The notes beneath the pieces were generated by a model. That model was not told where the DNA came from and searched no databases. It saw nothing but the letters and a program-made list of their open reading frames with translations. A program made the translations under genes and the position numbers. DNA of 64,000 nucleotides from Firmicutes bacterium HGW-Firmicutes-7 (GTDB lineage Bacteria > Bacillota > Clostridia > Lachnospirales > Vallitaleaceae), in contig PGZO01000013.1 of NCBI GenBank assembly GCA_002841375.1, positions 1 to 64,000 of the forward strand, read 5' to 3'. Numbering within the stretch: position 1 is the first letter of the stretch; every line of letters starts with the position of its first letter. This document shows, piece by piece, positions 1-64,000 of the stretch.

Positions 1-98
1 TGTCTTGGTTGTTGTGTTGTTTGCTGTCTTGGTTGTTGCGTTGTTTGCTGTCTTGGTTGTTGTGTTGTTTGCTGTCTTGGTTGTTGTGTTGTTTGTTG
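1..98. repeat. 24-bp tandem repeat inside infB
   Basis: Four consecutive 24-bp units (1-24, 25-48, 49-72, 73-96), differing by single bases, encode QQTTQQPR on the minus strand. The array runs off the window edge, so the copy number is unknown. The period is a multiple of three, so gain or loss of units keeps infB in frame. Confidence 0.95.
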
Positions 99-386
99 CT
101 TTGGTTCTTCTTGAACCTTTTTAACAATATGAGATTGTTCTGCTTGAGATGTATTTTTCTTCTCTATTTTCTTTTCTTCAACTTTGTTATCAACTGATTT
201 CTTATCAACCTGATTTTTGTCCGTACCTTTGTTTTTATAATGTCCAAGAATTTTTGTCACTTCTTCATCAGAAAGTGACCCCATATGATTTTTTACTTCA
301 ATGCCAAGTTTAGTAAGCTCATCAACAAGGTCTTTATTACTAACTCCAACCTGCTTTGCGATTTCATAAACACGTATTTTTGACAT
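1..386 (-). CDS. infB: Translation initiation factor IF-2, N-terminal part (cut by window edge)
   Basis: Start and first ~128 codons of IF-2, the GTPase that places initiator tRNA on the 30S subunit; the G domain lies outside the window. The ATG at 386 follows GGAGGTGATTTA. The protein opens MSKIRVYEIAKQVGVSNKDL, typical of the IF2_N domain, and after about residue 55 turns into a charged, Lys/Glu/Gln-rich linker. Positions 1-96 are four 24-bp tandem repeats encoding the octad QQTTQQPR. It is the last visible gene of the rimP-nusA-rnpM-ylxQ-infB operon, 35 bp after ylxQ. Linkers of this kind are normally variable in IF-2; the octad repeat is specific to this sequence. Identification rests on the N-terminal domain plus the classical gene order. 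Confidence 0.93.
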   Translation of the reverse strand, partial: MSKIRVYEIAKQVGVSNKDLVDELTKLGIEVKNHMGSLSDEEVTKILGHYKNKGTDKNQVDKKSVDNKVEEKKIEKKNTSQAEQSHIVKKVQEEPKQQTTQQPRQQTTQQPRQQTTQQPRQQTTQQPR

Positions 387-421
387 TAAATCACCTCCGT
401 AAGCCTTTTAAGCCTATATTT

Positions 422-724
422 TTATTTTTCACCAATTTTTGACTTTATATTTTTTGCAAAATTAATGTCTAATATACCTAAGGTGGCTCTTACTTCCTTG
501 CCTAGCGCTTTCCCTAGCGTATATTTATCACTAAATTCAATCATTTCAACATTTCTAAACTCACACATATTTCTAAACTTCTTCTTTGTATTATCAGAAG
601 CATCCCCTGCTACAATAACAAGCTTTGCTGTTTCATCTTTAATGGATTTTTCAACCATAAATTCACCTGAGGCTAATAATCCAGCCTTCATACAAAGTCC
701 AAGTGTTGAAAAAACTTTATTCAT
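422..724 (-). CDS. ylxQ: L7Ae/YlxQ-family RNA-binding protein
   Basis: A 100-residue single-domain protein of the L7Ae/L30e/S12e/Gadd45 type, the family that binds kink-turn RNA. The glycine-rich start (GLLASGEFMVEKSIK) and the strand LVIVAGDASDNTKKKF are characteristic. It lies between rnpM and infB, as YlxQ does in Bacillota, and its ATG overlaps the rnpM stop by 8 nt, so translation is probably coupled. The exact RNA target of YlxQ is not established; a ribosome- or RNase P-associated role is inference from family and context. Confidence 0.9.
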   Translation of the reverse strand: MNKVFSTLGLCMKAGLLASGEFMVEKSIKDETAKLVIVAGDASDNTKKKFRNMCEFRNVEMIEFSDKYTLGKALGKEVRATLGILDINFAKNIKSKIGEK

Positions 725-983
725 TTTGACCCAGCTCCCTTTTCATTTGCTCATATACTTCTTCTGGTATTTGGCATTTAAAAGATCTTTCTAGGCCCTT
801 GCTTTTAATGGCCAATGCTAAGCAGTCTTGAGTAGGACAAATATATGCGCCACGTCCATTTAATTTCCCAGTAAGATCAACAAAAAATTCATCTTCTTTA
901 TTTTTGACAATTCTAATAAGACTTTTCTTGTTTTTCATCTCTTGGCACCCTATGCATTTTCTCAGTGGCATTTTCTTTTGCAT
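717..983 (-). CDS. rnpM: RNase P modulator RnpM (YlxR, DUF448)
   Basis: An 88-residue YlxR-family protein. It has the conserved N-terminal RKCIGCQEMK (metal-site-like Cys pair) and the GRGAYICP motif followed by basic residues. YlxR proteins bind the RNase P RNA and modulate its activity (family knowledge). The start is placed at ATG 983, because GAGGAG at 994-999 is its Shine-Dalgarno sequence; an upstream in-frame TTG at 1001 would sit inside that site. The gene follows nusA by 7 bp, and its RBS overlaps the nusA 3' end. Confidence 0.93.
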   Translation of the reverse strand: MQKKMPLRKCIGCQEMKNKKSLIRIVKNKEDEFFVDLTGKLNGRGAYICPTQDCLALAIKSKGLERSFKCQIPEEVYEQMKRELGQNE

Positions 984-990
984 ATAATCA

Positions 991-2166
991 CTACTCCTCA
1001 AATAAATCCTTCATTTCTTTTGATACTGCTGGCTTTGCAAATATGTCCATATCTTCTTCTAACCTATGTTCCAGTACAAATTTATTTTCAGTAGGTATAA
1101 TTACGTGATCCGTTTCCAAAATAAAATTAGTGTCTTTCGCTTGAGTCTCACTTTTAATATCTATTTTATAGCCAGTGAGTTTTGCTGCTAATCTTGCGTT
1201 TTGACCTTCTTTACCAATGGCTAAGGACAACTGATAATCTGGAACAACTACCTTGGCACTTTTCATTTTAATGTCTACAGCTACTTTAACAACCTTTGAT
1301 GGGCTTAAAGCTGCTGAAATAAACTTAGATGGATCTTCACTCCAAGGTACAATATCAATTTTTTCACCCTTTAATTCGTGAACTATTATTCCAACCCTTG
1401 AACCATTATGTCCTACACAAGAACCTACTGGATCCACATTAGGATTGTTAGAATATACAGCGATCTTTGTTCTAGAACCTGCTTCTCTTGATATAGATTT
1501 TATTTCAACAACACCATCATGTACTTCTGGTACTTCTTGTTCAAATAAACGTTTGATAAGCTCTGGATGAGTTCTAGATACATAAATTTTAGGGCCCTTA
1601 GTACTTTCTTTAACTTCAATTACATACACCTTCAAACGTTCATTCGGTGGATATACTTCTCCAGGTACTTGTTCTTTGTCAACGAGCATTGCATCAATTT
1701 TACCTAAATTGACCACTACACTCCCCTTAACTTCTCTCTGAATAATACCTGTAACAATTTCTTTTTCTTTTGTGATATATTGGCTGAAAAGCACATCTCT
1801 TTCAGCTTCTCTAATCTTTTGAACTACAACCTGTTTTGCTTTTCCAGCTGCTATTCTACCAAAATTCTTCGGTGTTACTTCAATGTTAACAATGTCCCCG
1901 AGTTCGTACGCTTTATCAATCTCTTTCGCTTTTTCAAGGGAGATGGTAAGGTGTGGATCCTCTACAGTTTCAACAACTTCCTTTTCTGCGTATACAGTAA
2001 CATCTCCTTTGTCTCTGTCAATAATAACCTTAATATTTTGTGATGTGCCGTAGTTATTTTTGCACGCCGTTATAAGCGAATTTTCTATTGCTTCAATTAA
2101 GATGTCTTTGCTAATGCCTTTTTCTTTCTCAATTTGATTCAATGCTAGAATAAATTCTGCATTCAT
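991..2166 (-). CDS. nusA: Transcription termination/antitermination factor NusA
   Basis: A 391-residue NusA, the usual length for Bacillota, which lack the C-terminal acidic repeats of proteobacterial NusA. Order: N-terminal RNA polymerase-binding domain (about 1-125), S1 domain (about 130-200, around VKGSVVVNLGKIDAMLVDKE), then two KH domains with GSCVGHNGSRV and SLAIGKEGQNARLAAKLTG. It modulates pausing, intrinsic termination and antitermination. The RBS GGAGGATTAGAAGAA precedes ATG 2166. It is second in the operon, 27 bp after rimP. Confidence 0.98.
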   Translation of the reverse strand: MNAEFILALNQIEKEKGISKDILIEAIENSLITACKNNYGTSQNIKVIIDRDKGDVTVYAEKEVVETVEDPHLTISLEKAKEIDKAYELGDIVNIEVTPKNFGRIAAGKAKQVVVQKIREAERDVLFSQYITKEKEIVTGIIQREVKGSVVVNLGKIDAMLVDKEQVPGEVYPPNERLKVYVIEVKESTKGPKIYVSRTHPELIKRLFEQEVPEVHDGVVEIKSISREAGSRTKIAVYSNNPNVDPVGSCVGHNGSRVGIIVHELKGEKIDIVPWSEDPSKFISAALSPSKVVKVAVDIKMKSAKVVVPDYQLSLAIGKEGQNARLAAKLTGYKIDIKSETQAKDTNFILETDHVIIPTENKFVLEHRLEEDMDIFAKPAVSKEMKDLFEE

Positions 2167-2193
2167 TTCTTCTAATCCTCCTTAAAAATATAT

Positions 2194-2658
2194 TTAAAAG
2201 ATAACAGCCAGTCTAATAATCGCAATATCTTTTCTGTTAAATGTCATGTTACCTTCTTCATTACTAATTACTACTTGATCTGAATCAAAGCTTTTCAATG
2301 TTCCTACAAACTCTTTTTCGTTTTTGGCAGCTTTATAGAGCTTTATTTCAACAGCTTTACCAATGCTTCTTGTGAAATCCTTGTCTTTTTTTAATGGCCT
2401 ACTAAGTCCTGGTGAACTTACTTCAAGAATATATGGATCTTTAATTGGATCCTTTTTGTCTATCTCCACATCAAGGGCTCTACTAACGACTTCGCAATCA
2501 TCAACGGTTACGCCGCCTTCTTTGTCAATATAAATTCTTAAATACCAAGTACCTGCCTCTTTTACATACTCTACATCTACAAGCTCATAATTGTTTTGTT
2601 GTAAAATTGGATCTAACATTTGTTCTATGAGCTTTTCGATTTGCTCTTTAAAGGACAT
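2194..2658 (-). CDS. rimP: Ribosome maturation factor RimP
   Basis: A 154-residue RimP, required for 30S subunit maturation. It shows the family patterns GTWYLRIYIDKEGGVTVDDC and DPYILEVSSPGLSRPLK. The start is ATG 2658 with GGGGTGATGTA upstream. It is the first gene of the nusA operon, and the 270 bp upstream hold the likely promoter and a copy of a dispersed repeat (2683-2730). Confidence 0.97.
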   Translation of the reverse strand: MSFKEQIEKLIEQMLDPILQQNNYELVDVEYVKEAGTWYLRIYIDKEGGVTVDDCEVVSRALDVEIDKKDPIKDPYILEVSSPGLSRPLKKDKDFTRSIGKAVEIKLYKAAKNEKEFVGTLKSFDSDQVVISNEEGNMTFNRKDIAIIRLAVIF

Positions 2659-2682
2659 TACATCACCCCTTTCACCTAAAAT

Positions 2683-2730
2683 AAGAATCGTCTACATAAG
2701 TTAACCCCGCGTATCTATTTTCCGCTTTTC
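2683..2730 (-). repeat. Short interspersed repeat, family 2, copy R3 (diverged)
   Basis: On the minus strand it begins GAAAAGCGGAAAATAGAT and ends near GACGATTCTT. It resembles the better copies at 35635-35685 and 42030-42109, and like the latter is preceded by CTGCATAA. It lies in the rimP leader. Divergence makes membership less certain. Confidence 0.4.
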
Positions 2731-2735
2731 AGGCT

Positions 2736-2764
2736 TGTTTATGCAGAACTTTTCCCCTAGTCAA
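2736..2764 (-). promoter_or_regulatory. Candidate sigma-A promoter for rimP-nusA-infB
   Basis: Minus strand TTGACT (2759-2764), 17-nt spacer, TAAACA (2736-2741). The -35 is good and the -10 is weak. It is the best candidate seen between the patatin terminator and rimP. Confidence 0.3.
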
Positions 2765-2825
2765 TAATAGACAGAAAAGTTGGATTTTCAAGCTCTTAGA
2801 GAACTTTCCTAGTCTAAAATAACAA

Positions 2826-2846
2826 GAGTGGACCAAAAGTCCACTC
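2826..2846 (-). terminator. Hairpin terminator of the patatin-like gene
   Basis: Perfect 8-bp stem GAGTGGAC/GTCCACTC with a 5-nt loop, about 80 bp beyond the patatin stop. On the minus strand it is followed by TTGTTATTTT. Confidence 0.6.
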
Positions 2847-2928
2847 CCTGTTTATTGTATATACGATTTATCATCTCTTCTATTATAGCACTGTTCATAG
2901 TTATTGACAAGAACTATTATGAAAATTT

Positions 2929-3909
2929 TTACACTACGGGGGTTTTTCCATTTATTATATACTTATAGGTAGCTTGATATCCTTCCTTAATAAGCAGCTC
3001 TTTTTCTTCGTACGTTAAATCAAAATCTAAAGTACTAATATGTTTATGATCAATAAATACAGTACGGTACGCATTACCACCTCGGAAGCAATATTCATTT
3101 GCAACGTTTCTAATCGCTTCATAAGTACATGCAATATGTTGCCACAGGTTTTTATCTTCTCTTCTAGAAGGAGTTAAAATATCATCCTTTGAAGACAAAA
3201 TAAATCCTAAAGTGTTATCGGCAGGACAAGCTTCATCAAAAATTTCAATTGGATAGTTATACATCGTTCCCCCATCCACATAAATATCTTTTTCCCATTC
3301 AAAAGGTCTATAAATAAAAGGAATTGACATTGATGCTCTAACGGAAGCTACCACAGGCATATTCGGTGTATCCACGTGATTGGCGATTACAGTTTTCCCA
3401 TAATTCAAGTTGCATAGTACACAATAAAGTTCTTTTCCTGTTGCTTCATAGAGTTGTCTATAGGTTGTTTTATCATCAAACCCTTTTCGTCTAAACATAT
3501 AGATTAGCCATTTTGTAAAATAACTTCCATCACAAAGGCCTCTATACGCTACCTCATCATATAAAACCAATGCCGAAGTCATGGGCTCCAATAACATCTT
3601 CGGATTATCTGCTAACTCTTCTATATTTACTCTGGATTCTTCTAGGAAATTTTTATAGTCTACAGCCATCATATGACGATACAGCTCTTTTCCCTTCATT
3701 CCAATTGCAAGTAAAGAAGCTATTATCATACCTGCACTGGCTCCTGAATATCTTCTAACTTCTTGCATTACGCCCAATTCTTCCAAGGCTTTTACTACAC
3801 CTAAGTATGCAATCCCTTTTATACCCCCTCCACTAAATACAAGATTTTTGGGCGTTGTAACGGGATTTTCATTTTCTAAAGCATCTGTTCTACATAAATA
3901 ATATTTCAT
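2929..3909 (-). CDS. Patatin-like phospholipase family protein
   Basis: A 326-residue patatin-like acyl hydrolase. It has the oxyanion-hole motif SGGGIKG (residues 26-32), the nucleophile elbow GASAG with Ser58, and the catalytic Asp of VDGG (Asp212), which completes the Ser-Asp dyad. No signal peptide or membrane segment is visible, so it should act in the cytosol or be injected by other means. It stands alone, between its own terminator and the sod terminator. The ATG at 3909 has only a weak purine-rich RBS. The family hydrolyses phospholipids or other acyl esters; the substrate cannot be told. Confidence 0.92.
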   Translation of the reverse strand: MKYYLCRTDALENENPVTTPKNLVFSGGGIKGIAYLGVVKALEELGVMQEVRRYSGASAGMIIASLLAIGMKGKELYRHMMAVDYKNFLEESRVNIEELADNPKMLLEPMTSALVLYDEVAYRGLCDGSYFTKWLIYMFRRKGFDDKTTYRQLYEATGKELYCVLCNLNYGKTVIANHVDTPNMPVVASVRASMSIPFIYRPFEWEKDIYVDGGTMYNYPIEIFDEACPADNTLGFILSSKDDILTPSRREDKNLWQHIACTYEAIRNVANEYCFRGGNAYRTVFIDHKHISTLDFDLTYEEKELLIKEGYQATYKYIINGKTPVV

Positions 3910-3965
3910 AATAAAATTCGCTTTCTTGCCTATTTATCTTATTCTATGTATATAAAACCTCGAGT

Positions 3966-4129
3966 ATGACCTTCCAAAATTCTCCTGAAATAATTCTTGA
4001 AGATTTCTTTACACAAACAGATGTTCGTTCTATTGCTTTCTTCACTCTGGAATCCAACCTGTTACAGGTGGAATTGGAGAAGACGATTATCCTGTTATGA
4101 CAAGCAAATGGATTTTATTTAAAATATAG
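3966..4129 (+). pseudogene. Possible decayed plus-strand gene fragment with frameshift
   Basis: Two overlapping short plus-strand frames together read like one protein tail. Frame 1 starts at ATG 3966 and reads SPEIILEDFFTQTDVRSIAF. Near 4040-4050 the sensible reading shifts to another frame, GIQPVTGGIGEDDYPVMTSK, and ends at TAG 4127. A hairpin begins directly at 4130. The second peptide has a protein-like composition (Gly/Asp/Pro turn, hydrophobic end WILFKI). No family is recognised. This could instead be chance in a 265-bp intergenic region. Confidence 0.3.
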
Positions 4130-4157
4130 CACAAGAGCGACCAAAGTCGCTCTTGTG
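4130..4157 (-). terminator. Terminator hairpin after sod
   Basis: Perfect 12-bp stem CACAAGAGCGAC/GTCGCTCTTGTG with a 4-nt loop, 18 bp beyond the sod stop. On the minus strand it is followed by CTATATTTTAAAT. The stem is symmetrical, so it could also stop plus-strand transcripts. Confidence 0.75.
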
Positions 4158-4174
4158 TCAAAAAACTCTTTTCC

Positions 4175-4771
4175 TTATGAGAAAATCTCTAAATACCTTA
4201 TATTTACTACTTCCCAATTGATGTTATTAATAAAAACATCGATATATTCTTTTTTTTGAATTCCATAATCAATCATATACGCATGTTCATAAACATCCAA
4301 TACCAACAAAGGTATCGTTAATATTGTACTACCTACATCATGGGCATCTTGGCCAATGACATGTAACCCCTCGTCTAATGGGTCCCATACTAAAACAGCC
4401 CATCCCCTCATAGCCATACCAACTGCTTTGAATTTATTAATAAAATGCTCCATGCTACCAAAATCATCAACGATAGCATCAACAATAGGAGGAAAAGGTC
4501 TCTTGCCTGCGCCAATAATGTTTTCGAAATAAAGCTCATGGAGCTTAACACCATTTAAAGAATAACTTTCTGCCAGTTTCAAGCTTCTTATTCTACTAAA
4601 AACATTATTTGTTCCTTCAAAGTTTTTATCTTCAATAAGTAATGTTCTTACTAGATTAAGCTTTTGTACATAATTGTTATATAACTGTTCATGCTGTGAC
4701 AGCTGACTTTGCGACAAGCCGCAGACTCCATGAAAGTTATATTTCTTTGCTTCAATTTTCTCCATAATCAT
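4175..4771 (-). CDS. Fe/Mn superoxide dismutase
   Basis: A 198-residue Fe/Mn superoxide dismutase of the clostridial branch. The four metal ligands are His27 (in QHEQLYNNYV), His78 (KLHELYF), Asp159 and His163 (DVYEHAY). The outer-sphere Gln lies in GQDAHD near residue 141. No signal peptide is seen. The enzyme converts superoxide to O2 and H2O2. It lies just after spoIVA on the same strand, with a hairpin between. Two starts, 4771 and 4765, are possible and differ by two residues. Iron and manganese forms cannot be separated by eye. Confidence 0.93.
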   Translation of the reverse strand: MIMEKIEAKKYNFHGVCGLSQSQLSQHEQLYNNYVQKLNLVRTLLIEDKNFEGTNNVFSRIRSLKLAESYSLNGVKLHELYFENIIGAGKRPFPPIVDAIVDDFGSMEHFINKFKAVGMAMRGWAVLVWDPLDEGLHVIGQDAHDVGSTILTIPLLVLDVYEHAYMIDYGIQKKEYIDVFINNINWEVVNIRYLEIFS

Positions 4772-4797
4772 CCCACTTTACTTTCAATTTTAGTTCT

Positions 4798-4835
4798 GAA
4801 GTAAAAACTCCACTTGATTGTGAAGTTCTTACTTC
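4798..4835 (-). terminator. Hairpin between spoIVA and sod
   Basis: GAAGTAA/TTACTTC outer stem with inner AACT/AGTT and CAC/GTG pairs separated by single mismatches. It lies 40 bp past the spoIVA stop. No good U-tract follows, so it may attenuate rather than fully stop readthrough into sod. Confidence 0.45.
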
Positions 4836-4874
4836 GTGTATTGTAAAAAATACTTGTTCTCCACATTCATCAGA

Positions 4875-6356
4875 TTAGATAATAATACAAATTAGTCCGC
4901 CATTTCCTTCATTCATAATTTTCTTTAAGGTTTCTTGTAGTTTTAATTGGGTATCTACGGGCATTCTGTAAATTTTGTTTTGAAGTCCGTCATTTACTAG
5001 TTCATGTAGAGATCTGCCAAATATGTTAGAATTCCATATGGTTTTTGGGTCATTCTCGAATTCGCTCATAATATAGTTCATAAAATCTTCACTTTGTTTT
5101 TCAGTACCAACAATTGGAGAGACTTCAGTTTCTATATCGCATTTAATCATATGGATCGTAGGTGCACTTGCTTTTAGTTTTACGCCAAATCTATTTCCTT
5201 GCTTAACTATTTCTGGTTCATCTAGTACCAAGTCTTCAATATGAGGTGAAACAATTCCGTATCCATGTAATGAAACATCTGCAAGCGCCTTTTCAACTTG
5301 TTCATATTTTTTCTTAACCTTACCAAGTTTTTTAATGAGGGAAATAAATTGATACTCTCCTTCCACCTCACTTCCTATTAAATCGCTTAGTACGTTATAA
5401 TAGTAATCGTCTTTTATTTTAATATCCATGCTTGCTGAGCCATCTGATAAAGAAATTTTGTCTAAATTAATTTTATCTACGTATTCATTCACAAAAGCAA
5501 GCATTGCAGGTTTTTTAATATCTCGTATCGTATTGATATTCCTAATTGTATCTCTTGCAGTTCCTATTAAGCTTTCTTTGAGCCAGTGATCATTATCAAG
5601 CACTTCAATCCATTTTGGCACATTAAAATTAAGAGAAGAAACCGGAAACTCAAATAATACGTTTTCAAATATTTTTTCTACGTCTTCTTTACGAAGTTGC
5701 TCACAGTTACAAGGTATTGTTGTAACACCATATTTCTTTTCAAGCTCATTAACCAAATCCGATGTAACGTCAGAAAAAGGCCTAATAGTGTTCAAAATAA
5801 GAACAAAGGGCTTGCCAATCTTCTTAAGTTCAGCAACAGTCTTTTCTTCTGCTTTTACATAATGATCTCCTGGAATCTCTCCGAAAGACCCGTCGGTTGT
5901 AACAACAATTCCAATAGTAGAATGGTCATTAATAACTTTCTTAGTTCCTATCTCAGCTGCTTCAGTAAATGGTATTTCATGATTAAACCAAGGTGTTTTA
6001 ACCATACGAGGCATATCTTGTTCAAGATGGCCCGAAGCTCCATCTACCATATATCCCACACAGTCAATTAACCGAATATCAAATTCAATATCCTCTCCCA
6101 ATGAAATCCTTGCAGCTTCTTGTGGAATAAACTTAGGCTCTGTTGTCATTATGGTTTTTCCTGCTGAACTTTGAGGTAACTCATCTTTTGCTCTTTCTTT
6201 CATATGAACATTATCTATATTAGGTATTACAAATAAATCCATAAAACGTTTGATAAAGGTAGATTTACCCGTTCTGACTGGCCCGACGACACCTATGTAT
6301 ATTTCTCCGTTTGTTCTTGCTTTAATGTCACTATAAACATCGTATTCTTCAAACAT
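4875..6356 (-). CDS. spoIVA: Stage IV sporulation protein A
   Basis: A 493-residue SpoIVA, the ATPase that polymerises on the mother-cell face of the forespore and anchors the coat. The Walker A motif GPVRTGKST lies at about residues 24-32, and the protein ends in the conserved hydrophobic tail GGLICIII that contacts the outer forespore membrane system through SpoVM (family knowledge). The start is set at ATG 6356, preceded by GGAGGATTTTT; an in-frame ATG at 6374 would lie upstream of that RBS. Upstream, GTCTAAT and CATATATT at 14-nt spacing are a loose sigma-E-like pair (weak). It is firm evidence for an endospore former. Confidence 0.98.
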   Translation of the reverse strand: MFEEYDVYSDIKARTNGEIYIGVVGPVRTGKSTFIKRFMDLFVIPNIDNVHMKERAKDELPQSSAGKTIMTTEPKFIPQEAARISLGEDIEFDIRLIDCVGYMVDGASGHLEQDMPRMVKTPWFNHEIPFTEAAEIGTKKVINDHSTIGIVVTTDGSFGEIPGDHYVKAEEKTVAELKKIGKPFVLILNTIRPFSDVTSDLVNELEKKYGVTTIPCNCEQLRKEDVEKIFENVLFEFPVSSLNFNVPKWIEVLDNDHWLKESLIGTARDTIRNINTIRDIKKPAMLAFVNEYVDKINLDKISLSDGSASMDIKIKDDYYYNVLSDLIGSEVEGEYQFISLIKKLGKVKKKYEQVEKALADVSLHGYGIVSPHIEDLVLDEPEIVKQGNRFGVKLKASAPTIHMIKCDIETEVSPIVGTEKQSEDFMNYIMSEFENDPKTIWNSNIFGRSLHELVNDGLQNKIYRMPVDTQLKLQETLKKIMNEGNGGLICIII

Positions 6357-6453
6357 AAAAATCCTCCTACACATATTTTCTCATAGATAAATATATGTAG
6401 AAGGATTATCAATTAGACTAGGTTGCTAATAATTAGCAAACATCTTATATACT

Positions 6454-7071
6454 TTACAATTGAACGGATTCCATGATTTCTTTTTCAATAGTCTTTACAT
6501 ATACTTCAATCTTATTAATTTCCACAAAAGTTCTTTCCACAAAATCAACATCTTTAATCGAGCTAAGATTAATCTTCACATTATAAATAGCTGACAAAGC
6601 GGAAGTTCTTGCCATCATAGCAGAAACGATACCATCAGTAACTGCATTCTTATTGCCTGTATTTACTACTTCCTTTGATAGTTGAATGATTTCATATGAT
6701 TTTCTGGCAACCTCTAAAGGTACTAATGCCGCATACTTTGTACACGCTTGAATTTTATTGCTTCTAAATTCTTGTTCCTCTTTTGAATTCTTTGGTAATT
6801 TATAAGCTGCCATAACTTCCTTGAAAGCGTCTGAATCTCGATCAATTTCTTTGATCAATTCAGCTCTAAGCACCCCAGCTTTTTGTGCCACTTGTTTCAT
6901 CTCATCGGATACGTTTTCATATGCCTTCTTACCTATCGTAAGGTTTGCCACCATTTCAACTAAGGCTGCAGCTGTTGCACCGCTTTGAGCAGCTATACTT
7001 CCTCCGCCTGGAACGGGATTACTAGATGCCGTTTCATTTAAAAACTCAACAATCGATTTATCAATCAGCAT
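6454..7071 (-). CDS. Formimidoyltetrahydrofolate cyclodeaminase (FTCD C-domain family)
   Basis: A 205-residue all-helical protein of the FTCD_C/FchA family, with the conserved start SSNPVPGGGSIAAQSGATAA. It should turn 5-formimino-THF into 5,10-methenyl-THF plus ammonia, the last step of the folate branch of histidine breakdown. It is the last gene of the hut cluster, 49 bp after hutI, and supplies the activity that in animals is fused to the formiminotransferase. GAAGGAGCAGAAAAT precedes the ATG. Family members also act in glycine and purine fermentation, but the context favours histidine. Confidence 0.9.
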   Translation of the reverse strand: MLIDKSIVEFLNETASSNPVPGGGSIAAQSGATAAALVEMVANLTIGKKAYENVSDEMKQVAQKAGVLRAELIKEIDRDSDAFKEVMAAYKLPKNSKEEQEFRSNKIQACTKYAALVPLEVARKSYEIIQLSKEVVNTGNKNAVTDGIVSAMMARTSALSAIYNVKINLSSIKDVDFVERTFVEINKIEVYVKTIEKEIMESVQL

Positions 7072-7120
7072 ATTTTCTGCTCCTTCTACACCTACTTAAT
7101 CACAATAATAGTTACGTTAT

Positions 7121-8368
7121 TTATCTTTCACAAATTTGTCCCTTTTTTATAACTGTTTCTACTGCACTTACTCCAATATGGTAAGATAAAAAATGGTAGG
7201 ATGGACAGTCATGAATGACGACGTCTGCAATCTTACCTACATCTAAACTCCCGATATTTTCAGCTCGATTAAGTGCTGCAGCACCATTAATAGTAAGTGC
7301 CGTTATAACTTCTTCCGTTGTCATACTCATTTGAAGTGTTGCGAGTGCTATGATTAAAGGAATTGATTCACTATAGCAACTTCCTGGATTAAAATCAGAA
7401 GCTAACGCTACAGCTAATCCTTGATCAATCATATATCTTGCTCTGGCATAAGGTTTTTTCAAAGAAAAGGCAGTACCTGGTAGCAAGGTCGCTATTGTAC
7501 CACTGACCTTCATCCTTTCAAGTCCTTCATCTGAAGCCATTAACAAATGGTCTGCCGACACTGCTTCCATATCTGCTGAAAACTTAGCGCCTCCTAAGTC
7601 TACGATCTCATCAGCATGTATTTTAATTTTAAAACCCATTTCTTTTGCTTTTAGTAACAGTCGCTCAGACTGCTCCACAGAAAAAACACCCTCTTCGCAA
7701 AACACATCACAATACTCTGCAAGCTGACCATTTGCTACCTCAGGAAGCACCTCTTCTAATAAATATTCAATATAATCATCTGCTCTGTTCTGGAATTCAT
7801 CTGGAACTGAATGAGCACCCATAAAGGTAGCCACAATATCTAATGGATGCTTTTCATTAAGTTCTTTCATGACCTTTAATTGTTTCATTTCCGTATCAAA
7901 ATCAAGACCATAACCACTTTTACCTTCCACAGTTGTAACGCCAAACCCAAGCATACTATTTAGCCTTTTCATTCCTGCATTTAATAGCTCATTATGACTA
8001 GCTTCTCTTGTTGCACCAACGCTATTGGCAATACCACCGCCACGTTTCATAATAGACATGTAGTCTTCACCTTTAAGACGCCAACCATATTCTTCAGCTC
8101 GGTAACCGCCAAATACAAAGTGTGTATGAGAGTCTACATAGCCTGGCAAAACAATTTTATTTCTTGCATCTATTACTATGCTATTTTTTTCTAAGTCTTC
8201 GTTAACAATGTCCTTCGTTTCACCAACCGCTTTAATCATGCCTTCTTCAATAATAATTGCACCATTATAAATAATATCCAGCTGGTTCATATCCTTGCCT
8301 TTTTTAGCAGCAAAGCCACTACAGGTTATAAGCTCGTTTGCATTTTTGATAATAATTCTATCTGTCAT
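7121..8368 (-). CDS. hutI: Imidazolonepropionase
   Basis: A 415-residue amidohydrolase that opens imidazolone propionate to N-formimino-L-glutamate. The metal-binding SHTHF motif lies at about residues 80-84; a later His is in IHADEIVDLGGAKFSA and the catalytic Asp in ALASDFNPGSC. The start is ATG 8368: GGGGAGTGATAAA upstream is its RBS and overlaps the ftcD stop. The TTG 15 nt further up would lie before this site. Only 4 bp separate it from ftcD, so coupling is likely. Confidence 0.97.
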   Translation of the reverse strand: MTDRIIIKNANELITCSGFAAKKGKDMNQLDIIYNGAIIIEEGMIKAVGETKDIVNEDLEKNSIVIDARNKIVLPGYVDSHTHFVFGGYRAEEYGWRLKGEDYMSIMKRGGGIANSVGATREASHNELLNAGMKRLNSMLGFGVTTVEGKSGYGLDFDTEMKQLKVMKELNEKHPLDIVATFMGAHSVPDEFQNRADDYIEYLLEEVLPEVANGQLAEYCDVFCEEGVFSVEQSERLLLKAKEMGFKIKIHADEIVDLGGAKFSADMEAVSADHLLMASDEGLERMKVSGTIATLLPGTAFSLKKPYARARYMIDQGLAVALASDFNPGSCYSESIPLIIALATLQMSMTTEEVITALTINGAAALNRAENIGSLDVGKIADVVIHDCPSYHFLSYHIGVSAVETVIKKGQICER

Positions 8369-8372
8369 TTTA

Positions 8373-9278
8373 TCACTCCCCAAGGTTGGATTCGATTACT
8401 TTTTCCATAGAGAAATTGGTTAAACCAAGATAATAAGCAGCTGTATCAATAAGTGCTTCCATTGGAACAAGGCCTACCACTTCACTACCGATTACATTGA
8501 CACCGTATCGTTTCGCTTCCATTTTAACAGTTTCAAATACTCTGTAAATAGATGTCTTCGTATAATCCGTAATATTCATGGTAACTTGGGTAATTCCTCT
8601 TTCTACTATACTGATACCACCAGCCTTAACGTACCTAAAGCCACCATTTGAATGTCTAATACACTTAGCAATTTTATTCACTATTTCAATGTTATCTGTA
8701 TCTAAGTCAATATTATAGGCTACCAACGGCATTCTTGCTGCTACGCCTGTAACACCTGCCGTAGGATGAAGTTTGGATTCTCCAAAGTCAGGTTTCCACT
8801 CAGGTTGTTTAAGCTTTTCTGCCATTCCCTCAAACTGACCCTTTCTTACATTTGCAAGATTTTGTCTTTCCGGTATTGATGCAGCATTTTCATATAAAAA
8901 GACAGGAATATCCCATTGATTGGCAATCATTTCACCTGTTTCTCTTGCTAGTTGAACACATTCATTCATAGTCATATTCTTTATTGGAATAAAAGGAACA
9001 ACATCTGTAGCACCCATTCTTGAATGTTGGCCTTCGTGTGTTGTCAAGTCAATTAACTTTGAAGCTACGCCTATTGCTTCGACAACAGCATTTTTTACAG
9101 CTTCTGGTTCTCCTATTACTGTAACAACTACTCTGTTATAATCTTTATCTGCTTCATAATTGAGTAGCTTAACTCCTTCTTTTCCTCTTAATGGCGCAAC
9201 AATTTGTTCAATTTTATTCAAGTCCCTACCTTCACTAAAATTAGGAACACATTCAACTATTTTTTTAACTTCTGCCAT
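8373..9278 (-). CDS. ftcD: Glutamate formimidoyltransferase
   Basis: A 301-residue stand-alone formiminotransferase domain that moves the formimino group of N-formimino-glutamate to tetrahydrofolate, releasing glutamate. The N-terminus (IVECVPNFSEGRD) and GQHSRMGATDVVPFIP, with probable catalytic His85, are conserved. Its presence, together with the separate cyclodeaminase and the absence of hutG or hutF, shows the folate-dependent route. It lies between hutU and hutI in one transcription direction; a hairpin at 9325-9352 lies upstream. Confidence 0.96.
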   Translation of the reverse strand: MAEVKKIVECVPNFSEGRDLNKIEQIVAPLRGKEGVKLLNYEADKDYNRVVVTVIGEPEAVKNAVVEAIGVASKLIDLTTHEGQHSRMGATDVVPFIPIKNMTMNECVQLARETGEMIANQWDIPVFLYENAASIPERQNLANVRKGQFEGMAEKLKQPEWKPDFGESKLHPTAGVTGVAARMPLVAYNIDLDTDNIEIVNKIAKCIRHSNGGFRYVKAGGISIVERGITQVTMNITDYTKTSIYRVFETVKMEAKRYGVNVIGSEVVGLVPMEALIDTAAYYLGLTNFSMEKVIESNLGE

Positions 9279-9324
9279 TTTATAACCTCCATCATCATTT
9301 GATATATCATTTGAACACTTCTTA

Positions 9325-9352
9325 ATTCGAAAAGGATATTAGTCCTTCGAAT
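9325..9352 (-). other. Hairpin in the hutU-ftcD gap
   Basis: ATTCGAAAAGGA/TCCTTCGAAT stem with one bulged base and a 6-nt loop, 10 bp after the hutU stop. There is no U-tract. It may be an mRNA-stabilising or processing hairpin inside the hut operon. Confidence 0.45.
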
Positions 9353-9360
9353 CAGTGCTG

Positions 9361-11388
9361 TCAATACATTTTATTTACTAGGCTTTTTACTAGATCATCA
9401 CTTGCTGTATAAGGCAATGTAATATGATCATTTCCTGTCATTGTCTCATTATACTCTACACAGGTTGAAATTGCGTTTTCATTCCTTGCCCAAGCACGTC
9501 TAGCTACACCACCCATTACATCCCACGGTATGGAATTTTTCAAAATCTCATCTACTCTTTTGCTCCCATCTAAAACCATTCCAAAACCACCATTTATGGC
9601 TTTTCCAATTCCCACACCCCCACCGTTATGAAGGGTAACAAGACTCATGCCTCTTGCACTGTTTCCGGCAAAGATATGTGTTGCCATATCCGCCATAACA
9701 TTGCTTCCATCCTTTATATTAGAAGTTTCTCTAAAAGGTGAATCCGTTCCACCAGTGTCATGGTGATCTCTTCCTAGCATAATAGGTCCAACTTCACCAC
9801 GCCTTACCATATCATTAAATTTAAGGGCAATGTTAAGTCTACCAAATGCATCTTGATACAATATTCTTGCTTTCGTTCCAACGACCATCTTATGTTGCTC
9901 AGCATCTCTAATCCAAATATAATTGTCTCTGTCTTGATATCGTCTATTGGGATCAATACAAGCCATAGCCGCAAGGTCCGTTCTATGCAGATCTTCTTGT
10001 AAGCTACTTAAACACACCCATCTAAAAGGCCCATATCCATAGTCAAACAGGCAAGGTCCTAATATGTCTTCAACATAAGAAGGCCAAATAAACCCATCTT
10101 TATCATCTCTTCCATTTTTTGAAATTTCGCTCACACCGCAATCATAAATTGCCTTCATAAAAGAATTTCCATAATCAAAGAAATAAGTTCCCTTTTCCAC
10201 TAGACCTTTAATCACTTTAAAATGTCTTTTAAGCGATATGTTTACCTGAATGATAAAATTATCTTTATCTTTTTCAAGTAAATGCGTTCGCTCCTCAAAA
10301 GATATCCCTGTAGGGCAATATCCTCCGTTGTAAGCTTCATGACAAGAAGTCTGATCTGACAAAAGGTCAATGACGATATTATTGTTTAGTGCAAATTCAA
10401 GTAGCTCTACAACATTTCCATAAAAAGCAATGGCAATGGGTTCACCTTTCTTTTGATAATCACTAGCAATTTCAAAGGCTTCCTTTGGTGTAGTCGCTAT
10501 CTCTTTCACCCATCCTTGTTGATGCCTTGTTTGTATTCTTGAATAATCAACTTCTGCAATAATACCTACGCCGTTAGCAATCTCAACTGCTTTTCCTTGA
10601 GCCCCACTCATTCCACCTAGTCCTGAAGACACAAAGAGCTTACCTCGAAGATCTTTATCTTCTGGGATACCAAGTTTAAGACGGCCTGCATTGAGAAGGG
10701 TACTATATGTTCCATGAACAATACCTTGAGGACCAATATACATCCAACCACCCGCTGTCATTTGACCATAGTTTGCAACACCAAGAGCGGCTGCACGATT
10801 AAAATTATCGTAGTCATCAAAAGCACCAACCATTAACCCATTTGTAATAATAACACGTGGTGCATCTGGTTTTGAGTGAAACAGTCCAAGTGGATGTCCT
10901 GAAGCGATTACCAAAGTCTGATCACATGTTAAGTTCTTTAAGTATTCTAGTACTAATTGATACTGCATCCAGTTTTGAAATACACTACCTGATTCTCCAT
11001 ATGTAACAAGTTCATAAGGATAAAGTGCGATATCAAAATCAAGATTATTATGAATCATTAGTTGAAAGGCTTTTCCTTCCAAGCATCTCCCAGCATATTT
11101 CTCTACTGGCTTTGCTTTTATTTGTTCTGATGGTCTAAAGCGATAACCATAAATCCTACCTCTTGTCAGCAACTCTTCCAGAAATTCTGGTGCCAAAATC
11201 TCATGAAATCTTTCAGGTATATATCTAAGTGCATTTTTCAAAGCAGTTTCTGTCTCTTCAACAGTCAGTGTAAAGGTTCTTTTAGGTGCTCTTCTAATAC
11301 CTTCTTCAAATTTCGGATAATCTGGCAAACCCTCTTCCAAATTTAGTTTTATTAACATTGATTTTTCTACGTCTTGATTGTTATACAT
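9361..11388 (-). CDS. hutU: Urocanate hydratase, long form
   Basis: A 675-residue urocanase that hydrates urocanate to imidazolone propionate with NAD+ as electrophile. Family signatures seen are SGLGGMSGAQGKA (dinucleotide region) and DQTSCHEAYNGGYCPTG. At ~675 residues it belongs to the long clostridial/bacteroidal type rather than the ~550-residue Bacillus/Pseudomonas type. ATG 11388 has GGAGGCGCGTAA upstream. It is second in the hut cluster, after hutH. Confidence 0.97.
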   Translation of the reverse strand: MYNNQDVEKSMLIKLNLEEGLPDYPKFEEGIRRAPKRTFTLTVEETETALKNALRYIPERFHEILAPEFLEELLTRGRIYGYRFRPSEQIKAKPVEKYAGRCLEGKAFQLMIHNNLDFDIALYPYELVTYGESGSVFQNWMQYQLVLEYLKNLTCDQTLVIASGHPLGLFHSKPDAPRVIITNGLMVGAFDDYDNFNRAAALGVANYGQMTAGGWMYIGPQGIVHGTYSTLLNAGRLKLGIPEDKDLRGKLFVSSGLGGMSGAQGKAVEIANGVGIIAEVDYSRIQTRHQQGWVKEIATTPKEAFEIASDYQKKGEPIAIAFYGNVVELLEFALNNNIVIDLLSDQTSCHEAYNGGYCPTGISFEERTHLLEKDKDNFIIQVNISLKRHFKVIKGLVEKGTYFFDYGNSFMKAIYDCGVSEISKNGRDDKDGFIWPSYVEDILGPCLFDYGYGPFRWVCLSSLQEDLHRTDLAAMACIDPNRRYQDRDNYIWIRDAEQHKMVVGTKARILYQDAFGRLNIALKFNDMVRRGEVGPIMLGRDHHDTGGTDSPFRETSNIKDGSNVMADMATHIFAGNSARGMSLVTLHNGGGVGIGKAINGGFGMVLDGSKRVDEILKNSIPWDVMGGVARRAWARNENAISTCVEYNETMTGNDHITLPYTASDDLVKSLVNKMY

Positions 11389-11418
11389 TTACGCGCCTCC
11401 TTTTTTATATAGACAATG

Positions 11419-11451
11419 TGACAAACCATCGGCGTTCGCAATGATTTGTCA
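11419..11451 (-). other. Hairpin in the hutH-hutU gap
   Basis: TGACAAACCAT pairs with ATGATTTGTCA (one mismatch) around an 11-nt loop. It lies between the two genes without a U-tract; a processing or attenuation role is possible. Confidence 0.4.
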
Positions 11452-11525
11452 ATCTAATACAAGCTTCGCTTGCCTACTTAACGAGTTAAGATCTTTCCTT
11501 TCATCAATACACTTATCAATATTGG

Positions 11526-13052
11526 TTATATTAGTGTACCAATTGTATTTTCAACAGCTTTTAAAATGTCGTTATTCTCAACCAATTGAATGCTTTTCTC
11601 AATATCAACATACATAATGCGATCTTCCTCAAGCTTAGTTATATTTTGGCGAATGATTTTATACGCTTCTTTTGTTCCTTTTCCTAATTTATCTGGATTG
11701 CTGAATTCGATGCCTTGTGCTGCTGTCATTAACTCAATTGCAATGACCCTTCTTGTATTATATAGTATCTCATTCGCTTTTCTAGCTGCGATTGTTCCCA
11801 TACTCACATGATCTTCTTGATTACCAGAAGAAGGTATTGAATCTACACTTGCTGGATGTGCTAATATTTTATTTTCTGAAACCAACGCAGCCGCAGTATA
11901 TTGCATAATCATAAATCCTGAATTAACGCCACCTTTTTCCGTTAAGAAAGCAGGCAATTCACTAAGACTTGGATTAACCAATCTTTCTATTCGTCTTTCA
12001 GCAGAATTTGCTAGTTCTGCTAGCGCAATTCCTAAAAAATCAAATGCAAGTGCCATTGGTTGACCATGAAAATTCCCGCAAGAAATAACTTGTTCATCGT
12101 CGGGAAAAATTAACGGATTGTCTGTAGCCGCATTAATTTCTTTGTTCACCTTATCAAGAACGTAATCAATAGCATCTTTACTTGCGCCATGTATCTGTGG
12201 AAGACATCGTAGCGAATAAGAATCCTGTAGCTTCACTTCACCCTGTTTGGTTGTCAATCCACTTCCTTCAAGTATACGTGCAAGATTTTTTGAACAAGCA
12301 ATTTGTCCTGTATGATTTCTAACAGCGTGTACTTTCTCATCAAAAACATCCATAATGCCTTTTAATGCTTCAAAAGTCAAAGCTGCAGATATATCTGCTG
12401 TTTTCATAAGATTAATCGCATCATAGGTGGTGACTGCACCAACCGCTGTAAGTACTTGTGTTCCATTAATAAGTGCTAAGCCTTCTTTTGAAGTTAATCG
12501 AACAGGCTGAATGCCAGCCGCAGACATAGCTTCATTGCCTTTAATTAATTGCCCTTTATAATAGGCTTCACCTTCTCCCATCATTACCAAAACCATATGA
12601 GATAAAGGCGCAAGATCTCCGCTCGATCCTAGTGATCCCTTCTCAGGAATGGCTGGGTGAACTCTTTTATTTAGCATTTGTACTAAATTATGTAAAGTCT
12701 TTAATCTTATTCCTGAATATCCTTTAACCAAAGCATTTAAACGTAGTAACATAATTGCTCTAACGATTTCTTCAGGAAAGTGTTTTCCAACACCACATGC
12801 ATGACTTCTTATAAGGTTATCTTGTAATTGCTCTACTTGCCCATTTGAAATGACAACATTACTAAACTTTCCAAAGCCTGTTGTTATTCCATAAACCACT
12901 TGCTCTTCTGTTACAAGCTTTTCCACGTAAGCTCTAGATTGGTTTACTTTCTCTACTGCAGCTTCTGATATCTGAACAAGATACCCTTCTCTTGCAACTT
13001 GTATCAATTGTTTTAAAGTTAAATTATTTCCATCAACTATTATTGTTTTCAA
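11526..13052 (-). CDS. hutH: Histidine ammonia-lyase
   Basis: A 508-residue histidine ammonia-lyase that deaminates histidine to urocanate. The active-site Tyr54 lies in YGITTGFG. The MIO prosthetic group region reads GSLGSSGDLAPLSHM, so the self-cyclising tripeptide is Ser143-Ser144-Gly145 rather than the common Ala-Ser-Gly. The rest is well conserved (CGNFHGQPMALAFDF, SGNQEDHVSMG). The start is TTG 13052 with GAGGTGTAAAT upstream. It is first gene of the hut operon; the region just upstream holds a copy of the palindromic element at 13114-13221. Confidence 0.97.
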   Translation of the reverse strand: MKTIIVDGNNLTLKQLIQVAREGYLVQISEAAVEKVNQSRAYVEKLVTEEQVVYGITTGFGKFSNVVISNGQVEQLQDNLIRSHACGVGKHFPEEIVRAIMLLRLNALVKGYSGIRLKTLHNLVQMLNKRVHPAIPEKGSLGSSGDLAPLSHMVLVMMGEGEAYYKGQLIKGNEAMSAAGIQPVRLTSKEGLALINGTQVLTAVGAVTTYDAINLMKTADISAALTFEALKGIMDVFDEKVHAVRNHTGQIACSKNLARILEGSGLTTKQGEVKLQDSYSLRCLPQIHGASKDAIDYVLDKVNKEINAATDNPLIFPDDEQVISCGNFHGQPMALAFDFLGIALAELANSAERRIERLVNPSLSELPAFLTEKGGVNSGFMIMQYTAAALVSENKILAHPASVDSIPSSGNQEDHVSMGTIAARKANEILYNTRRVIAIELMTAAQGIEFSNPDKLGKGTKEAYKIIRQNITKLEEDRIMYVDIEKSIQLVENNDILKAVENTIGTLI

Positions 13053-13113
13053 ATTTACACCTCGTCAGCTTAATATTTTCCTGTGTCTAATCTCACAGTT
13101 TTTTCTACAACCA

Positions 13114-13221
13114 AGTGTCAAAAGTATATAGTTGTTCTTTCTTTCACAACATATACTGCATGGATGCTTTAACCATCGCTATATGTTGTGAAAGAATTAG
13201 AACTAACTTACTTTTGACGCT
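13114..13221 (+). repeat. Palindromic interspersed element, family 1, copy A
   Basis: Two ~42-nt imperfect inverted arms, AGTGTCAAAAGTATATAG... and its counterpart ending ...ACTTTTGACGCT, enclose a loop containing ATGGATGCTTTAACCAT. The inner stem is CTTTCAC/GTGAAAG next to AACATATA/TATATGTT. It lies upstream of hutH. The right end is followed by ACAACCATT and a TTGACG-N18-TAATAT signal (13214-13243) pointing outward on the plus strand. It is in the opposite orientation to copies B and C. Confidence 0.9.
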
Positions 13222-13332
13222 ACAACCATTATATGCATAATATCGTATTTTTTTTTTTTGTGCAAACGAGTGTGCTAGCTGCTTACCATGCTACTAGTTC
13301 ATCATAATAAACAACTAAAATATTTATCAAAA

Positions 13333-13358
13333 AAAACAACCCGTCTAATGGTTGTTTT
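13333..13358 (-). terminator. Terminator of the lipoprotein gene
   Basis: AAAACAACC/GGTTGTTTT stem (9 bp) with an 8-nt loop; on the minus strand it runs straight into a T-run. It is a strong intrinsic terminator for the gene ending at 13436. The stretch 13231-13332 between copy A and this hairpin holds a 13-nt T-run near 13248 and nothing else recognised. Confidence 0.7.
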
Positions 13359-13387
13359 AATTTATATTCCACTTCTTTGTTGTAAAT

Positions 13388-13419
13388 AGGAAAGCACCTC
13401 TTTATGAGATTGCTTTCCT
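13388..13419 (-). terminator. Second hairpin after the lipoprotein gene
   Basis: AGGAAAGCA/TGCTTTCCT outer stem with inner TCTC/GAG pairing. It is the first hairpin after the stop and has only a weak U-tract. Confidence 0.45.
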
Positions 13420-13435
13420 ATTAAATGATATTTTT

Positions 13436-14278
13436 TTAATTAAGTTTAAAGTGGATTTTTTGTGCATCATATTCTAATTCATGATTAGCTTTTTGCATAA
13501 CAAGGTAGTTTGTTTCTCCAATAAATACAGGTAAAAGAACATCCCCACTAAAGTTTATTTCTGATGCTGAACTTCCTTTATTAATCGTATTACTCCCAGA
13601 AGGGTATCGATCACTAAGGTTTCTACTTATTGAGCCATCAAAGCCATAATCAGTTCCACCAATAACAGATCTTCCAGTTGGTGTTTCGCTTCCCCATATA
13701 CTTGGTTGGGTATTAGAATAATAAATATCCGGGTCTTCTAGCTCAGTAGGCGTAACATTCTTGCAAATTATATTTAGAGACACAAGTACATACTCTAATT
13801 GTAGGTCTTCCGTAATGTCAAATCCAAGTGCAGTTATATCAGCACTTGACAGCTTTTTTACACCTGTTACGCTCATCGTAACATCTGATTCATATCCGAA
13901 TGATGTACTCAAAGATTCATCAAACCAAGAAAATGAACTGCCTAACTCTACAGGATCGTCAAATGTACCTTTATTTTTAGAAGTAGCAGTATTTGAGTTC
14001 TTTTTGTTATTATCTTTAGGTGCTATTTTAGAATTCGAACCAGCTTTAACCGATTGATCTTCTTCATCTTCTTTGTCTTTATCTTCATCTTCATCTTTGT
14101 CTTCATCATTATCTTCATCTTCATCTTTGTCTTCATCATTATCTTCATCTTCATCTTTTGCTTCTTTTTTATCTGTATCTTCATCATCAAAGAAATCTCT
14201 AGCTGGGCTACATGACGAAGTTAATGATACTAGTGCAATTAAAACAAGTAAAATTATGTACTTTTTTATATTCTTCAT
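13436..14278 (-). CDS. Putative lipoprotein with acidic repeat region
   Basis: A 280-residue exported protein. Residues 1-22 are a signal peptide (basic MKNIKK, then a hydrophobic run) ending LTSSC with Cys23 as the likely lipidated residue, although Leu is at -4, not the preferred -3. Residues ~29-75 are almost only Asp/Glu/Lys, built from the decad DEDNDEDKDE coded by a 30-bp DNA repeat (14081-14158). A Lys/Asn/Ser linker follows, then a ~165-residue C-terminal domain (from about FDDPVELGSSFSW) that recalls the beta-sandwich layout of DUF4352-type domains; this likeness is a guess. It should sit on the outer face of the membrane; function unknown. Confidence 0.8.
   Translation of the reverse strand: MKNIKKYIILLVLIALVSLTSSCSPARDFFDDEDTDKKEAKDEDEDNDEDKDEDEDNDEDKDEDEDKDKEDEEDQSVKAGSNSKIAPKDNNKKNSNTATSKNKGTFDDPVELGSSFSWFDESLSTSFGYESDVTMSVTGVKKLSSADITALGFDITEDLQLEYVLVSLNIICKNVTPTELEDPDIYYSNTQPSIWGSETPTGRSVIGGTDYGFDGSISRNLSDRYPSGSNTINKGSSASEINFSGDVLLPVFIGETNYLVMQKANHELEYDAQKIHFKLN
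14081..14158. repeat. 30-bp tandem repeat in the lipoprotein gene
   Basis: Units at 14081-14110 and 14111-14140 are identical, with a partial third to about 14158; they encode the Asp/Glu/Lys decad. The period keeps the frame. Confidence 0.9.
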
Positions 14279-14459
14279 ATTTATATCTCCAATATTTTTT
14301 CTTTATTTAAGTAAATCTATTTACTCTGTATTCTATTAGCAGAAAATGGCTTTTTATTACCTACTAACTCCTGCTATTTGTAATTCTTTGTCCTTTCACC
14401 TCCTTGCATCCCTTCTATGCATAGTTTAGATCCCCCTTATTTCTCCTATGTTTATTAAC

Positions 14460-14488
14460 AGTTTATTACCTTATTAAGACATAGTCAA
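14460..14488 (-). promoter_or_regulatory. Candidate promoter for the lipoprotein gene
   Basis: Minus strand TTGACT (14483-14488), 17-nt spacer, TAAACT (14460-14465). This implies a ~175-nt leader before ATG 14278. A perfect AGGAGGTGAAAGG-like ribosome-site sequence near 14400 has no start codon at proper distance. Confidence 0.4.
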
Positions 14489-14516
14489 GTCATAATTTCT
14501 ATCTTTTTGTCAGAAT

Positions 14517-14630
14517 TTATATTACCGAATCATCTTCAGGTATAATGTAATCAATATTTAATGGAAGTTTTAATTGATAAAATCCGCCATTAGAAGTATA
14601 ATTTTTATGTAAAATATTTTGTTTTTGCAT
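14517..14630 (-). pseudogene. N-terminal remnant of an IS1182-family-type transposase
   Basis: A 37-codon frame from ATG 14630 to TAA 14517 reads MQKQNILHKNYTS, then FYQLKLPLNIDYIIPEDDSV. This matches the usual N-terminus of IS1182-family (DDE) transposases, where YQLKLP...YLIPEDDPVR is hallmark, and it breaks off exactly where the conserved R-LL would follow. Nothing of the catalytic domain remains nearby. It is dead DNA from an old insertion, lying upstream of the lipoprotein promoter. Confidence 0.75.
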
Positions 14631-14768
14631 ACATATATTTTACCATAAACCCCTTGCTTTTTAAATCTTTGGGTTTGTTTTTTTAGCTAAAAATGTGTTA
14701 TATATATCATTTTTATACCGTAAAAGCCAGTAAAGAATAGTTTTTGCGTAGATAATGTATAAACGTAT

Positions 14769-14874
14769 AGGTAGTATGATGTGGGGTTCATGGAGCCGCA
14801 TACAAGGACGTATGCACGCGACCTTTGCGCATGGACGCGCAAGGGAGCGCGGAATGAACCCCATATCGTACTAC
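14769..14874. repeat. GC-rich multi-hairpin inverted repeat (cloverleaf-like)
   Basis: Outer arms of 22 nt (14769-14790 and 14853-14874; core GGTAGTA...TGGGGTTCAT) pair with two mismatches. Inside are two hairpins: GCATAC/GTATGC (14797-14814) and TTGCGC/GCGCAA (14824-14841), the second inside a further CGCG/CGCG pairing (14816-14819 with 14847-14850). On the minus strand the two hexaloops are GTCCTT and GTCCAT. The GC content stands far above the surrounding DNA. It is either a structured RNA gene or a MITE-like repeat; no known class is recognised. Confidence 0.8.
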
Positions 14875-14968
14875 CAGAGCCAGTAGCCCAGCAAAAATTA
14901 TGACCGTCTTAGATTCAATTTATCAGATGGAAATTAAAGTAGCAAAGTTGTTTTCGTACATTAGAAAG

Positions 14969-15003
14969 GAGCTGCGCACTAATTATTTAGTGCGACAGCC
15001 CCT
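14969..15003 (-). terminator. Hairpin downstream of plsY
   Basis: CGCACTAA/TTAGTGCG core (8 bp) extended by GCTG/CAGC across a bulge and flanked by GAG/CTC, 41 bp beyond the plsY stop. The minus strand continues CTTTCTAATG, a poor U-tract. It is probably the 3' end of der-plsY mRNA. Confidence 0.55.
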
Positions 15004-15043
15004 CGTGAGTTTCAATTTCTGAATTTGTGTGGTATAACTATTA

Positions 15044-15682
15044 TTACTTTACACTTTCGTCTTCTTGAGCAGCATTTTCTTCCACTACAATATCTTTTTT
15101 ATGTCCAATCTTACTTTCTGTACCAGACAGCAATCTCTTAATATTTGCACTATGTCTAAATAATGCAAAAGCCATTAAAACCAAGGCAAGTATTATGTAC
15201 TCTATTTCACCATGGAATACATAGGCCAATATTGGAAAAGTAATAACCATAATAATCGCTCCAAGAGATACATACCTAAAAATATAAATGGTTATTGCCA
15301 TAATAGCCATTAGAATTAGTCCAATAATTGGATTTACAGCCATTGCAACCCCAAGTGTTGAAGCAATTCCCTTACCACCCTTAAATTTCAAAAAAACTGG
15401 CCAGTTATGTCCCATTATTGCCCCAATCCCTGCATAGAAACCAACAATTGGGTCATCAAACAGCAATTTGCTAATTAATACGGCAGCTACAGCTTTTGTA
15501 AAATCACCTAAAAATGTGATTGCGCCAAATTTCCAACCTAGTACGCGAATTGCGTTTGTCGTACCTAGATTACCGCTACCATACTCTCTAATATCAATCT
15601 TCTGCTTCAATTCTCCAACAATATATGCTGTTTGAAAACATCCAAATAAATATCCAATCAATACGCCTATTAATCTACTCAT
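15044..15682 (-). CDS. plsY: Glycerol-3-phosphate acyltransferase PlsY
   Basis: A 212-residue polytopic membrane enzyme that transfers the acyl group from acyl-phosphate (made by PlsX) to glycerol-3-phosphate. The signature loops GSGNLGTTNAIRVLG and KGGKGIASTLG are present, with about five to six membrane segments and a charged C-terminal tail. It begins 3 bp after der, so it is co-transcribed. Its partner plsX lies at 36071. Confidence 0.97.
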   Translation of the reverse strand: MSRLIGVLIGYLFGCFQTAYIVGELKQKIDIREYGSGNLGTTNAIRVLGWKFGAITFLGDFTKAVAAVLISKLLFDDPIVGFYAGIGAIMGHNWPVFLKFKGGKGIASTLGVAMAVNPIIGLILMAIMAITIYIFRYVSLGAIIMVITFPILAYVFHGEIEYIILALVLMAFALFRHSANIKRLLSGTESKIGHKKDIVVEENAAQEDESVK

Positions 15683-15685
15683 AAA

Positions 15686-17008
15686 CTATTTTTCCTTTCG
15701 TTCTCTTACTAACATTTTGATAGGTGTCCCTTTAAATCCAAATGACTCTCTAATTTGATTTTCGATATATCTTTTATAAGAAAAATGCGCCAATTCTTTG
15801 TCATTAACGAACATAACAAAGCATGGTGGTTTTATAGATATTTGAGTCATGTAATATATTTTAAGTCTTTTACCTTTGTCTGATGGTGGTTGATTCATAG
15901 CCATAGCATCATATAGAATGTCATTCAAAACCCCAGTAGCAACCCTAAGAGAATGGTTTTGTATGACCATATCTAAAGATTCAAAAAGCTTATTAATTCT
16001 AAGACCGGTTTTAGCAGATATAAATACGATTGGAGCATACGTCATATAACTCAAGGTTGTCTGAACCGTATCAAGGAATCGATATACAGACTTATCATCT
16101 TTTTCAATTGCATCCCACTTATTAACAGCAATTACAGCACCCTTTCCCCGATCGTGGGCAATACCCGCTATCTTCGCATCTTGCTCTGTAATACCTTCTT
16201 CTGCGTCAATCATGACGACTACCACATCTGCTCTCTCAATGGCCGCTACTGTTCTAATAATGCTGTAACGTTCCAAATCTTCTTTAATCTTACTTTTTCT
16301 CCTAAGCCCTGCTGTATCAATGAAAATATATTCTATTTCATCATACTGCACTTTTAAGTCAATTGAATCTCTCGTCGTACCTGGTATATCTGAAACAATC
16401 ACCCTGTTTTCACCTAATATTTTATTAATTAAAGAAGATTTTCCAACATTTGGCTTACCTATAATAGCAATCTTTGGAATATCATCCTTTTCCTCATCTT
16501 CCCCTGGTGCTGGAAAATGCTTTACCACTTCATCTAAAAAATCTCCTAGACCAATTCCTCCTGAAGCTGAAATACCAAAAGGTTCTCCTAGTCCAAGGTT
16601 GTAAAACTCATAGACATCATTACTTAATTTTTCAACACTATCTACTTTATTAATACATAAAACAATTGGTTTTTTAGAACGTCTAAGCATGTCAGCAACT
16701 TTAAAGTCTGCATCTACTAGCCCAGCTCTTACATCTCCAAGAAAAACAATTACATCAGCAGTCTCAATAGCTATTTCTGCTTGATTTCTCATGCTAGCTA
16801 AAATCAGGTCTGAGGAATCTGGTTCAATTCCTCCAGTATCAATCAACGTAAATTGATAATTTAGCCATTCCACATCTGCATAGATTCTGTCTCTAGTTAC
16901 ACCTGGTTTGTCATCTACTATTGAGATGTTTGTACCTGCTAATCTGTTAAATAATGTAGACTTGCCTACGTTAGGTCTTCCTACAATTGCAACGATCGGT
17001 TTACTCAT
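15686..17008 (-). CDS. der: Ribosome biogenesis GTPase Der (EngA)
   Basis: A 440-residue double GTPase needed for 50S subunit assembly. The first G domain has GRPNVGKST near residue 8 and DTGG, the second has GKPNVGKSS near residue 183 and DTAG; a C-terminal KH-like domain follows. It is full length. ATG 17008 is 12 bp after the DUF512 gene, and plsY follows at once. Confidence 0.98.
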
Positions 17009-17020
17009 TTAATTACTCCT

Positions 17021-18328
17021 TTATCCTAAAATCCCTTGGATGAAATCTTCTCCACTAGGATTTACTGTAACGACTTTTGTATTAAGACTTTTTTCAATAT
17101 CTGATAAAGTCATGTTGTCAAGAAGCACATCTTCTCCACTTCTTAATAAATTAGAAGGTAGCAATAACTGATCTCCTAATTCTTTGCCTTTTAACTGCTC
17201 AATAATATCTGCTCCTGTTAATAGACCAGATACCGTAATTCTTTCTCCAAAAAATTGATTAACAATAGGAAAAACTTCTACCTGAATATTAGGACATTTT
17301 GTAGTAAGTATTGAAACCAACTCCTTAATAACTGGTGCAATTAGCTGCCCTGTTGCTAGAGATATCGTTCTCCTTTTTTTGGTAGGTTTCAATTCATTAT
17401 AACACTGATTGAATTCATCTATCAAGAGTCTTGTCATCCCAACACCATTTTCAAGCTGCAAATATCCATCATAGGTTTGTTCCTCTGGGCATTCTACTTC
17501 TGCAAGAAAATAAAACTCATCTCCAGCATGAATAAAATGTGTACCCAATGTATTATATATGAATGCTTGCCATTTTTCTACAGTTTTAATAACTTGGGTC
17601 GCATCCTCTTTATCAAAAGGTTCTAAATTAGCAAGTCCATGGCGATACTTACTGAGTCCTACTGGCACAATTGATACACTTTGTAAATAAGGCGCATATG
17701 CACTTAACGCTTCAATGGACGCTTCTAGCTCTATACCATCATTCCATCCTTTACACAACACAATTTGACCATTCATTAAAATGTTCGCCTTAAATAAGCG
17801 GTCCATATAGCCTTTAATTTTATCAGCAAAACGATTGTTTAGCATTTTCTTGCGAAGCGCTAAGTTCATAGTATGAACGGAAATATTAATGGGTGAAAGA
17901 CGGTACTTAATAATTCTATCAATATCATGGTCCTTCATATTTGTAAGTGTAACATAATTGCCTTGCAAAAAAGATAGCCTTGCATCATCATCTTTAAAAT
18001 ATAACGTTTCTCTCATTCCCGGTGGTAGTTGATCAATAAAGCAAAATACACACTTATTACAACAAGACTTATATTCATCCATTAGATTGCTTTCAAAAAC
18101 AATGCCTAAATCTTCATTGTATTCTTTTTCAATTTCAATAGACCATTCCTCATTTAAATTGCGCTTAAAAACAAGAAGTGTTAATTCTTCTTCCTCCACT
18201 AAATAATGGTAATCTAAAGCATCCGAAACGATTTCTCCATTTATTGAAATAAGTGTATCTTCAGGTTCTATCCCGACTTCCTCTGCTATACTATTTTTAA
18301 CAACTTCTACTATTTTATGCCCATTCAT
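17021..18328 (-). CDS. DUF512 protein with PDZ and radical-SAM-like domain
   Basis: A 435-residue protein. The N-terminal ~65 residues form a PDZ domain (IAEEVGIEPEDTLISINGE). A radical-SAM-like core begins with the cysteine cluster CCNKCVFCFID around residues 86-96 and ends in a DUF512 domain (about 215-430). The family is common next to der in Clostridia and is thought to be a radical SAM oxidoreductase. Its reaction is unknown to me. It lies in the pgeF-DUF512-der-plsY run with 8-12-bp gaps. Confidence 0.85.
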   Translation of the reverse strand: MNGHKIVEVVKNSIAEEVGIEPEDTLISINGEIVSDALDYHYLVEEEELTLLVFKRNLNEEWSIEIEKEYNEDLGIVFESNLMDEYKSCCNKCVFCFIDQLPPGMRETLYFKDDDARLSFLQGNYVTLTNMKDHDIDRIIKYRLSPINISVHTMNLALRKKMLNNRFADKIKGYMDRLFKANILMNGQIVLCKGWNDGIELEASIEALSAYAPYLQSVSIVPVGLSKYRHGLANLEPFDKEDATQVIKTVEKWQAFIYNTLGTHFIHAGDEFYFLAEVECPEEQTYDGYLQLENGVGMTRLLIDEFNQCYNELKPTKKRRTISLATGQLIAPVIKELVSILTTKCPNIQVEVFPIVNQFFGERITVSGLLTGADIIEQLKGKELGDQLLLPSNLLRSGEDVLLDNMTLSDIEKSLNTKVVTVNPSGEDFIQGILG

Positions 18329-18336
18329 ATTATCTC

Positions 18337-19167
18337 CTACTTTAGAGCCATTATTGCGACCATACTTCCTCTTTTACCATCTGTTCCTCTGTGTGAAAAA
18401 AGAACCTCTTTATGACACATAGTACAAATATCTGTTTTTTGTATATGCTCTTTTTTTATTCCTACTTCAAGAAGCACTTCCTCATTCGCAGTCCATAAAT
18501 CAACCATATATTTGTTTTTTTGGTGCTTTTTTACAATCTTATCAATTATATCATGATTAAACATTTTTTCAACCTCTATTTTTACATCTTCCGATACTTC
18601 AAAACAACAAGCACCAATAGAAGGACCAATAGCAATTAATAGCTCTTCAGGTTTAGAGCCAAAATGTGCACCCATCATTTGAACTGTTTTTGCACCAATT
18701 TTCTTAACAGTTCCACGCCAACCCGCATGAGTCAAAGCAATAACTTTATTAACAGGGTCCAAGAAAAACAATGGCACACAGTCTGCATAAGACGTTACTA
18801 ATGCAACATTTTTTTCGTTGGTAATTAACCCATCTACACCAACTAAATCATTTTCTTTAGTAAAACCTTTCCCTCTATCGCTTTTCTCAACGATCACAAT
18901 TTTATCTTCATGAACTTGACTTGAAAATACTAAGTCGTCGGTATTAATATCAATTGCATCGCAAATTAATCTGTAATTCTCTCGCACATTCTCTTCTTTA
19001 TCTCCCCGATCAAAACCTAAGTTCATACTTTCAAAGCTTCCACTACTTACTCCACCTAATCTAGTTGAAAAGCAATGGTTTACTAGTCCTGTGGCACTGA
19101 GTATTGGCATTTGAATATAAACTATTTTATCCTTTTGTTGTATACTAAAATATTCAGATGATAACAT
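18337..19167 (-). CDS. pgeF: Peptidoglycan editing factor PgeF (multicopper-type laccase domain)
   Basis: A 276-residue YfiH/PgeF protein. Conserved active-site patterns are SYADCVPLFF and LTHAGWRGTVK, with a later Cys/His-rich end (DICTMCHKEVLFSHRG). The family hydrolyses wrongly incorporated L-Ser in muropeptide precursors and has purine-nucleoside activity in some members. RBS AGAGGTC lies close to ATG 19167. It follows yraN by 10 bp. Confidence 0.93.
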   Translation of the reverse strand: MLSSEYFSIQQKDKIVYIQMPILSATGLVNHCFSTRLGGVSSGSFESMNLGFDRGDKEENVRENYRLICDAIDINTDDLVFSSQVHEDKIVIVEKSDRGKGFTKENDLVGVDGLITNEKNVALVTSYADCVPLFFLDPVNKVIALTHAGWRGTVKKIGAKTVQMMGAHFGSKPEELLIAIGPSIGACCFEVSEDVKIEVEKMFNHDIIDKIVKKHQKNKYMVDLWTANEEVLLEVGIKKEHIQKTDICTMCHKEVLFSHRGTDGKRGSMVAIMALK

Positions 19168-19177
19168 AATGACCTCT

Positions 19178-19543
19178 CTATAAAAGTTTTTTATTATTTT
19201 CTATTGTAAAAGCATTTTTTATCCAAATTATTTCATTATCAATTATTTCAATAATATCAAAGCGCATAGCTTTATCAAATAATCCATGCTTTTGCGCATA
19301 CCACATAGCACTTTTAATTATTTTCATTTGCTTAAAATAATTAACCGATTCACCGGGTCTTCCCATTTTTGTGTTTTTTCTATATTTCACTTCAATGAAA
19401 ATAATAACTGAATCTTGCATAGCAATAATATCTATTTCTCCAATTTTACAAGTATAATTCGTTGTAATAATACTACAACCTTCCTTCATTAAATACGTAA
19501 CTGCTCTCTCTTCTCCTTCATTGCCAATTGCCCTCTTATTCAT
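19178..19543 (-). CDS. YraN family (UPF0102) endonuclease-like protein
   Basis: A 121-residue small PD-(D/E)xK-fold protein with GNEGEERAVTYL, GEIDIIA and FIEVKYRK as the nuclease-type core. No function is firmly assigned to the family; a DNA repair or uptake link is speculation. ATG 19543 is chosen because AGGGGTG lies just upstream, while the GTG at 19549 is inside that RBS. Confidence 0.9.
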   Translation of the reverse strand: MNKRAIGNEGEERAVTYLMKEGCSIITTNYTCKIGEIDIIAMQDSVIIFIEVKYRKNTKMGRPGESVNYFKQMKIIKSAMWYAQKHGLFDKAMRFDIIEIIDNEIIWIKNAFTIENNKKLL

Positions 19544-19551
19544 TTTCACCC

Positions 19552-19836
19552 CTACTTAACCTTATCATATAATTTATCTAAATCTGTTACGAAGATCATA
19601 ATCTCTGCAACGACTTGATATAATTCAGGAGGAATCAAATCTCCAATATCAAGTTTCGTTAAAGTTTCTGCCAACTCTTTATCTTGATAGGTTGGAATGT
19701 CATTTTCCGCTGCTTTTTCAAGTATTCTATCAGCAGTATCACCAGCCCCTTTTGCAATAAGTATAGGTGCGTCATCTAATACATCATACTTTATTGCTGC
19801 CACTCTTTTAATTTTTTTACCTTCCAAAACAATCAC
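19552..19836 (-). CDS. FlhB C-terminal-like protein (YlqH/FhlB type)
   Basis: A 94-residue protein resembling the cytoplasmic domain of FlhB/EscU export-switch proteins without membrane segments. It has AAIKYD...APILIAKGAGDTAD and IPTYQDKELAETL, but lacks the NPTH autocleavage motif. B. subtilis YlqH has the same form and position. The likely start is GTG 19836; the spacing to the AAGGA upstream is tight, so the start is uncertain. The partner is the FliK-like gene upstream. No flagellar gene is seen in this window. Confidence 0.85.
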   Translation of the reverse strand: MIVLEGKKIKRVAAIKYDVLDDAPILIAKGAGDTADRILEKAAENDIPTYQDKELAETLTKLDIGDLIPPELYQVVAEIMIFVTDLDKLYDKVK

Positions 19837-19846
19837 ATCCTTATGA

Positions 19847-21445
19847 TCACACCCTCATATCAAAAGTGTATCGCTTGACCTCATGTATGGTCTCATCTTT
19901 CTTTTTAAGAAAATCATCCGTAATATTAAAATCTTTTTCTTTTTTCATAACATTAATACCTAGCACCTTAAATCCCAACTTACCTAATTGATTATGAATT
20001 CCAAATAACTTATTTTCAATTAACGTATTTTTTTCTTCATTCTCAGTATAAAACTGTATGGTAACATTTTTATCTGCCTTTGTTATGTAAATATCTAAAT
20101 GCCCAAGATTAATCAAATCTAGTCTAACTAAGGCAGTAAGCGTTCCTTTCGTACCCTTTAATTTACGTTTATCATTTAACACATATAATTCGCTATGAAG
20201 TAATTTATCACCTAAAAGCATCGGTAACTGCACATAGTTAAATTTTTGATTTAATTCACCCATAAACTCTATTGCGCTTTTAATCTGATGTGCTTCCTTC
20301 TCAATCTTACCTTCTTGACTCTTCGTGTCTAATTCAAGAATATTTATTACCTTCTCATGAAGGTTTTTGTAAAATTGATTAAGCTTTTCAGGACTTTCAA
20401 GCTGCTCTTTATTAATAAATAACTCTTTACTAAAAAGTGCATAGGTCATTTTAGTTACTAGAACTTCTTTCATCTTATCCTTGAGAACGCTTGAAATATC
20501 TAACTGCTTTAATTCCTTAAACACTTCACTAATTGTTTTATTTTCAACAACTAGCTTTATATTTTTGATTTCTGCTTTTAGTGCATTATTAAGCTCATCC
20601 TCTAGAATTTGCATCTCTTTTTGGGATAAAACCATATTTAAAGGAATATCTTTATGAAGTTGTTGTATCGTTTGTTGTGGAATTTCTATTGAAGTTTGCA
20701 CTTCACTTAAGGGGGTCGTTTCATTCCTCCCTATAGCTGTGCCTAACGCTTGGTCATAAGATACAACCTGGTTAAGAATATAGTCATATACACGATTAGA
20801 TATGGGATTGTCTTTAAGTAGCAACCTAGCTATTTCACTTCCTAGGGCATCTTTAAATAATAAGGATAAATCATCACTTAAGATCGCAAGACTTTGTACC
20901 ATTTTATTTTCACCGTTCATCATTTTAGTGAGTTGTTCAATACTGTCCATCGTAATAGGTATATTATTCTTCACTAAAAATAATAGTTGTTCAACGTCAG
21001 TATTATTAAATTGCTTGGTATAGGGTATAACCTTCAAAAGAGTTTCTTTATCAATAGGCATATGATTTTCTATAAGTTTAGAAACTACATCCATATTTTC
21101 CTTACTCGTAGACAGTCCTGCATTTTGAAGTATTTGAATTAATTTGTCAATAGTAGCGACCCCTTCTTCTAACAGCGGCTTCAAAAGCATTTGTGTGGCA
21201 TCTGACTCCTTAACCAAAAATTCAAGTTTTTGACCAATAAAAAATTCGAAGGCTTCAGTCATTTTCGCATCAATTATTTGCCCATCCGTCAATCTTATTT
21301 TGATATTATTATGTTGAAGGTCAACAATTTCACCTTTTACAACCTCACCTTGTTTAGGCAAAACACTTTTATCTGATACTTTTGCTGATTCCTTTGAATA
21401 ACTTTTATTAATTTTATCATATGCTTTAGGATTGTCGATTTTCAT
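19847..21445 (-). CDS. YlqG-like protein, FliK C-terminal homologue
   Basis: A 532-residue protein with a low-conservation helical body and a C-terminal beta domain (about 430-520; LVRLDLINLGHLDIYITKAD) like that of flagellar hook-length control FliK. The start is ATG 21445, with AAAGGAGTG upstream; longer frames run into rnhB. It sits between rnhB and ylqH exactly as ylqG does in B. subtilis. The role is unknown; the FliK/FlhB pairing suggests an export-related or relic function, but this is inference. Confidence 0.8.
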   Translation of the reverse strand: MKIDNPKAYDKINKSYSKESAKVSDKSVLPKQGEVVKGEIVDLQHNNIKIRLTDGQIIDAKMTEAFEFFIGQKLEFLVKESDATQMLLKPLLEEGVATIDKLIQILQNAGLSTSKENMDVVSKLIENHMPIDKETLLKVIPYTKQFNNTDVEQLLFLVKNNIPITMDSIEQLTKMMNGENKMVQSLAILSDDLSLLFKDALGSEIARLLLKDNPISNRVYDYILNQVVSYDQALGTAIGRNETTPLSEVQTSIEIPQQTIQQLHKDIPLNMVLSQKEMQILEDELNNALKAEIKNIKLVVENKTISEVFKELKQLDISSVLKDKMKEVLVTKMTYALFSKELFINKEQLESPEKLNQFYKNLHEKVINILELDTKSQEGKIEKEAHQIKSAIEFMGELNQKFNYVQLPMLLGDKLLHSELYVLNDKRKLKGTKGTLTALVRLDLINLGHLDIYITKADKNVTIQFYTENEEKNTLIENKLFGIHNQLGKLGFKVLGINVMKKEKDFNITDDFLKKKDETIHEVKRYTFDMRV

Positions 21446-21470
21446 TACACGATCACTCCTTTGCTGTAAT

Positions 21471-22241
21471 TTATGAGGCAGAAATGATGTTTTTAATAAA
21501 GGACCTCCGATGAATGGGTGACGGACCATGTTCAATAAGTGCTAAAACATGCTCATTTGTACCGTATCCTTTGTTCTTTGCAAAAAAGTAATTAGGATAT
21601 AGCTCACTATAGCTTTTCATCATACGGTCTCTAGTCACCTTAGCAATAATACTTGCAGCAGCTATAGATTGGCTCTTTTCATCACCTTTTATAATACCTA
21701 CTTGAGGAATATCTAACCCTGGAATAGTAACAGCATCTACTAAAATAAAATCTGGCCTTACCTCTAAATTACTGATAGCATATTTCATCGCCTTATATGT
21801 GGCATTTAAAATATTAATATCATCAATTACGTCTGCATGGACCATTCCTATACCCACCGCAATTGCCTTATCCATTATTTCACTATAGAGTTCTTCACGT
21901 TTTTGCTCTGATAATTTCTTGGAATCATTAACATATAATATATTCGTATCTTTTGGTAAAATAACAGCAGCAGTAACAACAGGTCCACAGAGTGGTCCTC
22001 TACCAACTTCGTCTATTCCAGCTATAAATTTATATTGATCATATTTTCTTTCATATGCCTTCATCTGATACAATCGTTCTGTTTCATTCTCTAAAAACAA
22101 AAGTCTTTTCTCATACAGTTGTATTAGCTTTCTTACGCCAATACGATCATCAGAAGAATATTCAGGCAAGGCTTTCATTACTTCTTCCATAGAAAGATTT
22201 TCCAACCTATTTTTTATATCGGAAATGGACGCACGTATCAT
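21471..22241 (-). CDS. rnhB: Ribonuclease HII
   Basis: A 256-residue RNase HII that removes ribonucleotides from RNA-DNA hybrids. The active site begins at IDEVGRGPLCGPV (Asp77, Glu78), continues with the Asp of ILVDAV and ends in KVTRDRMM. It has the ~70-residue N-terminal extension of Bacillus-type enzymes. Its ATG shares one base with the rbgA stop (TAATG), so translation is coupled. Confidence 0.97.
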   Translation of the reverse strand: MIRASISDIKNRLENLSMEEVMKALPEYSSDDRIGVRKLIQLYEKRLLFLENETERLYQMKAYERKYDQYKFIAGIDEVGRGPLCGPVVTAAVILPKDTNILYVNDSKKLSEQKREELYSEIMDKAIAVGIGMVHADVIDDINILNATYKAMKYAISNLEVRPDFILVDAVTIPGLDIPQVGIIKGDEKSQSIAAASIIAKVTRDRMMKSYSELYPNYFFAKNKGYGTNEHVLALIEHGPSPIHRRSFIKNIISAS

Positions 22242-23104
22242 TAGTTCACCTCTATCTCGTCAAATATATCAATCGTTATTTTACCATATTTACCGTTTCT
22301 AAATTCATCTAATAAAACAATCGACATACGATCAGTATCTGGCTCATTACCCGTTTTTACTAAATGCCTTTGTCTTGTAATCTCTTCAAGAATCTCCATC
22401 AAGTCTTTATTTTCAATATCTTCTACCTTATATTTTTGTAAAAACTGCGCTTTATAATGTGTTCTCATTAAATCAATCATTTTGAATGCTAGTTCTCTTC
22501 TGTCTAATAGTTCTTCCTTAATCGATCCTATTAAGGCAAGGGCAATACCAACTCTTTGATCTTCAAACCTAGGCCATAAAAGTCCAGGTGTATCTAAAAG
22601 TTCAAAATCCTTTTTCACCTTTATCCATTGTTTACCCTTCGTAACACCAGGCTTATTCCCCGTTTTAGCACTTGCTTTCCCAACAAGCTTGTTAATAAAG
22701 GTGGACTTTCCAACGTTGGGGATACCCACTACCATAGCTCGAATAGGCTTGTTAATAATGCCTCTGGCTAAATTCCTTTGAATCTTTTCTTTGCATACTT
22801 CCTTCGCCGCCGTCATTACATTATTCATGCCTTTTCCGTCTCTAGCATTGACAAGTACCACCGCTGCGCCTTCGTCCTTTAAGAATTTTGCCCATCTTCT
22901 AGTCATTTCTTCATCAGCTAAATCAATTTTATTAAGAATAACAATTCTAGGCTTATTTTTTGCTATTTTTAAAACCTCGGGATTACGACTACTTAAAGGA
23001 ACTCTAGCATCTAACATCTCTATTACAACATCAACAAGCTTAACATTTTCTTCCATCATTCTTTTTGCTTTGGTCATATGACCCGGATACCATTGTATAT
23101 TCAT
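22241..23104 (-). CDS. rbgA: Ribosome biogenesis GTPase RbgA (YlqF)
   Basis: A 287-residue circularly permuted GTPase for late 50S assembly. The G4 motif NKID comes before G1 GIPNVGKST and G3 DTPG, the permuted order that defines the family. N-terminal IQWYPGHMTKAKR is diagnostic. It overlaps rnhB by 1 nt and follows lepB by 51 bp. Confidence 0.97.
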   Translation of the reverse strand: MNIQWYPGHMTKAKRMMEENVKLVDVVIEMLDARVPLSSRNPEVLKIAKNKPRIVILNKIDLADEEMTRRWAKFLKDEGAAVVLVNARDGKGMNNVMTAAKEVCKEKIQRNLARGIINKPIRAMVVGIPNVGKSTFINKLVGKASAKTGNKPGVTKGKQWIKVKKDFELLDTPGLLWPRFEDQRVGIALALIGSIKEELLDRRELAFKMIDLMRTHYKAQFLQKYKVEDIENKDLMEILEEITRQRHLVKTGNEPDTDRMSIVLLDEFRNGKYGKITIDIFDEIEVN

Positions 23105-23155
23105 TTAATCATCACCATATTTCTATATTTATATAAATGTTTTACTGAGTATTTT

Positions 23156-23806
23156 TTACTCCACAAAACCAAAATCTGGCAGTGGCCATATTCTTAGGCC
23201 TGCCTTACCAATAATATCTGATCTTGGTATAGTTCCTACGTCTTGATATCGACTATCAGAGCTATCATTTCTATTATCACCCATAACAAAATATTCATCC
23301 TCTGGGATAATTATTGGGAAGGGTTGGTTTCCAATTATTCTTATTTGTTCCACACTAAAGTGCTCTTCAAGCACTTCATCATTTATATAAATTTGCCCAT
23401 CTTTAAGTTCTACTTTTTCTCCAGGCAATCCTATAATCCTTTTAATATAATTAGACTGTCCATTATTATATGGAAATACTACAATGTCAAATCTTTCTAC
23501 ATCAGAAAATCTATAGCTAATTTTGTTTAAAATGAAATAATCCCCATTATGAATGTTAGGCTCCATGGAGTCACCAATAACGCTTGTTCTGTCTGCAATA
23601 AAAGTTGTAAACAAACCAAATATTATTAACATTATTGCTAAATCTCTAATAAACATTAAGATTTCATAAGCAACAGATTTTTCACTTTTATCCTTAGGAA
23701 TATCAACTTCGATTTCTTCCTCTGAAAAATCTTCTAGGAATTCTTCTTCAACTATTTCATTTTCAATTTCCTCTAATGATTTATTATAGTTTGATTTCTC
23801 TAGCAA
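23156..23806 (-). CDS. lepB: Signal peptidase I
   Basis: About 216 residues. An acidic cytoplasmic N-terminus is followed by one membrane segment (LAIMLIIFGLFTTFIA) and the catalytic domain outside the cell. Nucleophile Ser80 lies in GDSMEPN and the general base Lys122 in YIKRIIGLPGEK; box E reads GDNRNDSSDSR. The start is taken as TTG 23806, 7 nt after AAGG; an ATG at 23863 would add an improbable Cys-rich 19-residue leader. It removes signal peptides from Sec/Tat substrates. Confidence 0.94.
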   Translation of the reverse strand: MLEKSNYNKSLEEIENEIVEEEFLEDFSEEEIEVDIPKDKSEKSVAYEILMFIRDLAIMLIIFGLFTTFIADRTSVIGDSMEPNIHNGDYFILNKISYRFSDVERFDIVVFPYNNGQSNYIKRIIGLPGEKVELKDGQIYINDEVLEEHFSVEQIRIIGNQPFPIIIPEDEYFVMGDNRNDSSDSRYQDVGTIPRSDIIGKAGLRIWPLPDFGFVE

Positions 23807-23939
23807 ACAAACACCTTCTTTCAAATCCCAATTAATGGAACAAATTATATAACATGAAATCAACTGTACGCAGTTAAAATCTTCGTACCATCTGTCGTTT
23901 TTACCGTTGCTTTATAAAAATTAATAATAGATAAAAAGA

Positions 23940-23962
23940 GGACTAATACAGGTGTATAGTCC
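23940..23962 (-). terminator. Terminator after rplS
   Basis: GGACTA/TAGTCC stem continued by TACA/TGTA across a single bulge, then TCTTTTTATC on the minus strand, 22 bp after the rplS stop. It ends the ribosome/SRP operon. Confidence 0.8.
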
Positions 23963-23984
23963 CCTTAATTTGCTTCATTCTAAA

Positions 23985-24332
23985 TTATTTAATTAACTCT
24001 TTAACTTTTGCAGATTTACCAATACGATCTCTTAAGTAATTTAACTTAGCTCTTCTTACTTTACCACGTCTGATCACTTCTACACGATCAAGATTTGGTG
24101 AATGTACTGGCCATGTTTTCTCTACTCCAACACCATAAGAAATTCTTCTTACAGTGAAATTTTCACGTGCACCGCCGTTTTGTCTTTTTAAAACTACACC
24201 TTCAAACATTTGAAGTCTTTCACGTGCTCCTTCTTTAACTTTTGAATATACTCTTACAGTATCTCCTACGTTAAATTCAGAAACATTTTCTTTTAATTGC
24301 CCTTGTTCAATCTTGCTAATAATTTTATTCAT
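23985..24332 (-). CDS. rplS: 50S ribosomal protein L19
   Basis: A 115-residue L19 at the 30S-50S interface. Conserved blocks are [25 protein letters not shown] and [13 protein letters not shown]. The start is ATG 24332 ([10 protein letters not shown]) with GAAAGGAGGCAACTTA upstream; the ATG at 24353 lies before that RBS. It is the last gene of the block, 94 bp after trmD. Confidence 0.98.
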
Positions 24333-24426
24333 TAAGTTGCCTCCTTTCTTCATAGATGTTCATAATTACATAAATGTAACAGAGGACCATCCGTGTTCAA
24401 CAATTAAAAATTATATCACATTAGTA

Positions 24427-25158
24427 CTATTTTTGCAATATTTTTTTGAGTATTTTTAAGTCTTGCGTTGATAAATTTGCTTTTTCTAATAAATCAGGTC
24501 GCTTTAAAGCTGTTCTAAGTAAAGATTGCTCCTTGCGCCATTTATCAATATTTTCATGATGCCCTGACAACAACACTTCAGGCACCTTTAGACCGTTGTA
24601 ATCAGCAGGCCTAGTGTACTGTGGATATTCCAACAAGCCATTATGAAAAGTTTCGGTTTCGGCTGATTGATCGTTTTTAAGCACGCCTGGTATTAATCTT
24701 GAAATGGCATCAATAATCACCATTACAGCAAGCTCTCCACCCGTTAGTACATAATCTCCAATTGAAATTTCATCTGTAACGATTGTTTCAACAACCCTTT
24801 CATCTACCCCTTCATAATGACCACATAGAAAAACCAAAGAATTTTCCTTTGAGAGTTCTAAGGCCATATCTTGATTAAAAGTTTTCCCTTGTGGTGTTAA
24901 ATAAATAAGTCTAGGCCTATGGTCAAGCTTACGAACGATGCTATCATAGGCATCAATAATAGGTTGAGGTTGCATAACCATACCTGCACCACCACCATAA
25001 GGATAATCATCAACTTGTTTATGCTTGTTATTGGCATAGTCTCTAATATTTACTGCATTAAGATTAATTAAATTTTTTTCTTGCGCCTTTCCAAGGATGC
25101 TTGCACTTAAACCCTGCTCAATCATCTCAGGAAACAAGGTTAATACATGATAATTCAT
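24427..25158 (-). CDS. trmD: tRNA (guanine-37-N1)-methyltransferase
   Basis: A 243-residue TrmD, a trefoil-knot SAM methyltransferase that makes m1G37 to prevent frameshifting. [15 protein letters not shown] and the knot segment [23 protein letters not shown] are conserved, as is [11 protein letters not shown]. It starts directly after the rimM stop. Confidence 0.98.
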
Positions 25159-25671
25159 TTAACTCATCAACCCTTCAAGAATAGTAACGATAATTTTTTT
25201 GTTTTTAAGATCTATAGACTGAATACATTGTTTGATCGCCGGCAGTAGAAGTCCATCCCTCGTTCCATTATCTACAACATAAACTTCATTACTTCCAGTG
25301 AAAATAATATCTTTTAGTGGTCCTATTCGTGTACCTTTATCATCATAAACGTCCAAACCAATTAAATCAGATATATAATATTCTCCTTGCTCAAGAGGCA
25401 ACGCCTCTTCTCTTGGAATCTTTATGATTCCTTGCTTTAAAAGAATTGCAGCATTCATATCTGTAATTTCTTTCAAATCAAGTATCACAAATTTGTTGAT
25501 ATATTTAACTGTTTTAATTGTATAGACAGTTGTCTTCCCTTTAAGATCTTCGATATAAATGTTTTCTAAAAGTTCAAATCGTTTAGGATCATCCGTAGTT
25601 GGAACTACCTTGATCATACCTTGAACACCATGAGTATTTGCCACTCTACCAATATATAAAAATTCTTCCAT
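25159..25671 (-). CDS. rimM: 16S rRNA processing protein RimM
   Basis: A 170-residue RimM that helps 30S head maturation by binding S19. It has an N-terminal beta-barrel (IGRVANTHGVQGMIKV) and a C-terminal PRC-barrel (YYISDLIGLDVYD). ATG 25671 has GGAGG upstream. The 230 bp before it hold a terminator after khpA and a palindromic element whose outward promoter-like end points at this gene. Confidence 0.97.
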   Translation of the reverse strand: MEEFLYIGRVANTHGVQGMIKVVPTTDDPKRFELLENIYIEDLKGKTTVYTIKTVKYINKFVILDLKEITDMNAAILLKQGIIKIPREEALPLEQGEYYISDLIGLDVYDDKGTRIGPLKDIIFTGSNEVYVVDNGTRDGLLLPAIKQCIQSIDLKNKKIIVTILEGLMS

Positions 25672-25719
25672 TTGTTTACCTCCAGTAAAAAACCATTCTC
25701 AATTCGACCTTATCACTTT

Positions 25720-25749
25720 ATATTATTGCAATAATGGTTGTAGTGTCAA
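25720..25749 (-). promoter_or_regulatory. Outward promoter-like signal at end of element copy B
   Basis: Minus strand TTGACA (25744-25749), 18-nt spacer, TAATAT (25720-25725). The -35 lies inside the palindromic element, the -10 just outside it. It is the only promoter-like signal seen between the khpA terminator and rimM. The same geometry occurs at copy A and at relic end D. Confidence 0.45.
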
Positions 25750-25858
25750 AAGTAAGTTCCTTCTAACTCTTGAACAACATATAGCGATGGTTAAAGCATC
25801 CATGCACTATATGTTGTTCAAGAAAGAAGAACTATATACTTTTGACACTATAACCATT
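25733..25858 (-). repeat. Palindromic interspersed element, family 1, copy B
   Basis: The best-preserved copy: 20-bp terminal inverted repeats AATGGTTRTAGTGTCAAAAG, then arms differing mid-stem, inner CTTGAAC/GTTCAAG, AACATATA/TATATGTT and a loop with the complement of ATGGATGCTTTAACCAT. The core is 25742-25849 (108 bp). In the transcript it would fold into a ~42-bp arm hairpin. It lies between khpA and rimM, inverted relative to copy A. Confidence 0.93.
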
Positions 25859-25872
25859 AATATAAGCTAAAA

Positions 25873-25894
25873 GGTTAGGGATCATTCCCTAACC
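25873..25894 (-). terminator. Terminator after khpA
   Basis: Perfect 9-bp stem GGTTAGGGA/TCCCTAACC with a 4-nt loop, followed on the minus strand by TTTTAGCTT, 8 bp beyond the khpA stop. It would separate ylxM-ffh-rpsP-khpA from rimM-trmD-rplS. Confidence 0.75.
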
Positions 25895-25901
25895 CTTCCT
25901 A

Positions 25902-26135
25902 TTATTGAATTTCAATAATGACTTTCTTGCCATCTCTTATAGCAGATGCTTTCACAACTGTTCTAAGAGCCTTTGCAATTCGACCTTGCTTCCCAATAAC
26001 TTTCCCCATATCATCTGGAGAAACTTTTAGTTCTAATACAACTGTATCTGCCTGATCACTATCAACTTGTCTTACAGAAACTTCATCAGGATGATCAACC
26101 AATGCTTTTGCAATGACTTCTACTAATTCCCTCAT
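25902..26135 (-). CDS. khpA: KH-domain RNA-binding protein KhpA
   Basis: A 77-residue single KH domain with VSPDDMGKVIGKQGRIAKAL (GxxG loop GKQG). KhpA, often with KhpB, binds many RNAs and affects cell division and length in Gram-positives (family knowledge). It lies directly after rpsP (30 bp) as usual and is followed by a terminator. Confidence 0.95.
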   Translation of the reverse strand: MRELVEVIAKALVDHPDEVSVRQVDSDQADTVVLELKVSPDDMGKVIGKQGRIAKALRTVVKASAIRDGKKVIIEIQ

Positions 26136-26165
26136 TTTACAAGACCTCCTATGCTATCAAAATAA

Positions 26166-26408
26166 CTAGATAACACCAGCAATTTTTAAAAGCTTTCTAA
26201 CTGTATCTGAAGGTTGTGCACCGTTTGCTAACCATTTCTTTGCTGCTTCTTCGTCAACTTTTAATTGCATGGTTTCTTTAGTTGGGTCGTAAATACCAAT
26301 CTCTTCGATGAATTTACCATCTCTTGGTGCTCTTGAATCAGCTACTACTATTCTATAAAAAGGAGCTTTCTTAACACCTAATCTTTTCAATCTAATTTTA
26401 ACCGCCAT
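26166..26408 (-). CDS. rpsP: 30S ribosomal protein S16
   Basis: An 80-residue S16 with [27 protein letters not shown] and EIGIYDP. ATG 26408 is set by AAGGAGGTGAAACAG upstream; the frame extends to 26432, but those codons overlap the RBS. It lies between ffh and khpA. Confidence 0.98.
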
Positions 26409-26501
26409 CTGTTTCACCTCCTTAATTCCCAAATCATCGCTATACTCTTACGTAATAAGAGCACATCCATCATTTGGGATTTTTAATATCTATTAGGATT
26501 A

Positions 26502-27842
26502 TTATCCCATAAAAGGAAAATTCATTCCTTTTTTGCCTTTTTTACCCTTCATCATACCACCCATTTGCTTCATCATTTTCTTAGACTGTTCAAATTGCTT
26601 AATGAACTTATTTACATCCTGCATATTCGTTCCTGAACCACTAGCAATTCTTTTTTTCCTTGAAGGATTAATTAAGGATGGGTTACCTCTTTCATCCAGT
26701 GTCATGGATAAAATCATCGCTTCAATCTTATTAATTTCTTTATCATCTATTTGAACATTTTTCAATTGACTACCCATACCAGGAATCATATTTATAACAT
26801 CTGAAAATGAACCCATTTTTTTAATTTGCTGCATTTGTTCCAAAAAGTCATCAAAGGTAAATTCAGCTTTTCTGAACTTTCTTTCCATCTCAGCTGCTTT
26901 TTTTTCATCGAGTACATCTTGAGCCTTTTCAATGAGTGTCAAAACATCACCCATGCCAAGAATCCTTGAAGCCATACGTTCTGGGTAAAACACTTCTAAA
27001 TCAGTAAGTTTTTCACCTAGTCCTACAAACTTAATAGGCTTTTTAGTAACTGCTCTTACAGATAAAGCTGCTCCACCTCTTGTATCTCCATCAAGTTTCG
27101 TTAAAATAACGCCATCAATACCAATTTTGTCATTAAAGCTGTTTGCAACATTTACTGCGTCTTGACCAGTCATTGCATCTACAACCAGAAGAATTTCTTG
27201 AGGCTTGACTTCGTCTCTTACCTCTACTAATTCGTCCATCATGGTTTCATCAATATGAAGTCTACCCGCAGTATCAATAATGATAACATCATTATGATTT
27301 TTCTCTGCATGTGCTATCGCTGCCTTTGCAATGTCTACAGGTTGGATTTGATCTCCCATAGCAAATACTGGTATGTCTAATTGCCCCCCTACAACTTGCA
27401 ACTGTTTAATTGCTGCAGGTCTGTAGATGTCGCAAGCTACAAGTAATGGTTTCTTCCCTGATTTTTTAATTTTCCCTGCTAATTTAGCAGTAGTTGTTGT
27501 CTTTCCTGCTCCTTGAAGTCCCACCATCATATAAATAGTAGGTTGTTGCTTCGCATAGGTTAGCTCACTTTCTGTAGCACCCATTAATTGTATGAGCTCT
27601 TCATTTACTATTTTAATGACGTATTGACCAGGATTTAATCCCTCCATAACGTCTTGACCGATTGCTCTTTCTTTTACAGCATTAACAAATTCTTTGACAA
27701 CCTTGAAGTTAACATCGGCTTCTAATAGTGCCATTTTAACTTCCTTCATTGCAGCAGAAACATCCTGTTCTGTTAATCTGCCCTTTCGCTTCAAATTAGC
27801 GAATATGCTTTGAAATTTATCTGATAAACTCTCAAACGCCAT
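26502..27842 (-). CDS. ffh: Signal recognition particle protein Ffh
   Basis: A 446-residue SRP54 GTPase: N domain, G domain with GLQGAGKTTT (near residue 107), DTAGR and TKLDGD, and a methionine-rich M domain ending in MMKQMGGMMKGKKGKKGMN that binds SRP RNA and signal sequences. It works with FtsY (29954) for membrane targeting. The ylxM regulator lies 19 bp upstream. Confidence 0.98.
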   Translation of the reverse strand: MAFESLSDKFQSIFANLKRKGRLTEQDVSAAMKEVKMALLEADVNFKVVKEFVNAVKERAIGQDVMEGLNPGQYVIKIVNEELIQLMGATESELTYAKQQPTIYMMVGLQGAGKTTTTAKLAGKIKKSGKKPLLVACDIYRPAAIKQLQVVGGQLDIPVFAMGDQIQPVDIAKAAIAHAEKNHNDVIIIDTAGRLHIDETMMDELVEVRDEVKPQEILLVVDAMTGQDAVNVANSFNDKIGIDGVILTKLDGDTRGGAALSVRAVTKKPIKFVGLGEKLTDLEVFYPERMASRILGMGDVLTLIEKAQDVLDEKKAAEMERKFRKAEFTFDDFLEQMQQIKKMGSFSDVINMIPGMGSQLKNVQIDDKEINKIEAMILSMTLDERGNPSLINPSRKKRIASGSGTNMQDVNKFIKQFEQSKKMMKQMGGMMKGKKGKKGMNFPFMG

Positions 27843-27861
27843 ATTTGTTGGCCTCCAATTA

Positions 27862-28224
27862 TTACAAATCTTTTAATAAACTTTTAGTAATGTATTCAAT
27901 TCTATTGACTTCTTCAAGCAAGGATTCATCTGTACTACTTAGTTTTCCTTTGATAGCACCTACTAATTTAGCTATTTCTTGAACTCGAGAAGTATTATGA
28001 GCAAACTTTTTGACAAGTTGTAACATTTCTTCAAAATGCCTTAGTTGATGATCGCATCTTTTCAGTGCGTCAAAAACGCCTTGTCGGCTAATATTCATTT
28101 GTTCAGAAATTTCGCCTAACGATAAATCATCAAGATGATAATATCCATATATTTTCTTTTGATTGTCGGTTAATAATTCACCGTAAAAATCATAGAGTAA
28201 TGTTTTTTCAACTATTTCATTCAT
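27862..28224 (-). CDS. ylxM: YlxM-family helix-turn-helix protein
   Basis: A 120-residue sigma-70 region-4-like HTH protein (LSLGEISEQMNISRQGVFDALKR, about residues 34-56) with a helical tail. YlxM proteins are encoded before ffh and are thought to affect SRP expression or function; the mechanism is unclear. It is first gene of the operon behind a consensus promoter. Confidence 0.93.
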   Translation of the reverse strand: MNEIVEKTLLYDFYGELLTDNQKKIYGYYHLDDLSLGEISEQMNISRQGVFDALKRCDHQLRHFEEMLQLVKKFAHNTSRVQEIAKLVGAIKGKLSSTDESLLEEVNRIEYITKSLLKDL

Positions 28225-28262
28225 ACCAATACCTCTGTCAAGGTTAAAAGCTTTACAGTCGT

Positions 28263-28291
28263 ATTATAGAGGATACTGAACTTCTTGTCAA
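28263..28291 (-). promoter_or_regulatory. Consensus sigma-A promoter for ylxM-ffh-rpsP-khpA
   Basis: Minus strand TTGACA (28286-28291), exactly 17 nt, TATAAT (28263-28268). Both boxes are perfect. The leader to ylxM is ~30 nt. Confidence 0.85.
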
Positions 28292-28318
28292 GAATTATTT
28301 GCAAATAAAATCATTTTT

Positions 28319-29218
28319 TTATGAGGAGATGACTTTATTTCTACCACTCCTTTTAGCACTATATAAATTACTATCTACAGAATTTATTATGGTGTCTAAA
28401 CTAGAACTTACATCAAAATCTAAGGTGTGTACACCAAAACTAGTTGTTAAAGCTATCTTTTTTTCATCATATTCAAAAACTCTTTTTTCAATTTTTGTTC
28501 TCATTCTTTCCGCAACTTCAGTAGCACTGTTTTTATCTGTATTTGGGAGACAGATCAAAAATTCTTCTCCGCCATATCTTGCTACCCAATCTTTACCCTC
28601 ACGAGTACAGCTTACTAATTCACTTGCAATTTCCTTAAGAATACAATCCCCAGCTATATGTCCATATGTATCATTAATATTTTTAAAAAAATCAATGTCT
28701 GCCATTATTAGAGATAAGGTTTCTTTTTTAATAGAATTATTGATAATATCTACTTGCAATCTTTCATCAATAAACCGTCTATTAAAAACATTCGTCAAAT
28801 GATCTTTTAACAATAAATTATTCGTATTCGTTATAACACTATGTACATCAACCTCAATTTCGCCATCTTTTTTTACTACTAACATATTTTTACTTACATC
28901 TTTAATTAATTCAACAACAATAGAAGTATCAGACAACACCAATGGTATTGCAGTAACCATATAAATCTTGTCTGCGTTATATTCAATCTTTATAAACACT
29001 TCATTTTCAGTATATGCCCTCAAGGAAACACAATTATCACAAGCTTGATCTTTTTTCCAAAAGTGATGACATATAAGATTGGTTTCAATAATTTTACTTT
29101 CTTGATAATGTAAAACCTTCTTTTTGATTGGTTCAATAATTCTCATAATTTCATATGTTTTCTCTATAAACTTCAAACCAGTTAGTAGTTCTATTAATTC
29201 TTCTTGTTTTAGTCCCAT
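28319..29218 (-). CDS. Diguanylate cyclase with Cys-containing PAS-like sensor domain
   Basis: A 299-residue soluble protein. Residues ~1-115 are a PAS-like domain holding C50-HHFW-x5-C60-DNC63, a metal- or redox-type cluster, and KIEYNADKIYMVTAIPL. Residues ~137-297 are a GGDEF domain with an intact active site YGGEEF (216-220) and LTNVFNRRF. The RxxD inhibitory site is altered: the aligned residues are E207-x-x-D210. It should make cyclic di-GMP in response to a cytosolic signal. No membrane segment is seen. It stands alone with its own promoter; no EAL protein is in the window. The type IV pilus locus is a possible downstream target (inference). Confidence 0.9.
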   Translation of the reverse strand: MGLKQEELIELLTGLKFIEKTYEIMRIIEPIKKKVLHYQESKIIETNLICHHFWKKDQACDNCVSLRAYTENEVFIKIEYNADKIYMVTAIPLVLSDTSIVVELIKDVSKNMLVVKKDGEIEVDVHSVITNTNNLLLKDHLTNVFNRRFIDERLQVDIINNSIKKETLSLIMADIDFFKNINDTYGHIAGDCILKEIASELVSCTREGKDWVARYGGEEFLICLPNTDKNSATEVAERMRTKIEKRVFEYDEKKIALTTSFGVHTLDFDVSSSLDTIINSVDSNLYSAKRSGRNKVISS

Positions 29219-29258
29219 AGTAAATCCTCCACATATGTCATGTAAGTAACAGTAATAT

Positions 29259-29288
29259 ATTATATCATGATTGGCTAAATGATTGCAA
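29259..29288 (-). promoter_or_regulatory. Candidate promoter for the GGDEF gene
   Basis: Minus strand TTGCAA (29283-29288), 18-nt spacer, TATAAT (29259-29264). The leader is ~33 nt. Confidence 0.5.
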
Positions 29289-29347
29289 CGGAACCATATT
29301 CTTAAGCATATAAAAGGTCCCCCTTTAGGTATTGTAGCTAATTTTAA

Positions 29348-29390
29348 AAACTGATATCCTCTACGAATTTATCATAAAAGCTATCAGTTT
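29348..29390 (-). terminator. Terminator after ogt
   Basis: AAACTGATA/TATCAGTTT stem (9 bp) with a long ~25-nt loop, 8 bp past the ogt stop; minus strand continues TTAAAATT. It probably ends the smc-ftsY-ogt transcript. Confidence 0.5.
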
Positions 29391-29398
29391 GATTGTTT

Positions 29399-29893
29399 TT
29401 AGAACTTACGATCAGCCTCAATTTTCAATAGTCCTTCTTTCCGCCAAAGACCACCCGCATAACCTACCAGTTTATTATTAGCACCAATTACTCTATGGCA
29501 AGGTACAATAATTGCTAACTTATTTTTATTATTTGCTCCACCTACTGCTCGTGAAGCTTTTTTGTTTCCAATCTTGTTGGCAATAAACCCATATGACACA
29601 GTTTGACCATAAGGAATTTCTGTTAGTGCTTTCCACACCGATTTTTGAAATTCTGTACCTGAAAAGGTGTATTTTACATCAAAAGTATTTCTCTTTCCTA
29701 AAAAGTACTCCGTTAACTCAACCTTTGCTTGTTGGATGATGGAAGCATTGCTTTCTTCATTCGTTAACGCTTCAACAAAAGAAACACTAATAATTGAATC
29801 ATCACAAGCGCAAATCTCTATGTTGCCAACAGGCGATGATAAGTAGCCATAAAATAAATTACTTTTATTAATTTCATTCACTCTACCGTTCAT
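29399..29893 (-). CDS. ogt: Methylated-DNA-[protein]-cysteine S-methyltransferase
   Basis: A 164-residue suicide repair protein that takes methyl groups from O6-methylguanine. The acceptor is Cys132 in IVPCHRVIG; KASRAVGGANNKN and a wing with YAGGLWRKEGLL complete the active domain. An N-terminal RNase H-like domain is present, as in Ogt types; there is no Ada regulatory part. It follows ftsY by 60 bp. Confidence 0.95.
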   Translation of the reverse strand: MNGRVNEINKSNLFYGYLSSPVGNIEICACDDSIISVSFVEALTNEESNASIIQQAKVELTEYFLGKRNTFDVKYTFSGTEFQKSVWKALTEIPYGQTVSYGFIANKIGNKKASRAVGGANNKNKLAIIVPCHRVIGANNKLVGYAGGLWRKEGLLKIEADRKF

Positions 29894-29953
29894 TTGTTTC
29901 CTCCAATTGAAGTTAATAATAAGCCACTACTATTTCGTATCGAATCATTTTAG

Positions 29954-30901
29954 CTAATGTAAATCATTACTTCCATTATCAAATAATGCATTTGCAAAAT
30001 CCTTCGCATTGAATTTCTGAAGATCCTCAATGCCTTCTCCAACACCAATATATTTAACGGGTATACCTAACTCTGATTGTATGGCAATCGTAATACCACC
30101 TTTCGCCGTACCATCAAGTTTAGTAAGTACAATTCCTGTGATTTCAGTAATTTCTTTAAACTGCTTAGCTTGTTGTAATGCATTTTGTCCTGTTGTACTA
30201 TCAAGTACAAGTAATACTTCTTTATGGGCTTCTTCATAATCTCTGTTAATAATCTTGAAAATCTTTTTAAGCTCTTCCATTAAGTTTTTCTTATTATGAA
30301 GTCTACCAGCTGTGTCGCATATTAACAAATCTGCATTTCTTGCTTTCGCAGCTTGTACGCCATCATAAACTACAGCACCTGGATCAGAATTTTCTTGTTG
30401 TGCAATAATTTCTACTGAGGCACGATTAGCCCACTCAGCCAATTGCTCTATCGCAGCAGCTCTAAACGTATCTGCTGCAGCAACAATAACCTTTTTTTTA
30501 TCTTGCTTATACTGATACGCTAACTTTCCAATCGTTGTTGTTTTACCTACACCATTCACACCTACGACTAAAATAACTGATTTTTTTTGGGTAAAATCAT
30601 AGGCATCCTCGCCAATCGTCATAATCTCTTCTATTTCTTCTTTTAATAAACCTCTTACTTCAAGAGGATCTTTTATCTTTCGTGCTTTAACTTTTTCTTT
30701 TAAATCTTGAATAATCTTTATTGAAGTGTTAACACCTAAATCTGCTATAATCAAGGCTTCCTCAAGCTCTTCATAAAAATCATCATCAATTTTAGTAAAA
30801 CCACTAAATACTTGCTCAACTGAATTCATCATATTGGCTTTCGTTTTTGATAATCCACTTACGAGCTTCGTAAAAAACCCTTGTTTTTTCTCTTCTGACA
30901 T
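29954..30901 (-). CDS. ftsY: Signal recognition particle receptor FtsY
   Basis: A 315-residue SRP receptor GTPase without the long acidic domain of E. coli FtsY. NG domain with GVNGVGKTTT (about residue 112), DTAGRLHNKKNLMEELKK and LTKLDGTAKGG. It pairs with Ffh at the membrane. It begins 13 bp after smc, as in B. subtilis. Confidence 0.98.
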   Translation of the reverse strand: MSEEKKQGFFTKLVSGLSKTKANMMNSVEQVFSGFTKIDDDFYEELEEALIIADLGVNTSIKIIQDLKEKVKARKIKDPLEVRGLLKEEIEEIMTIGEDAYDFTQKKSVILVVGVNGVGKTTTIGKLAYQYKQDKKKVIVAAADTFRAAAIEQLAEWANRASVEIIAQQENSDPGAVVYDGVQAAKARNADLLICDTAGRLHNKKNLMEELKKIFKIINRDYEEAHKEVLLVLDSTTGQNALQQAKQFKEITEITGIVLTKLDGTAKGGITIAIQSELGIPVKYIGVGEGIEDLQKFNAKDFANALFDNGSNDLH

Positions 30902-30914
30902 AATATTTCCTTTC

Positions 30915-33900
30915 TTAATCTTCTATGGAATCTTCTAATAATTTAACTGATACTTGGGTAGATACACCCTTTTCTTGCATCGTAATACCATATAGGGAAT
31001 CTGCAGCTTCCATAGTACCTCTACGATGTGTAATAATAATAAACTGTGTATTTTTAGCAAGCTTTTTAAGATAATTAGCAAACCTTGCTACATTAGAATC
31101 ATCTAGAGCTGCTTCTATTTCATCTAAAACGCAAAATGGTGATGGTTTTAAGCTTTGAATTGCAAAAAGCAAAGCGATGGCAGTAAAAGCTTTTTCACCG
31201 CCTGAAAGCAAATTCATGCTTTGAAGCTTCTTCCCTGGTGGCTGAGCAATAAGCTCGATTCCTGATTGTAAAATATCTTCACCAACAGATATTTCAAGCA
31301 TTGCCTTTCCTCCACCAAATAATTCGCGAAATACTTCGTTAAATTTAATAGAAATCTCTTTAAATTTATGTTTAAATTGCTCAATCATCTGTTGATGTAG
31401 GTCTTCAATAACCTTTTTAAGCATTTCCTCAGCTCTAAGTAAATCTTCCTTTTGTTCCATAAGAAAGCTATATCTTTCCGATACAGACTTAAAGTCTTCT
31501 ATTGCATTAACGTTAACATCTCCAAGTTCTTTAATACTAGATTTTATTTCCGCAATCATTTTTTTCAAGGAGGTTACTGAACCCAACGATTCATCCTTAT
31601 AGGATAAGGCATTATTTAAAGTTAATTCATACTCGTTCCACATATAATCTATTTGACTTTCTCTTTGAATTTCAAATTTATCCTTTGAGTTTTGCAACCT
31701 TAGTATATCTTTTTCTAGTAAATTAATTCTTTCATTTTGTTCTTCTCGAAGTTTATATAGGCTTTGTTGTTCTTCTGACACTTTTTGTTTGTTTACTTGA
31801 AGCGTTTCAATATCCTTTTGAACTTCAACTAGCTTCATTTCCAATTCCTTCATTTCTACTTCGAAACCAAGGATTAATTTTTTCTTTTCAATAATATCTT
31901 TATTACTTACTTCTATCTCCTTGAGATTTTGAGAAATTTGATTAGTAATTTCTGATAGATCTCTATTCATTCTCGTCGTATTTTCTACTGTATTTTCAAG
32001 CTGTTGTTTCAGCGTTGATACCTCAACTCTCATAACAGTAAGTTCTTCTGATAATTTATCCTTAAGTGTTTTCTTTTCTTGAATCTCGTCGGTCAACTGT
32101 TTAACCGAGTTTTCATCAGTACTATTCTCAGCTTGCGTACCTTCTAGTAATTGTTCTAACTCTGAAGTTGATTTTATAATTTGTTCTTCTTGACCTAGGA
32201 GCTGTTCTTGCTCAGCTGTAATTTCATTTTGTTCTTCTTTGTATTGCTCCTGTTCCTTTTCAAGCTGCTTTAACTTTAGAGTAAAATCATTTATGGATAG
32301 ACTGAATTCATATTCTTGCTTTGCAATGGTTTCAATCTCTTTTTTATTATTGGAGTAATCATCATGCAAAAGTTGATATTGTTTTTTTAAATCCTCCAAC
32401 TCTTTACTGAAAAGATCAATTTGCTTTTCATAATTTTCCATATCCCTTTTTCTAGAAAGAAACTGATTGCTCCCGTTCTTGTGGGCACCCCCAGTTAAAG
32501 AACCACCTGGATGAATCAAATCTCCAGCTAGTGTAACTATTTTCAAGGAATAATTGTATTTTTTTGCTATTGTAATAGCATGATCAATATGATCCACAAC
32601 TACAACTCGTCCTAATAGATATTCAATCACTTGAGCAAAACGTTTTTCACAGTTTACCAGTTCTGAACCAAAACCTACAAATCCTACCTCTTTCTTTAGC
32701 AATGGTCTATGTATCTCTCTATTTTTAACACTTGTAATTGGCAAAAACGTAGCTCTACCATATTTATTATTCTTCAAATATTGAATTAAACTTTTTGCTG
32801 TTGTTTCATCATCTGTAACGATATTTTGAACACTTCCACCAAGCGCAATTTCAATTGCTGTTTCATAGGTTTTATTCACTTGAATCAAATCAGCGACAAC
32901 ACCCATAATACCCTTGTGTTCAACAGAGGCTTTCTTCTTAAGTTCCATTATTTTTTTTATACTAAAGCTATAACCTTCATAATGATCTGCCATTTCACTT
33001 AGTGCTTTAAACTTAGACTGAGTTTTATGTAATTGCTCGCTTTTTTCTCGTACTTCTTGATCTTGTTTTGAGATTTCAATTTCTTTTTCTACTATTGCAT
33101 TTTTTAACATATCTTTTTGTACTGCAAGTTTTTGTTGACTCACAAGCGTTTCATCAAGTTGAATTTGATGATCTTGTACAAAAGATAACCTTTTATTATG
33201 TGTTTGGGTTAAAATCATCTTACGTGAATCTAATGTTACTTTTCTAGCTTCAACATTTTCAAGCATTGTATGATATCTTTGAAGCTTCGTTTTTACGTTT
33301 GATATCTCATTTAAGCGTTCTATTCTATTTGTTTGAATTTGATCAATTTTATACTCATCCTCTAAAATAATTGCTCCAAACTGTTCAAATTCGCTCTGTT
33401 TTTTTGTTAGTACAAATTCTTTTTCCTTACAGCTTTCTTTCAATTCTTCTAGGCTATCTAAATAAGATGTTTTTTCAACCTGGTTGCGTTCTTTTTTTAA
33501 TTCTAGTTCTTGGTTTAGGTTTTGAATACGCTCGCAATTTTTACCTAGATTAGAGATTTGCTCTTTTACAAGTTCCATACTACTTTCTTTTTTTTCTTTA
33601 TCTATTGCAAAATGTGTTGCAATTTCCTTCTTTGAATCTATTTGCTGCTCTAGCTTTTCCAAATTAGTTCCAAGCTTAGTATATTGTTCTTTTATCTTGT
33701 CGTTCCCAGCTCGAAATTCTTCTATTTGTCCACTCGTAATATTTTCTTTTTCTACTATCTCATCAATACTATTATTTAGTTTTTCTGATTCATGAATAAA
33801 AATATTCACTTCATACTTCTTTAATTGTTCTTTATAATCTAGAAATTGTTTAGCAACATATGCTTGATCTTTAAGCGCTTCTTGTTGACCATGTAATTCT

Positions 33901-34487
33901 CTTACGATGTCATTTATTCTAACAAGATTTTGCTTTTCCTCATCAAGGTTTTTCTCAGCAACCATCTTTCTTTTTTTGAATTTAACAATACCTGTGGCCT
34001 CATCAAAAAGCTCTCTTCGATCATCCGGTTTGGAAGACAATATTTTATCAATTTGACCTTGTCCAATTATCGAATAGCCTTCTTTTCCAACACCCGTATC
34101 CATAAACAACTCATGGATATCCTTTAAGCGACATTCTACACCGTTTATAGAGTATTCGCTTTCTCCTGAACGATAGACACGTCTAGATATCGTTACCTCG
34201 GAATAGTCAATTAGCATCTTCATGTCATGGTTATCTATAGTAAGATCAACTTGACAATAGCCCAAAGGCTTTCGTGTTTCAGTTCCAGCAAAAATAACGT
34301 CTTGCATTTTAGCACCACGAAGAAGTTTCGCACTCTGCTCACCTAAAACCCATCTAACAGCATCAGCTATATTGCTTTTTCCACTACCGTTAGGTCCAAC
34401 AATTGCTGTTATACCCTCGTCGAACTTAAAAACCATCTTTTGAGCAAAAGATTTAAAACCATACATTTCAACACTTTTTAAATACAT
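30915..34487 (-). CDS. smc: Chromosome partition protein SMC
   Basis: An 1190-residue SMC ATPase. Walker A GPNGSGKSN at residues 31-39, two long coiled-coil arms (about 165-500 and 680-1020), a hinge around 510-670 (GVVADLIQVN, GGSVQNIVTDD, LTGGA), and the C-terminal signature LLSGGEKAFTA with Walker B FCVLDEIEAALDD. It forms the condensin ring with ScpA and ScpB, which are not in this window. It is full length with no frameshift. Confidence 0.98.
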   Translation of the reverse strand: MYLKSVEMYGFKSFAQKMVFKFDEGITAIVGPNGSGKSNIADAVRWVLGEQSAKLLRGAKMQDVIFAGTETRKPLGYCQVDLTIDNHDMKMLIDYSEVTISRRVYRSGESEYSINGVECRLKDIHELFMDTGVGKEGYSIIGQGQIDKILSSKPDDRRELFDEATGIVKFKKRKMVAEKNLDEEKQNLVRINDIVRELHGQQEALKDQAYVAKQFLDYKEQLKKYEVNIFIHESEKLNNSIDEIVEKENITSGQIEEFRAGNDKIKEQYTKLGTNLEKLEQQIDSKKEIATHFAIDKEKKESSMELVKEQISNLGKNCERIQNLNQELELKKERNQVEKTSYLDSLEELKESCKEKEFVLTKKQSEFEQFGAIILEDEYKIDQIQTNRIERLNEISNVKTKLQRYHTMLENVEARKVTLDSRKMILTQTHNKRLSFVQDHQIQLDETLVSQQKLAVQKDMLKNAIVEKEIEISKQDQEVREKSEQLHKTQSKFKALSEMADHYEGYSFSIKKIMELKKKASVEHKGIMGVVADLIQVNKTYETAIEIALGGSVQNIVTDDETTAKSLIQYLKNNKYGRATFLPITSVKNREIHRPLLKKEVGFVGFGSELVNCEKRFAQVIEYLLGRVVVVDHIDHAITIAKKYNYSLKIVTLAGDLIHPGGSLTGGAHKNGSNQFLSRKRDMENYEKQIDLFSKELEDLKKQYQLLHDDYSNNKKEIETIAKQEYEFSLSINDFTLKLKQLEKEQEQYKEEQNEITAEQEQLLGQEEQIIKSTSELEQLLEGTQAENSTDENSVKQLTDEIQEKKTLKDKLSEELTVMRVEVSTLKQQLENTVENTTRMNRDLSEITNQISQNLKEIEVSNKDIIEKKKLILGFEVEMKELEMKLVEVQKDIETLQVNKQKVSEEQQSLYKLREEQNERINLLEKDILRLQNSKDKFEIQRESQIDYMWNEYELTLNNALSYKDESLGSVTSLKKMIAEIKSSIKELGDVNVNAIEDFKSVSERYSFLMEQKEDLLRAEEMLKKVIEDLHQQMIEQFKHKFKEISIKFNEVFRELFGGGKAMLEISVGEDILQSGIELIAQPPGKKLQSMNLLSGGEKAFTAIALLFAIQSLKPSPFCVLDEIEAALDDSNVARFANYLKKLAKNTQFIIITHRRGTMEAADSLYGITMQEKGVSTQVSVKLLEDSIED

Positions 34488-34843
34488 CTATTTATCCTCA
34501 CGATTTCTTATGTCGCTTTTCTAGTTGCTACGCTTCTTGATTTAGTCAATGATACAAAGTCACCCCACCTAAGAGGTGAAACTTCCTTCGTTAGATTAAT
34601 TGGTTGTTTTGCAAACAATACGAACAAAATAGGCTGACATATGTCAGCTCAATTTTTTGCTTACTAGGAAACCTTTCATGAAATATATTCACCAACTAGA
34701 ATGAAATGAAACATGAAAGTCTCGACGTCACAGTTCAAGTTAATTTCGCAGGAAAATTCTGCCTAAGCGTGACTTTCGTATTGTTACAATATATATTGAA
34801 CGATCTGTAATTATAATAATTATAAATTGTTCACTATCCATCG
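34488..34843. other. rnc-smc intergenic region
   Basis: 356 bp without a gene. It holds a palindrome (34633-34648), an inverted pairing CACC/GGTG near 34570, a GAAAGTC...GACTTTC long-range pairing (about 34715-34771) around GCAG/CTGC, and a short piece at 34501-34521 (minus GAAAAGCGACATAA) that resembles family-2 repeats. No convincing smc promoter is seen. Confidence 0.5.
34633..34648 (-). terminator. Palindromic hairpin after rnc
   Basis: Perfect GCTGACAT/ATGTCAGC, followed on the plus strand by TCAATTTTTT and on the minus strand by CTATTTTGTT. It is ~195 bp from the rnc stop. The U-tract is better on the plus strand. Confidence 0.4.
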
Positions 34844-35530
34844 CTATGTTAGTTTTTTAATTGCATCTGATGCTGCCTCTTGTTCAGCAGCTTTTTTACT
34901 TCTGCCTGAGCCTTCACCAATTACTCTATTTTTATGTCTTACTTCAACCTCAAATATTTTGTTATGATCTGGTCCACTTTCAGTTACAACAACATATTCT
35001 AATGGCTTTTCACTGACTTTTTGTATTAGCTCTTGCAAGTGAGTTTTGCTATCTACAAAAAGTTTTTTCTTTTCCACATCCTTAAGAAGTGTATTATATA
35101 CGAATTCTGTAGTTGCCTCAAGTCCACCATCTAAATAAATCGCTCCAATTAGCGCTTCAATTGTATCTGATAATACAGATGATCTATTCCTTCCGCCCGA
35201 GTTTTCTTCACCTTTACCTAACATAATAAAATCTCCTAAGTGGATCTCTTTAGAAAATTTAGCTAATGTTGGCTCACAAACAATACTCGCTCTAAGCTTC
35301 GTTAGTTCTCCTTCTAGCATATCAGGATACTTAATAAAGAGATAATAGCTCGTAACAATTTCAAGAACTGCATCTCCTAAAAACTCTAAACGTTCATTAT
35401 TTTCTTCTTTAGCCATTTTATTCTCATTTGCATAAGAACTATGTACTAGTGCTTGTTCAAGCAATTTGATATTCTCAAATTGATAACCTATATTTGTTTG
35501 AAACTGTTCTAGCTTACACTCAACTATCAT
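34844..35530 (-). CDS. rnc: Ribonuclease III
   Basis: A 228-residue RNase III that cuts double-stranded RNA, including rRNA precursors. The catalytic signature NERLEFLGDAVLEI lies near residue 43 and the second acidic cluster in VLSDTIEALIGAIYLDGG; the C-terminal double-strand RNA-binding domain ends GRSKKAAEQEAASDA. Long hairpins such as the element at 25733-25858 are plausible substrates (inference). Confidence 0.98.
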   Translation of the reverse strand: MIVECKLEQFQTNIGYQFENIKLLEQALVHSSYANENKMAKEENNERLEFLGDAVLEIVTSYYLFIKYPDMLEGELTKLRASIVCEPTLAKFSKEIHLGDFIMLGKGEENSGGRNRSSVLSDTIEALIGAIYLDGGLEATTEFVYNTLLKDVEKKKLFVDSKTHLQELIQKVSEKPLEYVVVTESGPDHNKIFEVEVRHKNRVIGEGSGRSKKAAEQEAASDAIKKLT

Positions 35531-35634
35531 AATACTCCCACCTTTATTAAATTCTTCTGTCAGTCATCCCGACTGCCATATCATGGAATCAATTATAACA
35601 CAATTATTTAAAAGCTACAAGATTACTAGTACAA

Positions 35635-35685
35635 GAAAATCGGCTGGAATTAATAAGCCTTTTCGTTATATATCTGCCGCTTTTC
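35635..35685 (-). repeat. Short interspersed repeat, family 2, copy R2
   Basis: 51 bp with near-inverted ends, read on the minus strand: GAAAAGCGGC ... GCCGATTTTC. It shares the 16-mer GAAAAGCGGCAGATAT and AGCCGATTTT with copy R1 (42030-42109), but lacks R1's inner hairpin. It lies upstream of acpP's terminator, in the acpP-rnc gap. Confidence 0.65.
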
Positions 35686-35700
35686 CAGTCGCTCCTAATT

Positions 35701-35736
35701 AACAACAAAAGCGTTCTTTCGAACGCTTTTGTTGTT
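35701..35736 (-). terminator. Terminator overlapping the acpP stop codon
   Basis: Perfect 16-bp stem AACAACAAAAGCGTTC/GAACGCTTTTGTTGTT with a 4-nt loop. Its upstream arm includes bases of the acpP stop codon (35735-35737). The stem itself ends T-rich in both directions. Confidence 0.8.
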
Positions 35737-35980
35737 AATCTTCTATTTCTTCAATTTTGCTTTTTAATAAGTCAACTGCATTTCCAACTGTCTCTATCCC
35801 TTTTACTAAATCATCGTCTGTAATTTCAATTTTGAACTCATCCTCAAGCGCAGAAATAATATCAACTAAATCTAATGAATCAACACCTAAATCATCTGCA
35901 AAGCTCATTTCCTCACTAATTTTCGTCGGATCATAATTGGCATATTTGGCAATTATTTCTAACAATTTGCTGTTATCCAT
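35735..35980 (-). CDS. acpP: Acyl carrier protein
   Basis: An 81-residue ACP. Ser35 in GVDSLDLVDI is the phosphopantetheine attachment site; the protein is acidic and helical as expected. It carries acyl chains in fatty acid synthesis. It lies 90 bp after plsX. Its stop codon is part of a long hairpin. Confidence 0.97.
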   Translation of the reverse strand: MDNSKLLEIIAKYANYDPTKISEEMSFADDLGVDSLDLVDIISALEDEFKIEITDDDLVKGIETVGNAVDLLKSKIEEIED

Positions 35981-36070
35981 ATTATTATACCCCTTTCAAT
36001 TTGACTTTTAATTATGTTTATTCGTTCAACCTATTATTAACATTTTTTAATATATTATATACTATAAGCA

Positions 36071-37072
36071 TTACAAACTTAGTCTTTGCTTAATCTTTTC
36101 ATTTACTCGCTCTTTATAAAAAGTATTGCATTGAAGAACAGTGTTCTTAATTGCTTTTGCATCTGAACTACCATGTGTTTTTACTACAAGTCCTTTAAGA
36201 CCTAATAAAGGTGCTCCACCATATTCAGTATAATCTAAGGTCTTCATCATTTTCTTCAAAGAGCTCTTAATAAGCATTGCACCAATTTTGGAAATAAATG
36301 CTGATAATAAAGCTTTTTTTATCATGCCTAGTAATGACATTGCAAAGCCTTCGGTATACTTTAATATAATGTTTCCTACAAACCCATCACATACTATAAC
36401 GTCAACCTTACCTTTTGAAATATCTCTTGCTTCTATATTACCCAGAAAATTAATAGAAGGTTCTTCTTTTAATAAGGCATACGTTTCTTTAGCAAGATTA
36501 TTTCCTTTTTCTTCTTCCTCACCAATATTCACTAATCCAATGCTTGGTGCCTCTTTGTTCATAAAGCTTTCGAAATAAATTGAACCCATTTGTGCAAATT
36601 GTACCAGCTGTGAGGGTTTACAATCAACGTTCGCACCACAATCCAAAAGCAAGGTAACACCTTTTTCATTTGGAATAAACGAAGCTAATGCAGGTCTTTC
36701 TATCCCTTTGATTCTTCCAACAATGATTGTACCTCCGGCAAGTACTGCACCAGTACTACCAGCTGACACAAAGGCTTCTGCCTGTTGTTCCTTAACTAAT
36801 CTTAGTCCTACAACAATAGATGAGTCCTTCTTACGTCTAATAGCCATAACAGGTGATTCACAATTCTCAATAACTTCATCTGCATTAACGATCACGACTT
36901 GCTTTTTGTTATAGTTATGCTTTTTGAGTTCTTCACGTATTAAGCTTTCTTTACCCACCAATAGAACTTGAATGTTTTTTTCTTTTTTTATTGCTTCAAT
37001 ACAACCTGTTACAACAGAATTAGGAGCATTATCTCCACCCATTGCATCTACTGCGACTCTTAAGTAGTTCAT
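36071..37072 (-). CDS. plsX: Phosphate acyltransferase PlsX
   Basis: A 333-residue enzyme that converts acyl-ACP to acyl-phosphate, the donor for PlsY (15044). Family patterns: VAVDAMGGDNAP, FVSAGSTGAVLAGG, DCGANVDCKP and VCDGFVGNI. It lies between rpmF's terminator and acpP. Confidence 0.98.
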   Translation of the reverse strand: MNYLRVAVDAMGGDNAPNSVVTGCIEAIKKEKNIQVLLVGKESLIREELKKHNYNKKQVVIVNADEVIENCESPVMAIRRKKDSSIVVGLRLVKEQQAEAFVSAGSTGAVLAGGTIIVGRIKGIERPALASFIPNEKGVTLLLDCGANVDCKPSQLVQFAQMGSIYFESFMNKEAPSIGLVNIGEEEEKGNNLAKETYALLKEEPSINFLGNIEARDISKGKVDVIVCDGFVGNIILKYTEGFAMSLLGMIKKALLSAFISKIGAMLIKSSLKKMMKTLDYTEYGGAPLLGLKGLVVKTHGSSDAKAIKNTVLQCNTFYKERVNEKIKQRLSL

Positions 37073-37178
37073 TTTTTGCCCCCTTAATGTCTTATACTGA
37101 TAATATACTAAATTTCTTCTTGTTTTTCAATATATATTTTTATTTAATTATCTAATTTAAAAATGCATCCCAATAAAA

Positions 37179-37203
37179 ATGCGTCACCTTTGAGGGAACG
37201 CAT
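37179..37203 (-). terminator. Terminator after rpmF
   Basis: ATGCGT/ACGCAT stem with partial inner pairing, followed by TTTTTATT on the minus strand, 15 bp past the rpmF stop. It may be partial, as plsX follows. Confidence 0.65.
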
Positions 37204-37217
37204 CTTAATTGTTAAAA

Positions 37218-37394
37218 TTATTCTGTTACTATAACTACTTTGTTTTTGTATGTGCCACAAGCTTTACATACTCTATGTGACATAACAAGTGCTCCACACT
37301 TACTACATTTTCCTAAATTAGGAGCAGTTAACTTCCAGTTTGCCCTACGGCTGTTTCTTCTAGCTTTGGATACCTTGCGTTTTGGTACTGCCAT
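37218..37394 (-). CDS. rpmF: 50S ribosomal protein L32
   Basis: A 58-residue L32: MAVPKRKVSKARRNSRRANW, then a zinc ribbon with two CxxC pairs (GKCSKCG and RVCKACG). It is the zinc-binding form. ATG 37394 has AAGGAGGTGTAGAGATAA upstream. It follows yceD by 6 bp, the usual pairing. Confidence 0.97.
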   Translation of the reverse strand: MAVPKRKVSKARRNSRRANWKLTAPNLGKCSKCGALVMSHRVCKACGTYKNKVVIVTE

Positions 37395-37400
37395 TTATCT

Positions 37401-37913
37401 CTACACCTCCTTAAAATTCTCATCAAATAAGGCTTTTAATCCCGCAAATCTAAGGTCAACATTGTCATTTTCACAATTACAATTGTCTACATTTAAATTT
37501 GTCCCACAAGTTGTGCATATGCCCTTACACTCTTCATTGCATAACACCTTCATAGGAAAGTTAACAAATATTTCATTTAAAGCTAACTTCTCTAAATCTA
37601 AATTATAGCCTTCAATAAAAGCTTCTTCATATTCGCCAACTTTATTAACACTAACCTCTTTAGAAAAATCAGCCTCTAAATGATATTTTGTTGGTTCATT
37701 ACATCTATCACAATTAATAACTAGTATTGCTTTGACTAAACCATCTAATAAAATTTGATTATTTGCAATTTTCTCTAGTTCAAGATTAACAGTAATATTA
37801 TCTTGAAAATAGGCAGTTGCGTTACCGAACTGAATTTTGTTAATTATAATTGTTTTTTGAATCTTTGCAAAATTTTCATCGTTTTCAAAGATATTTGTTA
37901 AATTTATTTGCAC
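37401..37913 (-). CDS. yceD: YceD/DUF177 family protein
   Basis: A 170-residue DUF177 protein with an inner CDRC pair and a C-terminal cysteine-rich segment (LCNEECKGICTTCGTNLN) fitting a zinc site. YceD is linked to 23S rRNA accumulation in some organisms. The start is GTG 37913 with AAGGAG 7 nt upstream. It heads the yceD-rpmF unit behind a consensus promoter. Confidence 0.93.
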   Translation of the reverse strand: MQINLTNIFENDENFAKIQKTIIINKIQFGNATAYFQDNITVNLELEKIANNQILLDGLVKAILVINCDRCNEPTKYHLEADFSKEVSVNKVGEYEEAFIEGYNLDLEKLALNEIFVNFPMKVLCNEECKGICTTCGTNLNVDNCNCENDNVDLRFAGLKALFDENFKEV

Positions 37914-37992
37914 AACATCACTCCTTCTGCAAATATATTTTACTTAAAAACAATAGATTAATATAAAATTGCCTTATATTTAACCACAAGTA

Positions 37993-38021
37993 ATTATACA
38001 GATATAAAAACTTTTTGTCAA
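37993..38021 (-). promoter_or_regulatory. Consensus sigma-A promoter for yceD-rpmF
   Basis: Minus strand TTGACA (38016-38021), 17 nt, TATAAT (37993-37998). Both boxes are perfect. The leader is ~75 nt. Confidence 0.85.
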
Positions 38022-38038
38022 CAAAAAACATCAAATTA

Positions 38039-38956
38039 TTAAATCCACTTCTCAATATCAGTTTTTGCACCTAAAACATAGTGGCCTTTTTGTACTTCAG
38101 CAAATTCAGCATTATCATAATCAATACCGGTCTTATCATAATGCTTTCTCTTTCTATGTCTTTCATACATCGGATTTGGATGCGGTATTGCTGATAATAA
38201 AGACTTCGTATATGGGTGTATTGGGTTACCATATATATCATCTGCTGATCCAAGCTCAACAATACGTCCTAAATGCATAACACCAATTCTATCACTAATA
38301 TATTTAACCATAGACAAATCATGTGCAATAAATATAAAAGTAAGCCCTCTTTCCTTTTGAATTTTCTTTAACAAGTTAACAACTTGTGCTTGAATTGATA
38401 CATCAAGCGCACTTATTGCTTCGTCGGCAATAACAAAAGTGGGTTCTACTATTAAAGCCCTCGCAATACCTATTCTCTGTCTTTGTCCACCACTGAATTC
38501 ATGCGGATATCTATGAGCATGTTCTCTTGACAATCCAACTATTTCAAGCATTTGATATACTTTTTCTTCTCTTTCTTCGTCAGATTGATAAAGCTTGTGT
38601 ATATCTAATCCTTGAGCAATAATATCCATAACTTTCTTTCTAGGATTTAAGGATGCCATCGGATCTTGAAAAATCATTTGCATCTTAGTCCTAAGCATCT
38701 TTTCAGTATCTTTGTCAATGTGTCCCGAAATCTTCCTGTTTTCAAAAACCACTTCACCATCAGTAGGGTTATAAAGTCTTATAATACTCCTGCCAGTAGT
38801 AGATTTTCCAGAACCACTTTCACCAACTAACCCAAAGGTCTCACCACGGTAGATTTTAAATGAAATATCATCTACAGCTTTTATAATTCCCCTTTTTCCT
38901 AAATCAAAATGCTGTTTAAGATTTTTTACTTCTAGAATTATATCTTTATTTTCCAT
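38039..38956 (-). CDS. oppF: Oligopeptide ABC transporter ATP-binding protein OppF
   Basis: A 305-residue ABC ATPase: Walker A GESGSGKST, signature FSGGQRQRIG, Walker B FVIADEAISALD, and the C-terminal oligopeptide/dipeptide extension with NPIHPYTKSLLSAIPHPNP. It overlaps oppD by 11 nt and is the last gene of oppABCDF. Confidence 0.96.
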   Translation of the reverse strand: MENKDIILEVKNLKQHFDLGKRGIIKAVDDISFKIYRGETFGLVGESGSGKSTTGRSIIRLYNPTDGEVVFENRKISGHIDKDTEKMLRTKMQMIFQDPMASLNPRKKVMDIIAQGLDIHKLYQSDEEREEKVYQMLEIVGLSREHAHRYPHEFSGGQRQRIGIARALIVEPTFVIADEAISALDVSIQAQVVNLLKKIQKERGLTFIFIAHDLSMVKYISDRIGVMHLGRIVELGSADDIYGNPIHPYTKSLLSAIPHPNPMYERHRKRKHYDKTGIDYDNAEFAEVQKGHYVLGAKTDIEKWI

Positions 38957-39992
38957 GATTTAGTGCTCCTTTCTTCATTTCTTCAATACGTTTTAACAAA
39001 GATTGGGGCATTTCAATTTTAGGTGCATCTTCATGAAGCAACCAAGTAGCTGCATAGTGCGTATCACTTATTTTAAAAAACGGTGGTTGTTCTTCTAAAT
39101 CAATATTCAGGGCATATTCACTTCTAGCAGAAAACGCATCCCCCTTAGGAGGGTATAATAAATTGGGTGGTGCGCCATGAATAGAATATAATTCGTTATC
39201 TTGATCATCCATATCTGGAACAGACGCTAATAAGCCCCAAGTATAAGGATGCTTAGGCTCATAAAATACTTCTGCTGAATCACCATATTCTACTATTTTC
39301 CCTGCATACATAACTGCAATTCTATCTGCAACATTGGCAACAACACCTAAATCATGGGTAATAAATATGATGGATAACCCAATTTTTATTTGTAGTTCTT
39401 TGATTAATTCTAATATTTGAGCTTGTATCGTAACATCTAATGCGGTTGTTGGTTCATCTGCAATTAATATTTTAGGATTACAAGCTAATGCTATCGCAAT
39501 AACAATACGTTGTCTCATTCCTCCACTTAACTGATGTGGATATTGCCTATACCTTTTTTCTGGCTCAATTATTCCAACAAGTTCAATTAACTCAATAGCC
39601 TTAAGCCTTGCCGTCTTTTTATCTAAATCTTGGTGCTCAATTAAACTTTCAGAAATTTGATACCCTATAGTCATAGTTGGATTTAGAGAAGTCATTGGAT
39701 CTTGAAAAATCATAGCAATTTCCTTACCTCTAATTGCAACCATTTCTTTTTTTGATAATTTAGTTAAATCCTTCCCGTTATATAAAACTTCACCTTCATC
39801 AATAATACCATTTTTAGCCAAAATCCCCATAAGGACCTTAGTGGTAACTGATTTTCCAGATCCACTTTCTCCTACTATTGCAAGGGTTTCCCCTTTATAC
39901 AAATCAAAATCCACACCTCTTATGGCTTTCACAGTACCATTGTGGGTTTTAAAAGAAACATGTAAATTTTTTACTTCAATTATTTTTTCCAT
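38946..39992 (-). CDS. oppD: Oligopeptide ABC transporter ATP-binding protein OppD
   Basis: A 348-residue ABC ATPase: Walker A GESGSGKSV, signature LSGGMRQRIVIA, Walker B ILIADEPTTALD and the oligopeptide tail (PKHPYTWGLLASVPD). The start is ATG 39992 with GGAAGGTG upstream rather than the frame's ATG at 40007. It pairs with OppF as a heterodimer. Confidence 0.96.
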   Translation of the reverse strand: MEKIIEVKNLHVSFKTHNGTVKAIRGVDFDLYKGETLAIVGESGSGKSVTTKVLMGILAKNGIIDEGEVLYNGKDLTKLSKKEMVAIRGKEIAMIFQDPMTSLNPTMTIGYQISESLIEHQDLDKKTARLKAIELIELVGIIEPEKRYRQYPHQLSGGMRQRIVIAIALACNPKILIADEPTTALDVTIQAQILELIKELQIKIGLSIIFITHDLGVVANVADRIAVMYAGKIVEYGDSAEVFYEPKHPYTWGLLASVPDMDDQDNELYSIHGAPPNLLYPPKGDAFSARSEYALNIDLEEQPPFFKISDTHYAATWLLHEDAPKIEMPQSLLKRIEEMKKGALNHGK

Positions 39993-40009
39993 AAACACAC
40001 CTTCCAATT

Positions 40010-41023
40010 CTACTGTTGTTTCATTTTAGGATCTAAAGCGTCTCGCATACCATCTGCAACAAGATTAAAGCTAACCATTAGGATCGCTAGTACAATGATA
40101 GGTGAAACAATAATGTGAGGATACACTAAAATTGATTTATATCCATCATTAATAAGAACACCTAGCGAAGCTAGCGGTGGTTGTAGCCCTAAACCAATAA
40201 ACGCTAAAAAGGACTCATAAAAAATTGCACTTGGAATAGAAAACATACTCATTATAATTACTTGTCCAAAAATATTTGGCAATAAATCAACTACCAGTAG
40301 CGTTGATGTTTTAGCTCCTAACGTTTTTGAAGCAAGTATAAAATCAAGCTCTTTGAGCTTTAAAACTTGTGAACGAACAACACGGCTCATTCCAATCCAC
40401 CCTGTAATAACTAGTGCTAGAGAGATGGATATTATACCTGGATTTAATACAATAACAAATAGCGTTACAATAACCAAGTTAGGAATGCCGCTTAGGACTT
40501 CAATGATACGTTGCATAAAGGTATCTAGTCTTCCTCCAATATATCCTGAGACTAAACCATAGCCCATACCTATGAACATATCGATAATTACCGCAAGGAA
40601 TGCTATATAAAGTGATACTCTTGTACCAACCCAAACTCTTGTCCATAAATCTCTACCTAAGGTATCGGTTCCAAACCAATAATAGACATCATCTAAACCA
40701 CGTACCTCATATACATTGATACCATTTGATTCACCATTGAATATACCGAGCTTTTCAATACCTTGAATTCTAGCAGGTAAATTAATATGATCATCTACTT
40801 TGCTTCTATATGTATGCGTTGTCATAGATGGACCAAGAAAAGCAAAAAACGCAATAATTAATATGAAGATAATCCCAACTACTGCCCCTTTATTTTGACG
40901 AAACCTTAAGTTTACATCTTTCCAGAAACTTATTCCTTTATAAACTACATCAGTTTGAAAATCTTCATTATTCAGAATTCTTTCAAAGGATTTTTTGTCG
41001 TATTTTTGATCTAGTTGATTCAT
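40010..41023 (-). CDS. oppC: Oligopeptide ABC transporter permease OppC
   Basis: A 337-residue permease with a ~40-residue cytoplasmic N-terminus, six membrane segments, an extended outer loop after the first, and the coupling EAA-like motif (SKTLGAKTSTLLVVDLLPN). FGTDTLGRDLWTRVWVGTRVS is typical of OppC/DppC. Its start overlaps the oppB stop by 1 nt. Confidence 0.96.
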   Translation of the reverse strand: MNQLDQKYDKKSFERILNNEDFQTDVVYKGISFWKDVNLRFRQNKGAVVGIIFILIIAFFAFLGPSMTTHTYRSKVDDHINLPARIQGIEKLGIFNGESNGINVYEVRGLDDVYYWFGTDTLGRDLWTRVWVGTRVSLYIAFLAVIIDMFIGMGYGLVSGYIGGRLDTFMQRIIEVLSGIPNLVIVTLFVIVLNPGIISISLALVITGWIGMSRVVRSQVLKLKELDFILASKTLGAKTSTLLVVDLLPNIFGQVIIMSMFSIPSAIFYESFLAFIGLGLQPPLASLGVLINDGYKSILVYPHIIVSPIIVLAILMVSFNLVADGMRDALDPKMKQQ

Positions 41024-41973
41024 TATTCTCCTCCTTTGTCTACACGAATTCTAGGGTCAATTACACCATATATGACATCAATAAACAACGCCATAATAAT
41101 ATAAAACAGGCTATAGAAAAATGATATCGCAATAACAACATTAAAATCATTAACGCTAATTGCCGTTACTAATAAATCTCCAATACCTGGTATCCCAAAG
41201 ATTCTTTCTATAACTAAAGAACCTGTCATTAAGCCTACTGTTAACGGTCCAAGAACCGTTACAACTGGAATCAAGGCATTTCTGATAGAATGTCTAAATA
41301 TGACCTTTTTTGCTGTTAAGCCCTTTGCTTCTGCAAGCATAATATAATCGGAGCCTAAAACCTCTACCAGCTCAGTTCTCATAAATCTTGCTACTGTTGC
41401 TATGACAAACATAGATAAAGCAACCGTTGGTAGTATACTTGATTGTATTGGCCTGTATAGGTTATACGTCATAGGAAATATCGGATAGCCTGCTAGCGTA
41501 AGCTTATATCCTAAAAAATAACTCAATCCAAGTGCAAATACATAGGAAGGAATCGATATACCAATGACTGCAAATATAGTTGTCATGGTATCCCATTTTG
41601 AATTTTTATATACCGCCGCAATTGAAGCTAAAACAACACCAATTAACGAACCAAATACCAAAGCTTGAAGGCCCAACCGAATAGAAATCGGCATTCTAGT
41701 TTCAAGCATCCTTGAAACAGGTGCATTTTTCTCAATTGTATAGGATACGCCAAAGTCCCCTTTGAGAATATTTGTAGTATAAATAAAGAATCTTTCATGT
41801 ATTGGCTTATTCAATCCATATTTTTCATATAACAATTCTTTTTGTTGCTCATTTAGTTTCTCATCATTGAAAGGTGATCCTGGCATAAATTCCAGCAACA
41901 AAAACAACAACGATAAAATTACAAACATTGTAACTATTGAAATAAGCAATCGTTTACCAATATATCTTAACAT
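41023..41973 (-). CDS. oppB: Oligopeptide ABC transporter permease OppB
   Basis: A 316-residue permease with six membrane segments and the EAA-like loop (LAEAKGLTAKKVIFRHSIRN). N-terminal YIGKRLLISIVTMFVI and LNKPIHERF are typical. It lies 243 bp after oppA, with two hairpins and a repeat between. Confidence 0.96.
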   Translation of the reverse strand: MLRYIGKRLLISIVTMFVILSLLFLLLEFMPGSPFNDEKLNEQQKELLYEKYGLNKPIHERFFIYTTNILKGDFGVSYTIEKNAPVSRMLETRMPISIRLGLQALVFGSLIGVVLASIAAVYKNSKWDTMTTIFAVIGISIPSYVFALGLSYFLGYKLTLAGYPIFPMTYNLYRPIQSSILPTVALSMFVIATVARFMRTELVEVLGSDYIMLAEAKGLTAKKVIFRHSIRNALIPVVTVLGPLTVGLMTGSLVIERIFGIPGIGDLLVTAISVNDFNVVIAISFFYSLFYIIMALFIDVIYGVIDPRIRVDKGGE

Positions 41974-42029
41974 TGTCCCAACTCCATGTAGATTTATTTT
42001 TTTCTAAGATAGTGCTGCATAAGAAAGTT

Positions 42030-42109
42030 GAAAAGCGGCAGATATCTAGCGAGTAATTTAACTCTGTGTATAAATAACAATGTTATTTAACACTGCATAG
42101 CCGATTTTA
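42030..42109 (+). repeat. Short interspersed repeat, family 2, copy R1
   Basis: 80 bp from GAAAAGCGGC to GCCGATTTT, sharing both ends with R2 and holding an extra inner hairpin (TAAATAAC/GTTATTTA, ~42071-42089). It is preceded by CTGCATAA. It lies in the oppA-oppB gap. Confidence 0.65.
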
Positions 42110-42130
42110 AGTGTCTAAAAGACATACTTA

Positions 42131-42150
42131 AACGCCTCAAAAGAGGCGTT
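42131..42150 (-). terminator. Hairpin in the oppA-oppB gap
   Basis: Perfect 8-bp stem AACGCCTC/GAGGCGTT with loop AAAA. There is no U-tract on the minus strand, so readthrough to oppB is likely; it may make oppA more abundant than the permease genes. Confidence 0.6.
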
Positions 42151-42180
42151 TTGTATATCTTCCAGTAGCTATTACATTAT

Positions 42181-42207
42181 ATACCAGCGGGAATAGACCC
42201 ACTGGTA
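42181..42207 (-). other. Hairpin directly after oppA
   Basis: ATACCAG/CTGGTAT extended by GGG/CCC across one mismatch, 10 bp past the oppA stop. It is probably a 3' stabilising or attenuating structure for oppA mRNA. Confidence 0.55.
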
Positions 42208-42216
42208 TTTGCAATA

Positions 42217-43836
42217 TTAATCAGCTATTTTTACATTTTTATAAATAAATGGCACACCTACTGCATGGCTTTCAATTCCTGTTACTTTAGGATTAATTAA
42301 GAAAGCATAACCACTTTGGAATAATGGTGTAATTCCAGCGTCATCTTCTAAGAAAATACGTTCTGCTTCAATCATTGCATCCCAACGACCTTGTGCATCA
42401 CCAGCTAACTTACCCTTACCTGAATCATCAACCAACACATCATAAGCTGCGTTTTCATAGTTTGGATAGTTAAGTGTTGCACCTGTTAAATAAAGCTCTA
42501 AGTAAGTAAGTGGGTCAGCATAATCAGGTCCCCAACGAGTAATACCTACTTCGTAATCGCCAGCAGTCATAAGATCTAATCTATTTTTCTTTGGCTGTGC
42601 TTTTAAGCTTACTTTAATTCCTGGTAGATTTGTTTCAAGTTCAGCTTGAATAAACTCTGCAGTTTTCTTAACTGTTCCATCATCGTCAAATAAAAATTCT
42701 ATTTCTATAGTATCACCAAGCTCAGCTTTTGCTGCAGTCCAATATTCTTGTGCTAATGCAACATCATATTCGCTATAAGTACCTGCTGATTCTCTAAAAT
42801 CTTTACCATCTGGTCCAGTCGCTAAACCAATTGGAATAATGAAGTTAGCAACGTTAGAACCATCATTTAAAATTTTATCAACGATTTGTTGTTTGTTAAT
42901 TGCATGTTGGAAAGCTTTTCTAACATTTACGTTAGAAAATACTTCTGTTTGGTTATTTGGCGTAATATACCATAGATAACCTGATTCAATTTGAGTATAC
43001 TCTTCATTATCTTTGTATTTATCAACTAGCTCTGCAGCTAATTTAACGACATCTTGATTTCCACTATCATATTCTAATGTAGCTGTTTGATTATCTTTCA
43101 TTACTCTATAATCTAAACCTGCAATTGTTACGTTAGTAGCATCATAGTAATCTGGGTTTTTATCAAGTCTAAATCCATAGCCTTTATCCCATGTTGCCAT
43201 TTTGTAAGGACCGTTAGCTAAAAGGTTTTCAGGAGAAGAAGCATAATCTGCACCTTTTTCTGTAACAAACTTTTCATTTAATGGGAAAAATGTTGAAAAT
43301 GCTGTCAATGATAAGAAATAAGGAACCGGTCTGTCTAATGTAACAACTAAAGTTGTGTCATCTTGAGCAACAACACCTAATTCTTCACCAGGCACTTCAC
43401 CAGCAACTACTTTATCAGCATTCAAAATTCCTGCAACTCCACCAATGAAATTATATTCACTTGCTTGTTCAGGACTTAGTAATCGTCTCCAGCTAAATAC
43501 AAAATCAGCTGCAGTAACCGCATCACCATTGCTCCATTTCACATCATCTCTTAACGTAAAAGTATACGTTAATTGATCTTCACTTACTTCATAACTTTTT
43601 GCTATAGCTGGAATAAACGTACCATCTTTATCCACACTATATAACCCTTCAATTGTTGCAGCGATAACTTCAAAAGATAAGCCATCTGTAGCAACATGTT
43701 GATCCATAGATGGTAGATCAACCTCTTGTGCAATTCTAAGATACTTTCCTTCTACAGCTTCTTCTTTCTTTCCACACCCCGAAAAAGTGGCAACAATCAT
43801 CACCATCATCATTAAAAAAACAATAACTTTTTTCAT
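42217..43836 (-). CDS. oppA: Oligopeptide-binding lipoprotein OppA
   Basis: A 539-residue extracytoplasmic solute-binding protein (SBP family 5). The signal peptide ends FSGC with Cys21 as the lipid anchor. Conserved segments: NGDAVTAADFVFSWRRLLSPE, LANGPYKMATWDKGYGFRLDKNPDYYD, and VRKAFQHAINKQQI. It delivers peptides to OppBC. It is first gene of the operon behind a perfect promoter. Confidence 0.96.
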   Translation of the reverse strand: MKKVIVFLMMMVMIVATFSGCGKKEEAVEGKYLRIAQEVDLPSMDQHVATDGLSFEVIAATIEGLYSVDKDGTFIPAIAKSYEVSEDQLTYTFTLRDDVKWSNGDAVTAADFVFSWRRLLSPEQASEYNFIGGVAGILNADKVVAGEVPGEELGVVAQDDTTLVVTLDRPVPYFLSLTAFSTFFPLNEKFVTEKGADYASSPENLLANGPYKMATWDKGYGFRLDKNPDYYDATNVTIAGLDYRVMKDNQTATLEYDSGNQDVVKLAAELVDKYKDNEEYTQIESGYLWYITPNNQTEVFSNVNVRKAFQHAINKQQIVDKILNDGSNVANFIIPIGLATGPDGKDFRESAGTYSEYDVALAQEYWTAAKAELGDTIEIEFLFDDDGTVKKTAEFIQAELETNLPGIKVSLKAQPKKNRLDLMTAGDYEVGITRWGPDYADPLTYLELYLTGATLNYPNYENAAYDVLVDDSGKGKLAGDAQGRWDAMIEAERIFLEDDAGITPLFQSGYAFLINPKVTGIESHAVGVPFIYKNVKIAD

Positions 43837-43869
43837 AATATCCTCCTAATATGTTTGTATAATTAACTT

Positions 43870-43912
43870 AATTCATGAATTCGATTATACTCTATGCAGT
43901 AATTATTGTCAA
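43870..43912 (-). promoter_or_regulatory. Consensus promoter of oppA with overlapping palindrome
   Basis: Minus strand TTGACA (43907-43912), 17 nt, TATAAT (43884-43889), both perfect. The expected transcription start lies in the 12-bp palindrome AATTCATGAATT (43870-43881), a possible operator. Confidence 0.8.
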
Positions 43913-44042
43913 TAAATTTCAAGTTTTGGTTGACGCTCTTGATTGATTTTCCGTCATTTTTCAAGCAAAAAATCCTTAATTCGTGCACTTCTTTAAAGTA
44001 ACGTGGTATTTATGCACAATCTCGAATGATTTCCTGCAAAAA

Positions 44043-44070
44043 AGAAGAATATCAGTCCTGACATTCTTCT
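44043..44070 (-). terminator. Terminator after ackA
   Basis: AGAAGAAT/ATTCTTCT stem with inner TCAG/CTGA pairs, followed on the minus strand by TTTTTT. It is a strong intrinsic terminator for pta-ackA. Confidence 0.85.
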
Positions 44071-44100
44071 TTTTAATACGCTATAATATATATTTATTCT

Positions 44101-45291
44101 CTATACGAGCTTTAATGTTTCTCTAGCAATCATTAATTCTTCATTCGTTGGAATAACCAAAGATTTCACCTTCGCATTAGGTGTTGAAAAGTCTCTTTCT
44201 ATACTTCTACATTTATTAAGTTCTTCATCAATCTCTACACCTAGGTAAGTTAAGTATTTACACACATTAGCTCTCATATCTCCGTTGTTTTCTCCAAGAC
44301 CCGCTGTAAATACAACTGCATCAATACCATTCATGGAAGCTGCATAAGAACCAATATATTTTGCTACTCTGTATTCAAAAACATCCATCGCTAATTTAGC
44401 TTGAGAATGTCCATCAGCAATAGCATCTTCAATATCTCTAAAGTCACTTGAATATAAGGATAAACCTAAAATACCAGACTTTTTATTTAATAAATCAATA
44501 ACTTGGTCTAAAGAAATACCTTCTTTATTCGCAAGGAACTGAATGATTGCAGGATCAATATCACCACTTCTTGTTCCCATTAATAGTCCTTCAAGAGGAG
44601 TAAAGCCCATGCTTGTATCAACAGATTTACCACCATCTACAGCACAAATACTTGCACCATTTCCAAGATGACATACAACAATTTTAAGATCTTCTATATT
44701 TTTACCTAAAAACTCAGCAGTTCTATATGCAACATACTTATGAGATGTTCCATGAAAACCGTATCTTCTAAGTTTATATTTTTTGTAATATTCATAAGAT
44801 ATACCATATAAATAAGCTTTATCAGGCATCGTCTGATGGAACGCAGTATCAAATACACCAACCATTGGTATGTTTGGCATTAATTGTTTAAAAATATCGA
44901 TACCAATAAGGTTTGCTGGATTATGTAATGGTGCAAGATCACTACATTCTTCTACTGCTTTAATAACCTCATCTGTTATGATTGTAGAGCCTGAAAAGAA
45001 TTCACCGCCATGAACAATACGATGTCCAATAGCTTTGATTTCATCCATGGTTTTAATAACACCATATTCTGTAGAAACAAGTGCATCTAAAACGTAAGAA
45101 ACTGCATCTTTATGATTAGCCATAGGACCTTCAATTGTAATTGCTTTCTTTCCTTGTGGCTTATGCTTAATTTTAGAACCTTCAATGCCAATTCTGTCAC
45201 ATATACCTACTGCTAAAACAGTTTCGTTACTCATGTCAAGTAATTGATACTTCAGTGATGAACTACCACAATTGATAACTAGAATATTCAA
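44101..45291 (-). CDS. ackA: Acetate kinase
   Basis: A 396-residue acetate kinase that makes ATP and acetate from acetyl phosphate. N-terminal [14 protein letters not shown], the catalytic [10 protein letters not shown] and FTAGLGENN are conserved. The start is TTG 45291, 9 nt after AGGAGG. It lies 27 bp after pta; together they form the acetate branch of fermentation. Confidence 0.98.
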
Positions 45292-45318
45292 AATAAATTA
45301 CCTCCTTTTAATATAGGC

Positions 45319-46323
45319 TTATTGTTTGTCTTGATTTTGTGCTTGAACTGCTGTAATTGCAACGACACCAACGATATCTTCTGATGTGCACCCTCTTGAC
45401 AAATCGTTAACAGGTTTTTTGATACCTTGAGTGATTGGACCGTAAGCTTCTGCTTTTGCTAATCTTTCTACAATCTTATAACTAATATTACCTGAATCTA
45501 AATCAGGGAACACTAAAACATTAGCATTTCCTGCAACTGCATTACCCGGTGCTTTAGAAGCGCCAACACTTGGAACGATGGCAGCATCTAATTGGAATTC
45601 ACCATCTAATTTAACATTTGGATAAGCTTCCTTTGCAAGTTTTGTTGCTTGTGCAACTTTATCCACATCAAGGTGCGCTGCACTACCCATCGTGGAATGA
45701 GATAACATTGCAACGATTGCTTCTTGACCTACTAACTGTTCAAATGATTTAGCTGAACTTCCTGCAATTGAAGCCAATTCTTCTGCTGTAGGATTTTGAA
45801 CTAAGCCACAATCTGAAAATATAAAAGTACCATTTGCTCCATATTCACAATTTGGAACTACCATAACAAAAAATGAAGATACCAATTTTGTTCCTGGTGC
45901 TGTTTTAAGAATTTGTAACGATGGTCTAAGTACGTTTGCAGTTGAATTAACTGCACCTGCTACCATTCCATCTGCTAATTCTTCTTTTACCATCATAACA
46001 CCTAAAAATAATGGATCTTCTTTTAATAGTTTTTCAGCTTGCTCAGTTGTCATGCCTTTGTTTTTTCTTAGTTCAACTAAAGCATCAACATATTCATTCA
46101 TTTTCTCAAAGGTATTTGGATCAATAAATGTTGCTTCATTTAAATCTAATCCCTCAGCAACTTTAATAATTTCAGTTTTATTACCAATTAAAATGATATT
46201 AGCGATGCCTTCTTCTAAAATTTGATGGGCAGCTTCAACGGTTCTTCTTTCTAAGGATTCTGGAAGAACGATTGTTTGCTTGTCTTGTCTTGCTCTGTCT
46301 TTTATCATACTAATAAAGCTCAC
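45319..46323 (-). CDS. pta: Phosphate acetyltransferase
   Basis: A 334-residue short-form Pta (no N-terminal regulatory domain) converting acetyl-CoA to acetyl phosphate. Family features: IVLPESLERRT, GMVAGAVNSTANVLRP, and FPDLDSGNISYKIVERL. The start is GTG 46323 with AAGGGG upstream. Its promoter carries a 16-bp palindrome. Confidence 0.97.
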   Translation of the reverse strand: MSFISMIKDRARQDKQTIVLPESLERRTVEAAHQILEEGIANIILIGNKTEIIKVAEGLDLNEATFIDPNTFEKMNEYVDALVELRKNKGMTTEQAEKLLKEDPLFLGVMMVKEELADGMVAGAVNSTANVLRPSLQILKTAPGTKLVSSFFVMVVPNCEYGANGTFIFSDCGLVQNPTAEELASIAGSSAKSFEQLVGQEAIVAMLSHSTMGSAAHLDVDKVAQATKLAKEAYPNVKLDGEFQLDAAIVPSVGASKAPGNAVAGNANVLVFPDLDSGNISYKIVERLAKAEAYGPITQGIKKPVNDLSRGCTSEDIVGVVAITAVQAQNQDKQ

Positions 46324-46397
46324 GGTGATACCCCTTTCAATTAATCATATAGTTTAATTCCATAAAAATCTTACTTCACGTTAATGCAACCATCTCT

Positions 46398-46429
46398 ATT
46401 ATAATAAACTTGTTCATTGTATACAATGA
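46398..46429 (-). promoter_or_regulatory. pta promoter with operator-like palindrome
   Basis: Minus strand TTGTAT (46421-46426), 17 nt, TATAAT (46398-46403). A perfect 16-bp palindrome TCATTGTATACAATGA (46414-46429) covers the -35 box, the style of a GntR- or similar repressor site. The remaining ~190 bp to the tmcAL promoter show nothing recognised. Confidence 0.6.
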
Positions 46430-46617
46430 TTATTTTGCATTTTTTTGTTCTTTTTTCAATACATCAGCCTTCAGTATTGATATATAGTAATCCAGAGACG
46501 TTGATATACTATATATTTTAGGCAAAAGTGATACTACGTACTTTCTTTAGTATTGCTTGACACTAAGGGGTATATGCAAAAATTTATAAATTAATAATTT
46601 GTTCATTGACGAATGTG

Positions 46618-46646
46618 TTGCAATTAATGTGAGAATATTTTATAGT
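46618..46646 (+). promoter_or_regulatory. Candidate promoter for tmcAL
   Basis: Plus strand TTGCAA (46618-46623), 17 nt, TATAGT (46641-46646). The leader is ~60 nt. Confidence 0.5.
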
Positions 46647-46713
46647 GGATAATAGAACGTAGGTTTATAAAGAATAAAACCTGCTGACACATATTATTCA
46701 AAGAGGTATTTCA

Positions 46714-47949
46714 ATGAAAATAGTCGGAGTAATTACAGAATACAACCCCTTTCATAAAGGGCATCTTTATCATATTGAGCAAGCTAAAAGAATAACAGGT
46801 TCTGATTATTGTGTTGCGGTTATGAGTGGTAGTTTTGTTCAGCGAGGAGACCCCTCTGTAATTAGCAAGTGGGCTAGAACGAAAAGCGCATTAGAAAATG
46901 GTGTAGATATTGTAATTGAACTTCCCGTTCATTATTCTACTGCAAGTGCAGAATTTTTTTCTACTGCTGCTGTTGCTTTGCTTAATAATACAGGAATAAT
47001 AGATAGTATTTGTTTTGGAAGCGAAGAGGGAAATATTGAGTCATTGGATCTAATCGCAAGTGTGTTAGCAAATGAACCTGCTTCCTATAAAAAATGGTTG
47101 GCACATTATTTAGATGAAGGACTTAATTACCCTACTGCTCGTTCAAGAGCTTTGAAAAAGTACTTTCCCCATGAACTTGAAAGTGTAATTAATTCACCTA
47201 ACAATATATTGGGCATCGAATATTTAAAAGCTTTAAAAAGGTTAAACTCAAGTATGAAGCCTTATACGATAAAAAGGATTGGAGCTGGTTATCATGATGA
47301 AACTTCAAGCTCCCCCGTTGTATCTGCTACGGCCATAAGAAAACATTTAAAACATATTTCAGCGGGATCTTCAGTATTAGAAGATATGTTACCAGCTTCG
47401 TCATTACTTAATTTAAGACAAGCAATAGAAGAAAAAACCGGACCAATATTTCCTAATGATTTTTTTCCTTTGTTAAAATATAAGCTACTCACTACACATG
47501 CTACAGCGTTACGTAAGGTGCTTGATGTTACTGAAGGGCTTGAAAACAGAATATTATCATCTATCGGGCAGGCTACTTCAATTGATATGCTGTTAGATAT
47601 GGTAACGACAAAAAGGTATACCAGAACTAAAATTAATAGAGCATTGTTGCACATTCTTCTTGATATTGATAAGAAATCTTTCGAGACCTTTAACCTTAAT
47701 GGTTTTTCTCAATATATTAAAGTATTAGGATTTAAAAGAGATGCACAACATTTAATGAAGCAGATGAAAGACCTTGCAACATTACCTATAATTACCAATG
47801 TCAAGGCTTCCTCAATGAATTTAACTTCCTTACAAAAGAAAATGCTTGAAACTGAAATAAGAACTACCAATATATATAATATTGTAGTTCTTAGTAAATT
47901 TAATCAAATCGTTAGAAATGATTATACCCAATCAGTTATTTTAATCTAG
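46714..47949 (+). CDS. tmcAL: tRNA(Met) cytidine acetate ligase
   Basis: A 411-residue TmcAL (YlbM) that activates acetate with ATP to acetyl-AMP and makes N4-acetylcytidine at the elongator tRNA-Met wobble base. It has the nucleotidyltransferase HxGH motif (H14-KGH17 in NPFHKGHLYH), VAVMSGSFVQRGDPS and PNNILGIEYLKAL. It diverges from pta-ackA, whose acetate it would use. RBS AAGAGG lies before ATG 46714. Confidence 0.96.
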   Translation: MKIVGVITEYNPFHKGHLYHIEQAKRITGSDYCVAVMSGSFVQRGDPSVISKWARTKSALENGVDIVIELPVHYSTASAEFFSTAAVALLNNTGIIDSICFGSEEGNIESLDLIASVLANEPASYKKWLAHYLDEGLNYPTARSRALKKYFPHELESVINSPNNILGIEYLKALKRLNSSMKPYTIKRIGAGYHDETSSSPVVSATAIRKHLKHISAGSSVLEDMLPASSLLNLRQAIEEKTGPIFPNDFFPLLKYKLLTTHATALRKVLDVTEGLENRILSSIGQATSIDMLLDMVTTKRYTRTKINRALLHILLDIDKKSFETFNLNGFSQYIKVLGFKRDAQHLMKQMKDLATLPIITNVKASSMNLTSLQKKMLETEIRTTNIYNIVVLSKFNQIVRNDYTQSVILI

Positions 47950-48004
47950 TCAGAATAAATGAAATACACAAAGACTATAATGAAATAAAAAGCGTGTTTA
48001 TAAA

Positions 48005-48940
48005 ATGACTAAACGAAATATAATTGCTTATACCTTTTTTGCTTTTTCTCTTATTGTCTTACTTATATTTCCGAATGAAAGTATCTCTGCTGGAAAAGAA
48101 GGCTTGCTACTATGGTTTAATGTGATCATCCCTACACTCTTTCCTTTTATGATACTTTCCTACATCATTCTTCATTCACCGATTATTGATCTCATTAATA
48201 AGTTCTTTACGCCATTCTTTAAAGTACTTTTTGGCGTGTCTGGTGTTGCATCTTATGCACTCATAATGGGTGTTTTATCTGGTTATCCAATGGGTGCTGT
48301 TATAGTAAACGATTTGGTATCTTCAAAGAGGCTTACTAAAAATGAAGGGAGCTATTTGTTGACTTTCTGCAACAACCCAAGTCCAATGTTCATCATCGGT
48401 TTTATAGCGACTTCTCTTCTTAATGATCCTAAACTTGGTTTGCCTTTACTACTTAGTATCTATTCCGGAAATTTTATAACAGCTATGCTCTATAAAAAAT
48501 CTTACCCTTCAACTTACATATCAAAACACTTGGCTCATAAATCAAATATGAATTTTTCATTTACTTATTTAGATGATTGTATGGCGCAAACTGCAAAAGT
48601 ACTTCTTAAAGTAGGTGGGTATATTGTTTTATTTTCAATTCCTACCGTACTGCTCTCTTCCTTACCTATAAATCATATTGGCTTCAAATTTATTATTAGC
48701 ACCTTTGACCTTTCAAATGGCGCAAATTTGTTAGCGCATTCCACATGCTCTATCAATTTAAAATGTTCGCTACTTTCGGCTCTATGCGCTTTTGGCTCTT
48801 TCTCCGTCGTTGGTCAAACAGCTAGTGTCATAAAAAGTTCTGGTCTATCACTTAAACACTATTTCTTTCCAAAACTAATTAATGGCACAATCACCTTCAT
48901 CTGTGCATTATTAATTTTTGAAATATATTTACAAAATTGA
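48005..48940 (+). CDS. ylbJ: Sporulation integral membrane protein YlbJ (SpoVV)
   Basis: A 311-residue membrane protein of the YlbJ family with about eight hydrophobic segments and nucleoside-transporter-like gate segments (MGVLSGYPMGAVIVNDL, FCNNPSPMFIIGFIA). In B. subtilis it moves dipicolinic acid towards the forespore. It lies 55 bp after tmcAL; the RBS is weak. It is the second sporulation gene of the window. Confidence 0.93.
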   Translation: MTKRNIIAYTFFAFSLIVLLIFPNESISAGKEGLLLWFNVIIPTLFPFMILSYIILHSPIIDLINKFFTPFFKVLFGVSGVASYALIMGVLSGYPMGAVIVNDLVSSKRLTKNEGSYLLTFCNNPSPMFIIGFIATSLLNDPKLGLPLLLSIYSGNFITAMLYKKSYPSTYISKHLAHKSNMNFSFTYLDDCMAQTAKVLLKVGGYIVLFSIPTVLLSSLPINHIGFKFIISTFDLSNGANLLAHSTCSINLKCSLLSALCAFGSFSVVGQTASVIKSSGLSLKHYFFPKLINGTITFICALLIFEIYLQN

Positions 48941-48999
48941 TTTTGTTTATAAAAGCTCGAAAAAACAAGGTGCTTCATCCAAATACAACTTGCCCAGAT

Positions 49000-49042
49000 C
49001 TCTACAAAAGGCATTGACCTGTGGTCAATACCTTTTGTAGAG
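49000..49042 (+). terminator. Bidirectional terminator after ylbJ
   Basis: A 20-bp stem with one mismatch (CTCTACAAAAGG.../...CCTTTTGTAGAG) and a 3-nt loop, followed on the plus strand by TAATTTTA. It separates ylbJ from the convergent gene at 49115. Confidence 0.75.
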
Positions 49043-49053
49043 TAATTTTATGG

Positions 49054-49089
49054 TTACTTTTGACGCTACAACCATTTTATAAGTATAAT
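49054..49089 (+). repeat. Family-1 element, relic end D with promoter-like signal
   Basis: TTACTTTTGACGCTACAACC plus ATT matches the right end of copy A. It carries TTGACG (49060-49065), 18 nt, TATAAT (49084-49089) on the plus strand. No arm or loop is left; it is a solo end. Confidence 0.7.
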
Positions 49090-49114
49090 TAGTAAAAAAT
49101 AATCTTATGTTCGT

Positions 49115-49633
49115 TTATCTTTTTTTACCATTTCTTCTAACCTGTAGCTCTTGTCGATTGTTCTCTAAGGCAACAAGTTGTCTTTTCATATATTCTTCAA
49201 ACTTTTCATAATGTTGATTTGATTCTTGAAGCGTATCTTTTACAGCAACCTCTAGTTGTGCAATTAATTCATCAACATATTCATAAGCACCGAGCTTCAT
49301 TTCTTTTGCAGTATTTTTTGCTTCTCCCATTACAACTTCAGCTTCTACATATGCCTTTTGAACAATTTCATGATCATTAATCAATTTGGTCACTCTTAGC
49401 TCTGCATCTTTTTCTGCACTGTTAGCTGCTTGAGATGCTTCTAAAAGAATTTTTTCTTTTTCATCTAAAACTCTTTCTGCTTTTTTTATTTCTTCAGGCA
49501 ACTTAAGCCTTAAGTCTGTCATAAATTCATATATTACCTCAATATCAACCATTAACTTATTTGAAATTGGTACTTTTTTACAAGTATCAAAATAGCCTTC
49601 CATTTCATCAATTAGATTGAAAATATTATTCAC
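49115..49633 (-). CDS. Coiled-coil protein of unknown function
   Basis: 172 residues, strongly charged and helical throughout. The middle (about 45-110, rich in AE/EK heptads) looks like a coiled coil resembling ATP-synthase b/E-type stalk proteins. No signal peptide or membrane segment. The start is GTG 49633, 8 nt after GGAGG, one base past the coaD stop. A gene of this kind often follows coaD in Clostridia, but I know no assigned function; a role in cell-envelope or division scaffolding would be a guess. Confidence 0.8.
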   Translation of the reverse strand: MNNIFNLIDEMEGYFDTCKKVPISNKLMVDIEVIYEFMTDLRLKLPEEIKKAERVLDEKEKILLEASQAANSAEKDAELRVTKLINDHEIVQKAYVEAEVVMGEAKNTAKEMKLGAYEYVDELIAQLEVAVKDTLQESNQHYEKFEEYMKRQLVALENNRQELQVRRNGKKR

Positions 49634-49634
49634 T

Positions 49635-50159
49635 TTACTCGCCTCCTAATGTATTTATTTTTATATTTTCTTCTAGATTAAGCTCTATGTTTTTTTCATT
49701 TAAGTAACGAACAACAAGTGGTGGAACCATTTTACTCGTATTGCCACCGTATCTTGCCACTTCCTTCACAATGCTTGAGCTTAAGAAGGAATATTCATTT
49801 TTTGTTACAAGAAACATTGTTTCAATATTACTATCTAAACTATAATTCGTTTGAGCGAGCTGTATTTCATATTCATAATCAGAAATTGCTCTAAAACCTC
49901 TGATAATAACAGATGCGTTCTGCATTTTAACAAAATCTACTAACAATCCTTTAAAGGACTGGACTTCTACGTTATCTAAGTCATAAGTTAATTCTTGTAG
50001 TATCTTCACTCTTTCTTCTGTAGTAAATAACGGACTCTTTTGAACATTATTTAATACACCAACAATTAAATGATCTACTAATTTTGCACTTCGTATTATA
50101 ATGTCAAGGTGCCCATAGGTCGCTGGATCAAAACTCCCAGGATAAACGCCTATTCTCAT
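49635..50159 (-). CDS. coaD: Phosphopantetheine adenylyltransferase
   Basis: A 174-residue CoaD, the fourth step of coenzyme A synthesis. Motifs: [14 protein letters not shown] (T/HxGH nucleotide site), [18 protein letters not shown] and [11 protein letters not shown]. The start is ATG 50159 with GAAGGAGTG upstream; the frame's ATG at 50177 lies in rsmD and lacks an RBS. Confidence 0.97.
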
Positions 50160-50173
50160 GCCAACACTCCTTC

Positions 50174-50740
50174 TCATGTAATGATGCGTTTCTTAATAAA
50201 TATAAACTTACTTGTTTTAAAAACTTTTTCCTTATATATTACAAAATCCTCAAACTCTTCCATAAACTCAAAGGAAGTGTTAGATGAACATTCACAAATA
50301 ATTAAACCATCCTCTTGAAGCAAGTTGTTTGAACACAATTCTCTAAGTGTCTTTTCTTCAAAACCTTTGTTAAATGGTGGATCAAAGAAAATCACATCAA
50401 ATCGCAATTCTCTTTCTCTCAATACCCTTAATGCTTGTAAATAATCTAATTTGACAATATGCGCATAATCAATTAACTTGGTATGTTTCAGGTTTTGTTC
50501 GATACACTTTAATGCATCTTGAGAACTTTCTACAAAATACGCTTTATTTGCACCTCTACTTAAAGCTTCTATACCAATTGCACCACTACCACTAAATATA
50601 TCTAAAAAAATACAGCTAGGCAGTCTCTGTTGAAGCATATTAAATAGTGTTTCCTTATTTCTATCAAGTGTAGGCCTTACACCTTGGCCTTCTGGTGCAA
50701 CAAGAATTAAGCTTCTTGCCGTTCCTCCAATGACTCTCAA
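50174..50740 (-). CDS. rsmD: 16S rRNA (guanine-966-N2)-methyltransferase
   Basis: A 188-residue SAM methyltransferase with [16 protein letters not shown] (SAM loop) and the catalytic [11 protein letters not shown]. It starts with TTG 50740: an upstream in-frame ATG ATG is cut off by TAA just before it, and AAAGGA gives the RBS. It is transcribed with coaD, 14 bp apart. Confidence 0.95.
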
Positions 50741-50785
50741 TTACATCATTCCTTTATTTATGCTATTTTCATGCATATTGCTTAA

Positions 50786-50802
50786 AGTGTCAAAAGTATA
50801 TA
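50786..50802 (+). repeat. Family-1 element, relic end E
   Basis: AGTGTCAAAAGTATATA is identical to the left end of copy A. Only this end remains. With relic D it brackets the 49115 gene, coaD and rsmD. Confidence 0.6.
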
Positions 50803-50806
50803 TTAT

Positions 50807-50836
50807 ATATATTAAACTAAACCGTTGAATTGTCAA
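50807..50836 (-). promoter_or_regulatory. Weak candidate promoter for rsmD-coaD
   Basis: Minus strand TTGACA (50831-50836), 18 nt, ATATAT (50807-50812). The rest of the 399-bp gap (50741-51139) holds relic end E and the efp hairpin; otherwise nothing is recognised. Confidence 0.3.
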
Positions 50837-50986
50837 TGTTTTTTTAGTTTAATAGGCCATTTGCCCTAAGTTTAGAACGACTCAGCTGCTTCAATTGCTA
50901 TGTACTTCATTAAGCTTCGTCAAATAATTCTCTCCACCACAAGAAAATAGCACACGATATGTATGATTTTTAGACCGTTCTACAAA

Positions 50987-51031
50987 AAGGCAGCTCTTGA
51001 CATGAGTATTATTCACATTAAGAACTGCCTT
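50987..51031 (-). terminator. Hairpin downstream of efp
   Basis: AAGGCAG/CTGCCTT outer stem plus TCTT/AAGA, ~110 bp past the efp stop. The minus strand continues TTTTGTAG. Probably the efp operon terminator. Confidence 0.5.
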
Positions 51032-51139
51032 ATGTATTACAAATCGTTTGTCAAAACGCTACATAATTTTCATACTGTCCAACACTTTGTTTCATTCCTC
51101 GTAGGCAAAGTAGTCCTTTCCTAAAATTAAAAATCTTAA

Positions 51140-51697
51140 TTATGCTCTAGACAAATATTCACCTGTTCTAGTATCTACTTTTATTTTGTCATCAATTTCT
51201 ACAAATAAAGGTACGTATACTGTTGCACCAGTTTCAACTACTGCTGGCTTAGTTGCACTAGAAGAAGTGTCCCCTTTGAAGCCCGGTTCCGTATGCGTAA
51301 TTAATAATTCAGCAAAAAGAGGCGGTTCAACACCAAATACAACCCCATTGTGTGAAAGAATCTTTACAATATTATTTTCCTTTACAAATTTAAGTGCACC
51401 ATCCAATTGATCTTCTGTTAAGCCAACTTGCTCATAGGTTTCAACATCCATAAAATGAAAAATATCTCCATCAGCATATAAATATTCCATATCTCTTCTG
51501 TCTATATGGGCTTTGGGCATCTTTTCATTTGGTCTGAAAGTTTTTTCAATTACTGCACCCGTTTTAAGATTTTTAATTTTTGTACGAACAAATGCAGCAC
51601 CTTTTCCTGGTTTTACATGTTGAAATTCTATTATCGTATAAATATTGCCTTCATATTCCATGGTAATACCATTTCTAAATTCACCAGCTGTAATCAT
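51140..51697 (-). CDS. efp: Elongation factor P
   Basis: A 185-residue EF-P that rescues ribosomes stalled at polyproline. Three beta domains; the tip loop reads [14 protein letters not shown] with Lys32 as the possible modification site. ERDMEYLY-like and TGEYLSRA segments are conserved. It is last in the aro-pepQ-efp block, in the order known from B. subtilis (aroQ-pepQ-efp). Confidence 0.97.
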
Positions 51698-51804
51698 AGC
51701 AAAATTTCCTCCTTACCCAAAGGGGTGTTATAAAATAATTTCACGAATTGTGAAGATCATGCGAAAATAAGTTTTTGAAGTCTCTCACATATTTTGTCTT
51801 ATAC

Positions 51805-51833
51805 ATTTTAAATCAAATCGACAATTTTTTCAA
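51805..51833 (-). promoter_or_regulatory. Candidate promoter for efp
   Basis: Minus strand TTGAAA (51828-51833), 17 nt, TAAAAT (51805-51810), between pepQ and efp. The leader is ~100 nt. Confidence 0.4.
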
Positions 51834-51866
51834 GTTTTTTTTATTTACTAGAAAAACTGATTTTTC

Positions 51867-52934
51867 TTACAGTTCAATTAGATCTTTTTCTGAATGTGTA
51901 AAATTCTCATATCCATTTTCTTTAACACATACTAAATCTTCTATCCTTACTCCACCATAACCTGGAATATAAATTCCTGGTTCAATTGTAACCATCATAT
52001 TTTGTTGTAACTTAACATGACCTTTTGGTGCTACTCTCGGATTCTCATGTACCTCTAATCCAAGGCTATGCCCTAATCCATGTCCAAAATTATCCCTATA
52101 TCCAGCTTCATAAATAATATCCCTAGCAACACGGTCTACTTCTTGGCCTGTCAACCCAGCCATTAAACTATTTAATGCCATTTTTTGGGCATTTAATACA
52201 ATATTATAAATTTTCTTTTGAGTATCACTTGCTGACCCCATAACGACCGTTCTTGTCATATCTGAACAGTATCCATTATATACACAGCCAAAATCCATCG
52301 TAATAAAATCACCTTTTTCTATCTTCTTCAGCGATGGCTCTGCATGGCAAAGAGATGAATTCTTACCAGATGCCACTATCGTATCAAAAGATAATTTCTG
52401 CCCACCATTTTTTTTCATATAATACTCTAACTCTAAAGCAATATCTATTTCTGTAACACCTATTTTAATAAAGGGCAAAATATGTTTAAAGGCGCCATCT
52501 GCAATAAATGCTGCTTTTTTAATACATGAAAGTTCGTCTTCGTCCTTAATCATTCTGATATCTTCAACTATATTTGTTGTTTCGATCAATTGAATAGAAG
52601 CAAGTTCTTCGTTTAATGCTTTATATTCGCTATAGGATATACCTGTCTCAAACCCAATTTTCTCAGCATGATCCTCAGAAATTATTTTTTGGAAGGTTTT
52701 AAGAATTCCCAAATCACTATGGTCAAATACTTCAAACTCCTTACATTGCTTTGCTGCTTGTTCCATATATCTAAAATCTGTTAGGAGTACACTTCTTGAA
52801 GTACTGATATATAAATATCCTGATGAACCTGTAAAACCTGATAAATATCTTCTGTTCATCTCATCATATATAAGTATGCTATCAATATTCAATTGTTTTA
52901 GCTTCGTTTGTAGCTGCTTTATTCGAGTATTCAT
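51867..52934 (-). CDS. Xaa-Pro dipeptidase/aminopeptidase, M24 family
   Basis: A 355-residue M24B metallopeptidase. An N-terminal creatinase-type domain (1-125) precedes the pita-bread domain with the five metal ligands: the two Asp of MDFGCVYNGYCSDMTRT, His of GHGLGHSLGLEVHE, Glu of TIEPGIYIP and Glu of VRIEDLV. It cleaves X-Pro bonds. It lies between aroQ and efp (YqhT/PepQ position). The precise substrate size is uncertain. Confidence 0.93.
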   Translation of the reverse strand: MNTRIKQLQTKLKQLNIDSILIYDEMNRRYLSGFTGSSGYLYISTSRSVLLTDFRYMEQAAKQCKEFEVFDHSDLGILKTFQKIISEDHAEKIGFETGISYSEYKALNEELASIQLIETTNIVEDIRMIKDEDELSCIKKAAFIADGAFKHILPFIKIGVTEIDIALELEYYMKKNGGQKLSFDTIVASGKNSSLCHAEPSLKKIEKGDFITMDFGCVYNGYCSDMTRTVVMGSASDTQKKIYNIVLNAQKMALNSLMAGLTGQEVDRVARDIIYEAGYRDNFGHGLGHSLGLEVHENPRVAPKGHVKLQQNMMVTIEPGIYIPGYGGVRIEDLVCVKENGYENFTHSEKDLIEL

Positions 52935-52943
52935 AATCCTCCA

Positions 52944-53384
52944 TTATTGTGGCAATACTAGCTTGAAGTATTCAAGTGCTTCAATGTAGCCCTTAATGCC
53001 TTTACCATATATTTGTTTAACACAAACATCCTTAATAACAGAAATCTTTCTAAAATCTTCTCTCTCATAAACATTAGAAATATGCATTTCAATTGTAGGA
53101 ATCATAATGGATGCCACCGCATCTCTTATAGCATAACTATAATGGGTATATGCGCCCGGATTAATAATAATTCCATCAATTCCATCATAGTAGCATTGTT
53201 GAAGTCGATCTATAATGCTTCCTTCACTATTAGATTGAAAGACCTCAACTTCAAAGTCTTCCTTTTTTGCATAATCTAAAATATAATTTATTACTTCATT
53301 ATAATTCAGTTTACCATATACACTTTTCTCTCTAATGCCTAAAAAATTTAGATTAGGACCATTGATTACAACTATTTTCTTCAC
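52944..53384 (-). CDS. aroQ: 3-dehydroquinate dehydratase, type II
   Basis: A 146-residue type II dehydroquinase, step three of the shikimate pathway. INGPNLNFLGIREKSVYG with the active-site Tyr, INPGAYTHYSYAIRDA, and IEMHISNVYEREDFR are conserved. The start is GTG 53384 with AAAGGAG upstream. It is split from aroK by 327 bp of repeats. Confidence 0.97.
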   Translation of the reverse strand: MKKIVVINGPNLNFLGIREKSVYGKLNYNEVINYILDYAKKEDFEVEVFQSNSEGSIIDRLQQCYYDGIDGIIINPGAYTHYSYAIRDAVASIMIPTIEMHISNVYEREDFRKISVIKDVCVKQIYGKGIKGYIEALEYFKLVLPQ

Positions 53385-53413
53385 TAAAGTACTCCTTTGT
53401 TTGCCTTTTATAG

Positions 53414-53642
53414 AAAAGTAAGATGTTCTAATTCTTATACAACAGTTAGGGCCAAAACAAGTTATACCACCAGATTACATATTGTGGCATAAGTAAGATG
53501 TAGTGCCAAAACAAGCGTTCGACCAAGTTGTATATTGTGGCAAAAGTAAGATGTTCTAATTCTTACACAATTTAGTGCCAAAACAAGCGTTCGACCAAGT
53601 TGTATATTGTGGCAAAAGTAAGATGTTCTAATTCTTACACAA
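53414..53642 (+). repeat. 72-bp tandem array joined to element copy C
   Basis: Two units of 72-bp period (53501-53572 and 53573-53642) are identical over 70 bp. Each has a ~32-bp spacer (from TAGTGCCAAAACAAGCGTTC) and ~40 bp equal to one arm of the palindromic element (GTGGCAAAAGTAAGATGTTC onward). A diverged third unit lies at 53449-53500 and another arm piece at 53414-53445. The last arm runs on into full copy C. Confidence 0.9.
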
Positions 53643-53713
53643 CATATAGTGATGGTTAAAGCATCCATCACTATATGTTGTGTAAGAAAGAACAGCTATA
53701 TACTTTTGCCACT
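53608..53713 (-). repeat. Palindromic interspersed element, family 1, copy C
   Basis: Arms GTGGCAAAAGTA.../...TACTTTTGCCAC, inner CTTACAC/GTGTAAG next to AACATATA/TATATGTT, and a loop perfectly paired at GTGATGG/CCATCAC around the conserved centre. Same orientation as copy B. Its right tip overlaps the aroK stop codon (53712-53714). Confidence 0.92.
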
Positions 53714-54212
53714 ACAATATAGAAATGATTTCTTCTACTACGTTTTCTATGCTTTTACCGGTTGTTTGAATGATAATGTTTGCGGCATTTAAGTAATTTG
53801 CTTCTCTTTGATCAAGTAGCTTTCTTATTTTATCTTCAACATTGTCTTCCCTTAAAAGTGGTCTTTGTTCATCATCTTTTAAATTTTCTATGATTTGCTC
53901 ACTGTTAGCATGCAAGAAAACTACTGTACCAATTTCTTTAAGTATTGATCTATTTTCTTCCGATAACACAACACCCCCACCTGTAGAAATAACGTTATTA
54001 TCTTTATTTAGTTGTTTCTTTAAGTGCAGTGTCTCTATTTGCCTAAAGTACTCTTCTCCCTTTTGTTCAAAGATTTCTTTAATAGTTATTCCTTCACTTT
54101 GTTCAATTTCTATGTCCATATCCAACCAATTAAGCTTCAGCTGTTGCGCTAATATCTTACCAATCGTTGATTTGCCACTTCCCATAAATCCAATTAAAAT
54201 AACATTTCGCAT
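53712..54212 (-). CDS. aroK: Shikimate kinase
   Basis: A 166-residue P-loop kinase with GFMGSGKSTIG, the shikimate-binding DMDIE and STGGGVVLSEENR, and the lid REDNVEDKIRKLLDQRE. Its TAG stop lies in the tip of element copy C, so the insertion is flush with or has supplied the gene's end. It follows aroE by 23 bp. Confidence 0.97.
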   Translation of the reverse strand: MRNVILIGFMGSGKSTIGKILAQQLKLNWLDMDIEIEQSEGITIKEIFEQKGEEYFRQIETLHLKKQLNKDNNVISTGGGVVLSEENRSILKEIGTVVFLHANSEQIIENLKDDEQRPLLREDNVEDKIRKLLDQREANYLNAANIIIQTTGKSIENVVEEIISIL

Positions 54213-54235
54213 ACGATCACCATCACTTTATATTT

Positions 54236-55102
54236 TTATCTTGAATAAATATAGTCATTAAATAACTTAAAGCATTTTTCAATTATTGGCTGTGGAATAA
54301 TTACATCGTGCCATATTTCAAAAGCTTTAACGGCTTGATAATATAACATACCTAACCCGTTTAATGTTTTTACCCCGTTCTCTCTAGCTAAACTTAAAAA
54401 TCTTGTCTCACTTGGATTGTAAATAGCATCTATAGCCCATTCTAAGTTTCTAAAAAATGTACTTTCACCAATTGGCGTTTCTTTAATGTTTGGATACATC
54501 CCTATGGAAGTGGTTTGAATACAAATATTCGCTTCCTTAAGCTTTAGCACTTCAGCATAGTCTTGTACCTCAATTTCAATATTAAAATACTGTTGAATTG
54601 TATTTTTCAAAGCCTCTGCCTTATCAAGCGTACGATTTACTATAATAAGTTTTTTCGCCTTCTGCTCTGCACACACAACTGATATAGCCTTAGCAGCACC
54701 ACCTGCACCTAAAATACACACTACTTTATCCTCAAAAAATACACCCTCATTTTGGCAGGATGTTAAAAAACCTGCTGCATCTGTATTATAACCAAATACC
54801 TGATCATCTGAATACTTTAATGTATTGGCAGCTCCGATAATTTTAGCTCGTTGATCTAGTACATCAATAAAGGATAAAACATCTACTTTGTATGGCACTG
54901 TAATATTATTTCCAATTAAACTTAATGCCTTCGCTCCAATTATTGCTCCTTCAAGCCTCCCTTTTTCAACATGAAAGGGAACGTACACCATATTGATTCC
55001 CATATGCTCTGCAAATAAGTTTTGAATAAAGGGTGACATCGTATGCTCAACAGGATTCCCTATTAATCCTAGCGTTTTCGTCTTACCATTAATACTATTC
55101 AT
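54236..55102 (-). CDS. aroE: Shikimate dehydrogenase
   Basis: A 288-residue NADP-dependent AroE. GLIGNPVEHTMSP (shikimate site), NITVPYK with the catalytic Lys, and the nucleotide loop CILGAGGAAKAI are seen. It overlaps yqeG by 8 nt. Works with AroQ and AroK in the same pathway block. Confidence 0.97.
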   Translation of the reverse strand: MNSINGKTKTLGLIGNPVEHTMSPFIQNLFAEHMGINMVYVPFHVEKGRLEGAIIGAKALSLIGNNITVPYKVDVLSFIDVLDQRAKIIGAANTLKYSDDQVFGYNTDAAGFLTSCQNEGVFFEDKVVCILGAGGAAKAISVVCAEQKAKKLIIVNRTLDKAEALKNTIQQYFNIEIEVQDYAEVLKLKEANICIQTTSIGMYPNIKETPIGESTFFRNLEWAIDAIYNPSETRFLSLARENGVKTLNGLGMLYYQAVKAFEIWHDVIIPQPIIEKCFKLFNDYIYSR

Positions 55103-55604
55103 TCTTTTTTCCTGCCTTTAAATACATTTTAAAAATTTTCTTTTCGGTTGAGCGCTTGATTTTTGTTATCCATTCTTCCCTTTCTACAATTGGCGTGACT
55201 AAGATGGTCATAACACCTAAACGATTGCCTCCCCATACGTCAGTAAATAACTGATCTCCAATGAAAACACTATTGTTAATCTCAGTTCCCATAAGGCTCA
55301 TTGCTTTTCGAAGATTTCGTCTCATCGGCTTTAACGCCTTTGCTACTGCAAAAACCTTTAACCGCTCGTTAAATTTAAATACTCTTGTTTCACTATTATT
55401 AGAAACCAAACATATTTTAAAGCCTTGCGCTTTTAATTCAGTAAATAAATCTATAATTTCTTTAGTAGGGTGCGCTACATCGAAGGGTACTAGCGTATTA
55501 TCAATATCAAACATCAGACCTTCATAGCCTTCAGTTCTTAGTTTCGTATAATCAACGTCAAATATTGAGTTGTAAAAAGCAGAGGGGAAAAATCTTTCAA
55601 ACAT
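55095..55604 (-). CDS. yqeG: YqeG-family HAD phosphatase
   Basis: A 169-residue HAD IIIA protein with the nucleophile motif MFDIDNTLVPFD, SNN, and GDQLFTDVWGGN. The family is related to mitochondrial PGP phosphatase (Gep4), but its substrate in Bacillota is not settled. ATG 55604 with AAAGGTG upstream is chosen; the GTG at 55613 lies in that RBS. Confidence 0.93.
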   Translation of the reverse strand: MFERFFPSAFYNSIFDVDYTKLRTEGYEGLMFDIDNTLVPFDVAHPTKEIIDLFTELKAQGFKICLVSNNSETRVFKFNERLKVFAVAKALKPMRRNLRKAMSLMGTEINNSVFIGDQLFTDVWGGNRLGVMTILVTPIVEREEWITKIKRSTEKKIFKMYLKAGKKNE

Positions 55605-55724
55605 ATTTGTCACCTTTCTTTCGAAGTTTCATTTTAGACTCGGATCGTTCTAGATAAGCAACGTCCATAACCTTCTATTATTATATACTTAGTTTTCCTT
55701 TTGAGTAAAATATAAATCAAAGTC

Positions 55725-55753
55725 ATTATAACAATTTTGGAATATATATACAA
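55725..55753 (-). promoter_or_regulatory. Candidate promoter for yqeG-aroE-aroK
   Basis: Minus strand TTGTAT (55748-55753), 17 nt, TATAAT (55725-55730). The leader is ~115 nt. Confidence 0.45.
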
Positions 55754-55825
55754 TCTTTTTTTAAGTAATGGGTTTGGTTATAGGTTGATTTCAGTAATTC
55801 CACTAAGCGTTCTTAGCAAAAAAAT

Positions 55826-55848
55826 GACTGGCTAAATGATCGCCAGTC
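55826..55848 (-). terminator. Terminator of the pilus operon
   Basis: GACTGGC/GCCAGTC stem (7 bp) with a 9-nt loop, then ATTTTTTT on the minus strand, 8 bp past the last prepilin stop. Confidence 0.85.
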
Positions 55849-55855
55849 GAGGGTA

Positions 55856-56431
55856 TTATTTATTTCTAAACTTCACTTGAGTTTGAACCGATAAGTCAGA
55901 ATCTTTCTTATCCAATTGAAACTTAATTTCTAGTGATCTTGCCTCCGCAAAATTCTCATTGCTTGTTGAATCATTTTTCCCGGGCCTGAAGGTCATTGCC
56001 GTAATGTTTTTTACAAAAATACCATAATCAGTGGGGTCTATTAAATCATTATAAGTAGATGTACTATATGAGACAATGCTGTTGTTTTCCAATGTATAAA
56101 TATGATATAAACTTGATCCATCTTCTTCAATCGTCTCAAAAGCGATGAAGTCTCCAGTATTGTTAAGTGCTACAGCATTAACGGAAGTCATTTGGCTGGT
56201 GCCTTGATCAATATGTGAAACGCCGGTTGATTCCATTGCAATCTTTGCCATTTGATTCAGTGCTAGCTGGGCTTCGTACTGTAAATCAATAATATTCTTG
56301 GTTGATTCGTAGCTTTTTATATGTATCATTAAAAAGCTGGCAATCGCTGCAGTAATTGTCCCAGCAATTAAAACAGCCACCATCATTTCTACAACAGTGA
56401 AGCCAGCATTATTTTGAATTCTTCGATGCAT
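55856..56431 (-). CDS. Prepilin, PilW/PulJ-like minor pilin
   Basis: 191 residues. Prepilin signal MHRRIQNNAG^FTVVEMMVAV with cleavage after Gly10 and Glu at mature position 5, followed by a long hydrophobic helix. The C-terminal half (YNDLIDPTDYGIFVKNITAM) resembles PilW-type minor pilins. The start is ATG 56431 with GGGAGGATT upstream, one base after the preceding gene. It is the last pilus gene before the terminator. Confidence 0.9.
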   Translation of the reverse strand: MHRRIQNNAGFTVVEMMVAVLIAGTITAAIASFLMIHIKSYESTKNIIDLQYEAQLALNQMAKIAMESTGVSHIDQGTSQMTSVNAVALNNTGDFIAFETIEEDGSSLYHIYTLENNSIVSYSTSTYNDLIDPTDYGIFVKNITAMTFRPGKNDSTSNENFAEARSLEIKFQLDKKDSDLSVQTQVKFRNK

Positions 56432-56432
56432 A

Positions 56433-56927
56433 TTAATCAATCCTCCCTGTAAGCTTAACAATTTCAACAGTAAATTGCTTACCATTCACTGTATTTTCAA
56501 GGACGTATTTTCCTGCACCATTTGCTCCTGACACATTTTTCACTTCTCCAGTAGCAGCATCAAATCGAATTTTAACGCCCGCCACGTCCACTAAGTTCGT
56601 TGGCTCTGAAGCCAAATAAACATTTACATCAATATCTTTACTTAATTCAATTTTTTTAACAGTCTTCCCATCTGATAAATCAATTATTTCATATGTGTAA
56701 TGATGATCAGTATACGACCATACCAATTCATAGGTATGGATATCCGATATCGTTTTGTCTCGTAGAAGCCGTAGATCAGCTCGATACTGGCTAGCATGAG
56801 AATCCACTCTTGCGCTAAAGACAATATTCACAGAATAATATGCCATTCCTATAGCAACAGAAATTATTACGAACACAATCATTAATTCCATCATTGTAAA
56901 TCCGTCTTCATTTTGCAATAACTTCAC
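56433..56927 (-). CDS. Prepilin-like protein, minor pilin
   Basis: 164 residues with the prepilin start NEDG^FTMMELMIVFVIIS (cleavage after Gly9, Glu at +5) and a small C-terminal beta-rich domain. The start is GTG 56927, 9 nt after AGGAGG. Probably a structural minor subunit of the pilus tip, with its neighbours. Confidence 0.9.
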   Translation of the reverse strand: MKLLQNEDGFTMMELMIVFVIISVAIGMAYYSVNIVFSARVDSHASQYRADLRLLRDKTISDIHTYELVWSYTDHHYTYEIIDLSDGKTVKKIELSKDIDVNVYLASEPTNLVDVAGVKIRFDAATGEVKNVSGANGAGKYVLENTVNGKQFTVEIVKLTGRID

Positions 56928-56951
56928 CTAAGCCAGCCTCCTCTCCTTGGA

Positions 56952-59522
56952 TTAATTTATCTTCCAATTTTTTATGTTTACTAAGTCCTTATATGCATGT
57001 TTAATATTACTATTGTTTACATCCTCAACCGTAGCAGGCTCATTAAAAACAATCATCTTTCCTATCGAACCTTTTAGTAGTAACTTACGAAGTTCCGTAT
57101 GATTTCTTATAAAACGTGCTAAGTATTTGACAGAGGCTTCGTCATTATTATGAAACGTACTATTTCCGCCCCTTACTTCTATCTTTCCTCCAGCAATAAT
57201 TGACCCCGTAAAATTTACGTCCCCATCAATAACAACATCTCCTTGGGTAATAATCATTCCTTGATAATACCCCGGTGTTGCGCCATCTGGGTATATATTT
57301 GTATAATTAGGAATAGAACTTCCAGCTCCGACACCAACCAATCTATAGTTCTTTCTCGTTTCACTTGTAAGGGTATCAGGATTGGATATATATAAAATTT
57401 CTCTTGCTTGTTCATTTAATTCAGTAGCAAAAACATAATCAACAAGTTGAGATTCGATATATGTCGTACCGGTTGTATTATGTACATGATCGTTTATGAT
57501 GTTATAGTCATCTCCCGGAAAAGGTATATTACGCTCAATATAATTGCCAGCTTCATCATAATCATCCTCTTCAATAATTCTTCTGCTAGTGTTGTATACA
57601 TAATAAATAAAATCGTCTTTTATTTTTCTCCACAAAGTGGCAAATTCAGTCGGATTACTAGGGCCATTTTCTAATTTATTATTGATGCCATCATTTGAAA
57701 CAATTGTACCTAATCCATACTTATAATTCTGTATATTTAATGATGAAACATTTCCAATATCAATGATAGGTACGTCCTCATTGTAATCGGGATAATTTGA
57801 AACTTCAAGCAAATAATCCGCCTTATCTCTATAATTAAAATAGGTTACTTCACCTGGTGTAGATTTTGTTTCACCAAAAACGAGTTCAATCCCATTGGTT
57901 GCTGTTTCTTTGTACGTATTGGTATCATCAAATTTACTATCTCCCAGAAGCATTGGCAACGAATAAGCAACATAATTCTCTTTTATTGATACACTTTCAC
58001 CTGTTTGATAAGGCCAATAATCTGGATTTCCTGAACCGTGTATATTAATATATGATGTGCCCGGTATCCATACGCCTGCTTGAGATTCATCGAATTTATT
58101 GGCATTGAATTTATCGGGATTCGTTACAACATTTCCCTTTCCCCAAAGATTAGGATTATACCACAAATAATTTAGGTTACCTAGCTCTGGCATCTCTCCC
58201 GAAATCTTGATGGATGCATCTGAAAGCGCTGCATTAATAACGATAGCAGAGCTATTATAATGTTTGGTTTGTCCTTCTTCGTCTTCAGGAATGTCCGCAA
58301 CCGTCCCATCAGAAATTCCATAGTAACTTCCAATAATATTAATAGAACTCTTTTCTGCATTTAACTCTAAATCATCTTTCGTGTAGAGATTCCCATTGAT
58401 GATATCAATACTCGAGTCATGCCCATTTGTCGTTGACAAGGTGTTGCAATAAACTAAGCCATCTCTTACAATTAGGCGATCGCTATCTGCCATGGTCTGG
58501 ATATAGGCTCTAGTAACTAAATCACCATATACTAAAACTTCTCCCGCATCAATCATAATACCACTTTCATCGTATTTCGGTTCGCCAGTTGGCTCATTTT
58601 TATAACTACCTAAAGCGTATATATCTCCATTTACAGTTACATTTGTTTGATCAGTAAAGAAAATATCCGTATTTGAAACGAATGCATTTTGCCAAATAGG
58701 GTTATCTTCAACCTTAATTGTATTATCAATCACTTTGACTGGATATAAGCTTTCCGGTGCATTAACAACAATATCCACTTGAATATTTTTTTCAGTTCTA
58801 TTCTCATAAATAAATTGGGAATTGATATCACTAATAATAAAAGTACTATCCTCAGCTGAAACATTAAATGGCGTAATAACACCCCTTACCTCTACCACAC
58901 TAGGATTCCCATTGTATTCCAGTCCATCGACTTGGTTTATCTGATAAGCGATTTCACGTAAGGAGGTATCCACTATTGAAGCAACATTATATTTATTATT
59001 AAACTCTTCCATAAATTCTTTTTTAAAATGACGATCTAATTGTTTGCCAAGGACTATTTCATCTAACTGCTTATCCATTGGTACAAATTCTCCATTGTTT
59101 AAATAAAATTTAGCATATTCAGTCCCATCTTTAATTCCTTGCGTTTCCTGAAAGGTCCTTCCACTTATCGGGTCTGTAAGTGTTGTAAATGGATGTACTT
59201 CTCCTACATATTCTGGTTCTATGTCTGGATCAATAATTACAGCAGTCGTTTGAAGATAAGCAAGCAATGCTCTTCTATATATATCCGTATCTGTTTTTGC
59301 AATTTCTAGTGTATCCTCCACCATTGAACCTACTAATGCATAGACTTCGTCTATGCCAGATTCAGAATAATACAAGGTTTTTTTGGCTCTATTATCATTA
59401 TACTTCATATTAATATTCATAAAGGTCATAGATAGCATAGCAGTACCTAATACAGTTAGAACTGCTGCCATAATAATGACCATCAATAATGTTGAGCCTT
59501 TTTCATTGAATAGTATCTTCAT
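56952..59522 (-). CDS. Very large pilin-like protein (PilX/GspK type)
   Basis: 856 residues, several times a normal pilin. The N-terminus NEKG^STLLMVIIMAAVL has the cleavage Gly but Met at mature +5 instead of Glu, as in GspK/PilX tip pilins. After a helix and ~250 residues of mixed fold, residues ~290-440 and ~760-800 show repeated turns of type VNGDIYALG, VYGDLV, INGNLYTKDDLELNA, IDGDVNFTGSIIAGGKIEV, recalling polymer-forming/beta-helix domains. It probably caps the pilus with a large extracellular adhesive or sensing part (inference). GAGGGGTG precedes ATG 59522. Confidence 0.82.
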   Translation of the reverse strand: MKILFNEKGSTLLMVIIMAAVLTVLGTAMLSMTFMNINMKYNDNRAKKTLYYSESGIDEVYALVGSMVEDTLEIAKTDTDIYRRALLAYLQTTAVIIDPDIEPEYVGEVHPFTTLTDPISGRTFQETQGIKDGTEYAKFYLNNGEFVPMDKQLDEIVLGKQLDRHFKKEFMEEFNNKYNVASIVDTSLREIAYQINQVDGLEYNGNPSVVEVRGVITPFNVSAEDSTFIISDINSQFIYENRTEKNIQVDIVVNAPESLYPVKVIDNTIKVEDNPIWQNAFVSNTDIFFTDQTNVTVNGDIYALGSYKNEPTGEPKYDESGIMIDAGEVLVYGDLVTRAYIQTMADSDRLIVRDGLVYCNTLSTTNGHDSSIDIINGNLYTKDDLELNAEKSSINIIGSYYGISDGTVADIPEDEEGQTKHYNSSAIVINAALSDASIKISGEMPELGNLNYLWYNPNLWGKGNVVTNPDKFNANKFDESQAGVWIPGTSYINIHGSGNPDYWPYQTGESVSIKENYVAYSLPMLLGDSKFDDTNTYKETATNGIELVFGETKSTPGEVTYFNYRDKADYLLEVSNYPDYNEDVPIIDIGNVSSLNIQNYKYGLGTIVSNDGINNKLENGPSNPTEFATLWRKIKDDFIYYVYNTSRRIIEEDDYDEAGNYIERNIPFPGDDYNIINDHVHNTTGTTYIESQLVDYVFATELNEQAREILYISNPDTLTSETRKNYRLVGVGAGSSIPNYTNIYPDGATPGYYQGMIITQGDVVIDGDVNFTGSIIAGGKIEVRGGNSTFHNNDEASVKYLARFIRNHTELRKLLLKGSIGKMIVFNEPATVEDVNNSNIKHAYKDLVNIKNWKIN

Positions 59523-59537
59523 AGAAGTTTCACCCCT

Positions 59538-60374
59538 CTACTCATCAATCTTCGTTGCAGACATTTCTTCAACTACGATTTCTGTAGCATCTGCTTTTAC
59601 TTTAAGGATCTGTACTGTAATGACATATATTTTATCCGTAACAGCACTCCCTTCTTGTAGGTTGTTGTATTTTGCATAGTTAATGCCATCAATTTCTAAA
59701 TCCATCGTATTCATAGCACTTTTATAAATATATAACTCAACAGTTGTGGCCGTAGCATTGTCTACAGTTATCTTCGTATCAATGTTAGAACTGCCACAGT
59801 TAATTTTAATTGCATAATGATTGTTTGAAATCGTTTGGTTTGATGACGTTATTAAACCTTCACTCGAAGTAAATAGACTATTTATTGATGCATAAGCGTG
59901 ATCATCATCGTATGTAATAACGACTTCCCTACTTACGATCCCTGAGGTGTCAGGATATAATGAAACAACCCCATCAAATTCAAACGCCACATCTATATCA
60001 GCATTTGAATAACTCGTAAGTGATGGATTGTCTTTATCAAACATAAGCTTCGCACTATATCCTTTCGGTATAGGTGGAAAACCTGAAATATTCACATCAT
60101 CTGAATCTAATGTTCGTTCACCGTATGTATCTGTAGGCGCTGCAATAAAAAAATCCATTAGTTCTACTTCAGACTTAGCTTTTATATTTTCAACATATAG
60201 CTGTGCTAATTGGGTGACTTTTAATAGTTCCTTGGCTTCTGATGCATGTCTTAAAGAACCAGTAAAAACGAAGGAAATAGGAACCACAATGATACCAACA
60301 ATTGCAACGGTAATGATGGCTTCAATTAAGGTAAACCCATTCACTTGGTTTAATACACCCTTAAGTTTTTTCAT
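59538..60374 (-). CDS. Prepilin, PilV-like minor pilin
   Basis: 278 residues. LNQVNG^FTLIEAIITVAIVG with cleavage after Gly13 and Glu at +5; then a beta-rich C-terminal part. The start is ATG 60374 with AAAGGTGG upstream; the GTG at 60383 is inside that RBS. Placed between pilO and the giant pilin. Confidence 0.9.
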   Translation of the reverse strand: MKKLKGVLNQVNGFTLIEAIITVAIVGIIVVPISFVFTGSLRHASEAKELLKVTQLAQLYVENIKAKSEVELMDFFIAAPTDTYGERTLDSDDVNISGFPPIPKGYSAKLMFDKDNPSLTSYSNADIDVAFEFDGVVSLYPDTSGIVSREVVITYDDDHAYASINSLFTSSEGLITSSNQTISNNHYAIKINCGSSNIDTKITVDNATATTVELYIYKSAMNTMDLEIDGINYAKYNNLQEGSAVTDKIYVITVQILKVKADATEIVVEEMSATKIDE

Positions 60375-60385
60375 AATAACCACCT

Positions 60386-61609
60386 TTATTTAATATTCAC
60401 GTTCCCTACCGATCTAACCAGTTTAAACCTTGGCTTTTCTTTATCTTCATACGATACCAATACGCTAAGTGGCATATCCGTATTATTAATAATTGTAGCA
60501 TTGGCACCACTACTATCATCTTGACCATTTCTTTTGTTACTGAGTACGACTAACTCTAAAGCATTACCTGGTTCAAAGGCAATGCCTTCTTCATAGTTTT
60601 TAGGATATTGATTCGAACCCGCTTTATAGCGGAAATAGTATTTACCATTCCTTTGATTAAATTCAAATTGAACATCAATAAAATTGTTGTGATCAGCAAG
60701 TATGAGTGACGACGTATCTGTTCCGGCAGTTTGTCCAATAGATACGGTTGTTTGATCAGCCGTGATAGGACTAAGCATCATAAAAAAATCTGATGCCTTG
60801 TCTTTTAAGGCACTTGCTTGTCCATCTCTTTTCTCAACAGAAAAATTGACGCCATATTCATCAAATGGCAAGAATACGCCTTCTTTTTGTATATCAAAAA
60901 TTCCAAGATCAAGTAGCTCGGCTTCTCTATCTGCTGAATACAAGGCAAAGAATGACAGTTCAAAGTTGGCAGTAAGTTCGCCTGTTTCAGTATTACTTGA
61001 TAAGGATAGATTATTTAAAACGGTTCTGTTTTTATAGTTTTGTCCATATAGATAATCCATTAAGTCCTTTAATTGACTATAGGATAAAACAGTCCCCGTT
61101 GCAACGGTACTTTTAACAGCAATTTCCTGGGTATTTAAAGCCTTATTATTAATATCTTCTGCATTCGTTTCTGTATTCGTTTCCGCGTCAGAGGTCTTTT
61201 CGGCTTCCTTCTTTACGTCTTGTGCTGATTCATTCTTACGGTTTAAATCTATTTGTTCATCAAATACAGGTTGTAAAATGCTAAATGAAGCAGAGGGCAT
61301 TTTAATGCCGATTGTTTTTTCCATATCATCTAACGTATACAAGATTAATTCTTGTGTTAACCCAGCTGGTAGCTTCCCATCCATTTCTATAATTTGAAAC
61401 TTTAATTTTTCGATACTTTTTAAATATTCTTCTTTTTTGTTAATATCTTGGGCAAGAACATTGTAGGTTGAAGTCAAATTATTCACTTCATTTTGCAGTT
61501 GATTGTTTTTTGCATCTAATTTTTTATAAGGAACCATATAAAAAACCAAAAGCATTGAAACAATTAATATAAAAGAAACAACCTTTATATTTTTTTCAGA
61601 TATATTCAT
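60386..61609 (-). CDS. PilO-like type IV pilus alignment protein
   Basis: 407 residues. One N-terminal membrane helix (VVSFILIVSMLLVFYMV, about residues 10-26), a coiled coil, then a PilO-type ferredoxin-like region. A Glu/Asn/Thr-rich linker (about 120-165) and an additional ~190-residue C-terminal domain make it about twice the normal PilO length. It joins PilM-PilN to the pilus platform. Identity rests on position and topology more than on sequence. Confidence 0.75.
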   Translation of the reverse strand: MNISEKNIKVVSFILIVSMLLVFYMVPYKKLDAKNNQLQNEVNNLTSTYNVLAQDINKKEEYLKSIEKLKFQIIEMDGKLPAGLTQELILYTLDDMEKTIGIKMPSASFSILQPVFDEQIDLNRKNESAQDVKKEAEKTSDAETNTETNAEDINNKALNTQEIAVKSTVATGTVLSYSQLKDLMDYLYGQNYKNRTVLNNLSLSSNTETGELTANFELSFFALYSADREAELLDLGIFDIQKEGVFLPFDEYGVNFSVEKRDGQASALKDKASDFFMMLSPITADQTTVSIGQTAGTDTSSLILADHNNFIDVQFEFNQRNGKYYFRYKAGSNQYPKNYEEGIAFEPGNALELVVLSNKRNGQDDSSGANATIINNTDMPLSVLVSYEDKEKPRFKLVRSVGNVNIK

Positions 61610-61619
61610 AATGCCCTCC

Positions 61620-63164
61620 TTAATATTTACAAGATACAGAAAAGGTTATAAAAGAATTTGGATCCTCTTCTGTTCCTGATTCTGAAATGGCAGGCACATA
61701 AACATCTGAAAAATCCATGCCTTTTAAGGTTTCAATAAACTTCGCTACAGTGAGCTTATCCTTTGCTACACAACTGATTTCTAAGCTAGTCCCTGTGTCT
61801 GTTAAACTTAAATAAAATACATCCGAAGGCATTTGCTTTTCCATTACTTCAAGAACTGCTACAAACTGCTCTGAACTACTTTTAGAAGCCTCCATAATCT
61901 TTTCTCTGTATGCCAACCGATTCCTTAACGTTTCATAATCTAATTTAATATTCTGCACTTCATTTGCAGCAGCGATGTCCTGTTCTAATTGTTCTTTTTT
62001 TCGTTCTAACGCAATATTTTTACCTTGGAAATATCCAAAGGCTGCGACTAAAGAAACCGCAACTAAAATAACGAGCAATAATGAGGTTCTTTTTCTAGAT
62101 TGAGAATGTACCCCCTCAGCAATCGTTCTTGGCACTAAATTAATTTCTGAATACGCAGCACCGATAACATTAGAGAAAAATCCTTCAACATTTCCAAGAT
62201 TATTGCTTCCTTTAACACTATTAAAATCTTTAATTAATTTAGTCTTAATATCAAAGAACTTTTCTATAAATTCCTCTATACCATAAATGTTGGCACCACC
62301 ACCAACAATAAAAATCGATTCAATTTTATCTTGATTTCTTGAAGTATAATAATCTACTAGTCTTGCAACGCCATTTAGTATCTGATTCATTGATGAAGAA
62401 ATATCATTACTTAAATATGGATTTTCATCTTGTTCGATGTTAAGCAATGGCCTTTCTTTACTAATTCGAATCGCTTCTATCTTATTCACTTCAAAATGAT
62501 TCATAATACAGTCCAACAAAAGACCAGTACCAAAAGATAAATTACGATTAAACTTTAACACATCATTCACCATAATTGATACCATTGTACTCTCACTGCC
62601 CATATCGAGAATCATGGAAATGCCTTCGATCTTTTCCTTTTTAATGAAATTGGTTAAGCTATTGCCCGCGTAATCAATTCCAACTAATTTTACGTCCATT
62701 AGATCTGCAAGGCTCACATATTCCTGCACTACACTTGTCAGTGCTGCTATAATACTTACCTTTAATGTCTTTTCACCATTCACCTCTACCGTATCCGTGA
62801 TAACATAATCAAGAATATATTCACTTAAATTAACTGGAAAATATTCTGCTGCATTGTTCTCAATGACTGGTCGAAGCTTTTTAGGTTTTAAGTTTGGAAA
62901 ATCAACTTCTCTAGTAATAACTTTACTACTAGTAATTGTAAAAACTACCCGCTTATTTTTAAATCTTTCTTCCTTTAAAGTTGCTTTAATCGTATTGTTT
63001 AGTGTAACCTTGTCAAGAATAATTCCATCATTAATACAGTTCCCAGGAGTTGGAATAACCGCAAACTTATTGATTTTAACATTATCCTTATTCCTTACCA
63101 AATCAGCAATTTTAATTTGCTCATTGCCTATATCAATAATCAGGCAATTCTTTGGATAAATCAT
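61620..63164 (-). CDS. pilMN: PilM-PilN fusion protein
   Basis: 514 residues. Residues 1-345 are the actin-like PilM (LIIDIGNEQIKIADL, ILDMGSESTMVSIMV, IFIVGGGANIYGIEEF). A linker, a membrane helix (about 363-383; LLLVILVAVSLVAAFGYF) and a coiled coil plus small domain follow, the PilN layout. In many bacteria these are two proteins; fusion is known in some Clostridia. The start is ATG 63164 with GAGGGGGG upstream. Confidence 0.9.
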   Translation of the reverse strand: MIYPKNCLIIDIGNEQIKIADLVRNKDNVKINKFAVIPTPGNCINDGIILDKVTLNNTIKATLKEERFKNKRVVFTITSSKVITREVDFPNLKPKKLRPVIENNAAEYFPVNLSEYILDYVITDTVEVNGEKTLKVSIIAALTSVVQEYVSLADLMDVKLVGIDYAGNSLTNFIKKEKIEGISMILDMGSESTMVSIMVNDVLKFNRNLSFGTGLLLDCIMNHFEVNKIEAIRISKERPLLNIEQDENPYLSNDISSSMNQILNGVARLVDYYTSRNQDKIESIFIVGGGANIYGIEEFIEKFFDIKTKLIKDFNSVKGSNNLGNVEGFFSNVIGAAYSEINLVPRTIAEGVHSQSRKRTSLLLVILVAVSLVAAFGYFQGKNIALERKKEQLEQDIAAANEVQNIKLDYETLRNRLAYREKIMEASKSSSEQFVAVLEVMEKQMPSDVFYLSLTDTGTSLEISCVAKDKLTVAKFIETLKGMDFSDVYVPAISESGTEEDPNSFITFSVSCKY

Positions 63165-63189
63165 GAGAGTGCCCCCCTCTTTCATAAGT

Positions 63190-63930
63190 TTATAATATTA
63201 AAGAAAGATACCATATAATCATTGCATCTCCAAACAAAGCAGAAACCATAATACCTAACGTTAAAAAAGGTCCAAAAGGTATCATCTGCTCTCTTTTCAT
63301 AATCTTTAATGCAATTAAAGTAAGTCCAATGACTGCCCCAACAACAGAACCTAGCATTAACGCTAGAAGTATTTTCTCCCAACCTAATAGAAGCCCTGCT
63401 ACAGCCATAAGCTTAATATCCCCACCACCCATCTTTCCTCTTGTTACGATGGCAATGATAAGAAGTAATGCACTTACTATAAAAAATCCAATTAAATAGC
63501 TCATATAGTTTTCTATATCAAAAAAAAGGTTAATGCTTGCTAGAACAGTTAACGCAATAACCAAACCATTGGGTATAATATAATGTCTGAAGTCAATCAT
63601 CCCAATTACTAAAAGAATAGAAAACAAAATACAATAAATAATCGTTTCCTTACTCAATCCATAAATAGCGAAAATCCCCATATAAGCTGCCCCGTTGGAC
63701 AGCTCTATAATGGGATATTGAATTGATATATTCGTCTGACAATAACGACACTTCCCACGAAGAAATACGTACGTAACTACTGGTATAAGATCATACCAAG
63801 CAAGCTTATGCGAACAGTTAAAACAGTGAGAAGGCGTGTATACAATATCTTCTTTTCTAGGTATTCGATAAATACATACGTTAAGAAAGCTGCCGATGAG
63901 GATACCTAGGAAAACAATTATTAAATACAT
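63190..63930 (-). CDS. pilD: Prepilin peptidase (leader peptidase/N-methyltransferase)
   Basis: A 246-residue A24A peptidase that cuts after the Gly of prepilins and methylates the new N-terminus. Two CxxC pairs (CFNC, CRYC) form the cytoplasmic zinc domain; the catalytic Asp lie in DFRHYIIPNG and GGGDIKLMA. Seven to eight membrane segments. Its ATG follows the upstream stop directly (TAAATG) and has no clear RBS, so it should be translated by coupling. Confidence 0.96.
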   Translation of the reverse strand: MYLIIVFLGILIGSFLNVCIYRIPRKEDIVYTPSHCFNCSHKLAWYDLIPVVTYVFLRGKCRYCQTNISIQYPIIELSNGAAYMGIFAIYGLSKETIIYCILFSILLVIGMIDFRHYIIPNGLVIALTVLASINLFFDIENYMSYLIGFFIVSALLLIIAIVTRGKMGGGDIKLMAVAGLLLGWEKILLALMLGSVVGAVIGLTLIALKIMKREQMIPFGPFLTLGIMVSALFGDAMIIWYLSLIL

Positions 63931-64000
63931 TTAATCTCTATCATATTCTGGACCTGGAGTTGGGTATAACTCAGCGGTGTTTGTTCCAGCATCATCATCA
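63931..64000 (-). CDS. C-terminal end of a gene upstream of pilD (cut by window edge)
   Basis: The frame ending at TAA 63931-63933 reads DDDAGTNTAELYPTPGPEYD then RD. Only ~22 codons are visible. The position before pilD and the polar tail fit a major pilin or another pilus protein, but no family can be assigned. Confidence 0.6.
   Translation of the reverse strand, partial: DDDAGTNTAELYPTPGPEYDRD

Follow-up and report, generated by a model that had tools for sequence, protein, structure and literature searches.

A dispersed two-hairpin RNA element of the TwoAYGGAY kind in Clostridia as a putative decoy for CsrA

The locus and its predicted fold

The window, a 64,000-nucleotide stretch of contig PGZO01000013.1 from Firmicutes bacterium HGW-Firmicutes-7, carries a compact inverted-repeat structure between a lipoprotein-like gene, whose product contains a long acidic Asp/Glu/Lys repeat, and a plsY-like gene (Table 1). 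A strong hairpin at 14970-15003, just downstream of the plsY-like gene, was passed over by the terminator scan and is possibly that gene's terminator on the minus strand. Further away, the minus-strand genes at 7121-13052 look by eye like a histidine-degradation cluster, and the closest named match of the urocanase-like neighbor is in a Vallitalea MAG (77%).

Table 1. Features of the element and its surroundings, in window coordinates
Feature	Position	Strand	Basis or remark
Lipoprotein-like gene, other side of element	13436..14278	-	name by eye
Promoter-like TTGATA-17-TATAAT, 11/12 match	14574..14602	+	164 nt upstream of window copy; unproven
Whole element as inferred: P0, P1, two loop hairpins, GACCGTC flank at 3' end	14732..14909	+	copy-specific P0
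P0 5' arm	14737..14747	+	pairs with 14891-14901 (11 bp); swap control
Core as originally predicted (P1 and both hairpins)	14769..14874	+	folding
P1 5' arm, 22 nt, pairs with 3' arm	14770..14791	+	folding; two-sided changes at each of 19 counted P1 pairs in 18 copies
Hairpin 1, hexaloop AAGGAC (14804-14809) on C-G, putative CsrA site 1	14798..14815	+	fold, loop conservation
Stem of hairpin 1, GCATAC/GTATGC	14798-14803 / 14810-14815	+
Hairpin 2 (CGCG helix, bulge, 9-bp stem), hexaloop ATGGAC (14831-14836), putative CsrA site 2	14817..14851	+	fold, loop conservation
CGCG/CGCG helix	14817-14820 / 14848-14851	+
9-bp stem of hairpin 2, upper part TTGCGC/GCGCAA	14822-14830 / 14837-14845	+
P1 3' arm	14854..14875	+	folding
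P0 3' arm	14891..14901	+	swap control
plsY-like gene, 3' end facing element; conserved in same-genus genome G001, which has no element here	15044..15682	-	name by eye

The original prediction had described the core as outer arms enclosing two hairpins with an extra CGCG pairing, and its coordinates and parts hold up throughout, including the minus-strand loops GTCCTT and GTCCAT. On the plus strand (108 nt) the predicted folding energy is -66.8 kcal/mol (z = -10.0), a value reached by none of 200 shuffles, compared to -51.2 (z = -7.7) for the minus strand (106 nt); over an identical 114-nt stretch the values are -66.8 and -54.9. The outer helix P1 comprises 20 Watson-Crick pairs and two imperfect pairs, as had been noted, which read U-G and G-U on the plus strand and A-C on the minus strand. 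Read on the plus strand, the loops and their closing pairs are C[AAGGAC]G and C[AUGGAC]G, and they lie 27 nt apart from start to start.

The predicted element extends past the coordinates first reported, through an additional helix, P0, whose sequence is specific to each copy. In all 10 copies examined in the host genome, P0 has at least 9 bp (mean 10.5), compared to a mean of 7.3 and a frequency of 16% for at least 9 bp when flanks were swapped among those copies. Outside the host genome it is found in two of three copies of the same-genus genome G001, in 11/22 copies of G021 (swapped, 24%) and in 9/25 of G013 (swapped, 12%); in copies from G017, G009, G035 and G055 it does not clearly exceed the swapped-flank control.

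Copies, compensatory change and strand

The original prediction had called for a DNA search and for a covariance search against Rfam, and had named as its refutation the lack of a second copy in any genome together with the lack of a transcript. The DNA search returned one on another contig of the host genome (L002; 84% identity), in which most stem differences from the window copy fall in pairs and the GGA loops and junction are kept. When 96 relatives were searched with 114 bases, only these two copies matched, and the 161-base region had no match in plasmid and phage collections. Sequence search alone therefore misses the family, and covariance models are needed, with which many copies were found. 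The Rfam model TwoAYGGAY (RF01731) matches the window on the plus strand over its full length (positions 1-168), with enclosing helix and junction in the order and on the strand of the family, at 32.1 bits (E = 0.0017 in a 251-base search), under the cut-off of 43; an Rfam search of the whole window at the gathering threshold gave no match. Among the 96 relatives, RF01731 matches 14 genomes at E ≤ 1, five of them above the cut-off, including G001, whose copy scores 50.1 bits. None of 14 control genomes matched.

An alignment of 18 copies carrying A-N-GGA-Y-type loops (A3) was used to build a second model, R2; the window and L002 score against it, as against model R1, by construction. In A3, 90.9% of cells pair and 31 of 33 pairs show two-sided changes; covariation is 0.670 compared to 0.199 after shuffling, and there are 146 two-sided cells, where shuffles give 44 and slid registers no more than 58. 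The structure comes from these same sequences and so favors itself, but the margin is nonetheless large, and compensatory change this strong shows, at the level of sequence, a selected structure. Applied to the 96 relatives, R2 matches 21 genomes at E ≤ 0.1, 17 of these at E < 0.001, and its carriers include 12 of the 22 sampled genomes of the host's own family, so the suggestion that the element came from a source of other base composition is not needed.

The element is multicopy. With no more than 38 candidates scored in any one genome, there are at least 38 R2 matches in each of G009 and G035, at least 37 in G021, at least 36 in each of G013 and G055, at least 32 in G017, 21 in G005 and 18 in G003. 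The host genome has eight such matches, and rereading of its loci raised this to at least 10 copies. Some copies stand in tandem arrays of three (L197, L206, L229, L263) or two (L202, L265, L268) with a period of 132-175 bp. In the three-element array L206:1492-1948 (G009) all six loops are intact, so that its transcript would be a CsrB-like RNA offering six GGA loops; the other three-element arrays have lost one or two. Two copies in G013 (L173:1789-1966 and L174:2270-2448) reach about 178 nt through an extra hairpin-like stretch inside hairpin 2. A TPP riboswitch match above the gathering score lies near an element copy in G307 (L290:2905-3022).

Counts per copy were taken from 142 model hits in eight genomes, which are not a random sample: they are chosen, mostly top-scoring hits of G009, G013, G017, G021, G035 and G055 together with the copies of the host genome (G000) and G001. 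The loop motif was not required for inclusion, although the 18 training copies of the model carry it and several of them are also within the 142. For counts, this set supersedes an earlier finder that demanded A-N-GGA-Y and returned 88 copies in 84 of 120 loci.

These copies bear on which strand acts. At fixed alignment pairs read on the GGA strand, G-U outnumbers A-C by 88 to 30, and by 72 to 15 in the P1 arms alone; hairpin 2 by itself has no such asymmetry (10 and 12). The GGA strand also folds more stably than its complement in 122 of 142 copies. Together, the excess of G-U and the stability favor RNA of the GGA strand, which is the plus strand of the window, and at the level of sequence they point away from a DNA hairpin or a minus-strand RNA. 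The GTCCWT loops of the original prediction thus read the less likely strand, and a minus-strand RNA was judged less likely on the same two grounds. Covariation, wobble polarity and the sub-threshold match to RF01731 all lend support to its suggestion of a structured RNA.

The history of individual copies is mixed. At the plsY-like locus, G001, the sole same-genus genome among the 96 relatives, keeps the gene and lacks the element: from a shared block of 78 bp (78% identical) to the end of the plsY-like gene is about 73 bp in G001 and about 520 bp in the host genome. The window copy was therefore either gained in its own genome or, just as possibly, lost in G001. In G001, a 350-aa gene stands between the likely lipoprotein homolog and the plsY-like gene. 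Another copy occupies the same site in both genomes (L256, L275), with differences that keep pairing. Taken together, the shared and the empty site indicate that copies are inherited and also vary in position. Six contigs of G414 (C28, C145, C201, C253, C267, C297) carry near-identical copies at or close to their ends, as if the repeat breaks the assembly, which suggests recent amplification.

REP/BIME and MITE sequences are short palindromic multicopy repeats found between bacterial genes, and the element likewise is short, palindromic, multicopy and intergenic. An alternative hypothesis is that it is a dispersed DNA repeat of this sort, moved by a transposase that recognizes hairpins, to which any role in RNA is incidental. 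Copy numbers that reach the tens in some genomes, a location mainly outside ORFs, the tandem arrays, the contig-end copies in G414 and the empty plsY site would all be expected of such a repeat. The wobble polarity and strand-biased stability, in contrast, point to selection on RNA, changes in the loops mostly stay within what CsrA tolerates, and the site common to the host and G001 shows that copies can be inherited in place. Among the ORFs of two clusters (L278, L279), judged by eye, no cargo or mobility gene lies beside the copies, and no mechanism of spread was found. Unlike REP, BIME and MITE elements, the element combines RNA-type wobble polarity with conserved loops of a protein-binding type and has no transposase seen beside it in these two clusters. 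We consider this alternative unlikely. The transposable hairpin cassette of the original prediction is supported in part, by dispersal, copy number and the empty site in G001, and not by any mobility gene, target duplication or observed movement.

Loops, TwoAYGGAY and CsrA

The loops of the 142 copies for the most part follow a simple rule: A, an optional base, GGA and then usually C or U, on a closing C-G pair. In 120 copies both loops read A(N)GGAX, each on a stem of 3 bp or more; one loop does so in 20 copies and neither in two. The 120 copies have 240 loops, of which 237 sit on a C-G pair. Hexaloops make up 210 of the 240, with U as the optional base in 95, C in 86, A in 28 and G in one; the other 30 are AGGAX pentaloops, which lack N and nothing else. 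CsrA/RsmE binds with high affinity to an ANGGAX hexaloop that sits immediately on a stem, and a missing N is allowed at lower affinity (PMC4005645), and the SELEX consensus of CsrA is RUACARGGAUGU (PMC7652899). By sequence, the loop rule closely fits this recognition, including the omissible N. One CsrA dimer bridges sites 10-63 nt apart, with an optimum above 18 nt (PMC7652899). The nine pairs of the upper stem of window hairpin 2 are unlike most hairpins selected by SELEX, which had four or fewer contiguous pairs (PMC7652899).

The closest described relative is TwoAYGGAY (RF01731; Weinberg 2010), which, like the element, has an enclosing stem, a junction and two hairpins, these with AYGGAY-type loops, and whose hosts include Clostridiales (PMC2864571). 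Of the window loops, ATGGAC in hairpin 2 fits AYGGAY and AAGGAC in hairpin 1, with A as its second base, does not, while L002 fits in both (ACGGAC, ACGGAC). Besides loop 1, the sub-threshold score and a core of 106 nt against a model of 168 positions set the window element apart from RF01731. Most other copies have G-A mismatches in hairpin 1, which in the window and L002 copies is paired throughout. The best description of the element is a compact TwoAYGGAY variant; by Rfam's cut-off, strict membership fails for the window copy.

A role in CsrA binding was proposed for TwoAYGGAY in 2015 from motif matches, with validation then said to be under way (PMC4333381), and a 2024-25 preprint still describes the motif as relatively unexplored (PMC11661157). 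In the literature on the motif, supplements aside and as far as its texts were available, we found no functional test and no numbers resembling dozens of copies per genome. Relative to those texts, the copy numbers, the strand polarity, the pentaloop variants and the tie to genomes with csrA and fliW appear to be new. Rfam labels RF01731 as Cis-reg; the 2010 table marks TwoAYGGAY as not cis-regulatory (PMC2864571).

The host genome encodes CsrA, with csrA (G000:C8:217639-217797) directly after fliW, and its CsrA retains Leu4 and Arg44, which we take to be residues with roles in CsrA. The pair lies downstream of flgK/flgL-like genes and is followed by one small ORF and then a flagellin-like gene (these neighbors named by eye, CsrA and FliW by profile). 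In a survey of 391 genomes of the host's class, Clostridia, 37 genomes matched RF01731 at a threshold of E = 0.01, and the host genome was added by R2 at one of E = 0.001, giving 38 carriers. This is a lower bound, since only seven (RF01731) or nine (R2) candidates per genome were scored and RF01731 missed the host genome. CsrA (PF02599) is encoded in 125 of the 391 genomes, in 33 of the 38 carriers compared to 92 of the 353 others (Fisher p = 2e-13). Among the 96 relatives, all 18 carriers (17 by R2 and G048 by RF01731) and 58 of 78 non-carriers encode CsrA (p = 0.02), with three genomes with weak R2 matches (G025, G064, G067; E = 0.02-0.04), all encoding CsrA, counted as RNA-negative. The genomes counted are related, so both p values are too small and overstate independence.

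Across the 52 distinct carriers, CsrA is present in 47 and FliW (PF02623) in 47, and csrA, fliW and two-loop RNAs occur together in the host genome and in 46 of the 51 others. FliW does not separate carriers from CsrA-positive non-carriers, as all 28 of the latter that were tried have it. The same five carriers lack both genes; three are less than 90% complete (G267, G307, G346), G363 is 95% and G408 98% complete. A copy read in each keeps GGA in both loops; the last loop base is G in the G307 copy and, for G346, in one of the two loops.

CsrA and FliW follow motility, and the link between CsrA and the element could be indirect, with motility as the common cause. It could then be that a structured RNA presents its GGA loops to another protein or RNA and shares only a motile lifestyle with CsrA, a reading with which the 58 CsrA-positive relatives (of 76) in which no copy was found, and the lack of a functional test of RF01731 in the available literature, are consistent. 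The close fit of A(N)GGAX on C-G, with N omissible, to CsrA recognition argues against it, and we regard another ligand as improbable.

Neighboring genes and the proposed decoy

Orientation relative to neighboring genes could be classified for 130 copies, using ORFs of at least 80 aa from a simple script and not gene calls; the other 12 of the 142 were overlapped by such an ORF (10) or lay at an edge (two). Sixty-eight copies are antisense to both neighbors, 32 convergent, 24 sense to both and six divergent, so that the ORF on the 3' side points toward the element in 100 of 130; its median distance is 62 nt for copies antisense to both neighbors and 27 nt for convergent ones. This bias is strong in G009, G017, G035 and G055 and absent in G013 and G021, and it agrees with the 2010 label of not cis-regulatory. 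On one reading, GGA-strand copies avoid the sense strand of their neighbors through selection against CsrA sites in unrelated mRNAs; on another, the bias is an insertion preference.

The search for a dedicated adjacent promoter showed no enrichment across 141 copies: sites matching 11 of 12 promoter positions precede three copies in sense and nine in the antisense control. The region of the window copy holds five promoter-like sites in 801 bases where 4.0 are expected from shuffles, and the site in Table 1 therefore proves nothing alone. Intrinsic terminators lie within 150 nt of 3 to 13 of the 141 copies, depending on side and strand, and sense terminators within 150 nt downstream of just three. 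Of seven opposite-strand pairs of copies, six are divergent, pointing apart across 99-702 bp (L271, L272 and L273 in the host genome; L169, L170 and L173 in G013), and such pairs could share a two-way promoter. That the element serves as a minus-strand hairpin to terminate or stabilize the mRNA of its neighbor would accord with the 3'-side ORFs that point toward it at short distance, but a T-run right after the element on the minus-type strand in only eight of 141 copies, a wobble polarity favoring the opposite strand and the missing bias in G013 and G021 make this very improbable.

We infer that the plus strand is transcribed into a TwoAYGGAY-type RNA that acts, on balance probably, as a two-site decoy that binds and titrates a CsrA dimer, a reading built on loop sequence, fold and gene co-occurrence. 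In such an RNA, the nested helices P0 and P1 would form a stiff handle that presents the two hairpins side by side. Each would end in an A-N-GGA-X hexaloop on C-G, and one CsrA dimer could bind both loops. The bound RNA would titrate CsrA off mRNAs, that of flagellin for example, and the many scattered copies might together act as a CsrA sponge for the whole genome, next to the protein antagonist FliW. The broader proposal is a selfish or domesticated RNA repeat that in some motile Clostridia has amplified to dozens of dispersed copies per genome, each of them a decoy with two CsrA sites and all jointly buffering CsrA beside FliW; we offer it tentatively, as a possibility.

The proposed titration resembles that of the Csr/Rsm antagonist sRNAs (CsrB, CsrC, RsmX/Y/Z), which expose several A(N)GGA hairpin loops; the element likewise has multiple such loops, in a genome that encodes CsrA. 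The likeness is drawn as an analogy. Csr/Rsm systems concentrate many sites in a single RNA or a handful, whereas the element holds two sites in one rigid fold that is repeated genome-wide, and to our knowledge its dozens of copies exceed those of any known Csr/Rsm sRNA. It also occurs with FliW, which a 2020 review describes as absent from Gammaproteobacteria and as anti-correlated with BarA-UvrY, the genes behind Csr sRNA expression (PMC7652899).

The element is thus a structured RNA dispersed like a repeat, and its covariation, polarity and distribution give the 2015 proposal linking TwoAYGGAY and CsrA support that goes further than motif matches (PMC4333381). According to the same 2020 review, the joint action of FliW and sRNAs on CsrA was undetermined for any species (PMC7652899). 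Carriers that encode csrA, fliW and the two-loop RNA make this question directly testable and, if the buffering reading is true, RNA and protein antagonists would act in them on the same CsrA.
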